Assembly: GCF_000182565.1 (NCBI RefSeq)
Contig: NW_015971544.1
Location: 918,848 to 982,847, forward strand
Length of the DNA stretch: 64,000 nt
Reading direction: 5' to 3'
Source: Spizellomyces punctatus DAOM BR117
Lineage: Eukaryota > Chytridiomycota > Chytridiomycetes > Spizellomycetales > Spizellomycetaceae
Position numbers and translations under genes: made by a program. The notes beneath the pieces were generated by a model. The model was given only the letters and a program-made list of their open reading frames with translations, had not been told where the DNA came from and ran no database searches. Of this stretch, positions 1-64,000 are shown in pieces (the stretch's first letter is position 1; each line of letters begins with the position of its first letter).

Positions 1-397
1 CGTTGTTTGTATTGTTTTGTGTGTGCCTGGTGTCGGTGTTGCTGCGGGGAGGTTATGGGTTCGTCAATCGAGAATAATAAATGACGGGAAAGAACAGACC
101 AAGATGGGGGATTCGCATCGGCGGTATCCGACCTTACAGGGGGCGTATACTGGGACTTTGTATCCTGTACCCCAAATGACGTCCCTCCCACTCCCTCCCA
201 CACCAACAACACCAACAACATCACAACACACGTCAACGCAGTCGTCCTATGCTTCGGCACCCAATACAGTATTGGTCCCAGACGATGATTCATCGTCATC
301 GAGTTTTTCCGATAGTAAAAATAGTGGTGAAGAGGAATGGAGGAGGAGCTATGAAGTCGGAGATGATAATAGATGGAGACGACAAAGCGTACATTAA
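1..397 (+). CDS. possible 3' end of a gene entering from the left
   Basis: An open frame runs from the left edge to a TAA at 395-397. The readable C-terminus (from about residue 45 of the frame) is rich in Pro, Thr and Ser, followed by an acidic/serine run (DDDSSSSSFSD) and a basic end. It looks like a disordered tail of a larger protein whose main part lies outside the window. No domain is recognisable. Downstream, 400-596 is A/T-rich with homopolymer runs and separates it tail-to-tail from the next gene. It could also be non-coding; confidence is low. Confidence 0.3.
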   Translation, partial: VVCIVLCVPGVGVAAGRLWVRQSRIINDGKEQTKMGDSHRRYPTLQGAYTGTLYPVPQMTSLPLPPTPTTPTTSQHTSTQSSYASAPNTVLVPDDDSSSSSFSDSKNSGEEEWRRSYEVGDDNRWRRQSVH

Positions 398-596
398 AAA
401 TGCTTTTTTTTTCAATTACATGTCTCTTTTTTTTTGGAATAATGTTTAATAATGTGATTTTAAAACTCCCTTGACAAATAATAATGCATTTCCAAAATAC
501 ACACACAAAAAAAAAATTCCCTACAAACAAAACAATATCGAAAAAATAAACCCAAAACCAAAACCCCAAAAACAACAATCATTCTTCTAATCTCAT

Positions 597-3179
597 TCAC
601 TGTGGGGTATCCTCATTAAACACATCCACTTCCTCTCCAATCCTCTTTAGAACCTCTTCCAACGGCACAAAATTCCCAACGAATGCATTCCCACCGACTT
701 CTTCGGCACATTCCTTCCCTTCCACCCCACCCACCAACCACTCTCGCAAACTCTTGACAAGTTTATCTCGTCGAAGCTCCGTACCCCGCCATACTTGTCC
801 AAAATCATGGCGTTCCTCACGGTGCCGTGACGTCTTGTACGATCGAATAAGCGAAAGCTAAAAAACCAACGTAAACAAAAAAAAAAACAATACAAATAAA
901 CACATTTTTCAACTCCTCACCATCTTGTCAAATTCATACTTTTCCAATCCCACCCGACAAATCTCTTCTTCACCCTGTAACACCGTGAAGAGCTTCCTCG
1001 GTATCCGCTTCCGTGGATCGGGGAGGACGAACCAGTTGAGTTGGGATTTCGAGCCCTCCAGTTTTGGGTCGTACGGACCTACAGCAAAATTACGGTGCAC
1101 ATTAGCAAGTTCACACAATGTCATTATTCCATTATGCGGAACATACCGCATATGGCACCTATAAACGGTCGATTTTCCACCGCCGGTGAAACAGACTCGC
1201 CTTCGACAGATGTTGCCTCTTGAGCCGTCTGTGCACTACCCGCACACGTACCCCCCACCTTCTCCCCCTCATCCTCTTGCCCAAAATGACCATAACAATA
1301 CCCCTTGAATGCTTCCTGGTGAAGATGTTGCGTAGTCAAATCAATATTACTCGGGTCCGTGCTGAAAATGGGGTGACTATGGTACCACCCCATAATCTGT
1401 AACCCCAACGAGTCAGCCAAGGATAAGGCCTCCGCCAAGGATTCCTCAGAAGCTTCAACGGTAATAGTGGCATCAGCGTCAATGGGTTTACGTTGAGCGG
1501 GAAGCGCGGTGCGGATCACGCATTCTTTTACAGTACAGTTAGACGTGTCGCGTACAACATGATCTAGCAAAAACATCCTACCATTCTTTTCGGCATCATA
1601 ATGTCCTGCCAGTAAACCCACAACCTCGGTATCAAGCAAATGCGAATGCAAGTCCATAAGCGCAATGGCTTTACGATCCACGCGTAAATGGTACGGTTGA
1701 CTTCCAGGTTGCCCGTCCCCTGGACTATTCTTAAAGCTCAAACAAGGCAAAAGGTCATATGCGTCTCTAGTAACCCATGTTCAGGATGAGTCACAACCCT
1801 CAGCGCACAATGTCAAGGCCCTGTGTAGCAACGTACTCGGCATATTTTCGACGCGGTTTGCTGGCAGCCTCCCGACGTGGTCGATTGCGCGCGTATTCCG
1901 TTTTACCGTCTGCGCCCACTTCTATTCCCAAGTCTTCCAACGAAGGTTGGACTATAGCTGGAGCTAACGGCTTATCTACCTCCTGCGTTACACTGGCACC
2001 CGATGACTGACATCGTGTACTATACACCTCTCATTAGGGAAATCGACGGCTTTGATCTGCATGAATGGCGCACACACCTTGGCGATATAGGTAAAACGGG
2101 TTGTTCCTGACTAGCAGACCGCTTCCGGACAAGTTCAACAGCAGGATGGTCGACCGTTTCTGTTTCCTTTCGCAGCGGGGAATCGGGTGATATCAGTGAC
2201 GGATCACGCTTTCGGGCTTTCAAGTACGGTCTTAAGGCAGCGCTGTCTGGATTCAATGGCTTTCCGCTAAGTGTATACCCTTCGCCACTCTGCTTGACCT
2301 ACAAAAGAGTATGAGCAAAGTCCAAAATATTACAGTGGCATTGAACATAATGTGGCACCTTGTCCGGAAGAGGTTTACCATCTAAATACAAGTGAATGAA
2401 ATGCTTTTGTGCATGCGACTTTACACAATCTCTGGATCGTGTCTTTATATGCCGCGTCAACTGTTGAGTAGAGTTAGTTTATTTGCACTGAGATAACGAC
2501 AAAGCATCTGGACATACGTCTTCCCAACCTCGACCAAAAGTTTCTAGTCCTTCCAAAAAGAGCTTCTCCTCAAGATCGGTCCAGCGCCCCTGATTTATGG
2601 CAGTCATTTTCGAGGTTTGAGTTTTAGTAACGCTGCCAGAGTCTGGTTGTGCGTTGATTGTGGCTGCTGTTCCACCCTCTGCGGGCGGCGCGTCGGATGC
2701 CGGGGGATGATCTGGGGGGGCCGACGTCTCAGAGTTTACTGTAGGAATCGATGAGACTTGTTCATCTCCCTTTAATCTCTTTACGACATTTGGTGATGTC
2801 TGCTCATCAATTGTTGCTGCGTGAGCTGGATCATCATGCGGCTGAGACGGCTTGCGCTTGCGACCGCGTCCTCGTGACTTTGAAGATGCGGACGACCTGC
2901 TTCCGTTACCACTTGATGTACGGCCACCTTTGAACGCCATCAGTTTAGAGATCCCTCTTTGTCCGCCAATCCTCAATCCATTTCGCCCTTCCTCTTACCT
3001 CTCTTTCCAGATTTTTTCAGCTTCCGAGGATCCAAAACAAAATCATCATCGTCCTTGCCGGCATTATCAAACGGGTCTTCCCAATAATCTTCATATGCAT
3101 CGAATTGTTCTTGGAGTTGCCGGGCAATAGCTTCATCCGAGAGCTCTTGCGTCTTGGTCGGGGCAATGACAGATGTCAT
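597..3179 (-). CDS. MYSM1-like JAMM/MPN+ deubiquitinase with SANT domain
   Basis: Multi-exon gene. Exon 1 starts at the ATG at 3179 (MTSVIAPTKTQELSDEAIAR). A SANT/Myb domain (GRWTDLEEKLFLEGLETFG) is split by an intron at about 2461-2517 and ends in the SHAQKHF signature typical of this family. A basic linker follows. The MPN+ domain lies at about 1750-1130, with an upstream Glu (TEVVGLL) and the JAMM zinc motif HSHP-x6-S-x2-D (GWYHSHPIFSTDPSNID), so the metalloprotease centre looks intact. A last intron (858-920) precedes the C-terminal exon, which ends with TGA at 597-599. SANT plus JAMM is the layout of the nuclear histone H2A deubiquitinase MYSM1; a SWIRM domain was not clearly seen between them. 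Predicted role: removal of ubiquitin from chromatin. Family call good, substrate inferred. Confidence 0.82.
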
Positions 3180-4383
3180 CTATGTAGCAAAAGGAGCCCA
3201 TTAATATCCGTCCTTTGCTTGATCGACACTCATCCTCGCCCGATAATTTACATCGATATCCCCAAACATCGCATCTTGCAGCCATCCAAACGCGTCACAA
3301 AGTAATACACCTTCTTCCCCAATGGTCTTTCCAATCGGACATGACGTATCCCCATCTATTCTGGTTGGTCTTTAGATACCTACCTTTATTACGACTTTAA
3401 GAATTTTTGTTCACGTGAAGGTTTGAGGGTTTGGGATGAAGGACGTCCGTAGGCTCCGTCCACCAGAAACACTCGTAAATCTCGCGAGGTTAATCAAACA
3501 GGGAAAAAGGGCGACGTGGACACTAGAGAATAGACTCAACGATGACGGCTCGATGGGGAATCGCGTACCGGTCATCGGACGCTCATCTTGCAAGCAGGTT
3601 CGTCCAAAACCGACGAGGAACACGAGGGCGCTGGGCATGTCCGTTTGGCATGCCGATCGGACATGTCACGTGCGTGGCGCATGCAATGTGGTGTTACAAA
3701 AAGGTGTTCTGAAGGAGATGGGCACTGTTGCAGTATCATTCTGGGCGACCTTTCCGCGAGGTTGCATTTCTTTTTACACTATCCGTTTGTCAAGGGTAAA
3801 TTAAATAAAAGGAAAAGGAAAACTGTCTTTTTGCTTTTAGAGTTTTCAGTTGTATTTGCACACGAGAGATGCATGTTTTTGCCGTCGGGTTTTGTTGAGT
3901 TGCGCATCGCCGCCGTTGCAAAGTTTTGTCGTTCGTTTGTCTCTGGAGATGACGATAACTGTTGACGAATCTCCGCAATTGCGCTCACTTGAGTCATTGG
4001 GGGGGGGGGGGGGGTAAACCATTGCAGCCGATGATAACAAAAGGAAAACTGAATTCCAAAACACATTTTTTTCCCTTGGCCGCGTTCTGACTGTTGGGAA
4101 CAGCTGGAATGTCGTCGTTTACCATCACGGCCTGTTTTTGCCCGTTGTAGTCATTCAAGAAAAGAGTTAGTGACTGCTCACTTGGCGAACAAAAAAAAGC
4201 TAGTCAAAGAGGCAGCGATCTCAGGGTTGTAAACATGTCAGTTTCGAATATTTTTCCTATATCCACTAGCCATGTCACCAGGGTAGCAGCGCTTCTTTTG
4301 TTTTTTCAAATAAACTCTACTCCACTCCCCTCCCTCCTTTTGTTCAGTCATTGTCTACTTTACCTCATAAGCATTCGTACCCA
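3180..4383. other. intergenic region with a 16-base poly-G tract
   Basis: Divergent promoter interval between the MYSM1-like gene (-) and the OPT transporter (+). Short open frames occur (for example 3436-3804) but show no domain, intron logic or codon pattern I can support. A run of about 16 G lies at 3999-4014. Pyrimidine-rich sequence just upstream of 4384 is consistent with a fungal promoter and 5' leader. Confidence 0.5.
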
Positions 4384-6762
4384 ATGGCAGAGGAGGCAAA
4401 ACCAAAGGAGGGAGATCCAACGTCTCATCCTGTGGAGGAACAAGAAGATGATGGATTCGGAGATAGGCTACCTGGCATTAGCGATGAAGAGGATTATCAA
4501 GTTACCGTCCGTGCTATTGCCATTGGATGTCTTTTGGGTGCCATCGTAGGAGCCTCCAACATGTATCTTGGTTTAAAAACTGGTAATTTCCATCTATTGA
4601 ACACACGTATCTTGTGCAACCTTTGACACTATTTAACTTTTAATAACCAGGATTCACTTTTGGACCTGCTCTATTCGGTGCCATTATCGGTTTCTCCATT
4701 CTTAAACCCCTTTCCCGGGTCTTGCCTCCTGCATTTGGTGGTGGTCATTTCGGACCAAAAGAAAACTGCACTGTTCAAACTGCAGCTACCGCTGCTGGTG
4801 GTTTGGGCATTATTTTCGTCTCTGCTGTCCCCGCGCTATATAAACTCGGTCTTATGGGTGAGAGTCCTAAAAAGGTTCGTGGTTATTCAAGAATGCAGGC
4901 TTGTTTAGGGGTGACCAAACCTGTAACCCAACTACCAACTCTTGATATCAGGATATTGGCCGCTTGATTCTGTTGACACTCATCTCCGCCTACTACGGTC
5001 TCTTCTTTGGTAGCGTTTGTGATGTTAATTAGTTTGCCAGACAGTACCCAGTAACAATTTCTTTTTCAATTTCCATCAGCCGTCCCCCTCCGGAAATACT
5101 TTGTCATCAAACAAAAACTCATCTTCCCAACTCCTACCGCATCCGCTCATACGATTCGGTCCCTTCACGATGGTGTCTCAGGAGAAGCTGTCGGCAAATC
5201 CAAAGCCAAGGTTATGGTCATTTGCTTCACTTGCGCCATCATTTGGACTCTTGCTGGATACTTTGCCCCTGGGGTATTCCGAGACTGGCACATTGCTTAT
5301 TGGTTTTACTCTTGGGGTTGGAAACCAGCCATCCAAGCCGAGAATTGGCATTGGATCCTCCAGTGGACACCTGCTTTCATTGGAGCAGGTATGCTCAGTG
5401 GATTGAACGTGTCCGCATCCATGTGGCTCGGAAGTTTCTTGGCTTGGGGTGTTATCGGTCCTATCCTGATCAGCAACGGTAAAGCTGTCGGAAAAGATAC
5501 AAAGTATCCTGACCAAGTCAACTACTTTCGCTCCATTACTGAAGACCCTTTAAACGCCCCTTCCCCTCGTTACTGGATGCTCTGGCCAGGTGTCATGCTC
5601 ATGGTGTGCACCAGTTTTGCGGAACTGCTCTGGAATTGGAAGACTATTGGTCTGGGTTTGCGAAATACTTTTGCTGACATTTGGAATACAGTCACTCGTA
5701 AACGGTCAGAGGCAGCCCTGGATGTTCAAATGGACGACGAGGATCCTACCTTGCCCAGCGAGAACATTCCAACCGTTGTTTGGACAGGAGGCGTACTCCT
5801 TTCCGCCGTCTTCACGATCGTCATCTTGAACCAATCCTTCAATGTCGGTGTCGGCGAAGGCATTCTTTCCATCGTCCTCGCGTTCTTGTTTGCATTTATC
5901 GGCCTCCAAGCTGCTGGTCAAACCGATATCAACCCCGTCAGTGCCGTAGCAAAGACATCCCAACTGGTTTTTGGTGGTGTGAGTAAGGGTAAAGGCATGA
6001 CGGAAGGTACCCAACTCCTTGATGCACAACGGATGAACTTGATCGGAGGAGCTGTGGCAGCCGCCGCAGCCGCTCAATCGGTCGATATGGTCGGTGATCT
6101 GAAAACTGGCTACCTCCTACGTGCCACACCTCGCGGACAATTTATTGCGCAAATCTTTGGCGCATTTGTTTCTGTTTTCATATCCGTCGGTCTCTTTATT
6201 TTGTACACCCAAGCGTACCCTTGCATTATCCGCACCCAAGAGGAGGACAAGCTTCACGACGAGTGCGAGTTTGCAATGCCCTCTGTAGGGGCTTGGTCTG
6301 CGGTCGCCCAAGCTTTGACGGACAAGGACCCCACCATTCCACATTCCTCTGGGTACACAGCCATCGGACTAGGTGTTACGGCAGTTGTATCTGTTTGGAT
6401 CAAGAATTCTATGCCCGAGAAATATCAACACTACGTGCCAAACTTTAACGCAATTGGGTAACTTCCCTACTGTGACAGCCATCACTTATTCCATTTCACT
6501 CACTTTTCTTTTTCGCAGTATCGCATTTGTGCTTGAGAGCACTGTATACTCCAATGCCATGTTGATTGGTGCAGTGATAGCTCACATCTGGGTCAAGCGC
6601 TGGCCCGCATCATGGGAAATGGCTGGTTACGCCGTTGCATCTGGTCTCATTGCTGGCGAAGGTTTATCTGGCCTCCTACAGGCCATTCTAAACATTGCCG
6701 ATTTGGGTGGTGAGAAGGTTGGAACGGGTTTCATGTGTCCGCATCGCGAGTATTGTGGATGA
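4384..6762 (+). CDS. oligopeptide transporter, OPT family
   Basis: Five exons fit one frame: 4384-4582, 4651-4874, 4952-5009, 5080-6457 and 6519-6762, giving about 700 aa. The start is the ATG of MAEEAKPKEG; an upstream in-frame codon at 4351 is TTG. After an acidic N-terminus come many hydrophobic segments with family landmarks: NMYLGLKTG, then FTFGPALFGAIIGF, a GGHFGPKENCTVQTAATAAGG loop, SGLNVSASMWLG, and AAAAAAQSVDMVGDLKTGYLL. These are typical of the OPT superfamily (proton-coupled uptake of small peptides, or metal-chelate transport in YSL-like members). Predicted plasma-membrane or vacuolar protein. Length and the fit of all splice phases support an intact gene; substrate cannot be told. 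Confidence 0.88.
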
Positions 6763-7720
6763 GATGGATATCTCACTAGTGTAATTCTATGTACAATTAA
6801 GGCTTAATTTTCAAAAGCCGACATAATCAAATGAAAAGTTCGCCTGGTCGAACCTTTCAATATGTCGGGATATCATTCTGTTGATAGCATTGAGAAAAAG
6901 AAAAAGTGCGGTGAACCACAACGATCAGGCATCAGATCAGAAACTTACTTGCACACGCTGGATGATACCCGACTTTAAAGCTGAGAACCCTCAAGGTTGA
7001 TGAAACTGTACCAGAGCAAAAGTATCTGTCATCCGATCAGGAAGAAATGCATTTGTTTGCGGATCATCAACAATCTTCCTCGATCAACATCGTAATGCAA
7101 AAGCAGAAAAAGCGCTTTGGAAACACTATTTTCTTCCACATTTGATAACCTTCCGCTCATGCATCTTTCATTTTATGTCTGTATCTTGCATTGTGGCTGA
7201 AGATTTTTTTTCTATCACTTACTGCCAAAGGTACAGTACCGAGTCAGGTTATTGGTGACGCCCAGGTCATGGATTGAATACGACAAGGGACTCCATGGGC
7301 TGGTCATCTTTAAAACCGAAAACTGCAATTATTTAGTAGGAAGGCGGGCCCAAGGCATAAAGTATACGCACATTGGATCTCGACTTTTGGGTGCGAGCTG
7401 CTGGGTCCTGGTCATAGGAACAAGGACAGCCCTTTGGGCATGCTTTGAATGTATTTCTGAGCAGAAACACTGCTGAAGCTGAGCAAAAGGAAATTGTTGG
7501 CTGAAGATAAACTTTACAAACTGCCACAATACCATCCTGGGTGAAGGCTTGCTCGAAATGTCAGGTGCTAATTTCAGGTGAGAAGGTGGCCCAAGGCTAC
7601 TTTCATCGATAACTTGTATATCACTGCAGGCGAGCCATGTCCAGAAGTGAGAAAGTTTAGACTGGCCAAAAGCAACCTTTTTCTATCTGGTATAGTACAA
7701 GAAGACCGTGTCTTTTGCCC
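6763..7720. other. intergenic region, no gene seen
   Basis: About 960 bp between the OPT gene and the kelch gene, both on the plus strand. It presumably holds the terminator of the first and promoter of the second. Small open frames at 7252-7774 on both strands overlap each other and show no recognisable protein. Confidence 0.5.
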
Positions 7721-10700
7721 ATGTTGGACATTCTGGTTGCCGGAACACTTGCCCTCGAATTCTTGAGCGTCCATAGCTATGCAGCAGTCAACCTTGCACT
7801 CCCGCGGGCGAATTATGCGATGATTGCAGCAAGAGATAAACTCTTGTTTGTAGGAGGAACACCCATCTGGTCAACTACCATGCCCGATGGCAAGTTCGTT
7901 CACAAATTGATCACTCAGCGTTGCATTATTAAATGCTTGGCTCATAGACAGAGCACTACAAACTCAAAAGAATGACATACAGCGCAAATTCACGATCATT
8001 CCATTCAACAATATCTCAGCTGGGTATGACACCCCCGTCCCCTGGCTCCACAACGCTGGCGGCTTTCCGGACGGATTGAGTTGTAACCTCAATCATGATT
8101 CTGTGCATTGCTTTGGTACGTCCATTCGCAGTTCCCAACGTATCACGCATTATCTGATGTTAGAATCCCTTGTAATAGGAGGATGGTCTTCTGCCTTCTC
8201 GGGGCTCACCACAAATAGTCTCATAGTCTTTGATGCTGCGACTTTGGAGCAGCGAGCGAATACATCTATATCCGCAATCTCCCCTAGAGCACAGCATGGA
8301 GCCGTGATCCTAGGAGGAAAACTCTTTGTTTTCGCTGGTGAGAAAGCATAGAAATTGTCAATTTTGTTGTTATGCATGGCTCATTGGTACTTCTTCCTAC
8401 TTGTCCTGAACCTACGGCATTAGGAACGGATTCACCAGGTATTCCGCACCCTGGTACATGATGCAAGGAGCACTACTAACCCAAGATGCACTCTGCAACC
8501 AGAGGGCAGAACCGCTTTCGATGATCTGTGGACTATTGATCTGCAAACATACACCGCTTCACAAGTTACACTGGCTGACAATAGTCCTCATCAGAGCTCC
8601 GTTTCGTCGCCAAGTCCAACTCCAGAGTTGATTCCACCCCCACAAGAAGTTCCACCGCCTCGACAACCCCCTCCATCAACTGGACCAAGCGGTCCTCCCA
8701 TGCGCCAGCCTCCGACGACGACACAGCCAACTGAACAAAGCGGACCTCCGATGAGACAGCCTCCATCAATCACTCAGGCAACCACCCCCCTTCCTCCTGT
8801 GCTACCTCCACCATTTACCAGCATGATAATATCCCCTAACCCAGGATCATCATCTACCCAGCCTGCTGTGACGTCCACAGTGTCGCCCACGACAGTCACT
8901 TCACTAGCACCGACCTCAACCACCACATTCGCAGTATCCACACGCAGCGCCGCGCCAGCCGCGCCTGAGACGTCAGTTAGCCGTCCGCCCATGACCTTCA
9001 GCTCAGCGCTACCGAACATTCTCCCGACCACGGCTGTCATAGTTCCAACAAGCACATTTGCGCCACCTCCAGTGTCACCACGACCTGCAACAAGTAATGA
9101 CGCTCCGATTCCGGTCGTTACGAGGTCCATAGCGCCGCCTCCAGTCTCACCACGACCTGCAACAAGTAATGACGCTCCGATTCCGGTCGTTACGAGGTCC
9201 ATAGCGCCGCCTCCAGTCTCACCACGACCTGCAACAAGTAATGACGCTCCGATTCCGGTCGTTACGAGGTCCATAGCGCCGCCTGCTCCTACCGCCAGTG
9301 AGCCATCTAGGTCACCAGACACTAATACGTCACCAGAGTCTAACCCGCCAGCTTCTAATAATCCAGCAAGACCCGGCAATCGACCTGAATCCAGCAACTC
9401 ACCAGCTCCCAACAACGGACCTGGTTCCAACAACGCACCAACTCCAAACAACGGACCTGGGTCCAACAGCTCACCACCCGGCAATCCGGAGCCAAATGCT
9501 CAGCCTCCCAGCGATTCTGCACCTCCTCCCACGCAAGGCAACAGACAGGTAACCTCACGTTCCAGACGCTCCAACAAGTCCCAAAGAGGTCTTTTGCGAC
9601 GTGCAACATCACAGCCAGTGAAGCCTTCTGCTAGGCAAAGTTTCTGCCTTTCGGCTTTGACATCGAACTCTTTTCTGCTATTTGGGGGGGTGGCACCCTC
9701 TGGTGCTCTACTAGGGGATACCTGGATCTTTGATGCAGATAGTAGCACTTGGACAAACATTTCAACAACACACGCCCCTTCCCCACGCATGGCATCCGCT
9801 TGCACGACAGCTCCCGACAGCAAGATATACCTTTTTGGTGGTTACGCTTTAAAGGTCGATAACAACACGCAAGGCCAGACGTTTGGCCCAATTGGAGATT
9901 TGTGGATGTTTTCAGGGAAGGATTGGTCATTACTGGCAGTTGAAAAAACAAACTCTACCACGGCTGGGACGAACACACATCAGCCATCTGCTCGATATTT
10001 CTCGGCAGTAATATTTCCTGAATCTAGCAACTTTTTATTCGTCTATGGAGGGCTGGGCAAAGATTCTGTGATAGCGACGGACGACCAGCTGTACACTTTT
10101 GATACCAGGCAGATTGGATTTGCAGATCCGGGTGGGACCTCGCCGCCAGGGGTTGGATGGGTGGATCCTCCTCCGAATATTGTAATTCAAAAAGAGGATC
10201 AACAAAATGTTGCGTTACTCGTTGGATGTGTTGTAGGGGGTGCAGCAGCTTTAGCATTATGTGTGATGGGCATAACATCTTGCATCCTGATTCGAAAGAA
10301 GAAGAACCAGAAGAAAATGCTAAAACGACACGAGCATACACGAATGGCCTTGGACCAGGGAAGCCCGTCCATTGAGAGAAGCCATTCTTGGATCTCTTCG
10401 GATCATTCGACTCCGAATCCGACTCTTTCCCGAGAGGAAAGACCACATGTGTTGGATGTCGACCTTGCACGTACTTACCGTGGAGCGACAGATGTTTTGC
10501 CACCTCCGGCGTACTCGGACGTTATCGATCCCGTCAGCACATCCACTGAGCGTGCTACCCCGCCGAGACATCTGTCCATACCGTCTCCTTCATCTATCTC
10601 AGCAAGTCCAGCTTCTGGATCCACTTCATCTTTAACACAAAGTCGGTCCGTTCTTTCCGGCTTTTCCATTCCGAGCACAGCTTCCAGCGATAGCTCGCCC

Positions 10701-11021
10701 GGTGATCTGATGATTTCACATGAGAATTACATACCACGTCTCTCTGACGAAATGAAGTTATCCGCTGGTGACTTTATTTGCGTACGGTAAGTATTATACT
10801 CGTTACCTGTTAGAACATAACCAAGGCGCCTCACTTGTGGTCATATGTTTCCCCCTCCGCTTTCCAGAAAGATTTATGAAGATGGATGGGCAGAAGGTCA
10901 GAATATTACGACTGGCGATGAAGGCTTTTTCCCGCATCAATGTCTCGACAAAACAAAAGGATATCATAGCTCAAGCACCTTGCTTGATAAAGATGCGGGT
11001 GCATTTGACGAAAAGATATAA
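7721..11021 (+). CDS. kelch-repeat / mucin-like / transmembrane / SH3 surface protein
   Basis: The start is taken at the ATG at 7721 (MLDILVAGTLALEFLSVHSY), a plausible signal peptide. The first part is broken by several short introns between 7880 and 8500 (exact junctions not all resolved). Kelch-like blades are visible before and after a long Pro/Ser/Thr-rich region (8630-9600): DKLLFVGG, VHCFGGWSS, KLFVFAG, FLLFGGVAPSGALLGDTWIFD, KIYLFGGYA and FLFVYGG. A single membrane helix follows at 10,203-10,293, then basic stop-transfer residues (RKKKNQKK) and a Ser/Pro cytoplasmic tail. The C-terminus is an SH3 domain (DEMKLSAGDFICVR, DGWAEG, EGFFPHQCL), with an 81-bp intron (10,787-10,867) inside it. 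Likely a cell-surface sensor or adhesin linked to SH3 signalling; ligand unknown. Confidence 0.75.
9057..9283 (+). repeat. 72-bp in-frame tandem repeat, three copies
   Basis: Three near-identical copies of a 72-bp unit, each encoding 24 residues (core APPPVSPRPATSNDAPIPVV), lie in the mucin-like part of the kelch gene. Because the unit is a multiple of three, copy-number change would keep the frame. The near-identity of the copies points to recent expansion. Confidence 0.85.
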
Positions 11022-11404
11022 ACGGGGCAAGGTAAAATTGACTGCCCAGAAGCGGATTTGAAGCATGTAGATCAGGGACCATGAACGGCTGGGCAATGTA
11101 CAGAAGGCCGCCTTTGTTTCCTGAGGTAAAGGATGGGTCTTTGTTGATCTGCACAGACCCACTGGTGCCGAGCTTGTATTAAGCGCTTGTGAATTTATTG
11201 GTCCATTAATTGGCAACATACAAATATATGGTATATCTATCTACATGAATGTCATGTGAAATGTCATTGAATTTGGGCTCTGAATTTGGGAGCCGGCTAA
11301 CTACATCCGACCTCATCCATATCTTCCGTGCGTGCGTTACAAGGCCCCTCCTGGGTCATTGTCCAAGTGATATCTTTGACGCTCATCCGATGGGTTGCGC
11401 TCAG
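11022..11404. other. convergent intergenic region
   Basis: About 380 bp between the kelch gene (+) and the histidine kinase (-), which converge here. AT-rich stretches (for example around 11,200-11,240) could hold the polyadenylation signals of both. No gene seen. Confidence 0.5.
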
Positions 11405-14400
11405 TCATGACTGACATTCGGTACGATCAGGTAGCCGATTTGTATATAACCATTTGCCCAACATCCGATCGAGATCTCGAGCTTTCACAGGTTTGCCCAA
11501 ATGATCGGACATACCGCATTCCAGGCATCTGGCCTTATCCGATTCTAGCACATTGGCGCTCATTGCTACTATAGGAATGCGGGATATTTCAAAGTTTTCG
11601 GATGCTCGTATGCAACGCGTTGCTTCAAAACCATCCATTCCTGAACAAAGTTGGGGGTTACAGGTTGTTCGGACACCACCGACGTATCCGAAGCATACCA
11701 GGCATTTGACAATCCATTAAAATCAAGTCGAACTTTTCTGAACCTCGGAGAGCCCTCAAGACCGCATGGCCATCCTCAACCATGGTGAACTAAACAAAGT
11801 TAGGTGTTGACTTGGTTTAGAGTGCTGTGTGAAAGGAGCGCAATTACAAGCAGCACCACTGACCTTGATATTCAGTTTTTGGAGTAGCTTCGATGCTATC
11901 ACTTGATTGATTGGATTATCTTCTGCGACAAGAACTTGCTTATCGGTAAAACTTCGTTGCGGATTGAATGGTACTTGGCTCACTCTGCGAAAAAACAGAA
12001 AAAAAAAGGTAAATGATGAGACTGACAAAAGTAAGGCAGAGATCATGATCCCACATACGGTAGTAGATGTTCACTCTGAACCGTGGCTGTGGGGAGTGGA
12101 AGAACAAAGGAGAACGTGGACCCTTCTCCCTCTGTACTCGAGACTGAGATCGTGCCACCCATGAGCTGAACTAAGCCTTTTGATATCGACAGGCCCAAGC
12201 CTGTTCCACCAAACCTCCGCGCTGTTGACGACTCTGCTTGAGAGAACGGCTGAAATAGTCTCTCCAGTACATCAGGCGACATCCCAATTCCCGTGTCCTC
12301 AACATCAAAGCGATATTGCTGTACGTGTTCACTACTGCTGTCTACTTCTGACAGCCGCACAGATATTCGTCCTTTGACAGGCGTGAATTTGATCGCATTG
12401 CTGTTGAGCCAATTCCAAGTCACTCACAGCAAGCACGGGAGTCAACGGGGCTGTTTGCATTACCTCATCAAATTGATCAACACTTGCCGAATCCTTGAGG
12501 CGTCACCTACAACATTTCCGAATGCTTGTAGCTGAATAATGGTATCCAGCTGAATATCCTTTTTCATAGCTGACAGGGACAGAATCTTTATGACATCCGT
12601 AACCAGATTCGCGACATTGAATGAAACTGGGTCCATCTCGAGTTTTCCAGCCTCCACTTTTGAAAAATCCAAAATATCGTTGATGACAGTTAGAAGACAT
12701 TCCGCCGATAGGCGAATATTTGAAGCGTACTCTTGCTGCGTGATGTTTAGATCGGATTCGAGAAGTAGGTCAGTCATGCCGATCACCCCAGATATAGGAG
12801 TCCTGTCAAATCAGTGTGAAGTTAGTGGACATTCCAATTCTGAATGTTTTGTGATCCGAACCTGAGCTCATGGCTTTGTATGGAAGGAAAGAACCACATA
12901 TTAACGATAAGGATCGCTGTAACCGCGAGTATCAGCAAGGTCATACCTCATCGTCGCTAAGAATTGTGACTTCAGCTTTGAAGCCTCCTGTGCCGCATTC
13001 TCCCTTGCAACCAAAGCATTGCGCTCCGTCAAACTTTTCTCCAAAGTTTTCTCTGCGGTCAGCCGCTCTGTGATATCTGTGCAGATTCCAATGACTCTAG
13101 TTTCTTCCCCTGGTGAAGATATATGGCTAAAATGGGTCTCGAACGAATGCCGCCCGACTTCAATGATATGAGTAAGACTTTCACCAGCGAAGGCACGTCT
13201 CACGCAATCATCTAAAGTCGGAACACTCCCAAAGAGGGTGTGGTAATGCTTATGCAGAACCTCTGGAGCTGACGTCCGCAATACCTGCAGTCCCTTCCCG
13301 TCGCACACTGTGATAATTCCTGATGAGGAGATGCACCATATGAACACTCCTAAGAGGCGGTTCAATGTGAGTGGCACTGCAGCAGAATTAAGTCCGTTTG
13401 AATTACATTTCACCTGGAAGGTTGCTGATGACATCTCGTAATCGTTGTTCCTGTTAATGCTAGTGAGTAACAGATTTACGTGCAAACGAACATACGCAGA
13501 GAGTGTTCCTACCGCTTCTTCCGCTTGTCGACGGAGTCGTATTTGTTCTGTAAGGTCAACCGCAAATGCCACAAATTGATCATTACATTCATCAAGTGGC
13601 GAAAGACCGATCAGCGTTGGTATTATAACGCCATCGGGTCGTTTCAATTGGTGTTCGAAGGTTCGTTTCGTCTGCGCTTTCATTGCAAGGGCTTCGGCCA
13701 GAATCTTGTCATCCACACTCAAGCGCAGTACATTTGGTTGCTCTTCTTTGGTCGGAAGTCCAGCATCGGACACGTCCCTGGGCTGTAAGCCCAACATCTC
13801 CAAGTATGCTTCGTTAACGTCAAGGCATTCCCCACTCGTACTGAATGTCATGACCCCAATGGGGCTCGACTGTATGAGACGCTTGGCACGCCTTTCGCTT
13901 GCAGCCAAGGCTTGCTGAGCCAACTTTGTCGATGTAATGTCTGTACTAACCCCAACACATCCAGCAATTGTGCCTTTGTCATCCCGAAGGGGTGCCCAGC
14001 TATTGTAGAAAAAAAGGTCCATGACTGTCGTTTCTTCGCATATCTTTTCACCATGGTAAATGACCCTTTCTATGAGTTCCAATACTTTTGGATAGTCTTT
14101 GTAAACTTCCCACACTGACTGTCCAACGATTTCTCCCGGGCGAAGCCCAAGTGCTTGTAGGCCCTGACCATCAGAGAAGGTGAAATACCCCTGTGCATCC
14201 ACTGCCCACACGATAACCATGGAATTCGATATGTATCTTTGAAGCTGCTCGTGAACTTCTTTTGCAATACGGAGGCTCTCTTTCTGCGCATGGATGTCTG
14301 TAAGTGTTCCGAACCATTTCTCTACCTGCCCAGTGTGATGGTTGATCACCGGAATACTCCGGCTCAGGTGCCAGCGCCATTGCCCTTCTTTGCTTTTCAG

Positions 14401-15752
14401 CCTCACCTCCGCTTCAAAACGTGTGCGAGTCTTCAAGCTTTCATTCCACGCGTTCCAAGACCACTTCATATCTGCTGGATGCGCGATATGACTCCAACCC
14501 CCCTTCTCCATCACTTCTTCTAGCGAAACGCCAGTGTTGGTCGACCAAGCACCGTTGGCAAATAGACAGCGACCTTCAGCGTCAGATACATATATGAGTT
14601 GCGGCAAAGCCTCGGCAAGCTGAAGGAAATCCGCATTATTTTCTTGCATATAACGGAATTTTTGGCGCCCTTCTTCGAGTAGAATGATTTCTGCATGAAT
14701 GCAAGAATGAAATTCTATTCTGGATCAAGGAACAAACTTTGCCAAGTACTTACCCGTCACATTATGAACTATCATTGTTGCTCCAATTGTATCTCCGCTT
14801 GAATCGACGTTAGGGGCCGCAACTAGCCAAAGATGCTTTCCAGCAATTGTCATCTTATAATCTCTAACGGTTTCACCATGTAATGCTCGGGCGAGGGGAA
14901 ATCCGGCAAGAGTCGGGCAAGGTTGGGCACCAACGGCTGCGAAGCTCTGCACTCTGTGGGGGTAACAATGGTGGCAACAGTACGCAGGTGCCCATCTTCG
15001 GATTGCCCCAACTATATGTAAACGGACACTTACAGCTGTTCTAGTGAGGACGGTACCATTGTCGTTTCAGATATGCCACATAGTTCTTCTGTTTCTTTAC
15101 TCATATATATGATTCCGTCCAAGTCACACGTCATCGCAGTTCTATTAAGTTCGGGTGGAAGTGCCGAGGCGAAGTAAGGGTTCGCCCGATCTATCCTCTC
15201 AGGACTCGGATTCATATCACCGGGCACTGTTGATTGATCATGCGTACAGGACTCATTCGATATCAAAGGGCGAACCACCGCGTCAACCGGCGCTTCTTTG
15301 GTCTCCACGGCGGACCCGTCTCCGATTATGTCTTCCCGTAAGCCGGCCAGTTGCCGTGACAGCTTTCCAATAGATATATATCCACTCAAGAGCAAGCCAA
15401 CATGTTGAACGAAATGTGTTGCACGCGCGAGGTTTCGGCGACCCGGCCGAAACGCTTGTATGATCACCGTCCCCTCGACATCCGGTTGTACAAGTGCTAA
15501 AGTCGATGATAGCGGAAGAGCAGCTTGCCGCTTACGATCGCGTCCGTGTGCAAGCTGTCGAACGGTTCGCTTAGCCTCCGCTACAATCTCTCTCTGGCAG
15601 CCAAAGGTTTTCAACCGAACCGTTACAAGACTAGCTGTGGCTAAAAATCGAACGTGTTTGGCGAGCGTATCGGCTGTGTCCTGCAAGACCTGAGTGCATC
15701 TCGACGGGTCAAATGGCCGTGAGAAAAGGAAGTCTGCTACCGTGCTGGCCAT
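11405..15752 (-). CDS. multi-PAS hybrid sensor histidine kinase with receiver domain
   Basis: Starts at the ATG at 15,752 (MASTVADFLFSRPFDP) and ends at 11,405 after RTECQS. An N-terminal region of about 240 aa (possibly GAF-like, not certain) is followed by a series of PAS/PAC units between about 14,950 and 13,080 (PQLIYVSDAEG, GTLTDIHAQ, GVSTDITSTK, IGICTDITERL). Next come HisKA (FLATMSHELRTP), HATPase_c (NAIKFTP N-box, DTGIGMS, GGTGLGLSI) and a receiver domain (VLVAEDNPIN, phospho-acceptor D in LILMDCQMP, SAN, and the K of GKPVK). All catalytic residues are visible. The phospho-acceptor His is encoded on a 12-nt exon at 12,862-12,873. It would feed a phosphorelay through an HPt protein; the PAS modules suggest a light, redox or metabolite input. 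Many introns; junctions partly inferred. Confidence 0.85.
12862..12873 (-). other. 12-nt micro-exon carrying the H-box histidine
   Basis: Reading the minus strand, the exon ending ...GCAACGATGAG is followed by an intron with donor GTATGA. Then come the 12 bases CCATGAGCTCAG, and a second intron (donor GTTCGG, CACTAAC branch-like, TTGACAG acceptor). Splicing them yields M-S-H-E-L-R-T-P in frame, the invariant H-box. Without this micro-exon the kinase loses its phospho-acceptor. Confidence 0.7.
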
Positions 15753-16091
15753 AAACTCTCACCGTGTCCACTCTGGTAAAAGTAGACTTATCAGCAAAAG
15801 CATGTCCCAACCCCCTATGTATTTTCCAAAGGCGAGCCCAACAAATCCAAAGGTTCCGGGAGTTGCTTACCAATGCACTGGTCACGAGATGCTCCAACGC
15901 CACGGGTCCGTTCATTGCACCAGCAGAGTGGAATAAGCTGTAGAACTGCAGTTGCCAGGTGATTGGGAATAACAATGACAGTTTGAACAAACGGACTTGA
16001 ACACTAGGATTTTTAACAAAGATCTGGAGATGATGGCTCCTGGGTGATAAACATGTACTGACATAAATACAAAATACATAAAACATTAGAT
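15753..16091. other. intergenic region
   Basis: 340 bp upstream of the histidine kinase and downstream of the hydrolase gene (both minus strand). Presumably promoter of the former and terminator of the latter. No gene seen. Confidence 0.5.
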
Positions 16092-17732
16092 TTACGAGGA
16101 CTCGACTGGAATTTGGGGAAGGTCTTTGGCTTCAAGTTTATCTACGGGTTCTTCCACAGTGGAAGGTACAACTTTTGATTCGTTTATTTCTTTTGCTGGG
16201 ACGGCGGGAACAGCGTCGGCGGTAGCCTCAACATCAGCGGCTGGCTTTTTCGTAGCATCCGCATCGACGTCTGGGGATTTCGTATCAACATCTGTACTCA
16301 CAGGTGTAACTACAGTTTCCTGTGTGACGACTTCAACAGTGGCAGGGAGAGCTCCTGCGGGTGTTTTTGCGGGCAGAGGCGGAGTAGCTGTGGATCGAGC
16401 AAGAATCCATTCAGCATAGTCTGTCGCGATCTGATCACGCAACTCCGATTCAAAATGAACTATCAAGAGTAGAAATATGTCAATTACGTATGAGATGACA
16501 AGACGACACAGATGAATAGCTTACGTTCATGGCGTGCATTATCGAAGAATTTGACAGTTTTATCGTCTGCAATAGAGTTTTTGATGAACAGCTCGCTAGC
16601 TTCGCAGCTAGTCAACTTATCAGTCCGCGAGTGATACAGCAATAGCGGATGGCTAAAGGTGGATGCCGTGTCCTCCACTTTCCTCCCATAAGTAATAAAG
16701 TCACGGAGTAGACGTATGGTCATAAAGTTGTGGTTATACGGGTCCTTTGAATACTCTTCGTGTAAACTGTGAGGATTGTCAGCACCATTGGGCAAAGCGC
16801 ATGGTCTTGGGGAAAAGGTGTTACCTGGGGTCCAAGATGTTATTCAATTCCATCGCGCCAGAAGGTGCTTGATATCGTGGAAAGAATGAGGTACCCAGAG
16901 TGCTAATCGTACTAGAGACAAGAGATGGGAAGGATCTGGCCGTTCGAATGCAAGGGGCTGTTGACCATCAATCAGTCGCGGGAAAAAACGGAATTGAAGA
17001 TGATCGCCCTACCTTGGACAACAATCCCTCTAAAATTTGGAATGCGTTGAGCGTGTAAATTGACCAAAGAGAGAGAAATCAAGCCACCCATGCTATGTCC
17101 AAACTACGGATGGTTGGGTTAATTCTTAGCGACCGAAATCGACGGGAATACGACTCACTTACAACAAATGTTGGAACTTCTCCTTTCTTGGGCAGTCCAC
17201 CAATATCCATTTCGTTCAGCTGGAGCAGGTCTTCAAAGGTATTTTTAAACGTGCCCATGTATCCTTGCAGGGATCCTCTTTCCAAATTTTTAAAGTGTGT
17301 CCTTCCATGTCCTCTTCAGAATTGCAAAAATATGAGACCTTTGTCATTAATGGTTCAGACCTGACAGCGCGCACCTTTGGTCAATTCCACGAACCGCAAT
17401 GCCCTTTGAAGCAAAAAAAGAGAAGAGTGGGTCGTATCGATTGATGTGTTCACCGAAGCCATGGACGGCGATGACATTGGCGACGACAGTGGTTTCAGGC
17501 TGAACAAAGTGACAAAGAAAAAGTGACGCAAGCTGAGAAATGCATGGTTCAAGTAAGTGCAGACATTATTCAGCGGCAGTCTCACCTTCCAGGCTTTCCA
17601 ATATATTTCCCATCCATCACGAGCTGTAAACCAGTTTCCACCACGCAAATCGGTGAGGTCAGGCAAGTCCTTCTTTCCAAGCGTAAGGTTCGCAGGACGC
17701 TCGCTAGTTGACTTTCGAGGAAGCGTCGACAT
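16092..17732 (-). CDS. alpha/beta hydrolase, monoacylglycerol lipase-like
   Basis: Multi-exon. The chosen start is the ATG at 17,732 (MSTLPRKSTSERPANLTLGK); an upstream in-frame ATG at 17,837 lies in hydrophobic, less convincing sequence. Landmarks: NWFTARDGWEIYWKAWK, then after an intron VHGFGEHINRYD (oxyanion region), GIDQRGHGRTHF, the nucleophile elbow GHSMGG at about 17,090, the acid region SHPLLLYHSRTDKLTS and the His region NARHER. These are the Hydrolase_4/MGL fold elements, so the Ser-Asp-His triad seems complete. The final exon adds about 100 residues of Ala/Val/Thr/Pro-rich low-complexity tail, unusual for yeast Yju3-type enzymes. Predicted role: hydrolysis of monoacylglycerols or lysophospholipids. 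Family call good, substrate inferred. Confidence 0.8.
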
Positions 17733-18409
17733 GTTTTGACGACGAGAATGCCAGTGGAAATGCGACAGAGAATCCGATAGATAAAAGTGTCTATGATCGA
17801 AAAGTGTGATGAACCATCTAAAAAGAGTAAAGGGCACGCCTTTTGGATAGACTTGGGGATATGTTTGAAATGTTTGTGCTATTCTTGAAATAAAGTCAAA
17901 ATGTCATACGGGGAATACAAAAACCGCTTTTCTCTTTTGGATAAGTGTTACTCGGCTATCGAGATCTTCCAAGTTTCCTACTGATAGTAAACAGACTGAG
18001 CGCCAATGGCCCAGAGTGGTACTAAAATTATTTACCCATTGGGGCGACCCGCAGCTGGGCACGCGCTGGCTGAGACGACGTTTCCTATTCCATTCGCTCG
18101 CTTCAAAGCCGCGACTTGCACCCAATCCCATGCAGTTCCCATGTGACAACCCACAAAGGGCATTGTCTTTATTTAACACTTGCTTTTTGGATACGCGGTG
18201 TCCCGAAAGACGAAATCAGGATATGTGGATGGACGTCGACCGAAATATCGGTACGATACAAACAGCTCAGAGACACGCACACATACATGATCAACTTTCG
18301 AGTAAAAAATCATTATAGATGCTATCTATCATTCTGGAAAAGCATTAAACAACTATATGATACCTGTGGGCTTGCTTCAGATCTCCAATCAAAATCTTAC
18401 AACTACTCC
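17733..18409. other. intergenic region, no gene seen
   Basis: About 680 bp between two minus-strand genes. Contains 5' flank of the hydrolase and 3' flank of D-lactate dehydrogenase. Overlapping small open frames on both strands carry nothing recognisable. Confidence 0.45.
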
Positions 18410-20039
18410 TCAAAGTCTGCCTAATAGAATTTCGCGTGGCTCCAAAGAAAACACTTTACCTGGGTTTAAAATGCCATTTGGGTCCAAGGATTTTTTCATC
18501 TTCCTCATGACTTCTACTGCCTGTGCACCAACCTCTAACGGTAGCAGCCCGATTTTGCCTGTACCAATTCCATGCTCGCCTGTGCAAGTTCCATCCATTT
18601 CTATCGCCATCCGAGCGTTTCGCTCCCGAAAGGCTTCCGCTGCCCGGACCTCCTCCGGATCATCGGGATCAATCACAAGTAGCACATGAAAATTGCCATC
18701 ACCGACATGTGCTAGAATAGTGGCATGCAACTTCGCCGCTGCTAAATCCTTACGGGTATTATGCAAGGCTTCGCGGATGCGAGAGATTGGAACGGCTACA
18801 TCTGTGGTAAGAATTCGAAACTCTTTGTCTTTGTCGGTTCGTAAATGTCGAGCAGCAAAATAAGCTTGCTTGCGTATATTCCACAAACGGTCAGCCTCAG
18901 CTTTGTCCTCGGCAAACTTGAAGCTGCTTGCGCCTAAATTCTGACACAGCGATTTTATCTCTCCAGACTGGTCTTTGAGTGTGGTTTGGGACGAGGTGGC
19001 AAACTCGAAAAGGAGAGTAGTTTCCTCCCGCAACTGTTCATCTATGGGCCGTCCCATGTTGACCGATCTGATGGCAAATGTATCCATCAATTCTAACCGA
19101 TGAAGAAGAATTCCGCTTTGCACAATTTGTTGAACTGCCTGAGCTGCAGCTTCCAGTTCTCCAAACTGACTCATGGCCACGGCCATTACCTTTGGCACTC
19201 TTCTCAATCGCAGGGTTATCTGTGTAATCACACCCAATGTCCCCTCACTTCCAACAAATATACGAGTGAGATCATATCCCGCACTGCTCTTCGTGGCGCG
19301 CCGTCGAGTACGTATCACTGTACCATCCGCCAAAACGACCCGCAACGAAAGAACATTTGCAGACATTGTTCCGTACCTAGTAGCAGCGGCTGAGTATTCC
19401 GGAATAGAATCCGACCTAGGAGAGCACCAACCTCCACGCCAAAGTTCCGGAGCAGTTCGTCCCACACATGCCACCGACGCAGGCAGCCGCGCCCGGATCA
19501 GGCGGGAAGAAAAGGCCCAAAGGTTCCAAGGCATGCTTTAGCTCCATCCAGCCCACTCCCGGTTCCACAACGCAATCTAAATCATCTTCATGGATAGATA
19601 CAATCGTATCCATGCGGGATACATCCAAGACAACACCCCCGGACCGTCCGGGAATGGTAGCCCCTTCCAAAGAAGTCTTGCCTGCGATCGGAATGACGGG
19701 GACTCCATATCTGTAAAAGAGTTCCAGTAAGATTACTTTAAGAACATGCTAAGTATAGGTTCAGATAATGTCAGACGTAACGTACTTGTTACAAGTTTTC
19801 AGTACCATAGCCACATCGTCCTCCCCGTCCGCGTAACAGACGGCATACGGACGGCGGGGGGTGTGGTACGATACATCTTTCGATGCATAAACCAAGTCTC
19901 TCTCTTTTGAGCTGTACTTTTCCGTTCCAAGAAGACGAGTCAAGTCTGCCAGGCAGGATTCTACATTCGGAGATCTCGGCGAGGACATGGTGTCCTGTGC
20001 AGATCCACAAACCAGGGGAATACATGAAGCCGAAGCCAC
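18410..20039 (-). CDS. D-lactate dehydrogenase (cytochrome), FAD-linked
   Basis: Read from about 20,039, with introns at about 19,720-19,800 and 19,380-19,440. N-terminal FAD-binding (PCMH) part: YHTPRRPYAVCYA, PVIPIAGKTSLEGATIP, SRMDTIVSIHEDDLDCVVEPG, FFPPDPGAAACVGGMCGTN. It continues with YGTMSANVLSLRVVLADG and GYDLTRIFVGSEGTLGVIT. C-terminal FAD-oxidase part: ILAHVGDGNFH (catalytic-site His region), GTCTGEHGIGTGK and the closing NPGKVF. This is the Dld1/GlcD pattern, oxidising D-lactate to pyruvate with electrons to cytochrome c in mitochondria. The true start and a mitochondrial presequence are uncertain; an upstream exon before 20,040 is possible. The last residues after NPGKVF may be an intron read-through. 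Confidence 0.85.
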
Positions 20040-20534
20040 GGTCCAAGGTCAGGTATGATCACGTGCATTGCTTGGTAATCTGAGCTCCGACAACGCATCC
20101 CGGAGGGTAGTGCCCACGTTTGCGTTCTGATGCAGCAACGTTTGTCAGCCAAATACTAGACGAGCTTTGCCATCTCGAGCACCAATTAGTATCGTATTGT
20201 TTATTGTTCAATATATATCCCATTTTTAGTGCATGCTCGAGACCATTATGTAAGCAGCGCAAATGTCCGATGGTTCTTGGTCGAAGTCGTCGTTGCATAA
20301 GGATCGAGTAGCTATTTATGGCTCAAATCATGATCCTTACTGGATATCTGCGCCTACCAGTTCAATCGTCTGGAACGTGCCAATTTTACCGATCTGTAAT
20401 GCTCCTATAGACACGGTCACACATATTGCTCTTGCCTCCCTCCACGACATCCATCGAGGTCATGCGAGATCGCCGTTCTCAGATTTTATTTGACACTTTA
20501 CCGATAAAGCGATACACATAGTCCTGCTTTCTCC
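20040..20534. other. divergent promoter region
   Basis: Interval between D-lactate dehydrogenase (-) and the HAL4-type kinase (+), about 495 bp. It may include a 5' exon of the dehydrogenase. No other coding signal supported. Confidence 0.45.
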
Positions 20535-23054
20535 ATGGAGCTTTTAGAATCTGACACCCTTTGGGACCCATTGCTGGCACTCCAAAAGTTTCCGCGCTAC
20601 GATTCCGAATACTCTGCTTCAGGCCGGAGCGATTCGCCTAGTCCGACGCATGTCAGTCCAACATTTTCGCCAAGCTATGAGCCACGAACACCTGTGGACT
20701 GTGTTGGAGTCTTACCGTTGATCTTGCCTCCTGCAACGATGTGTTTGTCTAGATCGTCCGCCGCCCGAGGAGAGGAGCAGGAGGGGCATTTGTTAGCTGA
20801 CGGAGGCACCCGAACGTCATTGGGCACGATTGAAGAGGTGGAGAAGGAAACCGCTAATGGTACAGTTGATACGAATGGCGGAAGCGCTGGAACGTCTGAT
20901 GCGGTGAACATCGGCCAAAATACAGAAATCGAGAGACAAATGCAAAAATTAGATTCCAGCCTGCATGATTCGCATCGCATGCCCCCCGTACCTGAACCGT
21001 CTACCTATATCTTTAGCCCCGCGTTTTCAACAACAGGTAGAAAGCATACCCTCCTCCAACGTCTTTTCCACCGACATGATGCACTCGAGGTGCCAGACGA
21101 AATTGTGGTTGGGCGGACCTCATCGTCTGGGGACTTTCTCACGTTCAATCACCATGGATTGCCAAAACGAGAGGGAGACATGCTCTGCAAGGATGATGTT
21201 GACACCACCCGTAAAGAGGATTCAGATGACGGTGACAAGGATAAAGAAAAAGAACATGAAAAAGAAAAGGAAAAAGATAAAGAGGAAGTTCAAGAATTTA
21301 TCCATCTTCTCCATTATCCGGGTTCCATTCACAGCGATCACGTCCTTCCACCCCCACCACAACGCACGCCAAGTAAAGCAGAGCAACTCATTGGTAAGCT
21401 CTTTCATCTGAAATCTAGTATGGACGAGGACCGCGATAAAGAGCGTGGAAGAGGAAGGGATAGAAACCGAGAGAGCAATCCAACATCCCCACAAGACCAA
21501 AATGGTTTCTTTCTTCCTGTCTCCGTTGACGAGAAGGATATTATTACCAAATCCAGCTCAACATCACCGCCACAAGACCGTACCATTTCCCGAGGCAACA
21601 GCTTTACGCGGGCCCGTCGGTCCAATTCTTCGAGTTCACGTACAGCAGCACCGGTCGGTGATGATGCAAGCTCGACGACGCCCGGTGGTTTATTCAAGGA
21701 TCTGATTTCAACCAGACATCGGCGTGCGACATCAGCGACGTCACCACAACGGGGCAACGTTTCTGATCTTTCCGACAATGAGGCTCCAAATCCAACGTCG
21801 GGAGGAGCAACACCTACACGGCAATCATCCATTAAACTCAGTCGAAGTCAATCCGATGCATCCATGGCAGAAAAGTATGGAAGGGTGGCCAGGAACGAGG
21901 TACTGGGGAAAGGCGCCAATGCAACAGTGAGACTGGTAAGTCACTACTTCACATGGTGTCGTTACGAATGTATTCTAACCGTTTTTTCTGAAATTCGCTT
22001 TAGGCACATAAAACGACAGATTCCCCAAACCAATCGCAGCCTGCTGAAGTACTCTACGCGGTCAAAGAGTTTAGAAAGCGCAGAAAAGATGAAACGCAAC
22101 GAGAGTACATCAAAAAGGTCATAGCCGAGTTCTGCATTAGGTGGGTACCACATCTTTTGATCGTATTGATCGACACCGGCGTGGCTAATGCGACAAGGTG
22201 CTGTAGTTCAAACATGCACCATGAAAACGTGATACAAACGGTTGATCTAATTCAGGACGAGGTAATGGGACAACGGTGTACTTCCATGCGTTCTGTGCGC
22301 TAAAGTTCATTCGCTTCAATCTCACCGTAGCGTGATCGATGGTGCGAAGTGATGGAATACATGCCCGGCGGAGATCTGTATACTCTCTTGTCATCGGGGA
22401 CTCTCACCGACCCCGATGAAATACATTGCTTCTTCAAACAGCTCATGAATGGCGTTGCGTACCTACATTCGGTCGGGGTCGCTCACAGGGACTTGAAGCC
22501 GGAAAATCTGTTGCTGGACGGAGATCTGAGAGTGCTTAAAATCACAGATTTCGGTGGGTAATTCATTCCACACAGAGATATGATGGATCTGCCTTTTTAC
22601 TCAATTCGAATCAAATGTAGGTGTGTCAGAAGTCTTTCGAACGTGCTTTGAAAAAAACCCTCGAAAGGCTACGGGTGTTCACGGTTCAGAACCGTATATT
22701 GCTCCGGAGGAATGGTCATCCGTTCTTTACGACTCCTCGAAAGCCGATATTTGGGCTTGTGGCATTATCTTCTATACGCTACTACACACATCCATTCCCT
22801 GGCGAGTGGCAAAACCTCCAGACCCACATTTCTGCAAATACCAAGCATTCTTAAAAGGGCGGAATAGGCCCAATCACGGATATCCCCCCTTCGATCGCAC
22901 TGCACCCGGACCCCGAACAGCCCTGTACAGAATGTTGGACCCCGATCCTAACGAAAGATGGGCGGTTAACGACGTTCTGGAGGATGAATGGTTCAAGGGA
23001 GTTGAAGCCTGTAAAGAGGGAGTGCCGAAGCATCGACACGGAGCAAAAGACTAG
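20535..23054 (+). CDS. HAL4/NPR-type serine/threonine protein kinase
   Basis: Starts at the ATG at 20,535 ([14 protein letters not shown]). A long disordered N-terminal half (Ser/Pro-rich, with a Lys/Glu run at 21,235-21,290) precedes the kinase domain. Kinase landmarks: glycine loop [10 protein letters not shown], catalytic Lys in [27 protein letters not shown] (split by an intron at about 22,554-22,619) and APEEW. Introns also interrupt the domain near 21,936-22,003, 22,140-22,206 and 22,260-22,330. The order and the [10 protein letters not shown] and HHENVIQT segments match the fungal HAL4/SAT4-NPR1 group, which regulates plasma-membrane transporters, including K+ uptake and nutrient permeases. 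The domain ends with [11 protein letters not shown] and TAG at about 23,052. All catalytic residues present. Confidence 0.85.
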
Positions 23055-23203
23055 GGATGTTATAAGCGTCTCTTTGTACAGTAATTCAATCTATTTACAA
23101 TAGCACAAATCGATGTTCTGCGCATTAATCTAAACCTAGACGTAACCTATAGTCATACATACAGATGACTCGAATACGCATGTCATGAATTTCAGCCCAT
23201 ATG

Positions 23204-24928
23204 CTATCCTATATTTAACTCTTCCAAAGCCATTCTAACAATATCTTCATCGGGAAACCACTCCTCTGCTTCTTCATCACCCACATCGTTCCACTCATCC
23301 TGAGCATGAAATCCTCCGGTAACATCATCAAACAAAGCCCGAAAACACGTCGACTTCACATCATTAAAATGGGCATACGGCCGCTGGCGGTCCAAGTGGA
23401 TGCCACAAAGGTAGCAGAAGTGAGTATGGCATACTCGACAGGTCATATGGTTGCAGCCCTCATTCTTTTGCACCGCGGCTGTGCACGTCTATGAAGTTGC
23501 AACGTGTTAGGAATTTTAAAAGAAACAGATCGATTATGACAACATACCGGACACTGCTGTGAGTTTTCTTCTTTCCATTTTCTGGTTTCACGCTCTTCCT
23601 CCCATTCCCTTGCCAATTTTTCCAAAGTCTTCCTTCCGTACCTAACCTCCAAGCCCCTTGTCCGTGACACATCTTCAGAAGCCCTAGCCTCAATGTAATC
23701 CACAACTATCTGCTCCATGTTGTTCAGTCGACAGTATTCAGCGGCACCATGCCAGCATTTTTGACAGTAGAAGCAGAATGCAAAGTTACAGATAGGGCAG
23801 ATACACAGCTTTTCTTGCTTCGGATCGCGTACCACTGGTGACTGGCAGGCAGGCCGTGGACAGTAAGTGATATCCGTACGCAAGGAAAGCGAGTGTGCTT
23901 CTAGGAGGTTGGCATAACGATCTAAAAGGGTGCTAGGAAGTAGCGCTGCCAGGTCTTCCATACGAATCTGACCATTGGCATCGATCGGCGTTGCACCAGA
24001 CTCTTCATTCAATGTTGATCGTTTGCTTTGTTTACTACATCGAGAATCTGGACATCGTACCAACAACACTGATCCTTCGGTTATAAGGGCGGTGAAGTAA
24101 TTGGTAACACATTCCCGACAAAAGATGTGCTTGCAAGCGGTTAGCCGAAAGCACTGGCTTCCAGGCTTAGTCTCCAAACATACACCGCAGTGGAACGAGC
24201 AATTTTCAAACGCTTCTTGAATCATTCGGCGATCGTAGTCCATAATCCAATCTACCAATTCTCGGACCTCCGTTTCAGCTCGATCTGGTACGTTAATAGA
24301 TAATCTAGTTCTGCTGCCCCTCGCCGTGGCGTGAGTGTCAACTTGCAGTTGTTCCATCCCTTTTTGCAATAGAAGCTCCGCAAAGTTGTACAAGCACACA
24401 TCCTTCTCCTGTTCCCAAATCTGAAGCAGTTCGCTTTCGAGCCCCGCAAGTTGCTGCGGTAGCAGCCATTGACATACGAGTGCAAATTGCGGCGGACTTT
24501 GGGATGGGTATGTGGCCGGTAAGCTGAAGTGTATGATTATCGGAGGGAGGAAGCGAACGACCACATTGTGGCGAAGTGAACAAGATTGTGGTTGTGCAGG
24601 TACGGCATCATTCCGCCGCACACCTTCAGTTTCTTCAGAGGGGAGTTGAGTGATGACAACTTCTACTTCGTCACCCAAATCCAATCGTATGGACAAGCTC
24701 CCGTAGATATTTCCGGTATGCGAGTGCTCGAAAGTGAAGTCCTTATCATAGATCGCCTTATGACGGAAGAAATTGAAAGCTGTTAGGAACTCATGGGCCA
24801 TTATCGTGGATACGAATTGGTATTCTCGCTTCCTAACTCACCTTCAAAGCCACCACTTCATTCTCTTGTCTCTCCTTGTTCTCTTCACGCTCTTCTTCCG
24901 GTAGGTGAGCAGCCAGATCTCCTGACAT
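23204..24928 (-). CDS. RWD-RING-IBR-RING (RBR) E3 ubiquitin ligase, RNF14/ITT1-like
   Basis: Exon 1 starts at the ATG at 24,928 (MSGDLAAHLPEEERE) and splices after VVALK onto AIYDKDFTFEHS, completing an RWD domain. RING1 lies at about 24,200-24,030 (CGVCLETKPG, ACKHIFCRECV). An IBR follows (CPRPACQSPV, CICPICNFAFCFYCQKCWHG). RING2 is joined across an intron at about 23,487-23,549 to give CPTCTAAVQKNEGCNHMTC, where the last Cys is the expected catalytic residue. The protein ends with an acidic tail (WFPDEDIVRMALEELNI). Domain order RWD-RING1-IBR-RING2 is that of RNF14 and yeast Itt1, linked to ubiquitination of stalled translation factors. Head-to-head with the SDR gene, 115 bp between start codons. 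Confidence 0.87.
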
Positions 24929-25043
24929 TGCTGCGGGAGTCCTCATTTGCCGTGAGTCGCTTCTTCCTTTACAAATCGACTAAGCTGATGAGGTAAGCGT
25001 CCCACTGTAGTCAGCGCACGATGGAATCAGTCCAGCCGCAAAG
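24929..25043. promoter_or_regulatory. bidirectional promoter between RBR ligase and SDR
   Basis: Only 115 bp separate the two divergent ATGs (24,928 on minus, 25,044 on plus), so the two genes must share promoter sequence. A specific element was not identified. Confidence 0.5.
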
Positions 25044-25988
25044 ATGCCTTCTTTTGCAGCAGCCAGGGCCTATAATGCTACTGTCAACCTCGCTAACAAA
25101 CGGTTCCTCGTTGTAGGTGGAACATCTGGAATCGGACAGGCAACCGCCTTAAAATTGGCATCTTTGCACGCTTCGATTTCCGTTGCAGGAAGAAATGCTA
25201 CCGCGGGCTCTACACTTGTTGCCCAACTTTCCGATCTTAATCCCAAAGGCCATCATGAATTCCTGCCTATTGACATGACTCTCATGAAGGATATTCGTCG
25301 GTTTGCCGCTGCGTATCGAAACACGTATACTGAGTTGAATGGACTTGTCATCTCGGCTGGCTTTATGACCATGAAGGGACGAACTGAGACCGTAGAAGGA
25401 ATTGATCAAAAGATGGCCGTACACTATTATGGAAGGGCGCTACTGATCAAAGAGCTGTTGCCGCTGTTGGAGGCAGCATCAGAAAAAGGCGAAGATAGCC
25501 GGGTTCTATCAATTTTCGCGGCTGGACTGGGAGGGCCAATCCATTTCGAAGACTTGGATCTCAAGACGACGTACAACTTGAAAACTACCGCAGAAGCCAC
25601 CTCTGGATATAACGATCTTTTGGTTAATGTAAGAATCTTGCTGTGCACATGGCTGACGCGTTCATGAGTTGACGTAGGCGGTTTCCAGGAGCTTTCCATC
25701 CGACATCCGTCTATCAGCTTCATGCACATTGCACCGGGCGTTATAGAAACACCTCTCACGAAGAATCTCCCGCTTTATCTACGAGTACCCGCGAAGATCC
25801 TCGCAAAACTTATGGCCAATTCACCAGACGAATGTGCAGAAATCATGACATATGTACTGACAAGTGACCAGTACAAAAGAGGTTGGTGGTTACTGAGCGA
25901 CAAAGGTGAACCATTGAAGCCTCAAAAGTACCATACTGACGAGGCAAGGGAAGCCGTGTGGAAACACACCAATTCGTTAATTGGGTAG
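25044..25988 (+). CDS. short-chain dehydrogenase/reductase family protein
   Basis: Starts at the ATG at 25,044 (MPSFAAARAYNATVNL). The nucleotide-binding loop GGTSGIGQA and NGLVISAGFM (NNAG-like) are clear, and an intron at about 25,630-25,691 joins YNDLLVN to ELSIRHPSISFMHIAPGVIETPL. The position of the usual Y-x3-K catalytic pair reads SGYNDLL, so the Lys is replaced, which suggests altered or lost reductase chemistry. A similar change occurs, from memory, in a group of fungal SDRs. The protein ends IWKHT-like (AVWKHTNSLIG) at TAG 25,986. NADP-binding fold likely; substrate unknown. Shares its promoter with the RBR ligase gene. Confidence 0.8.
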
Positions 25989-26268
25989 GGTACTTTAGAC
26001 TTGGTGACGGCATCATTTGTTGAGATCCTGCACTTTTTGGAGGGCCCTTAAAGAGTTGGGACATTCTCACAGAGGGAACGACCTTAGTAACCATCAGCCT
26101 TACGAACATCACTCTATGTACTAAAGTAGTAGCACCATGTTATGTTTCATATTGTGTACAGAAGCCGGTAATAAGAAAATTATGTACAGAATTAGTATCG
26201 CCAATGTCCCTTTTCGCAGCAACCATGGCCCAGCCATCTCCGCCTTTGAAGCCTATTGGGTTTCGACA

Positions 26269-26841
26269 CTACAAACTACCGCCAAACAAACTGCCTAACC
26301 TCCATATTTCCTTTTTTCCAGCTTTCTTTTTCTCTTTTCTGTATCCTTTCAATTGTTTTATCCATTCATCATGGGCATGGACGGAGACGGATGCTGAGAA
26401 ACTCACAGACTTTTGTAAACGTCTGCAGGACGAAGGATTATCGTCGTCTGTTTCGGATGACGGCTTGGCGTCACTGGCAGAGTATGTGTGGCGACGGAGG
26501 ACGCGTGGGCGAGAGGGTTTTGCAGTTGAAACAGGCGTGGCCGATGTCTGAGGGAGAGAAGTCGCGAGGTCGTTCGGTGTGAGCATGGCCTCCAGGTAAA
26601 AGTCGTTGCCGCTTGTGAAGGGATCGTCAACAGATTCCGCGTCCGGTTCAGGTTCAGCTTTCAGGCTCTCGTCGTTGAACACCACGTCTGCCTCAAATGT
26701 GGCGGATCCTGGTATAGCGGCAGCAGTCAACATATCGCGTTGCTGCGGTTGGACGATGCCTTGTTTGGTGTTCTCCCCAGTATTTAAGATCTTTGCTTCC
26801 AGCAATGGGCTTTGACGTGTCGTGTCCAGAATGGAAGGCAT
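26269..26841 (-). CDS. hypothetical Ser-rich protein, 190 aa
   Basis: Single open frame starting MPSILDTTRQSPLLEAKIL. Low-complexity, acidic in the middle (EPEPDAESVDDPF), with two clusters resembling basophilic kinase sites (RRHTYSAS, RRLQKSVSFSAS). It ends in a basic, Gly-rich C-terminus (KEKKKAGKKEIWRLGSLFGG). No domain recognised. The regular composition and phospho-site-like motifs make a real gene more likely than chance, but the annotation rests on the open frame only. Confidence 0.5.
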   Translation of the reverse strand: MPSILDTTRQSPLLEAKILNTGENTKQGIVQPQQRDMLTAAAIPGSATFEADVVFNDESLKAEPEPDAESVDDPFTSGNDFYLEAMLTPNDLATSLPQTSATPVSTAKPSRPRVLRRHTYSASDAKPSSETDDDNPSSCRRLQKSVSFSASVSVHAHDEWIKQLKGYRKEKKKAGKKEIWRLGSLFGGSL

Positions 26842-28306
26842 TCTGGAGTTGAGTTCACGTTAAAGAACTTTCTACCAGGGAGTCACCTAGTCGCAGACAG
26901 TATCGTCGTCCTCGTTAATCTGCGCTACGATATTTAGCAACCTTGGAAGCATTTTGCTTTGCAAAATGGACTAGTTGTTTGAAACATCACACACCCAGCC
27001 GGAAAATCACGCGGTGATCAAAACTCCCAACTTTTCATTTCAAGAATTGTGTTCCAGTATTTTCTGGATTTGGTTGACGGAATTTTTGTGATGGGTGATC
27101 GGAGTTGCGTTTTCCTTGAAGACCAAGTGCTGAGCGAGCAAAAGCTGAGCTGCTGCTGAACGGGGATATGGCGGTCGTCTTACTATTGTGGCTCTCTAAC
27201 TGTGCCGACGGTTATGGATAGTAACATTGGCACGATGGGTCGATCTATATGCCGCTGGGCCATCTCCAAGTTCGTCGCACGAGTAGATTATAGGGGATGG
27301 AGGGTCCAGCGTTACCCTAAAGCGGCGTACTTGTATCGTCTGCTTGAGCACACTGAGGAAGTCATCTACCATTCATGGGCAGAGAGCATAACGCATTCAT
27401 TCGGTAAATAGCCTGGTATTTTTAAACACATGATGACGTCTTTACATCAAGGTCAGTCAAAACAAAGGAATGATAAAGAAGGGGATGCTGCATTGGGGTG
27501 TGCCGATTCTGGCAGCAACAAGTCGTTTGACGGCCCTCGCCGTTATTATCATACTTTGTCCCTATTCTGTTACGGTATGGGATAAATATATGAACATTTC
27601 TAGTCTCCGATGAATATTTTACTTGCACCAGAAGGGATGCGCACATCCAACATAGTTGTCCTTGAATACAATTCAGAACAGTACCAGAAGCAAAAGACCG
27701 ATGCTTAGAGTAGATTAGGGCATAAGTCAGGATGGAAGAAGCAAGCCCTCAAGGGCTGAGTTGCTTTTGGCAGTGCCTGGCATTGGAACGTTTACCAATG
27801 GAATTTAGGCAACTGCACAGATTGCATTCAGATCTGGCTGAGCTTTCACATGTTGTTCCGGCTGCAAAGCTCCGATTCCGCTCCGTCGAGTTTGAACATT
27901 GCCAGATGAATAGAGTAAACTCGCTTGCAGGAGGGTACAAAGCCTTGGATAAACTCTTACTCGAATGTATTTAAGCAGAAGACAATGTACAGTTACAAGC
28001 GCACAATGGCTAGTTACGTCCAGGAACTTGTGAAGCCCGTCTGAAAGCACAAACCTGGTCCTATCCACATTTCCACAGAATGTTGTTACTTGAGCAGTGA
28101 ATGTGAGACAAGCTCTTGGGAAGAAGGACTACCGACCTCCATCGTAGACAAAGGAGAAAGAAAGTAAGCATCTCGAGATAGAAAAGTCAGCGAAGCATGG
28201 TGGCTGTGAAATCAATTTATATAAAATAGGCACTGTGGATAAGCAAGGCCTTTGTTGAAAGCGATTCATTTCTTGTTGCAAGCACAATCTTGAGCTCTCA
28301 GACGTG
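26842..28306. other. long intergenic region, no gene seen
   Basis: About 1.46 kb. Short open frames (27,202-27,411; 27,732-27,974) lack similarity, splice context or compositional support. Presumably promoter of the minus-strand Ser-rich protein at one end and of the plus-strand hypothetical protein at the other. Confidence 0.45.
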
Positions 28307-28990
28307 ATGACAAATAACACCATCTACATTCTATCGGCCTGTCTCCTCGTGCCGGCCACAGGAGTCCTTTACTTGGTCCACCTGCACAAGAAATTGTCCA
28401 AAAAGGTCACCCGAAAATATCTTCATGTCGGCGAGTATGACCTCACACTTGGACGGCCCGTCAACTTCCCGGACGCAGGCACCGAGCCCGGTACCAAGGT
28501 TTTCACAGATTGCTTCGAAGCTAAAGTACCAACAAAGAGCTTGCCTCCTCTCGGTTACAAGGACTTGCACACCAAGTTCCTTCGATATAATATGGCAAGA
28601 TTCTCGCGTATGCTGCAAGGTTATCTCCTGCGGCTTGTGAATCGTGACAAGGCAGATACAGAGGGATACCATTATGATTCTATTCTGAATTTGGATTTTA
28701 AAGTCGGGGATCTAGTCATGGGAACTTACCGTGTCACTCGCAGGGACGATGCAACTGGGCTGGTGGAGCTGGGCTTTGAGCAGGACAAACACGTTGCGGG
28801 TGTTATGGTATTTCGCATCGAACGAGACGACGAGTTCACAAGCTTCTCGACTCAGACAGTTATGTGGGATCCTACCGATTATTCAGTAGCCCGACTGCCG
28901 CTTTCGAAGCCACTTGTACGATATTGGCATGAGGTGACCGCCATGTGGCTTATTGACACTGGAATAAAGCACCTGCAAAATAGAGACTAA
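28307..28990 (+). CDS. membrane-anchored hypothetical protein, 227 aa
   Basis: The ATG at 28,307 follows an in-frame GTG at 28,304. An N-terminal hydrophobic helix (IYILSACLLVPATGVLYLV) followed by basic residues suggests a signal anchor. The rest is a compact globular region with alternating strands (GDLVMGTYRVTRRDD, GLVELGFEQDKHVAGVMVF, TSFSTQTVMW) and ends LIDTGIKHLQNRD. The pattern recalls small single-domain families of the DUF1990 sort, but I cannot confirm this. Intronless. Function unknown. Confidence 0.6.
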   Translation: MTNNTIYILSACLLVPATGVLYLVHLHKKLSKKVTRKYLHVGEYDLTLGRPVNFPDAGTEPGTKVFTDCFEAKVPTKSLPPLGYKDLHTKFLRYNMARFSRMLQGYLLRLVNRDKADTEGYHYDSILNLDFKVGDLVMGTYRVTRRDDATGLVELGFEQDKHVAGVMVFRIERDDEFTSFSTQTVMWDPTDYSVARLPLSKPLVRYWHEVTAMWLIDTGIKHLQNRD

Positions 28991-29390
28991 AGGAATATAG
29001 GCAATGAACGCTAGTCTGTTTTGGATCAATGGCATCTGTTAGCAGTTCAAAGGGTTATTTTTCCCGTCGCCTATCTAGAATGGACAGAAGGTTATTTAAA
29101 CTGCAGTCTTCCAGCCAACGTGCCCACCGTTTCAAACCGCTATAATCAGACTCTGCGGAAACCGGGGTCTGACGTTGACTTTCATGCATTAATTAAATTA
29201 AGTTTCTTATGATATTCAAAGAGGTGCGGTTTAGATCAAATAATGAGCATCTATTGCTGTTGTAGTAATGTGAACAATGAGTTTCCCTAACGGCTAATAC
29301 AGGAACTAGCATTGCAAGAAATATTAGATTTTAAACTGCCTCATTTCCATATTACTGGACAGCTGCACATACAATGTTGATCAGGTTGAT
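28991..29390. other. convergent intergenic region
   Basis: 400 bp of AT-rich sequence between the plus-strand hypothetical protein and the minus-strand 7TM-like gene. Likely the 3' ends of both; no gene seen. Confidence 0.45.
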
Positions 29391-31062
29391 TCATACTTCC
29401 GTAGTGGCTCCGTGTTCAGACGTTCGTGGTATCGATTTCGTCCCAGCCTGTGATTTGCTTCCACTCATGCTGTGAGCTGTACCACTTCTTCCTGTGGTTC
29501 CAGTTCCCGTAGTCGTGCCACTTTCAGTTGATTTGTTGATGCTATAGAAAGGGAATGTGGTGAATTTATAACTCGTTTGTACTGCATTCTTCCGATGACG
29601 CACCTGTAGGTCATGTACAGATACAGTGGGGCCAGGCTGAGAGGGGCGGACAGCAACCAAAAGAAGGCTATAAGGATTGATACTCCTAGGATAGTCTGAA
29701 TGCGTTCCCGGAATATCCCGTAGAAAAATAGAACGGCTGCAAATCCGGATGTGAGGAATACAATAACGGACAGAGTGATGATCAGCTGTTTTGAAATGGC
29801 ACATGTGAGTATGATAGGGAGATGAAGGTGTGGATCATGATGATATAGCACACGAGCAGTACCGTGGTGATCGCCCTTTTGAACGCCTCATTTCTGCCTT
29901 CAGTTAACTTCATGGCCTGCGCGGCTCTGAGGATCCTCACAAGCTGCAGCCCGTAAATAGCTGCCAAAGCGCATAATGCGACGTCATGCACCGCCCAGGC
30001 GAGATAGTGGATCATATTGTAGACTTGGGCTTGCTCAAAATTGCCTGCGTCTCTAGCCTGTCCGTCAAGAATCGCGAAAAGATGGTGCAGAACCAATGGC
30101 GAAATGATATATATGTAGGTCAAAGTGTTGATTGTCCGCGGGGAGGGCAGCGAGATTTCCACTATTTGAGTAATGTTTGCTGATGCACCCTTGCTATCTG
30201 TAATATTACGGGGCGTAGCGTGGATCCTTGAAAGTGCCGTGTCAGATTGTGTTGCAACTAGTACAAGACAACATTCAGCCAGTCGATAAACTTACAGCCC
30301 CATCGTCAGCAGGACACCTCCGATATAGATTGCACACCATGGCCATTCATGCTATGTTATAAACCATGATAAAACCGGATCAGTACCTAGGCAGACGCAA
30401 TGCCTGAACGCTCATTTTAGACGTCTTGTACTTACGAAAAGCTCGGTAACAATGCTGTTTTTGAATCCACCCGAAAGCACGACAATGCCGTACAATCCTC
30501 TGCCTATTGCCAGGGAAATGAAATAGGTTAAATTCGTTGAACTCGTTTGCAGGCCAAGGTTGTTCCATCCGCCAACTAACCGAAGAGGAATATAGTGGAC
30601 CCAATGACCCAGGCTTCGGTAGCCTTAGGTCTCAAAATACCCTCATTGAACTCGATAACCGAGAGCTTTTTTTTCCAAAGATTTTGATATACTTTTTTGT
30701 AGCACACATAAAGACCGATCACTTATAAGGGATAAGTACATAACATCAGTTTGAGCACTGGGATTCGAATTTGGGCGAAATAACGGAACGTTGAAATACT
30801 TACAAAAGGAGACGAAACTAACAACGATATACGTAATATAGAACCCAACCCAAATCGAGCTGTTCTCACAATCATAGATGCGAACTGATATTGGAAAAGG
30901 AAGAATGCAAAAAGAGCGTCAGAATATCTTTGATGTGAACCTGATACCCGATGCTTTACTTACATCTCCAATCGCACCACTCGGCACTATAGAACTGGTG
31001 CCAAGATATGGATGAGTTATCATTGCCCGAAATGCTGCGCCGAAATATGAATGATCGAGCAT
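29391..31062 (-). CDS. multi-exon polytopic membrane protein, possibly seven-transmembrane
   Basis: Several short exons on the minus strand. The presumed start is the ATG at 31,062 (MLDHSYFGAAFRAMITHPYL). Later exons encode hydrophobic segments: WVGFYITYIVVSF (about 30,830), LAIGRGLYGIVVL (about 30,500), INTLTYIYIISPLVLHHLF (30,120), LAWAVHDVALCALAAIYGL (29,985), ITTVLLVCYIIMIHTF (29,860), IVFLTSGFAAVLFFYGIF (29,755) and LIAFFWLLSAPLSLAPLYL (29,660). The tail is Thr/Ser/Gly-rich and hydrophilic. Roughly seven helices with a hydrophilic C-tail suggests a receptor-like topology, but no GPCR signature is recognised. Junctions between 30,170 and 30,560 are uncertain. Confidence 0.6.
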
Positions 31063-32254
31063 ACCAGGTCCCACCTCACCAACGACGAAGTCATTTTTGC
31101 AACTTTGAGTGGAGTTAAAATAGAGCTAGTTCTTCACGATGTGATGGATTGGGGAAAAAGGTAGTTATGTATTTAAAGGGTGGATTGCAGGGTCGGGTAA
31201 AAAAGTAAATCTTGAGGTGAAATTCACCCGGATAAGCTTAAGCTTGTTATTGTGTATGATTCCGTTAACAACTTGGCGTATTTGGTCAATATTCAATGGA
31301 TGTCAACAATGCGCTGGGGAACCCTCATCTTGTGTCCAAAAATTAGTAATTTGAATGAACATTTAAGGGTGCACACATCAGGCTGTTTGAATGTTTGTTG
31401 ATGCAGGTATGGTACAGAAGATGGTAACCAAGCAAAAAAGTTGAAAGTACCTCAAGTTAGCTCCATATGGCAGGCATCGAGAACATGCCGCTTTGGTGTT
31501 CCAGAAATACAGAATCAGGTAAATAAATGTTATCCAGAGTGTCACAGGTTAATGCAGACGACAGAAAATAGTAAAATGTCCACAAGTTAATGCGAAAACC
31601 TATTCAGTTAAGTCCGCGGGTGCCAGTCAACTTGGTCATCGAAGCAGGGACAAACCCCGATTCTTTACAGACAATATTTGACGAACCCACATGTTGAAGT
31701 TCCGCATACTCCCCCGGGATAACCCCCGAGGAGGAAACGGCTTGTAGAGCTCTCCAAGATGAGCGCATCCGTCCTGCGTGTTTCTGTTGAGCAGAATGAA
31801 CATACTTGGTAATGATTGACGTTGGGTACTAAACTGATAGCGAGACCTGGCGAAGAGATTACAATGGACCACAACAGCCCCTCGTTTGTTCATTAAAACT
31901 GAGTAGCATGGTTGCTCACATGAATTGGTACAATTTCATATCACAGCACACTATTCATAAACGAGATTGGCGCTGCAGACATGTGCGGAGTAACAGACCA
32001 CAGCAGGCCATCGTTTGTTCATCAAAACCTGAGTAGCATGCTTGCTCACAAGAATTAGTTCAATTTGAAATCACATCACACTATTCATAAAAGAGATTGG
32101 CGCTCCAGCCATGCGCGGAGTAACCTTTCCATTTGTCATCAGAAGACCCGCGTTCCAACATAAAATGGGACATGTTCCATTGCTTTCTCCTACGTGAATT
32201 CGTCTTGTTCTCACCCACCTCAACTCACCTTCTGCATCAACGCACTCTCAGAAA
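31063..32254. other. intergenic region with tandem duplication
   Basis: About 1.2 kb between two divergent genes. AT-rich, no supported gene. Holds the 129-bp duplication listed separately, directly upstream of the epimerase-like gene. Confidence 0.45.
31867..32124. repeat. 129-bp imperfect tandem direct repeat, two copies
   Basis: Copy 1 runs from about 31,867 to 31,995 and copy 2 from about 31,996 to 32,124. Both contain TCGTTTGTTCATnAAAAC, GAGTAGCATG, ACACTATTCATAAA and GAGATTGGCGCT at the same spacing, with scattered substitutions. They lie 130-390 bp upstream of the next start codon, so they may duplicate promoter elements. Confidence 0.8.
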
Positions 32255-33412
32255 ATGTCGAACATCCTTGTCATTGGGTAACAATCTCATGTGCGTTAGG
32301 ATCATCCCATGGTCAAGTTCTAATAACTTGCAGAGCTACTGGTTTCATTGGTCTCCCAGTAGCGTTGGCATTGCGGCGCTCTGGCTACCATGTATACGGT
32401 CTGACAAGGTCATCCGAAAAGGCGCGCCTGCTGGCCAGGAGTGAGATACTGCCGGTCATAGGCGAGGTCAAGGATCTCTCCAAAATTGTGCCGCCCAATA
32501 TTGAAGTAATCATTGACGTCAGCGCTGCATATTACGATGTTGCGACAATCTTGGAGGAGGTCAAGACAATTGGTTCTGGAAGGAAAGCGACTGACCCAAA
32601 GTTGAGCTTTATCTATACTAGTGGAACTTGGGTGAGTTCTGCGACCTGGTGCAATTGCAAAGAAGAATATTGTACCTCTCCGCTCAGGAGAAGATGGTAT
32701 CATTCAGCGCTGGTCACCACGACTCACGAACGCGTTATCTGTAGAATTATGGTACCAGTTCCGAGTATTTCAGCGAATCTACCCCACTTGGTCGTGTCGC
32801 TCCGCCCCCCGACATGATCGCTTGGCGTCCAGATTTTGAAAGAAAGATATTGGAAAGCCGCGATATACTCGACGTTGCTATTGTCCGTCCATCGATGCTG
32901 TATGGCGGGAATGGTAGCATCTGGTCCGTATTCTTTGATCCAATTATCCGCGCCAAGAAGGCGGGCAGTAATATTGCCACGGTTCTTGGTGCGGCTGACT
33001 TGAAAGTCACCTCGATCCACAAGGACGATTTGGCAGATTTATATGTCAAAATTGTTGAAAAGGTTTATTATTCCGGAAGCCAGTTTTAACTTTTATTGCA
33101 AATACTAAAGGCTATTTCATTCATGCAATATTACAGTTGCCGTTCGTAGCTGCAACAACCTATCCAGTTATCAATGGCATTGCAACGAAGGAATCTCTCG
33201 GCAACATTCTGTCGGCCTTTGCCAAAGAAGTTGGGTTCAGCGGGACCTTTGAATTTAAGCAACCAGAAGATGTCCTGCAAAAGGCAATTGTGACCACGTC
33301 AAACGCCAGCAACGATAAAGCGAAGGCTCTTTTGGGATGGTATCCAAAGCAAGAAGGGGTCGAGCAAGGGATGAAAAGTTGGGCGGCTGCGTATTTAGCT
33401 TGGGCAGACTAG
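32255..33412 (+). CDS. NAD-dependent epimerase/dehydratase-like (extended SDR) protein
   Basis: The ATG at 32,255 begins MSNILVIG; an intron (about 32,278-32,334) completes the nucleotide-binding motif GATGFIGLPVALALR. Then IIDVSAAYYDV, FIYTSGTW (Ser region), an intron near 32,630, and a region with a Tyr likely in the YGSSEYFSEST segment. VRPSMLYGGNG, TSIHKDDLADLYVKIVEK, a further intron (about 33,064-33,135) and WAAAYLAWAD follow. The Rossmann motif and the PSMLYG and HKDDLA segments are those of atypical/extended SDRs of the NmrA/epimerase group. Substrate unknown. Some exon edges are approximate. Confidence 0.75.
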
Positions 33413-33878
33413 GCTTACTAGGACTATTGTGATAACTGTCGGGGTTCATGGGGTATATACGTAACATCCATCCATATACATGTCTTAACTTTTCTCTCAT
33501 ACGCATGCTACATTGATAACCTGGTGGATTTGCCTGGGTTAGCATGGTGAGCTAAGGGATCCAGACCAGGTGTCGTGATAAACTCTGACGATAGGACATT
33601 TGTTCGTCTAGATAAAGCGTTTGCTGTAGTCGCCACAAAAGACTGCATTTCAAAGCTGTCCAGGTCTCAGTCCACCAAAGAGAGTGCCCGGGAACTCTTT
33701 GTAGGACGTGGGCTGGGGATGACTTTTAGAGAATTGCCATTTCTTTTACTCTGCTTCCTCTGGAGTACCACTGTACAGCTCGTCAAGTAAGCGATTATAT
33801 AAGCGACGCGCATATGTCTCTACCATCCTGCTTTTGCAGACGTTCATTTGCTCAACGAAACGATAGCAGCTATTCAAA
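33413..33878. other. intergenic region
   Basis: 466 bp between the epimerase-like gene and CCDC39, both plus strand. Nothing else supported. Confidence 0.45.
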
Positions 33879-36800
33879 ATGCTTAGCGTGGAAGATAACC
33901 AACATGCGCACTCGCTACCGCCTTTTGCCAATGCTCAGAATAAGGCGTTGAGTAATGATGTAAGTCTATGAAATTCTTACACTTTGAGACGCAGAAAGGA
34001 CCAACTGGACAGAAACTTTCCTAGATCCGAAATTTGGAAAGCAGATTAAGCTCATTACTCGCAAGTCTTGATGACAATGTATCCAGAACAGATACAATGT
34101 CCGCTCACATGAAGAATGTGCAGCAAGAGCTAGCGCACACGCAGGTATAACAGCATCCATGCTAGGATATGCCACGAAACACTAATACTAACGCCGAGAT
34201 CAGGCATTGGCTGATGCAAAAAGTCGACAGATTGATACAGAGGATCACTTCAAACAACTTGCAGAGCGGGAGGCTGGGCGACTAGCAATAGAAATCCGGC
34301 AATTGGATAAAGAGATTGCGCAAATTACCGACTACGTAAGGTTTGCCCGATGACTGTTTCTCCTTACCTTAACCTTACCTGTCTTCTTCTACACTCATAA
34401 CAAAGCTCAATGGAATCCAAAACAATATATACCGTGGAAATGAGCGAATCGAAAGCATTCGCAGCGAGCTAAAGCTAGAAAAGGACGAGTTGGACGAATG
34501 GTTGCGAGTTCAGGCCGAGAAAGAAGAGGACAACATTGCTCTATTGAAGTATACAAAAGAGGATGATATGAAAGTCAAGGAACTGAGCTTGGGAATCGAG
34601 AAGATGATGCACGAAGTTAACAAGAAAAAAGCCATTTTAAGCGCAGAGGTGATGTCCTGTGCAGACTAGAGTTACGTTTTCAAAAATTCTCAAGCCCAGC
34701 TCTTTTCATCCAGGTCACCGAAACACAGGTTGCCCAGATCGAGCTAGACAAAACAACAGAAGCGTTCAAAAAGCTTCATCAGGAGCGGCAGGAACTAATA
34801 CAGCAGTGGGAGAGCGCGATCGAAAACATGCACAAAAGAGACCAAGACATTATAAATGCACAAAATGATTATCAGGCTCTTAAGGTACATCGAGATTTGA
34901 ATAGGCATCAGAAGAGGTTGGTTTCTGGTTAAACTAATCTGTGAACTAATAGCTGCGAACCCAATCACATAGGATGAAATACGGAACAAGCAGAAAATAA
35001 TTGACGAAAAACAGGCGTTCCTGGATCAGCAGCATCAAAATAACGCTGAAACCGAAAAAAGGATTGGCCTTACCGAGCGGCAAGTCAGCAAGTCAAGGTA
35101 CGTGATGCTTGAGCCTAGTGTAAACATTTTGGACCTAACCTGTGTGTTCTCGTGCAGGTTGGAACAGCATCAGGCAAAGGCAAGCCTGGTGCAATTCCAG
35201 GATGAAGTAGACGTCCTTCGCAATACATTAAATAAAAGTAAATTGGCTAGCCGTTCTGTAATGATAAATGACATGATTCCTAATATGCCGCTCTTCAACC
35301 ACAGCTGCAACGGATCTGGTCAACAGGCGAGGGGAGATTGTGAATCTCAAAGGAGATTTACAGGAGAGGCGCGCAAAGTTAGAAAACGAAAAGCAGAACC
35401 GTGAGGATATGAAAGCGAAGCTTGTCATGGTCACTGACAAGACAATGTCACTGGAGGCGAAGGCACAGGAGGTATGTTTCCCTGTTTTTGATTTCTGCGC
35501 TAGTTGCCAGCTTGACGCCCTGTTCTGCATGTAGCTTCAAGAGATACTGAAGCAAGAGGAGCTCCGAAGCAAAGAACTTGATCGGGAGCTTAAAATGTTG
35601 CGGGAATCACGTAAGACGACGTCGTAAGGTTTGGATAGTTTGCGTTGGAACAAGTGTGTTCACTATGTTCCCTGTCGCAGAATTCAAACGGAACCAAGAA
35701 GTATTCCGGCTGAAGCAAGAGGAAAAAAATCTCAGCGCAGAAATTGCTGGCGGAGAAGCTGCCTTACGCAACTTGAAGAGTAAAATCCACAGCCTTGATC
35801 AGGAAGCCTTGAAGCAACAAGCCCTTCTGTATGCACAGGAATTCCAAATTCAGCAGTTGGAGCGAAAGTTGAGGCGCGCTCAGGGGGAGCGAACAGACGA
35901 GGAAAAAGAAGTTCTTATGAAACGCATCGACGACCTTAACCAACAATTGGGGGCTGCTACACTGAAGTGGAATTTATTGAACGCCCAGTTAAAGAAGTCG
36001 CAAGATGACGTGCGGTGAGTAATAAAGCCTTCTTTTCTTGCTCTCTGATCGCTCATTCAAAGTGCTCTCTTGTACCAGGGCCTCGCAAAGGAACCTTGAG
36101 ACATTAGAGAAAGAGAAAATGAATGTGAAAGAAAACATCGATGAGCTCAACCTGTATAATGAAAGCGCCGTAAGCACAATATTTACGTACGAAAGAATCC
36201 CTGGAATGCGTCAACCTAATCATTATCAAAGTCAAAGCAGCTAGCGGGTAAAATTCGCGAAAAAGAGGATTTAATGGTTGAGGAAAACATCCTTCGGCTG
36301 GAGCTTCGAAAGCTTCGTGGGTTTTTGAACGCACGTGCCGATCAAGTCTTTACCCTGGGAACTCGTCAAGTACATCTCCAGCTGGCACTGGAGGAGCGCA
36401 CAAAGGAAATCTCCATTCACAAAGATATGCTGAAACTGGCGCTAAAGAATGCCGAGGAAGAAAGACATTCAGCTGCTGCAGAGCTTCGTGACAGAGTCTC
36501 AAAGGTGGAGAAACTTAAAAGGCGGTATGAGATCGTGATGACCCACTTTGGGTCGAGCGAAGACGGAGACGGGGAAGAAGAGCACTCCCAGGCGTACTAT
36601 GTCATCAAAGCAGCGCAACATCGGGAGGAACTACAACGGGAGGGTGACGAGCTAGATGCTAGAATCAGAAAAGCGGAAAAGGAAATCAAAGCGCTTGAGA
36701 ATACCCTCAAAATGATGAATGACCGGAATGAAGAGTATAGAATGAAGTACGTCTGGAAGTGGATTTTGGCAAGGCCTGCGAAGAGCACTAAGATGGGCTT

Positions 36801-37832
36801 TAAGTTTATACAAAGCAGAACAGAACAGCAAAGATATCCAGCACCGCGAGATGTTAGAGCAGGTAAAATGGGGATCTTATCAATTTCATTCCACAATTTA
36901 TAATAACCGAAAACACCTGACAAATCTAGCAATACCGCCACACTATGGAACGCTACAAAGAGAAGCGAGATGAAATCCAATCCCTTCAAACAGCCTTACT
37001 GAACTCCGAGAAGACACTATCGACGCTTACAAACGCCGAATCATCACGGCTCCAAACAATATCTCTCCTAGAGCAGAAATTCAATGCGCTGCAGAAGGAC
37101 GTTGCAGAACAACAAGCTAAACGGGAGCGGGCAGTCAAAACAGTGCAGAGAAGCGCAAAGGAAGTAGGAACGAAGGCTGACGAGGTCGAGTTGGATTTTA
37201 AAGTTCGAGAGTTGAAAGAATTAGGAAACCTGGCCATCGAAGCTATTGGGAAAGTTGTGGAAAGGAGACCAGAAATTGGCGAAAGGGTCAATCAACTCTT
37301 GGCAGAGGTAACATGAGGTGATTTCTGATTAACTTTGCTGTTTGCTGAACCCCATCCATCTGTTCACTCCTTTGAAAAATAGAACGGGGTGCAACCACCG
37401 TCACGACCGATCTCTCGTATTCCCTCCCGTGCGTCCTCTCGCGCATCCATTACATCGGATGCTCCCTCCGAAGCCTCCAATACATCCCGAAGAAGTGTTA
37501 TTGGACGGCACACATCTCCGCGAGCTTCGCAGTCTCTTCGATCATCTAGTGGTAGAGTTACTCCAACCAGAGTGTCGACGACCAATCTGAATGGTAGGGC
37601 AGTCAAGTACGCAGTGTTTCAACAGTGCCATTTCTGATCCCATATCTTGTTGTGTACCGCAGCAACAATAACGTTACCAACTGTTGCTGCACAGCAGCAT
37701 TTGACTACCAGCCCCATTCCAAGGGCACCCATTACAGGAGCGGGAAGGATTCGTGCTCCAGCCCGACCGGGGTCTGCAAGTAGCGTTGCCTCATCTAGAC
37801 GCTCCAGTGCAAACTCTACGGCAGAAAGATAG
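33879..37832 (+). CDS. CCDC39: CCDC39 homologue, axonemal 96-nm ruler coiled-coil protein
   Basis: Starts at the ATG at 33,879 ([24 protein letters not shown]) and contains a dozen or more short introns. Nearly all is heptad-rich coiled coil. Segments diagnostic of CCDC39/FAP59 are present: [20 protein letters not shown] (joined across the 34,800 region), [79 protein letters not shown] and [21 protein letters not shown] Ser/Arg-rich low-complexity tail follows (37,384-37,832), as in animal orthologues. With CCDC40 it forms the ruler that sets inner-arm dynein and radial-spoke spacing on flagellar doublets. Its presence in a fungal gene set implies flagellate zoospores. Confidence 0.9.
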
Positions 37833-39212
37833 ATAATGGCTAATTGCGTGGTGTATAAATTGGTATTGTGCGTCTTCAAAGTATGCTGTAAAAATTGTAA
37901 AATGAAAGACTCGGACAGTGGTTACACTTCACCGTCCAACTTGAATTGAAGATTAAGAAAGATATCACTATATCATGAACCACCTGTTGTAGCCAGCATT
38001 CAGCGAGCTTGTTTTAAACCCGTGCTCGTAACCTGAAGATCTTCAGCGAGGACTCTGATGATTACTTTCACTTTAAAAGGACACAGCAACAGCACTTTAG
38101 CTGACTGCGAAACTGAATACTACGGTGCACAGACGGTAAAACAGTGCACCACTATCGGCCAGCGGAATTATGGATTTGGAAAGGCAAAACCACCAAAGAA
38201 AATCTCTAGAGTGTGATCGGAATCGGGCCATGAAGAAGATGCGTCAGCAGGCATACTGGAAAACAATGAGTTCGGCGGCCAGTTTTCACAGAGGAAGCCC
38301 ATCAGAGAAGAATGGAACAGCCATCAAAGGAGACGAGCTCAACACGGCCTAAAGATTATGGAGAACGTAAAAGCCGACGATGGAAGGTCGATATCTGGTT
38401 GCAGATGGCCAGAGATTATTACCTGTTCTGCAGGTTCTGCAAGCGTCCGACCCCTGCCAATCACACAGTTTGCACCAACGAGTATTTCTGAAAAGCGGGA
38501 GTTCGATGTCTGCGAACTATGGCACTATAGGCAAACACTGGCTCTGTCCGTCGTGTCAGCAAATTCTCACTTAAATAAGGTGAGATTGGATATCGTCTGA
38601 AGTACACTATCTCATATGAGCTTGTGTGGGCACTCAATTTGACGAATAATTATACAGAATATGTGAATGTGAATATTGAAAATTGCCATTCAAGGTTGTT
38701 ACTTTTTGTGCGATATGTCAAGCTAACGAGACTGTCGTTCTACAGTGGCATTTTTCGGACAAATATTTGCGACAACGTTCTGAGTTTCCGCTCTTGTACA
38801 GATGGATGAATATATCGAGCTTGAGCTTCGAAAGCGATACGAAACTTAAGAAAGTATAAGTGGCTGGAGCGTCTGGCAGCCTAACCACCTCGGGCCATGC
38901 TATGCACCCGTCTGATCAAGGCACGATTGCACCCGACACTAAAATGCATCATGGTGACCCCTTCTATTGAACACTTAAAAGTTTCCGGGAAGGAAAACGC
39001 CAGGTGAAAATGCTTGTACAAAATACTCAACAGCTTTCCATAAACTGGGAAAATTACAGAAAATGGTCTGAGAACATCCGTTATATAATTCAGAGATATA
39101 ACCAAAAAGACTGTCGATATACTCGCTAACATTGCTTGCAGGTTTAGGACCAATCCGCGTAGCTAAGCACTTGTTTGGGAGACAGCACGCAAAAAGGCCT
39201 ATAACTCCTACA
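37833..39212. other. intergenic region with possible degenerate coding remnant
   Basis: About 1.4 kb between CCDC39 and the Fanzor transposon. Between about 38,160 and 38,600 several frames carry protein-like pieces, including a Cys/His-rich stretch (CRFCKRPTPANHTVC) and a second Cys pair (HWLCPSCQQ) in another frame. This suggests a decayed zinc-binding ORF. The part nearest 39,212 should be the distal promoter of the aldehyde dehydrogenase that continues beyond the insertion. Confidence 0.35.
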
Positions 39213-39242
39213 TAGTGCGGAGCCGGTGGGTATTGGCACTAG
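39213..39242 (+). repeat. left terminal inverted repeat of Fanzor transposon
   Basis: 30 bp beginning TAGTGCGGAGCC and ending GGCACTAG, a perfect inverted match to the right end. The base after it (39,243) mismatches. Bases 39,211-39,214 read CATA, where the TA is the outer dinucleotide of the repeat or the duplicated target. Confidence 0.93.
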
Positions 39243-39329
39243 TACAGTGATTCCAACCAATTGAATCATAATTTTACTCGATTTAGACTCATGAACTATG
39301 ATTTGATAATGGTTCGATGCACAAACGAT

Positions 39330-39421
39330 GCTCCACCATTAAAAATGGGTCCAATATGTGCGGCAATGAACGGATTGAATATTCTGCAGTTGCTCCACCA
39401 TTGAAAAACGGGTCCAATGTG
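39330..39421 (+). repeat. direct repeat pair in Fanzor promoter
   Basis: Two copies of a 30-bp motif, core GCTCCACCATT then GGGTCCAAT, at about 39,330 and 39,392 (62-bp spacing), just upstream of the TATA box. Possible transcription-factor sites. Confidence 0.6.
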
Positions 39422-39436
39422 CAGTTGTCATATCTC

Positions 39437-39444
39437 TATATAAA
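39437..39444 (+). promoter_or_regulatory. TATA box of the Fanzor gene
   Basis: TATATAAA lies about 110 bp before the Fanzor ATG at 39,553. It is followed by pyrimidine-rich leader sequence containing a repeated TTTCATCATTCTCTGCC. Confidence 0.55.
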
Positions 39445-39552
39445 CCCGCCTTCTCTGCCCATTTCCCAGGTTTTCATCATTCTCTGCCGATAGGCTTTCA
39501 TCATTCTCTGCCCATTTTCCAGGCTTTCATCCATTTTTCTATTCCAATCATC

Positions 39553-40920
39553 ATGCTGCCAAAGAAAAAGCAAAAGCTTGAAAAACCTACTTGCTTACAT
39601 ACCTGTAACAAGACTTCCTTTGCAAAAGCTTTCTTGCCAAACGAGATCTATCGCCAATGGCTTCTAGATTACATCGCCATCATCCATCAACTCGCCGACC
39701 ATGCTTCCCACGCTCTCAAATTCTACATCCTATCTGCACCAACCTTCACCATGAACGAGGAGACCATCGAAGCAATTCTCTATCTTCTCAACAAGGGGGA
39801 GGCTTGGCATCCAAGAAAGGAAGCAAAGAAGGCATGGCGGGATTGTTTGCTGCCATATGTTCAACGGTACTGCCAAATCATCAGCTTCGTTCACCCAAAT
39901 CTATGAGGTGAGCAGCAATCAGTCAATTACCTGACAGCGAGTATGATGGCGAACCTGAAAGTCAACGTTCAAGAGCATTTCATGCAGATGCTCCTTCAGT
40001 ATATCAATCTGCGGCTCGATGTGAAGGGACAGAAGCAGCGACTGCCACCGAAAAGCGATGCACGAAAGGCTTTCTTTGCTTGGCTACGCTACATGAAGTC
40101 AATTTTCCTTTTTGATATCATGCCCGAGTCGCTTGATGACTTGACTGCTGAAGAGAATGAACTTCTAGAAGAGATTTGGTCCCTTAACATTCCCCTTTCT
40201 GATGACCAGCCACTCGCATATTCCGTTGCTGTAGACCCTCTCGCATTCTTTCCTGCATACTGCAAACTCTCTGGGCTGTATGAACGACATGGCTTCCGTC
40301 GGTTCAGTGCCATTCCACTACGTCAATCCCTCATCCAAAGCCATGTGCGGATCGACACCATCATCCTCTACTCTCACCTTCTTTGCATCACGCGACGAGA
40401 AGCGGAAACTGTTGAAAAGGTCGATTTATGGTTGCGCGTCTGTAATCTGCGGAACAAGGCTTTTAGATCTCGTCGTGGAATGTGTTTTGAAGGCTCGATC
40501 ACCACGGATGGAACCTCGGTGTCTGTATACCTAAAGCACCCAGAAGCAGCAGACAAGTATGGAAAGCGCGGAGTGAGAAAGTCAGCAAAGAGTTTAGAGG
40601 ACGAAGTTAAAGCGCAATACATGGAGAAAAACTTACCTGCTTGTCGAGCAGCAGAGAATGTTGTCGTTATCGACCCAAACAAGCGCGATCTTCTCTACTG
40701 CCAAGACAGCCTTGGTACTACATTCCGTTACACCGCAAACCAGCGAGCCATGGAGACAGGTAGCCGCCGAATTGCAAGGGAGTGGGAAGCAATGAAAGCC
40801 GGCGGTATTGACCTCATAGAATCACGAATACCATCTCACAAGACGATGAACCTCATGGACTTTACTCGCTACCTTCTTGTTTGCCGCGCTGATTGGGATC
40901 ATCGCAAGGAGTTCTACTCC
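39553..40920 (+). pseudogene. Fanzor RNA-guided endonuclease, N-terminal part (broken)
   Basis: First 456 codons of a Fanzor, starting MLPKKKQKLEKPTC, whose basic run resembles a nuclear localisation signal. An in-frame TGA at 39,904-39,906 (after SFVHPNL) interrupts the frame. Reading resumes at once in the same frame, and no canonical intron of suitable length and phase removes the stop. The RuvC-I motif is VVIDPNKRDLLYC, with the catalytic Asp codon at 40,672-40,674. The frame ends at FYS, where the outer LTR begins at 40,921. Family knowledge: Fanzors carry a split RuvC nuclease related to TnpB/Cas12 and cut DNA guided by an omega-RNA. With two breaks this copy should make no full protein. 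Confidence 0.88.
40917..40920. repeat. target-site duplication of outer retroelement, left copy
   Basis: CTCC here recurs at 56,376-56,379 after the right LTR. If the terminal A of the LTR is counted with the flank it is a 5-bp ACTCC duplication. Removing the element and one copy restores the Fanzor frame. Confidence 0.75.
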
Positions 40921-41492
40921 TGTAGCGAACGACTCTGATAAACCGGTTCGCTCAAAGGCATCAGGTGACCACGATTGAGGTTTCCGCAATTGTAACCTAA
41001 GCTTCGAAACCCCTAAGATCAAACTCGGTTCTGGGCTACACCAGCGCAGCATGAAGGATACATTATGCAGCCATGATCGATCATGGCGATGGTCCGAGAT
41101 GGGAAGATTGGACGCCGCCACCCTAATGAAGGCTATGGAAACTAGTGTAGATGTTACCGTAGCATATTCTTGTATAAAAAGAGGAATTCAATAAAATAAG
41201 TCAGTGGCCAGAAGCCGTAGCGACAAAAAATCCCCACAACTAGCTTCTCAACCCCAATCCTAGGTTAACAGGAACCTAACAGAGCGCTTCAATGGCCTGA
41301 TCACCTGCACTGAAGCCTCTAAATCCTGCTCGGTTCACAACTAACCGACTCTCCTTGCCTCTCGCCCTCAAGTTGCTACTGACGCCCAAAGAAAGGATTT
41401 GGAGACTACGATTCCTAGTACGGACACCCACACAACCTGCTAGGAGACCCAAGTTGTCTTTACCGTAGTCTACCAACAAAAAATCCATTACA
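40921..41492 (+). repeat. outer element, left LTR (572 bp)
   Basis: Begins TGTAGCGAACGAC and ends TTACA. A TATAAAAA box at 41,173-41,180 and an AATAAA signal near 41,190 mark the promoter and polyadenylation region. No indels against the right LTR. Confidence 0.93.
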
Positions 41493-41508
41493 TGGTGGAG
41501 AAGCGCGA
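41493..41508 (+). promoter_or_regulatory. putative primer-binding site, outer element
   Basis: TGGTGGAGAAGCGCG follows the left LTR directly. It starts with TGG as expected for pairing to a tRNA 3'-CCA end; the tRNA is not identified. Confidence 0.5.
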
Positions 41509-41646
41509 TGAACTGCCTTCCCCTCTCAAATTCAGCTGAAAACCTTATTCGGTCATACCGAAACTCTTGCGCAAACCGAGATCCGCTCAGGTAGCTACTC
41601 GGAAACCTTTTCTCTCGTTTCAGAAACAGACTTCACGAAACCGAGA

Positions 41647-42663
41647 ATGATGCTGGTCGAACGCTCTCCAACGCGAGGCCGCTCACCTGTGATCCAGACT
41701 CGTAGTCAGGGTCCTGCGGAGGACATCGAAGTCCCTCCTGCAACACGCCCAAGGCATTCAGGGACCACTTCTGTCGAACCGGAAGCCCCTAACTTGGCCA
41801 CGATGGCCTCTGAAGTGGCAGCGTTAAAAGAAGACATTGCCAGCTCGACTGCTGCAATGCAGTTGGCAACTCAAAATCTTACGGAACAGCTTCATAGGCT
41901 TTCCGAACATCAGACAGTGGTGGATGAGCACCTCGCACGAGCCTTAGAAGCCCTAGCGCATCGCCCGCTGCCTGAACAACCTCTCATAGCACGAGCTACA
42001 AGAGAATGGTCCGCAACCCCGTGGGAAACGTCGCACACACCAAGGGAGTGTACCGAACCAAGTTTTTCAGGTCCAGTGCCTCCAATCCAAGTGCCAGCGG
42101 CCCCGTGGGCCAGCGACACCAAGGTCGATTCCTTGAAAGCAAAGGACGTACCCAAGTTTACAGGCAAAAGAAACCAAGACATTGAAGAATGGCTCAACAA
42201 AGTCCAACTTCTTCAAAACGTTAGCGCAACGTCAGATGCCAGGATGGTACAGCTCCTACCAGCCATGATAGCCGAGAAAACCCCTGCCGATGCTTGGTTT
42301 TACACTCTGGAAGCCCAGGAAACTTGCTCGTGGACCTGGAAAAGGTGGAAAGAAGAACTGCTTCGAGAGTTCCGAGATCCCCTAACCGAGTCCAAGTGCA
42401 AAACCGAATATGTGCACTGCCACGTGAACCCCAAAGAATTTTGCAGCTTTCTCGCATTCATTGACCACAAAACTCATCTCCAGCGCCTCGCATACGGCGA
42501 CCGGGCAAACATAGAATGTCCCGCTGACCAGCATTTTGACCTAATAGTTGAACAATTGCCCAGCGACATCCAAATCATGGTCAAATCCTGTAACGTCACG
42601 AACCTGACCAAATTAAAAGACTTCCTGCGCCTTTATTTTGGCTCTGATGACACCAGAAAATGA
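41647..42663 (+). CDS. outer element Gag
   Basis: 338-aa open frame starting MMLVERSPTRGRSP. A disordered N-terminus is followed by a coiled-coil-like stretch (about residues 55-100) and a Retrotrans_gag-type region (KDVPKFTGKRNQDIEEWLNKV ... WKRWKEELLREFRDPL ... YFGSDDT). It ends at TGA 42,661-42,663. The zinc knuckle that normally closes Gag (CKFCQKKHWNVFC, 42,832-42,870) lies beyond this stop in the same frame. The TGA is therefore more likely a CGA-to-TGA mutation than a natural Gag end, although stop read-through, as in some retroviruses, is an alternative. Confidence 0.8.
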   Translation: MMLVERSPTRGRSPVIQTRSQGPAEDIEVPPATRPRHSGTTSVEPEAPNLATMASEVAALKEDIASSTAAMQLATQNLTEQLHRLSEHQTVVDEHLARALEALAHRPLPEQPLIARATREWSATPWETSHTPRECTEPSFSGPVPPIQVPAAPWASDTKVDSLKAKDVPKFTGKRNQDIEEWLNKVQLLQNVSATSDARMVQLLPAMIAEKTPADAWFYTLEAQETCSWTWKRWKEELLREFRDPLTESKCKTEYVHCHVNPKEFCSFLAFIDHKTHLQRLAYGDRANIECPADQHFDLIVEQLPSDIQIMVKSCNVTNLTKLKDFLRLYFGSDDTRK

Positions 42664-45600
42664 GACCCTTGCTACAGCGGTGCTGCTGAAGCTCAGAAGA
42701 AGTCACAAAAGACCGGAACTGACAAAGGCCCTAAGCAGATGGCTCAACATAAAACCGGAAACCCCGAAAAGGGTTGCGACGGTCCTCAGAAGATGGTTCC
42801 GGACCCCAACAAGGAACCACCAACACCCTGCAAATTCTGTCAGAAAAAGCATTGGAATGTTTTCTGCTGGCAGAACCCGAACCGAAAAGATCCTGAAGAT
42901 GGAAAGAAAGGACCATACAGAGCACCCACGCCCGCAGGTTGGAAACCCAAACAGGAGTCCAAGAAGTCTTACATAGTGGAGCTGGACTCGATGTCCGCTA
43001 CCACCGAGACTCTTTTTTTGGCTTCGGAACTGGAAAGGACAGCTGCCGCTAATCAAGGATTCCACACCATTGGATTCTTTCATTCACCCAAGCACTTGGA
43101 ATCAACAATTTTGATGACCGCACCTCTTTCCGAGGTCATGGAGACTAAGGAAGAGGACCCCCGCATGCCCATGCAGGGCTGGGACCAAGTCTGGAACAAC
43201 ATAGCCATCATCTGGGGCACCCTGCAAGTGGCTCTGATGATGGGCAACAACCCCCGCGCGCTCAGCTTCTTTGCCAAAGAACTGAAGCAAGGCGCCGGGC
43301 ACCTCGGGAACGACCCCTACGCAGTCGCGTGGAGTTCCCACCACCTCTACATTGCTGCCGCAGCCGAAGCTGACAAGGATCGAATCCTGCGAAAAGTCCG
43401 AGAAGATGGTACCCCTCATTTGATCCTCCTTGCCTGGATAAGGCTCGATGAGCATGAGAAATTCTTGATGTGGAGCTCCGAAGATCCTGTTATCTTTGAT
43501 TCTTACACCAACCTGCAACTGGTGGCATTTCTCCTGACAGGCAATATCATTCGCTCAGACTATTATTATCATCGCAGAAACCCCAAATTTCTGCACATTA
43601 AAGACCATCCACGTCTCCAAAGACACGAAGAGAGTGAATGGACGCGTATAGTCATGCTGGCTATCGAACAAGTTGCTCGCCAGAATAAAACAACAAAACC
43701 ACAAAACAACAAATCTAGAGAGCACTTTGAGAGTGCGATCAAGGCTATGGAAGCAACAATTAACGACATTGCGCCCCATTTCGAGGTCGCGGTGCCTTCC
43801 ATCAACGCCTTCTACTTGGTAGATTTAGGCAATGTACTCAAAAGCCAGACCAAGACCCAAACGCAGCCTTGCTGGATGCTAGCCATCATCGCTCAGCTCT
43901 GGGCACCTGTGGTACTAGACACAGGAGCCTGCGAGTCTCTGGTTTCTGACACATACCAGGGCCTTCTGTTCTCCGAAACCAATTTGCAGGATGCAGAAAC
44001 GATGGCTTTCAAAGGCATTGGTGGATGTATCTCATCTACCAAGACAGTATGCCTCGAAACTTCCCTCAGAGGCCGCGGAGGAGAATACCTGACTTTCCGC
44101 GCCTATTTCCGAGTCATTGCATATGGGAAACCTCTCATCATCCTAGCCAACAATGTTCTGGGACATTTGAAACTCCAAACCTTGGTTCAGGAACCCCCGT
44201 TACCCAGTTTCATGGTGATGCTCAAGAATCCGGACATCCTTATCCCTTGCTCCATAACAGATGAGCTGGACACTGATCACATGCGCGGCACGCCATACAA
44301 GACCAAGCAGGGTGAATTCATGAAGGATGTGTCAATGCCACAGCTGACCAAAGCCAAAGCTCAGAAGTCTAGATTAACCATGTTAATCACGGGACAGACG
44401 CGTGTGGCAGCCCAAACTTTTCTCATCGAAAACCCTCTTGAGGCCACCGCTGCTAGCTCAACGGCCCTGTTAGGCCTCAAACTGTCCACCGCGACCCATA
44501 ATTCGGTTGCGGACCCCGAAGAGAACATTTCCAAAGAAGAATGGCAGACACTTCGGAACAAATGGAACCTTGACTCTACGGAGAGGGCTCCAGGGGCCTT
44601 CAAAGCCCAATTAAAAGACACGGAACATTTCCACGTCAATCTCAAGCAACCCAAACCCGTGGTCTGGGCCCTAATCAACATTCTACGACACTTCCATCAA
44701 GCCTTCAGCTATGAGGGTCATCTCATAGGGAACTACACCAAGATTCCTTATGCACCTCGATTTATCTCGGCTCCGCCACCCCTTTCGAGGCCACGGTCGT
44801 ACTCTCCGTTGGAGCGGACAGCCCTTGAGACGGAGCGAGACACCATGATGGGGCTTCAGAGGTGGAAACGAACCACCAAAGTAACCTTCGCCAGCGATCC
44901 TGTTATCATTCGCTATGCAGACAAACCCCCGCGGGTAGCCTTCGACTATCGCCGAGCCAATGACTGCATGGCCTGGGACCCATATCCCTTTCCCATCATG
45001 CTCGACATCCTGAACTGGATCGTTGCAGTCCCATTCCGATACATATCGGGAGGTGACGCAAACAAAGGATTTTACCAAATCGCCATCACCGATGCATCGG
45101 TACGCAAATGGCTCGTGATCAGACTCCATGACGGCATCTACGAACCACTCTTTATGCCCTTCGGACCCAAGACTGCCCCTTCGCACTTCTGTCAGGTGAT
45201 GGACGACACCTTGGGTCCCTCCAAATGGTGAAATATCAACAACTTTGTCGATGATATCCACACACGAGCGGAGACAGCCGCGGAAGCCCTAGATGCCATC
45301 GCGGACTGGCTCAACTGCTTTTCCAGAGCCAAACTCACCCTAAGACTCGACAAGTGTCAATGGCTCTTTCACCAGCTCACGGCTCTCGGTTTCGTTGCCT
45401 CCTCTCAGGGTCTCGCTACCGATCCAGACAAGGTCGCAACCATAGTCGATTGGCCACGACCCAAATTCATAGGTGACCTATGGTCCTTTGTGGGTCTCCT
45501 AGGGTTCTACGCCCAATTCATCCCCCGCTACGCGGAACTCGTCCGACCCCTGCAAGACACTATCCAAGAGGGCGTTCGCGAATACTGAGACCTTAAAAAG

Positions 45601-46078
45601 GGTCGCGCTGACCCAAAGAAAGGTGCTGAAAAGCTCAATTCACCATCCATGCTCGACACGGCGGTGGCCCCTACAATCACAGCCACTGGAGCCCGATTTG
45701 AGGTTTCGCAACATCCGAAATCTAGCTCCTCAGACCTACCGGCAGTCAATCTATGCCAATCATCGTTGGCGGACTTGCCCATTGACCCCTTTTGTGTCAG
45801 ATGCCTTGCTCGCAAGCGCCCCGACCAAGGTCTGCGCAGATTTATCGCGAAGCGTGAAGTTTCATGGACCGATTCCCGAAACTCTGCCTTTGCAGCTGCC
45901 AAGCAGGCTCTGACAACAGCTCCAGTGCTTGTGGCACCCAGAAAAGGGTTCCCCTACACCCTTCACAGTGACGCTTCCTACACAGCATTTAATGTCACGC
46001 TCAAACAGTTACAGCCAGATGCTTCTAAACGCCCACTGTGCTACCATTCCCGAGGCACCACCACCTCGGAAAAGAAGG

Positions 46079-46087
46079 CCCCCCCCC
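46079..46087 (+). other. nine-C run marking a frameshift in outer Pol
   Basis: RNase H coding shifts from frame 1 to frame 2 across this homopolymer (KKAPP before, VKLKAGCLIWGL after). This is a typical slippage-type single-base indel. Confidence 0.75.
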
Positions 46088-47856
46088 GTCAAACTCAAGG
46101 CCGGATGCCTCATTTGGGGCCTCGGAAAACTCCGCCCATACCTCGAAGGCCTGCCTTTCACGGTCATTACCGATCACCGAGCTCTTTTGTGGCTCGCTAA
46201 ATACAAAGGCGAGAACCGTAAGCTTCTCCGCTGGGCCCTCGATCTTAGTTACTGGTCCGAATGGATGACAATCATTCACAAACCAGGACGTTTTCACATT
46301 GTCGCTGATACACTTTCACGGCTACTAGGAGCGGAAACCCTCCTCTGCTCCACCGCGACCCAAATATGGGTGGCGGAACACGGAAGACGACGGCTGCGCA
46401 CCACACCAGCGGCTCTCGCACCTTCCTCAACACTGGCAGATGCCGCCTTCCGTCTGGCATTACAGCCTGCACTCATTGCCGCCATCCGTGCTGGCCTCAC
46501 CGGCCAGCTCCACCCCATAGCCCAACAGGCCTGCACGCTCCTATGGGAGACCAGCCCCAACACCTACACTACAGCCGACGCGCGCTTTCTTCAGGACTGG
46601 CAACGTGCAGATAACCTGCTGTGGCACCATTTTTCAGTCTCCGAAGACCTTTGGCGCCTCTACGTGCCCCCTGCTTGCACCCCCAAGGTGCGCAAGCTTT
46701 TTCACGAGGGGGGAGGACACTTCAGATTCGAAAGAACCTATGCCAGAGCCGCAGCGCAAGTCTGGTGGCCAAAGATGGCACAAGATTTCAGAAAACACTG
46801 CGCAGGATGTGAAATCTGTCAACACTCAAAAAGGGTACCGCAACTGATTCCGGGGTTGCTGAAACCCATACCACCAGCTCCGGGACACTGGACAGTCATC
46901 ACGACTGACTTTGTAACCAAGCTCCCACTTACTTCCAGAGGGTACGACGCCTTTTGGCTAATAGCATGTAAATGCTCAAAGAGGATCCATGTATGGCCCC
47001 TCAAGAGCACCGCGACAGCTATTCAGGTCGCGGAACTCTTTATAGAATGCTATGTCCCATTGCACGGCATTCCAGAGACTATTATCTCGGACCGCGACCC
47101 CAAGTTTACGAGTCAATTTTGGCAGGAGGTCTGCAAAAACCTAAAGATTAATCAAGAGCTCACCACAGCCTACCACCCTCAAGGTGATGGACAATCAGAG
47201 AGAGACAACGCAACGGTCTTGCAGGTCCTTACCACAGTGGTCAACACCCAATTAGACGACTGGGACACCTTTCTTCCGGTTGCGGAATTCATTATCAACG
47301 ATACGGTACACGAGGCGACAAAAATGACGCGATTCAGAATGGACCTAGGCTATGAGCCCCACAATCCACTGGCGGATATTGTCAAAAGGCCATCAGAAAC
47401 CAGAAATGCAGATGCGGAAGAGCTCTGTAAACACCTCGGTGACCTAAACATCCTTATCCAAGATCTGATGATCGAAGCCCAGGATTCGCAGAAAAGATAT
47501 TATGATTTATCGCGACGACATTTGGAGTTCCGGAGAGGAGATAAGGTGCTTCTGAGCACAAAAAACCTAGCAGGGTATGAGTCCAAGATCGCTCCGAAAT
47601 GGCTGGGACCAGTCACAGTGACTGACTGTAACCCTCTCCGTGACAACTACAAGTTAAAACTGCCAGACAAGATGAGACGACTTCATCCATGGTTTCACAT
47701 ATTGAAATTACATCCGTACCAGAAGCCTGTCGACGCCAAAACTGAGGAAAAGGTCGCGGAAGCACAAGCGGAGGATTCCGATGCTTCAGAGGGCGAGTTT
47801 GAAGTGGAAGTGATAGTAGACCATCGAACCAGGTGCGGAAAATGTCAATTTCGAAT

Positions 47857-47861
47857 ACATT
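47857..47861. repeat. target-site duplication ACATT of inner retroelement, left copy
   Basis: ACATT immediately before the inner left LTR; the second copy is at 54,477-54,481. Removing the inner element and one copy rejoins the chromodomain of the outer Pol in frame. Confidence 0.95.
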
Positions 47862-48415
47862 TGTGACAGAATTCTTCTGTCAGTGCTATGGTTATACTGG
47901 TTAGATGTGGTTCCAAACTAGTGGTCACATGACTTTGCTGATGGTGTCAGCATTCATTTGACCAGAATTAGATAAATAAGCAGATTTAGCCATTTCTGGC
48001 TAAATTAGATGAGTATCCTGACACACTAGCATCTGCCCCTTTTAATCAAGTGGCACAGTGTATTTAGGATGACTTCTCTCACTTGTGATTGGCCATAAAT
48101 GGTGCAATAGGCTGACAAATAGTTTAGGATGACATGTACAAGATCTGATTGGTTGCAAATGGTGCAATAGGCTGACAAATAGTTTAGGATGACATGTATG
48201 AGTTCTGATTGGTTGCAAATGGTGCAATAGGCTGACAAATAGTTTAGGATGACATGTATGAGTTCTGATTGGGTAGTTAGGATATAGCATTTGTCAGCCC
48301 CTTTTGTCTATAAAAAGAGGACCTCTCTGAGGCCCCTCAAAGGAAAAAAATAACAAGTAGTAACCAAGTCTTCCCTAGTTTTCTGTTGTCTTCTTGTCCC
48401 TGCTAGCCTGTTACA
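47862..48415 (+). repeat. inner element, left LTR (554 bp)
   Basis: TGTGACAGAATTC ... CCTGTTACA. Contains four 60-bp tandem units and a TATAAAAA box at about 48,309. No CG dinucleotide seen. The right copy lies 6,061 bp downstream. Confidence 0.95.
48063..48290 (+). repeat. 60-bp tandem repeats inside inner LTR (U3)
   Basis: About four copies of a 60-bp unit with the landmarks TTTAGGATGAC, TGATTGG, GGTGCAATAGGCTGAC and AAATAG. The repeated TGATTGG/ATTGGC contains the CCAAT-box core on the other strand, so this looks like a multiplied U3 enhancer. The same array recurs at 54,124-54,351. Confidence 0.85.
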
Positions 48416-48427
48416 TGGTAGCACCAC
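48416..48427 (+). promoter_or_regulatory. primer-binding site, inner element
   Basis: TGGTAGCACC directly follows the LTR. It matches the complement of the initiator-Met tRNA 3' end (TGGTAGCGCC in yeast, from memory) except for one base, notably the one that would create a CpG. Confidence 0.6.
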
Positions 48428-48822
48428 CTTAGACAACAACCCCAGACTCTTAGACCTTCTGTGAGAGATCAGAAGCTAAGATCCCCAGACCCCCAGACCC
48501 TGCCCTAGACCTTCTGAGTAATATCAGAAGACCAACAGACCCCAGACCCCAGACCCTGCCCTAGTCCTTCTGAGTAATATCAGAAGACCCCTGCCTCTTA
48601 TCCCAGGCCCAACTTATGCCCAGAACCCCCCCTCAAGGACTCCTACAGACCAGCCCACACCACCCCATACCACAAACCTACCCCCAGCACAACCTCCAGA
48701 ACTACCACCAGACACACCACTTGGTTAGCATCAGAAGCTCTGATAAAACAGATAGAGCTTTTCTATTGTGGGATTGTGAAGAAGCTGTAGTGTCCCCCTG
48801 TATCCTCCCCACCAGTTGTACT

Positions 48823-49014
48823 TGCAAGTAACATTGCATAGTTTGGGCCTGTGACCCACCCTGTCTTGACTGCAAGTAACATTGCATCTCTTGGGCCTGT
48901 GACCCACCCTATCTTGACTGCAAGTAACATTGCATCTCTTGGGCCTGTGACCCACCCTATCTTGACTGCAAGTAACATTGCATCTCTTGGGCCTGTGACC
49001 CACCCTATTGTTAT
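48823..49014 (+). repeat. 48-bp tandem repeats in inner element leader
   Basis: Four copies (the last partial) of a 48-bp unit beginning TGCAAGTAACATTGCA. Each unit contains the inverted repeat TGCAA/TTGCA with a six-base loop, then TTGGGCCTGTGACCCACCC. Located just upstream of the gag ATG; possible packaging or translation-control structure. Confidence 0.85.
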
Positions 49015-49062
49015 TGTTACAAGTTATATTGTAACTACCCAAGACTCCATCCCATTACCACC

Positions 49063-49974
49063 ATGGCCAGCCAGGAAGAGATTCTCTTCAACACCATTGC
49101 TGAGCTTGACATAGACCAGGTCAGGCAGGAGCTTTATCAAGCAAAGCTCCAGCAGCTGAACTCCACCACACCAGCCCCTGCTCAGTACCAACCCAGAGTA
49201 GATAAATCCCTGGTAAAAGTCCTCCAAAGCAAGTTGAAGCCCTACAAAGGCAACAGGAATGTCGAAGAGATTAGGACATACCTCCTCAGACTTGAAGAGT
49301 ACTTCCAGGCAGCTGCAGATCTATCACCAGAAGGCCAACTGTTAGTAGCCACCACCTACTTGGAACTCCATGCTGAAGTCTGGTGGCAAAGCCATGTCAA
49401 GAACCACCCAGTAGGATCCCCTCTCAGAATCCAGTCTTGGGACCAGTTCAAGAGAGCCCTTCAAGAGAACTTCCTCCCAGCAAATGCCACCAGAGCAGCA
49501 AGAGACCAGTTGGCCAGGCTCAAACAACAAGGCTCAGTAAAAGAGTACCTAAACCAGTTCAATACTTTATGCCTTCAGGTGGATGACTTGTCAGAAGCTG
49601 AAAAGTTAGACAAGTTTATCAGAGGGCTTAAACCCAGGGTTCAGGAACAACTGGAGCTCAACCCCACCAGTACCATCAACTTAGCCACAGCTGCAGCAAC
49701 AGCTGATAGGATTGACCAGATCCAGTTCAGCTACCAGAGAAGAAGCCAGGCCACCAGCTACTACTCCCCCAAGACTGAGAACTCTGGAGTAGTCCCTATG
49801 GAGATAGATAGTATATCCACCAACTCTGGGAAGCCTCTCTCCAAACTCACTGAGGCTGAGAAGACTGAGCTCAGAAAGAAGGGAGCCTGTTTCAGGTGCA
49901 GAAAACCAGGCCATATTGCCCCCCTATGCCCCTTGAAGACCAAGCAGCAGGGAAATGGCAAGCAGACTCAGTAG
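49063..49974 (+). CDS. inner element Gag
   Basis: 303 aa from [16 protein letters not shown]. Central Retrotrans_gag region ([16 protein letters not shown] ... [14 protein letters not shown] ... [19 protein letters not shown]) and a C-terminal zinc knuckle [14 protein letters not shown] (C-x2-C-x4-H-x4-C). Forms the virus-like particle and binds RNA. Stops at TAG 49,972-49,974, overlapping the pol frame. Confidence 0.93.
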
Positions 49975-52900
49975 AAGATAGAGGTTCTGCCTCTACTGGG
50001 GAAGATATCAAGAACCACCACCCTGACACCCACCACCTGGTACACTCTCCTGTTATTCAACCCTTGGACCTATTGGACCCACCTGAAACCACCCCTGAGA
50101 CTTTAACTATCCATGGACTTTACCTGGAACCCCAGAGAACCCCAGCATCCCAGAGAACCCCAGAAACCCAGAGAATCCCAGAATCCCAGAGAACCCCAGA
50201 AACCCAGAAAATCCCAGGACCCCTGAGAACCCCAGAATCCCAGAGAACCCCAGAAACCCAGAGAACCCCAGAACCCCAGAGAACCCCAGAAACCCAGAGA
50301 ACCCCAGAACCCCAGAGAACCCTAGAACCCCAGAAAACCCAGGAACCCCAGAGAACCCCAGAACCCCAGACCACCCAGGCCACCTACCAAGAAAGCAAGA
50401 TCCATGTAGTAGAGGTGGCTCCATACTCTTTAAGTACCCCCAAAGGGCCAAGGATTCCCCAGAGTCACTTGCTGACTGTGCAAGGTAGAATCCAAGGAAT
50501 CCCAGTAACCATTCTCCTGGATAATGGGGCAAACCAACTCTATGTGTCACAGTCCTTTGTCAAGAAGGCACAACTGGTGACTCATTCTCTCCCTGGAGCA
50601 GAAATCTCTATGGCTGATGACAGAAAGCACCAAGAAATAGGCTTTGTCAAAGGTCTTCAGTACTCAGTAGGAACCTACACAGAACAGTCAGACTTTATAG
50701 TAGCCCCAATCAAGTTTGACTTGATCTTGGGTATACCTTGGTTTGCCTGGAGGAATCCCAGTATCAACTACAACAAGAACACTGTGACCTTCACCACTTC
50801 CCAGTACCCCAGAGTCAGATGGTTTGTTAAGCAGGCCAGCTCTTCCAACAAATCCCAGAAGTCCAATCTTATCACCATGGTATCAGCAAAGATGTTGGCC
50901 AGAACACTGAAGAAGAGGACAGCAACAGCTTTTGCTGTGTATCTCAAGAACCCTCAAGATACCAGCACCCCTCCAGACACCATGGATTCCAAAGTCACCA
51001 AGCTTCTTGAAAACTATCAAGATGTCTTTGCTGAAGAGCTTCCCCCAGGACTTCCCCCTGAGAGATCAGTAGATCACAGAATTGAACTCAGTGACCCCAA
51101 CCAGACCCCCTGGAGACCAACCTACCACCTCTCTTCTTTGGAGTTGGAAGAACTGAGGAAGCAGCTTTCAGAGCTTCTGGAGGCAGGCCACATCAGACCA
51201 TCGAAGAGCCCATTTGGAGCACCTATCCTCTTTGTTAAGAAGAAAGAAGGTTCTTTGAGGATGTGTGTGGACTACAGGGCTCTGAATAAAATCACCATCA
51301 AGAACAGATATCCCCTCCCTAGGATTGATGAGCTGATGGATAGGCTGAATGGAGCCCAGGTGTTTACCAAGCTAGATCTGAAGTCAGGCTATTACCAGAT
51401 CAGAGTCCACCCAGAAGACATCCCCAAGACAGCCTTCAGAACCAGATATGGTCACTTTGAGTTCCTGGTCATGTCCTTTGGAATGACCAATGCCCCAGCC
51501 ACTTTCATGACTTTGATGAATGATGTCCTTAGACCCTTCTTGGACATCTTTGTTATTGTCTACCTAGATGACATCCTCATCTACTCCAAGACCCCAGAAG
51601 ATCACCTGGACCACCTCAAGCAGGTTCTGCAAGCCCTCAGGCAGAACAAGCTGTATGCCAACCCCAGCAAGTGCCAGTTCTTCAAGCAAGAAGTAGAGTT
51701 TCTTGGCTATGTAGTCTCACATGAAGGAGTCAAGCTTGATCCCAAGAAAGTGCAGACTGTTCAAGAATGGCCCACCCCTCAGAGTGTCACTGAAGTCAGA
51801 CAGTTCATGGGCCTGGTGAACTACTTCCATAGCTTTCTGAAGGACCTGGCAGAGCAAGCTGCACCATTGACAGACCTGTTGAGAAATGACAAGCCTTGGA
51901 CCTGGTCTGAACCTCAGGAGAAAGCTTTTCAGCAGCTGAAGGATATGGTCACCAAAGCCCCTGTACTCAGACCCTTTGACCCAGCCTTGCCTACCACTGT
52001 CTTCCCTGATGCCTCAGGCTATGCAGTTGGTGCATGGCTTGGACAGGATGATGGGAAAGGCATGAGACCAGTTGCCTACCACTCCAGGAAGATGGCCCCA
52101 GCAGAGACCAGATATGACACCAGAGAACAAGAGCTGTTAGCCATCCATGATGCCCTCAGAGTTTGGAGGCCCTACCTGCAAGGAACCCCCTTCAAAGTTA
52201 TCTCAGACCACCAGTCCCTCAAGTGGCTACAGAACCAGCCCTTCTTGACCAGAAGACAAGCCAGATGGGTCATGAATTTCCAATCTTTTGACTTTGAGAT
52301 TGGCTATGGCCCAGGAAGACTCCACACAGTGGCAGACATCCTGTCTAGAAGACCAGACCTGGCCCCAAGATGCATCAAGTGCAAGGCCTTGGTGACAGCA
52401 GAGTTGAATGCTGTGACCCACACCACCAGCACCCTTCAAGAGAGATTGAAGACCAGTACCACAGAAGACCCAGAACTTCAAGAGCTCATCCAAGCTTTGG
52501 ATGACCCCAGGAGACCAGAAGACCAGCAACAAAGGCTCAAGTACCTCAGCCATCAAGATGGGTTACTCTATTTCCAGGACAGGATCTTTGTTCCTAGTGA
52601 CCCAGACCTAAGGTTGAGCCTACTCCAAGAAACCCATGACACTCAGTATGCTGGACACTTTGGCATCACCAAGACCCATGATGCCCTAGCAAGGCATTAC
52701 TACTGGCCAAGGATGTACAAGGACATTAAGAAGTATGTCAAGTCTTGTGATTCCTGCCAGAGAAGCAAACCTAGTCAGCAACCACCAGCAGGCTTGCTGC
52801 AGCCCCTCCCAGTACCCAAGACCAGATGGAGCCAGATCTCCATTGACCTGATCCCTGACCTACCCATGACTTCCTCTGGTCACAATGCCATCTTTGTCAT

Positions 52901-53906
52901 TGTTGACAGATTGTCAAAGAGAGGCCACTTCATCCCTACCACCACCAAAGCCTCAGCCAAGGACCTGGCCCTGCTCTTCTTGAAGCACATCTTCAAGCAC
53001 CATGGCCTCCCAGAAGTGATTGTATCAGACAGAGACACCAAGTTCACCAGTTCATTCTGGTCCAACTTGATGCAACTCTTAGGCTGCAACACCCTCCTAG
53101 CCACTGCAAGACACCAGCAGACCAATGGACAGGCAGAGAGAACCATCAAGACTTTGAAGATCTACCTGAGAGCTTTCCTGGAGTACAACATGAAGAATTG
53201 GGAAGATCTTCTCCCCTTTGCTGAGTTTGCCTACAACAACAGCATCTCAGAAACCACAGGCTTCACCCCATTCTACTTGGAGAATGGCCAGCATCCCAGG
53301 ACCCCAGCAACACCACCAGGAGAAAGCAATGATCCTGAAGCAACAGACTTCCACCAGTATATTCAGCAACTGCTTCAAGTAGCCAAGGATAACATGATAC
53401 TGGCCCAAGAAAGACAAGTTCAGCAAGCCAACAAGTCTCTCAGCAAGGCCCCAAGCTACCCCCTAGGCTCCAAAGTTTGGCTGTCTAGAGAAGGTATCAC
53501 CCCAGAAGAAGAAGCCCAGAGGCCAGCCCAGAAACTTCTTCACCCCTGGCTTGGACCTTACAGAATCAAGGCCAAGGATGAATTTCAGAATTACACCCTG
53601 GAGCTCCCCAGCACCATGAAGATTCATCCAGTGTTCCATGTGAGACTCCTCAAGCCTTACCTGGACCCCACAGAGGACTTCCCTACCAGACCAGTACCCC
53701 CTGAGCCTGAGCCAATTATCCAGCAAGGAGAAGAGTTTTGGGAAGTTGAGAAGATTCTGGACCACAAGATCAGAAGGAAGAAGAATCTCTACCTCATCAA
53801 GTGGAAAGGATATCCCTCCTCTCAGAACACCTGGGAACCAGAAGAAAACCTCCTACCCCATGGCAGAGAAATCTTGAAGGAGTTCCTAGCCCAGAAGGGA
53901 GCTTAA
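49869..53906 (+). CDS. inner element Pol (PR-RT-RNase H-IN-chromodomain)
   Basis: Frame -1 relative to gag, open from 49,869 (after a TGA at 49,866-49,868), with a first ATG at 49,896. Expression probably needs a -1 shift within the 103-nt overlap. A proline-rich repeat follows, then protease [12 protein letters not shown], where Asn replaces the usual Thr/Ser of [40 protein letters not shown]. RNase [21 protein letters not shown]. Integrase: [15 protein letters not shown] ... [35 protein letters not shown]-terminal chromodomain ([37 protein letters not shown]) would target insertion to marked chromatin. No stops or frameshifts seen; likely functional. Confidence 0.93.
50130..50385 (+). repeat. 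18-bp in-frame repeats in inner Pol (PE-x-QR-T)
   Basis: A run of about 14 imperfect six-residue units of the form T-P-E-(T/P/S)-Q-R lies between the gag/pol overlap and the protease. Probably a flexible linker; repeat number likely varies among copies. Confidence 0.85.
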
Positions 53907-53910
53907 TCTT

Positions 53911-53922
53911 AAAGTGGGGGAG
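53911..53922 (+). promoter_or_regulatory. polypurine tract, inner element
   Basis: AAAGTGGGGGAG lies directly before the right LTR, as expected for the plus-strand DNA synthesis primer. Confidence 0.7.
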
Positions 53923-54476
53923 TGTGACAGAATTCTTCTGTCAGTGCTATGGTTATACTGGTTAGATGTGGTTCCAAACTAGTGGTCACATGACTTTGCT
54001 GATGGTGTCAGCATTCATTTGACCAGAATTAGATAAATAAGCAGATTTAGCCATTTCTGGCTAAATTAGATGAGTATCCTGACACACTAGCATCTGCCCC
54101 TTTTAATCAAGTGGCACAGTGTATTTAGGATGACTTCTCTCACTTGTGATTGGCCATAAATGGTGCAATAGGCTGACAAATAGTTTAGGATGACATGTAC
54201 AAGATCTGATTGGTTGCAAATGGTGCAATAGGCTGACAAATAGTTTAGGATGACATGTATGAGTTCTGATTGGTTGCAAATGGTGCAATAGGCTGACAAA
54301 TAGTTTAGGATGACATGTATGAGTTCTGATTGGGTAGTTAGGATATAGCATTTGTCAGCCCCTTTTGTCTATAAAAAGAGGACCTCTCTGAGGCCCCTCA
54401 AAGGAAAAAAATAACAAGTAGTAACCAAGTCTTCCCTAGTTTTCTGTTGTCTTCTTGTCCCTGCTAGCCTGTTACA
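53923..54476 (+). repeat. inner element, right LTR (554 bp)
   Basis: Appears identical to the left LTR, including the 60-bp array, and is followed by the ACATT duplication at 54,477-54,481. Confidence 0.95.
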
Positions 54477-54481
54477 ACATT

Positions 54482-54960
54482 GGTCAGGATACCCACCCCA
54501 TGAGGATACCTGGGAACCAGAGGAAGCCCTAACAGAGGCTTCCGAAGCCTTAGAAGAGTACTGGAGATCCAGAGCCCCCACTAGCGCACTAGTAGAGGAC
54601 TCTTTGGTAGTCAGCCTTGCAGGCAACGCCCCGGAAGATACGGCTTACGCTTCCGACCACCAATGCTTCGCGGTTTATCCGGATGATAGCTCACGTGATA
54701 ATCACGCCCTCTCTCCAGAAAGAAAACCAGTTTCGCGTGGCTTACCTCACCAGTCGAGAACGCCACACCAAGCCTCCCGATCATGCTTACGCGCGTCCGA
54801 GCTGTCAAAATCAGCCGGCGACGACCTTAAAAGGGCGCCCCTGCTCGCCCCCCCTCTTTTTTCTTCTTCAACTACCAACGAACTACTTCCCTTACACACT
54901 CACTCTGCTTCGCAAACCCTTTCTATCGACACCGAAACAAAAGCTTTCATTTCCAACACC
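54482..54960 (+). pseudogene. outer Pol, C-terminal part (rest of chromodomain)
   Basis: Continues the split outer Pol. The chromodomain resumes with SGYPPHEDTWEPEEALTEAS and EEYW. The frame then stays open through Pro/Ser-rich sequence into the third ORF. Whether Pol stops being meaningful after about 54,600 is unclear; no stop separates it from the ORF starting at 54,961. Confidence 0.75.
54820..54960 (+). promoter_or_regulatory. possible internal promoter of the third ORF
   Basis: CTTAAAAGGGC at about 54,828 is followed by a C/T-rich tract, CAAC-rich leader and CCAACACCATG. This arrangement is typical of fungal promoter plus 5' leader and unlike protein-coding sequence, although the frame is open through it. 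Confidence 0.4.
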
Positions 54961-55746
54961 ATGACCACCGATATCCGAGGACAACAAGGAGTCAGCATCC
55001 TCTCTACCCTTGAGGAAGGCTATCCCTGGTCAGAAGTAAGCGACGCCTTCACTGCCGAGAACTCTATCAAGCGGCTCGGAGCAGCCATGGCCACCTGGGT
55101 CGAAGTTTGGATTCGTGAGTTGTACGAAGACCCAAACAAAACCCTTGAACACTATCGTGGTGAAGATTGGGTGGTTGACAGGGCTTCAAAGCCTTACGCC
55201 ACGAGCCAGCCCCTCATGATGCATATCGCGGAGCCCTACAGTAGGGCTTCCGACAGCGGTCAAGCTGCTGTCGGTATCGTCGCCAATGCAAAAAAGATAG
55301 GCAAGAGATTACGGGACGTACCCTGCGCTGCCTGGCTTGATGCTGGGGTCCCTCAACATGCGGCCGGAAACCCCAAAACGGCCTGCTTCACCCTCTGGCC
55401 CGATCACGAGGCCCACGATTTCGCGGACATAGCCATCGAAGCCGCGAGAGCAGTGTTGTTAAAGCTAGCCAATGCAGCTGAAACCACAGAAGAGCAGCTC
55501 CGTCCCAAACATCGGGAGCACGCCTATTACCACTTTCGAGTGGTTAACTTGAAAAGGGCCGCAGAGACGTTCACAGCCCTCTACGTAACCCGAGCCAACG
55601 GTTCCAGGACACCTGGAACCCCGGCTCCGGAAGCCACTGACCAAATTTGGTTCTGCGCGAACGTCATGGGGCGCGCTACCATAATCTGGACGATCAACGA
55701 AGACAGCCTTGAAGCTGACGACGACTATCCAGTTGCGTCATGGTAG
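54961..55746 (+). CDS. third ORF of outer retroelement, unknown function
   Basis: 261 aa from MTTDIRGQQGVSILSTLEEG to TAG at 55,744, between the end of pol and the polypurine tract. Mixed alpha/beta-looking composition: AAMATWVEVWIRELYEDP, WLDAGVPQHAA, ARAVLLKLANAAETTEEQL, YHFRVVNLKRAAETFTALYV, IWFCANVMGRATIIWTINED. No domain recognised and no similarity to Env, Gag or Pol that I can see. It is open although pol is broken, and has its own likely leader. Its position resembles that of env or other accessory genes in plant and animal LTR elements. It could be a C-terminal extension of Pol. Confidence 0.65.
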   Translation: MTTDIRGQQGVSILSTLEEGYPWSEVSDAFTAENSIKRLGAAMATWVEVWIRELYEDPNKTLEHYRGEDWVVDRASKPYATSQPLMMHIAEPYSRASDSGQAAVGIVANAKKIGKRLRDVPCAAWLDAGVPQHAAGNPKTACFTLWPDHEAHDFADIAIEAARAVLLKLANAAETTEEQLRPKHREHAYYHFRVVNLKRAAETFTALYVTRANGSRTPGTPAPEATDQIWFCANVMGRATIIWTINEDSLEADDDYPVASW

Positions 55747-55789
55747 AAGCGAGGTTCAGGCACTCACAGACGAGTCGCCGAACCTTCTT

Positions 55790-55803
55790 TTTCGAAGGGG
55801 GGA
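55790..55803 (+). promoter_or_regulatory. polypurine tract, outer element
   Basis: CGAAGGGGGGA lies immediately before the right LTR at 55,804. Confidence 0.65.
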
Positions 55804-56375
55804 TGTAGCGAATGACTCTGATAAACCGGTTCGCTCAAAGGCATCAGGTGACCACGATTGAGGTTTCTGCAATTGTAACCTAAGCTTCGAAACCCCTAAG
55901 ATCAAACTCGGTTCTGGGCTACACCAGCGCAGCGTGAAGGATACGTTACGCAGCCATGATCGATCATGGCGATGGTCCGAGATGGGAAGATCAGACGCCG
56001 CCACCCTAATGAAGGCTACGGAAACTAGTGTAGACGTTACCATAGCATATTCTTGTATAAAAAGAGGAATTCAATAAAATAAGTTGGCAGCCAGAAGCCG
56101 TAGTGACAAAAAATCCCCACAACTAGCTTCTCAACCCCAATCCTAGGTTAACAGGAACCTAACAGAGCGCTTCAACGGCCTGATCACCCGCACTGAAGCC
56201 TCTAAATCCTGCTCGGTTCACAACTAACTGACTCTCCTTGCCTCTTGCCCTCAAGTCACTACCGATGCCCAAAGAAAGGATTTGGAGACTACGATTCCTA
56301 GTACGGACACCCACACAACCTGCTAGGAGACCCAAGTTGTCTTTACCATAGTCTACCAACAAAAAATCCGTTACA
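55804..56375 (+). repeat. outer element, right LTR (572 bp)
   Basis: Same length as the left LTR, no indels, 25 substitutions, all transitions at CpG-derived sites. Confidence 0.93.
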
Positions 56376-56379
56376 CTCC

Positions 56380-56889
56380 CATCCTGCTCATACTCGATGG
56401 AAATGGCACTCTTTCATCAATCGGCAGCAAAGCGAATCAGACCTCATAAGTAACATGCACAACAAGTATGGTGAAAACTTTACTGTTGTGATGGGTGATT
56501 GGAGTGACGCTGGTCGAACTGCGAGATTTCAGACCTCATCAAAGACAATAGGCTGGTGCACTGTCTTCAAGCAGAACAGGATCAACTGCTTCCTTCTCGA
56601 CGAGTACAAGACCTCATCTGTCTGCCCTCACTGTTCATCCGATGACTTCCTTGAAAAAAGCTTCAAAACACGACCTCATTCAAGACCTTGGCGACGACGA
56701 GAAGGCAAGATTGAAAAAGTCCATGGATTGCTGGGTTGTACCAACCCTAACTGTCAGCAAGCCTGGACGATGCGCTACTGGAATCGAGATACGCTGAGCA
56801 CCTGCAATATGCTGATAATCGTGCAATCAATGTTGGATGGACACAGTAGACCAGAAGTGTTCAGCAGGAGTGTTCCAGCCGTAGCTTAG
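56380..56889 (+). pseudogene. Fanzor RNA-guided endonuclease, C-terminal part (broken)
   Basis: Resumes the Fanzor frame after the retroelement (HPAHTRWKWHSFINRQQ) and runs to TAG at 56,887-56,889. It contains VVMGDWSDAGRTARF, the Thr-Ser-Ser plus C4 zinc finger (TSSVCPHC; Cys codons at 56,623 and 56,632, then CTNPNC at 56,737 and 56,752) and the closing RD motif WNRDTLSTCNM, with the RuvC-III Asp codon at 56,788-56,790. Order and spacing fit the published Fanzor pattern D ... [TS][TS]-x2-C4 zinc finger ... RD. Key residues are intact, so disruption of the frame, not erosion of the motifs, is what inactivates this copy. Confidence 0.9.
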
Positions 56890-56977
56890 ATTGGTTAGAT
56901 TAGGTTTTCCGAGCCGGTTGTCGCCGGTTCAATCCCTGGTGCGGGTGCTAGTGCCAATACCCACCGGCTCCGCACTA
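56890..56977 (+). ncRNA. candidate Fanzor omega-RNA scaffold / right end
   Basis: Begins right after the Fanzor stop. A 7-bp hairpin (56,911-56,917 with 56,924-56,930, one G-U, six-base loop) is followed by a second one pairing 56,939-56,944 (GTGCGG) with 56,970-56,975 (CCGCAC). The latter spans the right TIR. In Fanzor and TnpB systems the guide is the sequence just past the right end, here from 56,978 (CCTTTCCTGGACTTG). Location and structure fit; transcription is not shown. Confidence 0.55.
56948..56977 (-). repeat. right terminal inverted repeat of Fanzor transposon
   Basis: Perfect reverse complement of 39,213-39,242, ending GGCTCCGCACTA. Confidence 0.93.
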
Positions 56978-57096
56978 CCTTTCCTGGACTTGAATATAAG
57001 ATGGGGTCGCTCTGAATCCTATTCGCATATCTATCTAGCTTCAACACACGCTAGTGGTAGTGGTCTATTCTCCTCGTCTTGCATCTGAAGAACATC
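56978..57096 (+). promoter_or_regulatory. remaining promoter of the decayed aldehyde dehydrogenase
   Basis: Sequence between the transposon end and the ATG at 57,097 contains a TATA-like GAATATAAG at about 56,991-56,999. The transposon therefore separated the core promoter from everything upstream. Confidence 0.5.
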
Positions 57097-58640
57097 ATGA
57101 GCGACGGAATTTCGGTTAGCTTTGAAATCCTACATTACTTTACTAAACCTGTATGAACTCCATGACGACAGGTTTCTACTCCTATTTTGGCTATTGTTAA
57201 CGATAATATCGAACAGTTTCCTTACAGAAATTTTTATTAATGGAGAGTTTGTTCCATTGTTGTCTGGCAAGACATTTCCAACCATCGATCCGACGTGAGT
57301 CCTTGCCAACGGCCGCCAGCTTTGTATGCCCAGTCATATGTGAGCAGCTACACAAGACTGGAGCCTTTGTGAGTTGTTGGACAGATGTACGCTGGGATTA
57401 TCCGCCATCATTCTGCTATCTTACTTTCCATACCAGGTCGTCCCATGGAACTTCCCTTTGATGATGCTGAGATGGAAGTTGGGCCCTGCATTGGCACAGG
57501 CAATACAATTGTTTTAAAGGCATATATGTTACAGATAATTACATATCCCAAAATTCCTTCGGAAGAAACTGGCAGACATCAAAAAAAAATCCTCTCTTTC
57601 CGCGCTCAAAGTCGGCCAATTGACTGCTGAAGCAGAATTCCCACCAGGCGTTATTAATGTACTCTCTGGTTTCGGGTCCACGGCTGGGTATGCCATTACT
57701 CAACATCCTGGTATCAGCAAAGCTCCTTTCACTGGCTCCACAGCTCCACCAGCGGCTGGTTGAAAGGTGCTGATGGTAGCCGCCGCGATCAACTCAAGAA
57801 GATAGGCTTGAAGCTCGGGGACAGATGCCCCAATATTGTTTTTCGACGATGCAACTTGGAAGAACCGTGCATGCTGTCTCTACCGCTGACTTTCAAATCA
57901 TGGACAGGTGTGCTATTCGGGCACTCGCTTGTACATCCAGAATGGACATCTATGAAAGATTTGTCGAGCAATTCAAATAAAAGATAGCATTATAGCAGAT
58001 CATATGAGTCAAGAGTTTTGTAGTCTCAACTTCGACTCATATCAGATGGAAATAATAAACCTGGGAAATTGTTTCCACCCAGAAAACGAACCGTGGATCC
58101 GTGGTAGACGCTCTCTAGTATAATCGTGTGCATCGATTTGGGAAAAGAAGTCGCCAAGTGTGGGTATGGAGGGCATACTGTTGGCAAACAAGGCTACTTC
58201 ATCATCTCATATTATCACAGGCGTTAAATATCATATGATTGTCGCCAGAAAGGAGGGTTTTGGCCCTATCGTCGCTGCCATTCGCTTCAGACCGAGGAAG
58301 AGGTCATGCATGAAGCAAATGAAACGAATTACAGGTTGGCAGCTGCAGTCCATTCCCGAGATTTGGTAGGGTATTCGGGTGATGGAAATTGTGAAAGAAG
58401 GAATAGTGTGGGGTTAATTGTATAGGAAGTATGCAGATGCTCGACGTACCCAATGTTTCCAGTTACGTAGAGGTAAGTCTTACCTGGGTTTTCTTCGCAT
58501 AGTTTTTCTATCCCAGCTACTATTGGCAAATTACAAAAACTCGGATGTCGGACGCAAACTGGATGAACAGGTTCTTCGCGAGTACAGCTTGAATGTACTC
58601 CTACGGATTCACACCACTGTTGGCATGTCTAGGTGTAATA
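57097..58640 (+). pseudogene. aldehyde dehydrogenase pseudogene
   Basis: Starts with MSDGIS, then an intron-like stretch, [45 protein letters not shown] (shifted frame), [85 protein letters not shown] and finally KNSDVGRKLDEQVLREYSLN. These are ALDH superfamily blocks in the right order but spread over all three frames, with stops and deletions. The gene is clearly dead. It lies directly downstream of the Fanzor transposon, whose insertion cut its promoter. Confidence 0.85.
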
Positions 58641-59085
58641 AGTCTGTCCTTTTGCTGACCGAGGTGAAATCGGTCGTCATAAAAGTGAACACTTTGGACC
58701 TGGCAACAACCATGCTAGCATTGACAGAAAATGCGGCACTTCACTCCCCTGTCGTTGTCACTTCTTGGCAGAACAGTCCGGCGCTTGAATGTGATTATAG
58801 TAATGAGAGGTACTGCAATGGACGAATTGAATACGCAGCTCATATGCACACGGATAAGAAGAAAGGGTTATAAAAGTTGTGAACAGATGCTATGGGTTGG
58901 TAAGTTAATGCCAAAGGACGCAGAAACCCCAGCAGAAACCCCAGCAGCGTACCTGCCTTTCCGATCGCTGATGTAAGCAAGTACCACTGAACTATTGGCT
59001 GAACCGCTGTGCGGATGACACGAACGTTTGCATTACGGGCATTGACTGCTAATACCTCATTTTTAACACTTTTTCAGCCAACGTA
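58641..59085. other. intergenic region
   Basis: Between the ALDH remnant and the next gene. An open frame continues to 58,873 without recognisable content. A 5'-UTR intron acceptor (TTTTTCAG) may lie at about 59,076, ten bases before the next ATG. Confidence 0.4.
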
Positions 59086-60600
59086 ATGTCGGATTCCTCA
59101 CCAAGTACACCACCGTCCAAGTGGCGATATCGTCTATATGTCCTTGCCGGCCTTCCATTTCTTCTTTCTCCCGTGTCCCTGTTCTCCCTAGCGGTTCTCT
59201 ACGTATCCCTTCTCTGTGCAGTTCTCCTCTATGCGGCTTATATAGCCATGAAGGACTTTGTTGTGGATGAACTTCAACAACGAGGATGGCTAACGCAAGA
59301 GGTGGTCGATTCTCCTCAAAGGGATGAAGCCATAGGGGCGGATAACACCAAACTTGAGGAAGACTTCCCGATTCTTTCGTACCCAATTGTTGGCCAACTA
59401 TTTATGGGCCCTCCGTTGGTTGTCTACGTATCAACAAGAGGAACTGTGCAAGGATGGCTGTATAGTTCAAAATGGGTCGTTCGGAAGAGCGTCCAGGGAA
59501 TTCCCATTGTCTGGAGAGCATCCCTTTCCCTTGGTCAACGGGTCCTCAACGGCTGCAAAATACTTTGGGACGTGGGAGTGACTATATGGCGCACGGTCGA
59601 AACTCCGGTCGTGGCGGTCTTCTCCAGTGTGTATAGGACAACTGCTGACGTGTTCCTTGCTGTATGGCACTACACTACAGTTGTACTCCCGACGCTCACT
59701 GAACAGGTCCTGTCGAGCATGTGGAAAGTCGCTATCTATTTTGCCGAAGGAACAAAGTGGATAGGGAGGAAGATATATAACTTAGGGGCATTTCTTGGCA
59801 GACCTTTCGGGAAGGTCATGTACGGCATATACGAGTTCCTTTCCATTCAGTTCCTCCGAGGAATGCGTCTGGCACTCAACATTCTGACAACAGTAGAAGC
59901 AAAACTTCGGCCTCTTTTTTTGACAGTCGTTGAAACTCTTACTGTCACTTTCCGCTCAGTGATAGTAATTGTGTTTCGGGCTACCTCATCTCTTGCCCAA
60001 TCCGTGGTCACACTCGGCCAGGCACTCTTCGTTCCTCCCCTCCGCTTCCTTTTCCGTACCACTACCGCTGCTCTTAGAATCACTCGCAATGTCAGCATTA
60101 AAACGACAGATCTGCTTGTACGGAGCGCCCGCCCTGTTCTCAGTGTGTCATTTCAGCTATTTCATTATCTTCAGGGCATCCTTGCCACCAGTGGAGCATA
60201 CACTTTTGTTTTATCCCTTCCCGACCGCATAGTAAACCTCATAGACGCACTGTGCTACGCCTTTGAGGCATCGCTTTCGATGATCGTCAAGCATACATAT
60301 GCGCAAACCTTGTATATTCACCAAATAGCCTCGCCTGTCTTCCTTAAACTCCTTGAGATACTTCAACCGTTGTTGGACGTGGGATTTAGTGCCTTAGGAT
60401 TGGTGCAAAAAGCTGGTGGCATTTATCTTGTGTATGCTGTGCAGGTGACAAGGCGAGTGGGATCTGCTGGAGCCAGAATATCGCTGTACATTGCTTTGGA
60501 AGTGAAAAGGGCCGCTGAGCGAGCCCGTCGTGCTGGTGATGCGATAGGTAAACAGGTTGCTAAAGTGGTGAGCACCGGGATTGCTAGGACCTCAAAGTGA
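59086..60600 (+). CDS. hypothetical protein of repeated hydrophobic/amphipathic helices, 504 aa
   Basis: Intronless, unlike its neighbours, from MSDSSPSTPPSKWRYRLYVL to GIARTSK. Two N-terminal membrane helices (YVLAGLPFLLSPVSLFSLAV, LLCAVLLYAAYIA) precede about 400 residues of regularly spaced helices alternating hydrophobic and basic faces (WRTVETPVVAVFSSVYRTT, LSSMWKVAIYFAEGTKWIG, FRSVIVIVFRATSSLAQSVV, LRITRNVSIKTTDLLVRSA). The end is an Arg/Ala-rich amphipathic helix (KRAAERARRAGDAIGKQVAK). The regular helix pattern recalls lipid-droplet or membrane-coating proteins, but no family is recognised. Confidence 0.7.
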   Translation: MSDSSPSTPPSKWRYRLYVLAGLPFLLSPVSLFSLAVLYVSLLCAVLLYAAYIAMKDFVVDELQQRGWLTQEVVDSPQRDEAIGADNTKLEEDFPILSYPIVGQLFMGPPLVVYVSTRGTVQGWLYSSKWVVRKSVQGIPIVWRASLSLGQRVLNGCKILWDVGVTIWRTVETPVVAVFSSVYRTTADVFLAVWHYTTVVLPTLTEQVLSSMWKVAIYFAEGTKWIGRKIYNLGAFLGRPFGKVMYGIYEFLSIQFLRGMRLALNILTTVEAKLRPLFLTVVETLTVTFRSVIVIVFRATSSLAQSVVTLGQALFVPPLRFLFRTTTAALRITRNVSIKTTDLLVRSARPVLSVSFQLFHYLQGILATSGAYTFVLSLPDRIVNLIDALCYAFEASLSMIVKHTYAQTLYIHQIASPVFLKLLEILQPLLDVGFSALGLVQKAGGIYLVYAVQVTRRVGSAGARISLYIALEVKRAAERARRAGDAIGKQVAKVVSTGIARTSK

Positions 60601-60760
60601 GGAGATTGGTTAAGGGTGTAGGTGGTCTCTGGAGGCAAATATTTATTTTGATGTCATTTGTAATATTATGAAGATACCCATTTGCATTGACCGCTGTTTC
60701 CGTCCAGAACCTGTGGAAGGTATTTACACTTGATGAATGGTGAAAGCGCCCTTACAATAT

Positions 60761-63700
60761 TCACCATCTCTTCCGACTTTTAATGGGAGTGTCAGCTACC
60801 CCGCCAATTTCCTCCCCCAGTTCATCCCAGTCGAACCCCGCAAATCCCTCCAACATCATCTGCAAGCGCTTGCAAGAACCCGGTGTTGCACTCGGTGTTT
60901 GTCTAACTTTGCTAGGCGTTCCAGCAGTCTTCCGGGGGGTGGCATTCGGGGTTCGTTTCAATTTGATCGGCGTCTCAACAGTTTTCCGGGGAGTGGTAAT
61001 CAATGTTTGTTTGATCTTGCTAGGTGTGTCAACAGCCTCCCGGGCGGTCGCACTGGGTGCTCGCTTCGTTTTGCTCGGTGTACCAAGTGCGTCCCGGTGG
61101 GGTGTTCTCGGTGTTCGTCTCGTTTTGGTAGGGGTACCAGTGGTATCTTTAGGCGCCCTCCGTTGTTTACTTGGTGTTCGCGGCTCCGCCCAAGTGTTTG
61201 CATGGGAACGTTCGGGTATATCGGACGTTGTCGCTTTCGGGTCACCACCGGCGGAGAGCATTGGAGGTTTGGGCAACGGAAGGGTGGAAGAAAGATCTAG
61301 AAACGGATTATCGTCGATTCTGTCCAAGGATCCAGTTTGTAACGGCTTTGAGGGTAGACCAAAGGTATCTTGGGCGCTGGTAGATCGTCGCTTGAGAATT
61401 ACTGTTCTGTTCTCCTGATCAGAAGTCCGCCGTAGTGATGAAGCGGTTGCTGCACTAGTACTTTTGGACCTCTCCAGAGGAGCTGCGTTCGTGCTATTGT
61501 CTTTGAGGGCTTTTCGATTCGCTTCTTTACTTCTCGCCTTGCGAAGAGCAATCTGCCGCCTTCCTAGTCCTTTCAAGAATTCAGGCAACTTTCTTGTCGC
61601 TCTAGGTTTGTCTGTTTCATCGGTATTGAGAATGTCCTCGTGGGGTATGATTTTGTCCTTGGGTTTAGCTTTATCGGTGGATTTTGCTGAACTACCATGC
61701 TTCTTGTGTCCTGCCATTCCGCTGCCTCGCTTCCGACCTCCAGTGCTTTTTTGTTTGAAGAAGGGAGAGGGGGGCACCGGCTTTTGCTGATTTGGATCCC
61801 CGCCTGCTTTGACATACAACGATTTGACAACATCCGGTAGATGGGAAGCATAGCTAACGAACGCGGAATTTAATATAAAGATCCCTCGGATATAAATCCA
61901 AGAACCTATATGGAGACTTACTACTTCACAATGATGGGTTCAACAAAAGATTTGAGAAGGCGAGTTTCTTCTGATTCGAGCTCTAAACCTGCCACCGCGT
62001 GCCAAATGCATATGCGGTCCATCAATTCGTCAATGGCGCGAGTAAAGAGCGTCCTCCCCGATTCATGTGCGCTTTGACCATTATGGTCGACATTGTTGGG
62101 TTCAGGCATCTCGTCAACTCCTGCGACTTGTTTTCTATCTACCTTACGCTTTTTACGAAACCCGGGCACTGTTGCGTCTGGCAAACAAAGGGACTTGCGT
62201 TTTTTGCGCTTGAGATTTCCTTCGGCTTCAGCCTCATCAGGTTCTGGCCGTTTGAACCAGGCTGCTAATGAGGGTAGGTCTTGGCCTGTCTGATCATGAA
62301 TCTTGAGGCACTCCAGAAGCATTGTGAGCTGAAGCTTGGCTCTAGACAGTGACATATGGCGTGAGCCAAACATCGGATGCCATCTAGGCAACACCCTTTC
62401 ACCCCCTTACTCTGAAATTTTCAATTTAGAAATTGCGTCCTTCAAGATCCGCCTCCCATTTGACGACTCCATCGGGATTGTCGAGTTGGAAACGAGTTGA
62501 CTCTTCCACGCCAGTAGGGCCTCCAGTTCCAGCGTATCCACAGTTTTCCCCAGTGAAGGCGATGCGTCAGCTGTGTCATCGAGGATATCTAATCCATCCA
62601 TGAATGCCCTATATTTCTGTTCCAGCCGAGCAACTGACAGGAGTATATGGTCGCAGATATAGGTTAGCAGAACCTTTGTCTACATAATGATAGCGATAAA
62701 TACATTTCCTAAGAGCCAAATGACAATACCAACATACCGGTGTTCTGCCAACTCCTCTTGGACTTTTGGGCTTCAGTGGAGATGCAAGCGAGTTCGAGAT
62801 ATTGGTCGCAATTTTTTCCATTGATTGGTACACATGGGGAAGCCAGACTTCTATAAAGTCTGGAACTGCACTCTGTGGGTTTGTATCACCGATTTAGACC
62901 CGGTAGAGCTATGTATGGCTCTGTGGGCAACCAACCTTGACACAGTACAGGGTGTCCAAATATGCGCGCCTCAAAGCATCTGTAACATCTCCCATACGGC
63001 GCAACTCCCGACTCAGTTCAGGATTTCTTTTCGGCTTACGAGGAGTATCTCTGGGGGGAAGCGGGGAAGTAGCCTTTGGAGATGTGACCAAGCTGCGGCA
63101 AACGAGCGTAAATAAAAACTCGCAATCAAATGCAAATTCCTTCATCGTGCACCTTTTTCGCTCATCGCATTTTCCCCGCAGTCGCTCGTCCTCCATTTGG
63201 GGATCCCAGATATTCAGAGTCATATCACCGAGAAAATCCCTTATCTCCCGACTAGACTTGCCGCTAAAAAAGAATGCTTGAATTTCATCCTCGAGGGAGT
63301 TTGAGAACCACTGCTGTAGCAGAGTCTCGTCTACGTCTTGGGCTGAAGCTAATCATTCAGATCAATAAGGGACGACGCATATAGGACGTTTGGCCACGTA
63401 CACACGCGAGCTGAAATCAAGGAAGAATTGCAGTCGTCCAGTACGGTCTCCTCACTTCCACAGGAAACAACTCTCAATAAAGCGCAGCCCGGAAAAACAG
63501 GAAAGAGAATTGCCAATCGCGCCTGTTCCTCATAATTGGCTGGCAAAGGACTTGCCACCTCAAATGGGTTGTCATCTTCAGCACCTATACCGGCTGTTTC
63601 AGCGCTGCTTTCCTCAGCCACCTTCTTGTTCTCATTAGCATCATTGCTCCCCTCTGGTCTATTGCGCAGGCACCGCAGATGGACTTCTACCACCAAAGCA

Positions 63701-64000
63701 CGGCTCTCGCTTCGCAACAGCGTCATCAGACTTTCAAAGCTCAGAAATGCCGTTCCGAACTCGCCAGCTGAAAAGGGTGCGCAAATAAACATTTCCCGCT
63801 CTTGCCACGATGGATCTATACGATGAAAGGGAATGCGGCCCTTCTCTTTCATAGCAACGCCCGAATTTGGGAAGAGCATTCGCGATGGCGTAGGGTCAGC
63901 ATTGCTCGTGTGACTCCCTACGCTGAAACGTTTCTTCCCGCGTGTGTTGCTCGATTTCTCGGGAGGAGCCGTCGCTCTGAAAATCCAACATTTTTTAGCT
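60761..64000 (-). CDS. multi-exon protein with TP-rich C-terminus, possibly Treslin/Sld3-like (5' end outside window)
   Basis: Exons on the minus strand run off the right edge; the first visible exon begins at about 63,979 after an acceptor (TTTTCAG). The N-terminal part includes IPFHRIDPSWQEREMFICAPF and ESRALVVEVHLRC. Later exons carry QWFSNSLEDEIQAFFFSGKS, SRELRRMGDVTDALRRAYLD and SLSRAKLQLTMLLECLKIHD. The C-terminal exon (61,819-60,761) is basic and packed with Thr-Pro sites (repeats of TPSK-x-KR-TP), ending FDWDELGEE and VADTPIKSRKRW. A vWA-like N-terminus, helical middle and CDK-site-rich tail resemble Treslin/Sld3, the CDK-regulated origin-firing factor. This is a weak, pattern-based call. 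Confidence 0.5.
60880..61160 (-). repeat. degenerate TP-x-KR repeats
   Basis: About six imperfect units of roughly 17 residues with the core TP(S/I)K(x)KR(T/A)P(x)AT lie in the C-terminal exon. Each gives one or two potential CDK sites next to basic residues. Confidence 0.7.

Follow-up and report, generated by a model that had tools for sequence, protein, structure and literature searches.

Introduction

The genome of Spizellomyces punctatus harbors SPu-1, a published transposon family (Bao & Jurka 2013, PMC3627910; Saito 2023, PMC10432273). In the available part of PMC3627910, SPu-1 is described as about 2.1 kb long and present in many copies, with 33-bp terminal inverted repeats (TIRs), a TA duplication, and a single Fanzor1 open reading frame (ORF). 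SPu-1 encodes a Fanzor1 nuclease but no transposase, and its right end provides an omega-RNA. According to the accessible text of Saito et al. (PMC10432273), SpuFz1 is active in vitro, and no transposase is reported there for SPu-1. Published "ghost" elements may lend their omega-RNA to intact SpuFz1 made elsewhere.

The window analyzed here is a whole stretch of 64,000 nucleotides from S. punctatus DAOM BR117 (contig NW_015971544.1). It contains a decayed copy of SPu-1, a TA-flanked Fanzor1 transposon of the SpuFz1 type. The copy is already known in kind, as a dead member of the published family. SPu-1 relatives suggest a candidate enzyme for its movement and an influence of Fanzor on which insertions are found. 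They bear on two gaps in the available text of Saito et al., the SPu-1 transposase and the biological role of Fanzor. The joint reading, in which we place high confidence, is of a decayed SPu-1 that would have been moved in trans by a DDE transposase, with sites restored by Fanzor and a loan of omega-RNA possible.

Results

All features lie on the forward strand. The left TIR (39213–39242) is complementary to the right TIR (56948–56977) at 30/30 positions, which bears out the perfect 30-bp inverted repeats and well-kept transposon ends of a preliminary description; compared as 33-mers, the repeats match at 97%. They correspond to the ends published for SPu-1 (30/33 bp), and each junction carries TA. 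The left junction reads CATA (39211–39214), which is the TAM of SpuFz1 given in the available part of PMC10432273, with CA as flank and TA as the duplicated target dinucleotide. The TIRs, the duplicated TA, and the CA that precedes the left end are those of SPu-1, as is a 75-nt omega-RNA scaffold ending at the right TIR. The single open Fanzor frame of SPu-1 is lacking (stop at 39904, insertion at 40921).

The Fanzor1 gene is in three pieces. The N-terminal part (39553–39906, 117 aa) starts with ATG at 39553 and ends at an in-frame TGA (39904–39906). It aligned to SpuFz1 (PDB 8gkh) with E 9.3e-61 over 39553–39903 and had no Pfam match. The middle part (39907–40920) aligned to 8gkh with E 2.6e-181 and 273/341 aligned positions identical, and it contains IDPNKRD with the RuvC Asp. 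The C-terminal part (56380–56889, TAG stop at 56887–56889) aligned with E 1.1e-103 and 153/172 positions identical, and contains DEYKTSS, the C4 zinc-finger cysteines, and WNRD, together with small deletions. In the alignments to 8gkh, the RuvC Asp, TS-x-x-C4 zinc finger, and terminal RD follow in Fanzor1 order, and the RuvC-I Asp, TSS, C4 zinc finger, and NRD named earlier are all present. Both halves proposed earlier match SpuFz1, so neither lacks a match or points to an unrelated family. The first half (39553–40920) is Fanzor as described, but it consists of two stretches of one frame with a stop between them and is not a single uninterrupted piece. The proposal of a related copy of the S. 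punctatus enzyme can be narrowed, as another locus of the same genome encodes 340/340 residues of the solved SpuFz1 segment and is a paralogue of the window copy.

The break by a stop and an insertion was also described correctly, and the insertion proved to be two nested Ty3/gypsy elements; the surviving omega-RNA region, guide position, and CATA had gone unnoticed. The outer element (40921–56375) has LTRs at 40921–41492 and 55804–56375 that are 95.6% identical over 572 bp. It encodes integrase and RNase H domains and is flanked on both sides by CTCC (40917–40920 and 56376–56379). The inner element (47862–54476) has LTRs at 47862–48415 and 53923–54476 that are identical at 554/554 positions. 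It appears intact, with open gag and pol frames and reverse transcriptase, RNase H, integrase, and chromodomain regions, and is almost without CpG (only 2 in 6615 bp). A search of a phage collection with part of the inner element gave no match and was uninformative.

The omega-RNA scaffold region (56903–56977), with its 75-nt length taken from the available part of PMC10432273, includes the right end and folds at -33.7 kcal/mol (z -3.24 against shuffles). The 138 bp up to the right end (56840–56977) are 100% identical at five places, including the window. By the position rule of the same source, the would-be guide is the 14–15 nt beyond the right end (56978–56992). Because ends, CATA, and the 75-nt region are intact, the locus looks like a guide-bearing ghost. 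By analogy, this dead copy could lend its predicted omega-RNA to intact SpuFz1 made elsewhere.

A Pol III promoter, suggested by A-box- and B-box-like stretches in the right end, was dropped. The B-box-like GGTTCAATCCC occurs in 32/49 exact matches, but related copies read GGTTCATTCCC. ARAGORN detected no tRNA in the window, and Rfam gave no match, even at E 10 on 56800–57060.

The genome contains 74 matches to SPu-1 ends within 3 mismatches, against 0 for a backwards-pattern control, and 65 Fanzor rows in 57 clusters. No transposase was found inside SPu-1 ends when end matches (74 of the main type and 47 of the ghost type) were paired by position, a pairing that gave only Fanzor-row pairs or pairs <1.2 kb and left out the interiors of other long pairs. 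A second, divergent Fanzor1 (L073) has the right end common to one class of ghosts (class B). Class A ghosts have the SpuFz1 omega-RNA type of right end.

One intact DDE_3 transposase, the IS630-like L074 (G000:C3:533347–534552), was found in a genome-wide search covering the DDE_3 family and the L074 protein itself. The protein has the DDE_3 domain (PF13358, 47.9 bits against a cut-off of 28.6) and aligned to the IS630 model NF033545 with E 2.7e-24 and 86.2 bits, below the cut-off of 100. A putative triad, which we assigned as D208, D288, and E333, is invariant in 14 aligned proteins. Inverted ends surround the gene and match related TIRs at 22/27 and 21/27 positions and SPu-1 at 18/27, the latter reached by 98 of 200000 shuffles keeping TAGTG. 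The flanks are TA on the left side and TTA on the right side, and both agree with TTA, a better fit than TA.

L074 could instead be unrelated to SPu-1, with the TAGTG start alone in common and another or extinct enzyme as the SPu-1 mover. We regard this as a serious possibility, to which we give about one-third of our belief. It is in keeping with L074 being a single intact copy, with the finding of no transposase between SPu-1 ends in the available text of Saito et al. (PMC10432273), and with comparisons to one SPu-1, one class A, and one class B element and to L073, where no significant common DNA was found beyond the ends. It does not sit well with the 22/27 match between the L074 end and the right end of L073 and class B, which 1 of 200000 shuffles attained (TAGTG kept, best of five targets), or with L074 being the only intact DDE_3 gene found. 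L074 as candidate mover of SPu-1 is the reading carried forward here.

A DDE_3 fragment in locus L075 (C5:992487), close to a ghost, was rejected as a partner. In that locus, good matches to the shared end frame are confined to the two ends of the ghost itself; two additional matches have 2 mismatches each. Three transposase remnants (L082–L084) gave no match to this frame within 2 mismatches.

CA lies outside the left end in 27/28 distinct SPu-1 ends among the loci examined and outside the right end in 4/32 (Fisher 9e-12). Flanks were also compared among ghosts that share one 28-bp left end, in counts drawn from the matches listed (100 of 372 in one search and 100 of 108 in each of two). Class A, defined by a listed gR3-type right end within 1 kb of the left end and not by reading the omega-RNA itself, has CA-TA in 40/42 among the matches listed. 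Class B, with the L073-type right end listed in 9/12 and read directly in 3/12, has T-TA in 12/12 and no CA among the matches listed or read, a count that could miss class B elements with CA since nine CA-flanked ends lacking a listed partner were unread. The two classes differ with Fisher 2.7e-10. Because the same left end occurs with different omega-RNA ends and different flanks, the left flank appears to follow the omega-RNA end and not the common left end.

The 28-mer is found unchanged (position 12 being T or C) in 68 left ends among the matches listed, and 17/68 have no listed partner (12 CA, 2 CT, 2 AT, 1 AA). On reading, three of these were class B (L103 and L105, CT; L106, AT), and L102 (CA) was class A by its omega-RNA motif. 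Neither end type was seen at the loci read for L097 and L100 (CA), L107 (AA), and L110 (AT). With changed TIRs included, class A has CA in 63/67 (the other four TA) and class B has T in 15/16 (one CA, C4:976367) among the matches listed, a wider list that favors CA because one search pattern contains CA. The left flank of L073 itself is CA, contrary to the rule, and its left end is that of the class A right-end type; an L073-like fragment in L076 has CT. The L073-type right end shows no folding advantage over shuffles (z 0.06 and -0.73), which argues against a structured omega-RNA there. A putative L073 omega-RNA is proposed from position and conservation.

Class B ghosts have another right end and T-TA flanks, unlike the CA-bearing ghost Spu-1 elements described in the available text of the published work.

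Discussion

A DDE transposase of the Tc1/mariner-IS630 type would move SPu-1 in trans, with G000:C3:533347–534552 as best candidate. After excision, Fanzor with the SPu-1 omega-RNA would cut the empty site (CATA plus guide), and repair from an element-carrying copy would then restore SPu-1 at the cut site. Restoration of excised sites by Fanzor is proposed by likeness to TnpB. A wider model, which we give an even chance, holds that one IS630-type transposase moves several Fanzor/omega-RNA families, that the omega-RNA end lets each Fanzor1 lineage fix its own left flank, CA-TA for SpuFz1 and HT-TA for L073 (H = A, C, or T), and that Fanzor cutting decides whether insertions persist or where they land. 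In this model, a swap of the right-end module would have switched the flank while the left end stayed unchanged, which would point to Fanzor cutting in this role. If true, a TAM near 5'-HTTA is predicted for the L073 Fanzor, and ghosts could be classified according to their nuclease.

Left-end CATA could instead reflect the insertion preference of the transposase alone, with Fanzor playing no part in element location. The duplicated dinucleotide is TA, certain transposases favor bases around a target TA, and the ghost classes differ in the right TIR too, which leaves room for a preference imposed by that end. We judge this explanation unlikely, as a symmetric complex should not yield so one-sided a bias and the flank switches between classes sharing the same 28-bp left end. 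A complex of omega-RNA and protein might also tether the transposase to the TAM, in which case Fanzor would pick the site at insertion and not through later loss. Nearly every counted copy obeys the flank rule, and a pure loss model must purge almost all others; the four class A exceptions are all TA, as decay of CA would yield. Nevertheless, contact between Fanzor and transposase is purely hypothetical, and we know of no such tethering by TnpB, which leaves this explanation equally improbable. It is scarcely conceivable that the window copy still functions as a nuclease gene through stop readthrough or splicing over the insertion; the catalytic motifs are undamaged in the fragments, but the ORF holds a 15.5-kb insertion, an in-frame TGA, and small C-terminal deletions.

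Cutting and restoration by Fanzor after transposition in trans is the proposed reading retained. The L074 transposase, the link between the L073 Fanzor1 and ghosts, and the rule of flank by omega-RNA end are absent from the available portions of the literature naming Fanzor and S. punctatus. A named transposase gene, and elements with a common left end and differing omega-RNA end and flank, make both gaps directly testable.

The following comparisons refer to the available parts of the published descriptions. The window copy is of the same element type as SPu-1 (Bao & Jurka 2013) but is broken by a stop and nested Ty3 elements. It shares TAM position and omega-RNA region with its same-genome paralogue SpuFz1 (PDB 8gkh), which is active in vitro, whereas the window copy is a pseudogene. 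Like the ghost Spu-1 elements (Saito et al. 2023), it has omega-RNA and ends without usable protein and CA before the left end; unlike them, it keeps Fanzor pieces. The mariner elements PGv-1 and PUl-1 (PMC3627910) combine Fanzor1 with TA-duplicating ends, as in SPu-1, but encode a transposase within the same element, while for SPu-1 a candidate was found only in trans.

The Fanzor1 element at 39213–56977 is a broken copy of the transposon SPu-1. Its inverted ends (39213–39242 and 56948–56977) are perfect over 30 bp. Three + strand pieces match the solved SpuFz1 (8gkh): 39553 to a TGA at 39904–39906 (E 9.3e-61), 39907–40920 (E 2.6e-181; 273/341 aligned positions identical) and 56380–56889 (E 1.1e-103; 153/172 aligned positions identical). 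They align consecutively along the SpuFz1 chain and are parts of one Fanzor1 gene. The end match and these pieces confirm the preliminary description of a Fanzor gene inside perfect inverted repeats. In the S. punctatus assembly (29 contigs, 24.0 Mb), C17:214221–215240 encodes 340/340 residues of the solved S. punctatus SpuFz1 segment. In-frame stops typed from the list of Fanzor matches in this genome are TGA (43), TAA (1) and TAG (1), a TGA excess that agrees with CpG decay. The window finding is real and of a kind already known; its value is what its relatives reveal.

An outer Ty3 element occupies 40921–56375, with CTCC on both sides. Its LTRs (40921–41492 and 55804–56375) differ at 25/572 sites, all transitions; an alignment that runs one base past the LTR gives 26. 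Seventeen of the 25 are C-to-T at CpG, counting either strand, and the remaining 8 lie in pairs of adjacent changes, as a lost CpG would also yield; all 25 are explicable by CpG loss. An intact-looking inner Ty3 with a chromodomain (47862–54476) is later than the outer one, because its LTRs are identical (554/554). It contains 2 CpG in 6615 bp (o/e 0.01, versus 0.89 in the window outside 39213–56977). Its pol frame has 1 CpG versus about 213 expected from the outer element's codon usage, uses AGA or AGG for 78/78 arginines and includes a repeat array (unit about 18 nt) at 50091–50412. Because Spizellomyces 5mC is described as restricted to transposons in the available part of PMC12695648, this CpG poverty may reflect escape from CpG methylation.

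CATA straddles the left junction of the window copy, CA being flank and TA the duplicated target dinucleotide. Positions 56840–56977 are identical at five genome places, the window copy among them. The 75-nt omega-RNA region has two main hairpins (fold z -3.24). Judged from its sequence, the locus could be described as an incipient ghost (element ends and omega-RNA with no usable protein): its protein is lost, and its omega-RNA region comes with a guide directed at the element's own empty site. About 0.5 kb upstream of this region is the end of the outer Ty3 3′ LTR, which has the same orientation and could promote transcription of the region.

Class A ghosts have an SpuFz1-type right end (listed, type gR3, within 1 kb), with CCGGTTGTCGCCGG in most of those read. 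Class B ghosts have the right end of L073, the locus of a second Fanzor1. A sample pair from the two classes is 93–95% identical over most of the element's first 230 bp. Among left ends with an unchanged 28-mer, CA lies outside the TA in 40/42 class A ghosts (TA in the other two), versus T in 12/12 and CA in none of class B (9 assigned by listed partner, 3 by reading; Fisher 2.7e-10); nine unpaired CA left ends remain unread in these counts. At L105, L106 and L108, a CT or AT flank was seen first, and the right ends, read afterwards, were class B in 3/3; L105 and L106 belong to the unchanged-28-mer set and L108 has a changed TIR. SPu-1 elements have CA at the left in 27/28 versus at the right in 4/32. 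These counts suggest that the left flank goes with the omega-RNA end of the element. The simplest cause would be Fanzor with its TAM, either restoring lost copies or steering insertion. A symmetric transposase preference could be proposed for the CA bias, but neither its one-sidedness in SPu-1 nor the CA-to-T switch between ghost classes is expected from it.

Some results count against the flank rule. The L073 element has CA on the left, but its left end is of a class A right-end type; an L073-like fragment in L076 has a CT flank. One class B ghost with a changed TIR (C4:976367) also has CA. The class B right end gave no unusual fold in the fold test. A weaker right-side preference at class B ends is possible, because A follows the right TA in 5/11 class B ghosts read.

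A genome-wide DDE_3 search gave 2 matches, 1 of them intact (C3:533518–533943, frame 408 aa; locus L074). The 402-aa protein is IS630-like, scores under the IS630 model's cut-off and has a presumed catalytic triad invariant across 14 aligned proteins. Inverted repeats of 29 nt, 93% complementary, surround it. Its ends have the frame TAGTG....G.........A.TG.CAC in common with SPu-1 and ghosts. Over 27 positions they agree with SPu-1 at 18, with the ghost left end at 21 and with the L073/class B right end at 22; a score of 22 was reached in 1/200000 shuffles (TAGTG kept, best of five targets). A class A ghost (L074:3234–3997) lies about 170 bp away. Outside the ends, no significant DNA was common to this element and the four elements compared. 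The similarity of the ends makes this transposase a candidate mover of SPu-1. The element (L074:41–3066) also has + strand ORFs at 449–868 and 1077–1637; one of them resembles SUKH-3 weakly, scoring under the cut-off, and is possibly a cargo gene.

The L073 Fanzor1 element (L073:279–2570, within C7:72500–76500) has a left end of ghost right-end type and the right end of class B ghosts, its final 193 bp being 96% identical to that of one. A 568-aa open frame (24% identity to the window piece; E 7.9e-13 against 8gkh) precedes a GT..AG intron, read by eye, and an exon with WNRD. The closest relative found is from Borealophlyctis (51%). This Fanzor1 is divergent and probably intron-bearing. Two further Fanzor1 copies, C9:618009–619025 and 622969–623985, lie about 5 kb apart and have 58% and 56% identity to the window piece; L077, which covers the former, contains no shared-frame end within 2 mismatches. 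At C10:2726–4940, an SpuFz1-type Fanzor (77% identical, 2 in-frame TGA) is flanked by ghost-type ends, which may reflect exchange of ends and genes between families.

In the accessible portion of Bao & Jurka 2013 (PMC3627910), SPu-1 is described as having TIRs of 33 bp and a putative duplication of TA; three Fanzor1 families are listed for S. punctatus, one of which may be that of L073. As far as the available text of Saito et al. 2023 (PMC10432273) goes, no transposase was found and the role is stated as unknown. The same text puts Fanzor loci at 42, ghost loci at 134 and loci whose ends enclose additional genes, Ty3 among them, at 11, and gives SpuFz1 a CATA TAM, a 75-nt omega-RNA scaffold and a 14–15-nt guide. 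The window copy agrees with that description.
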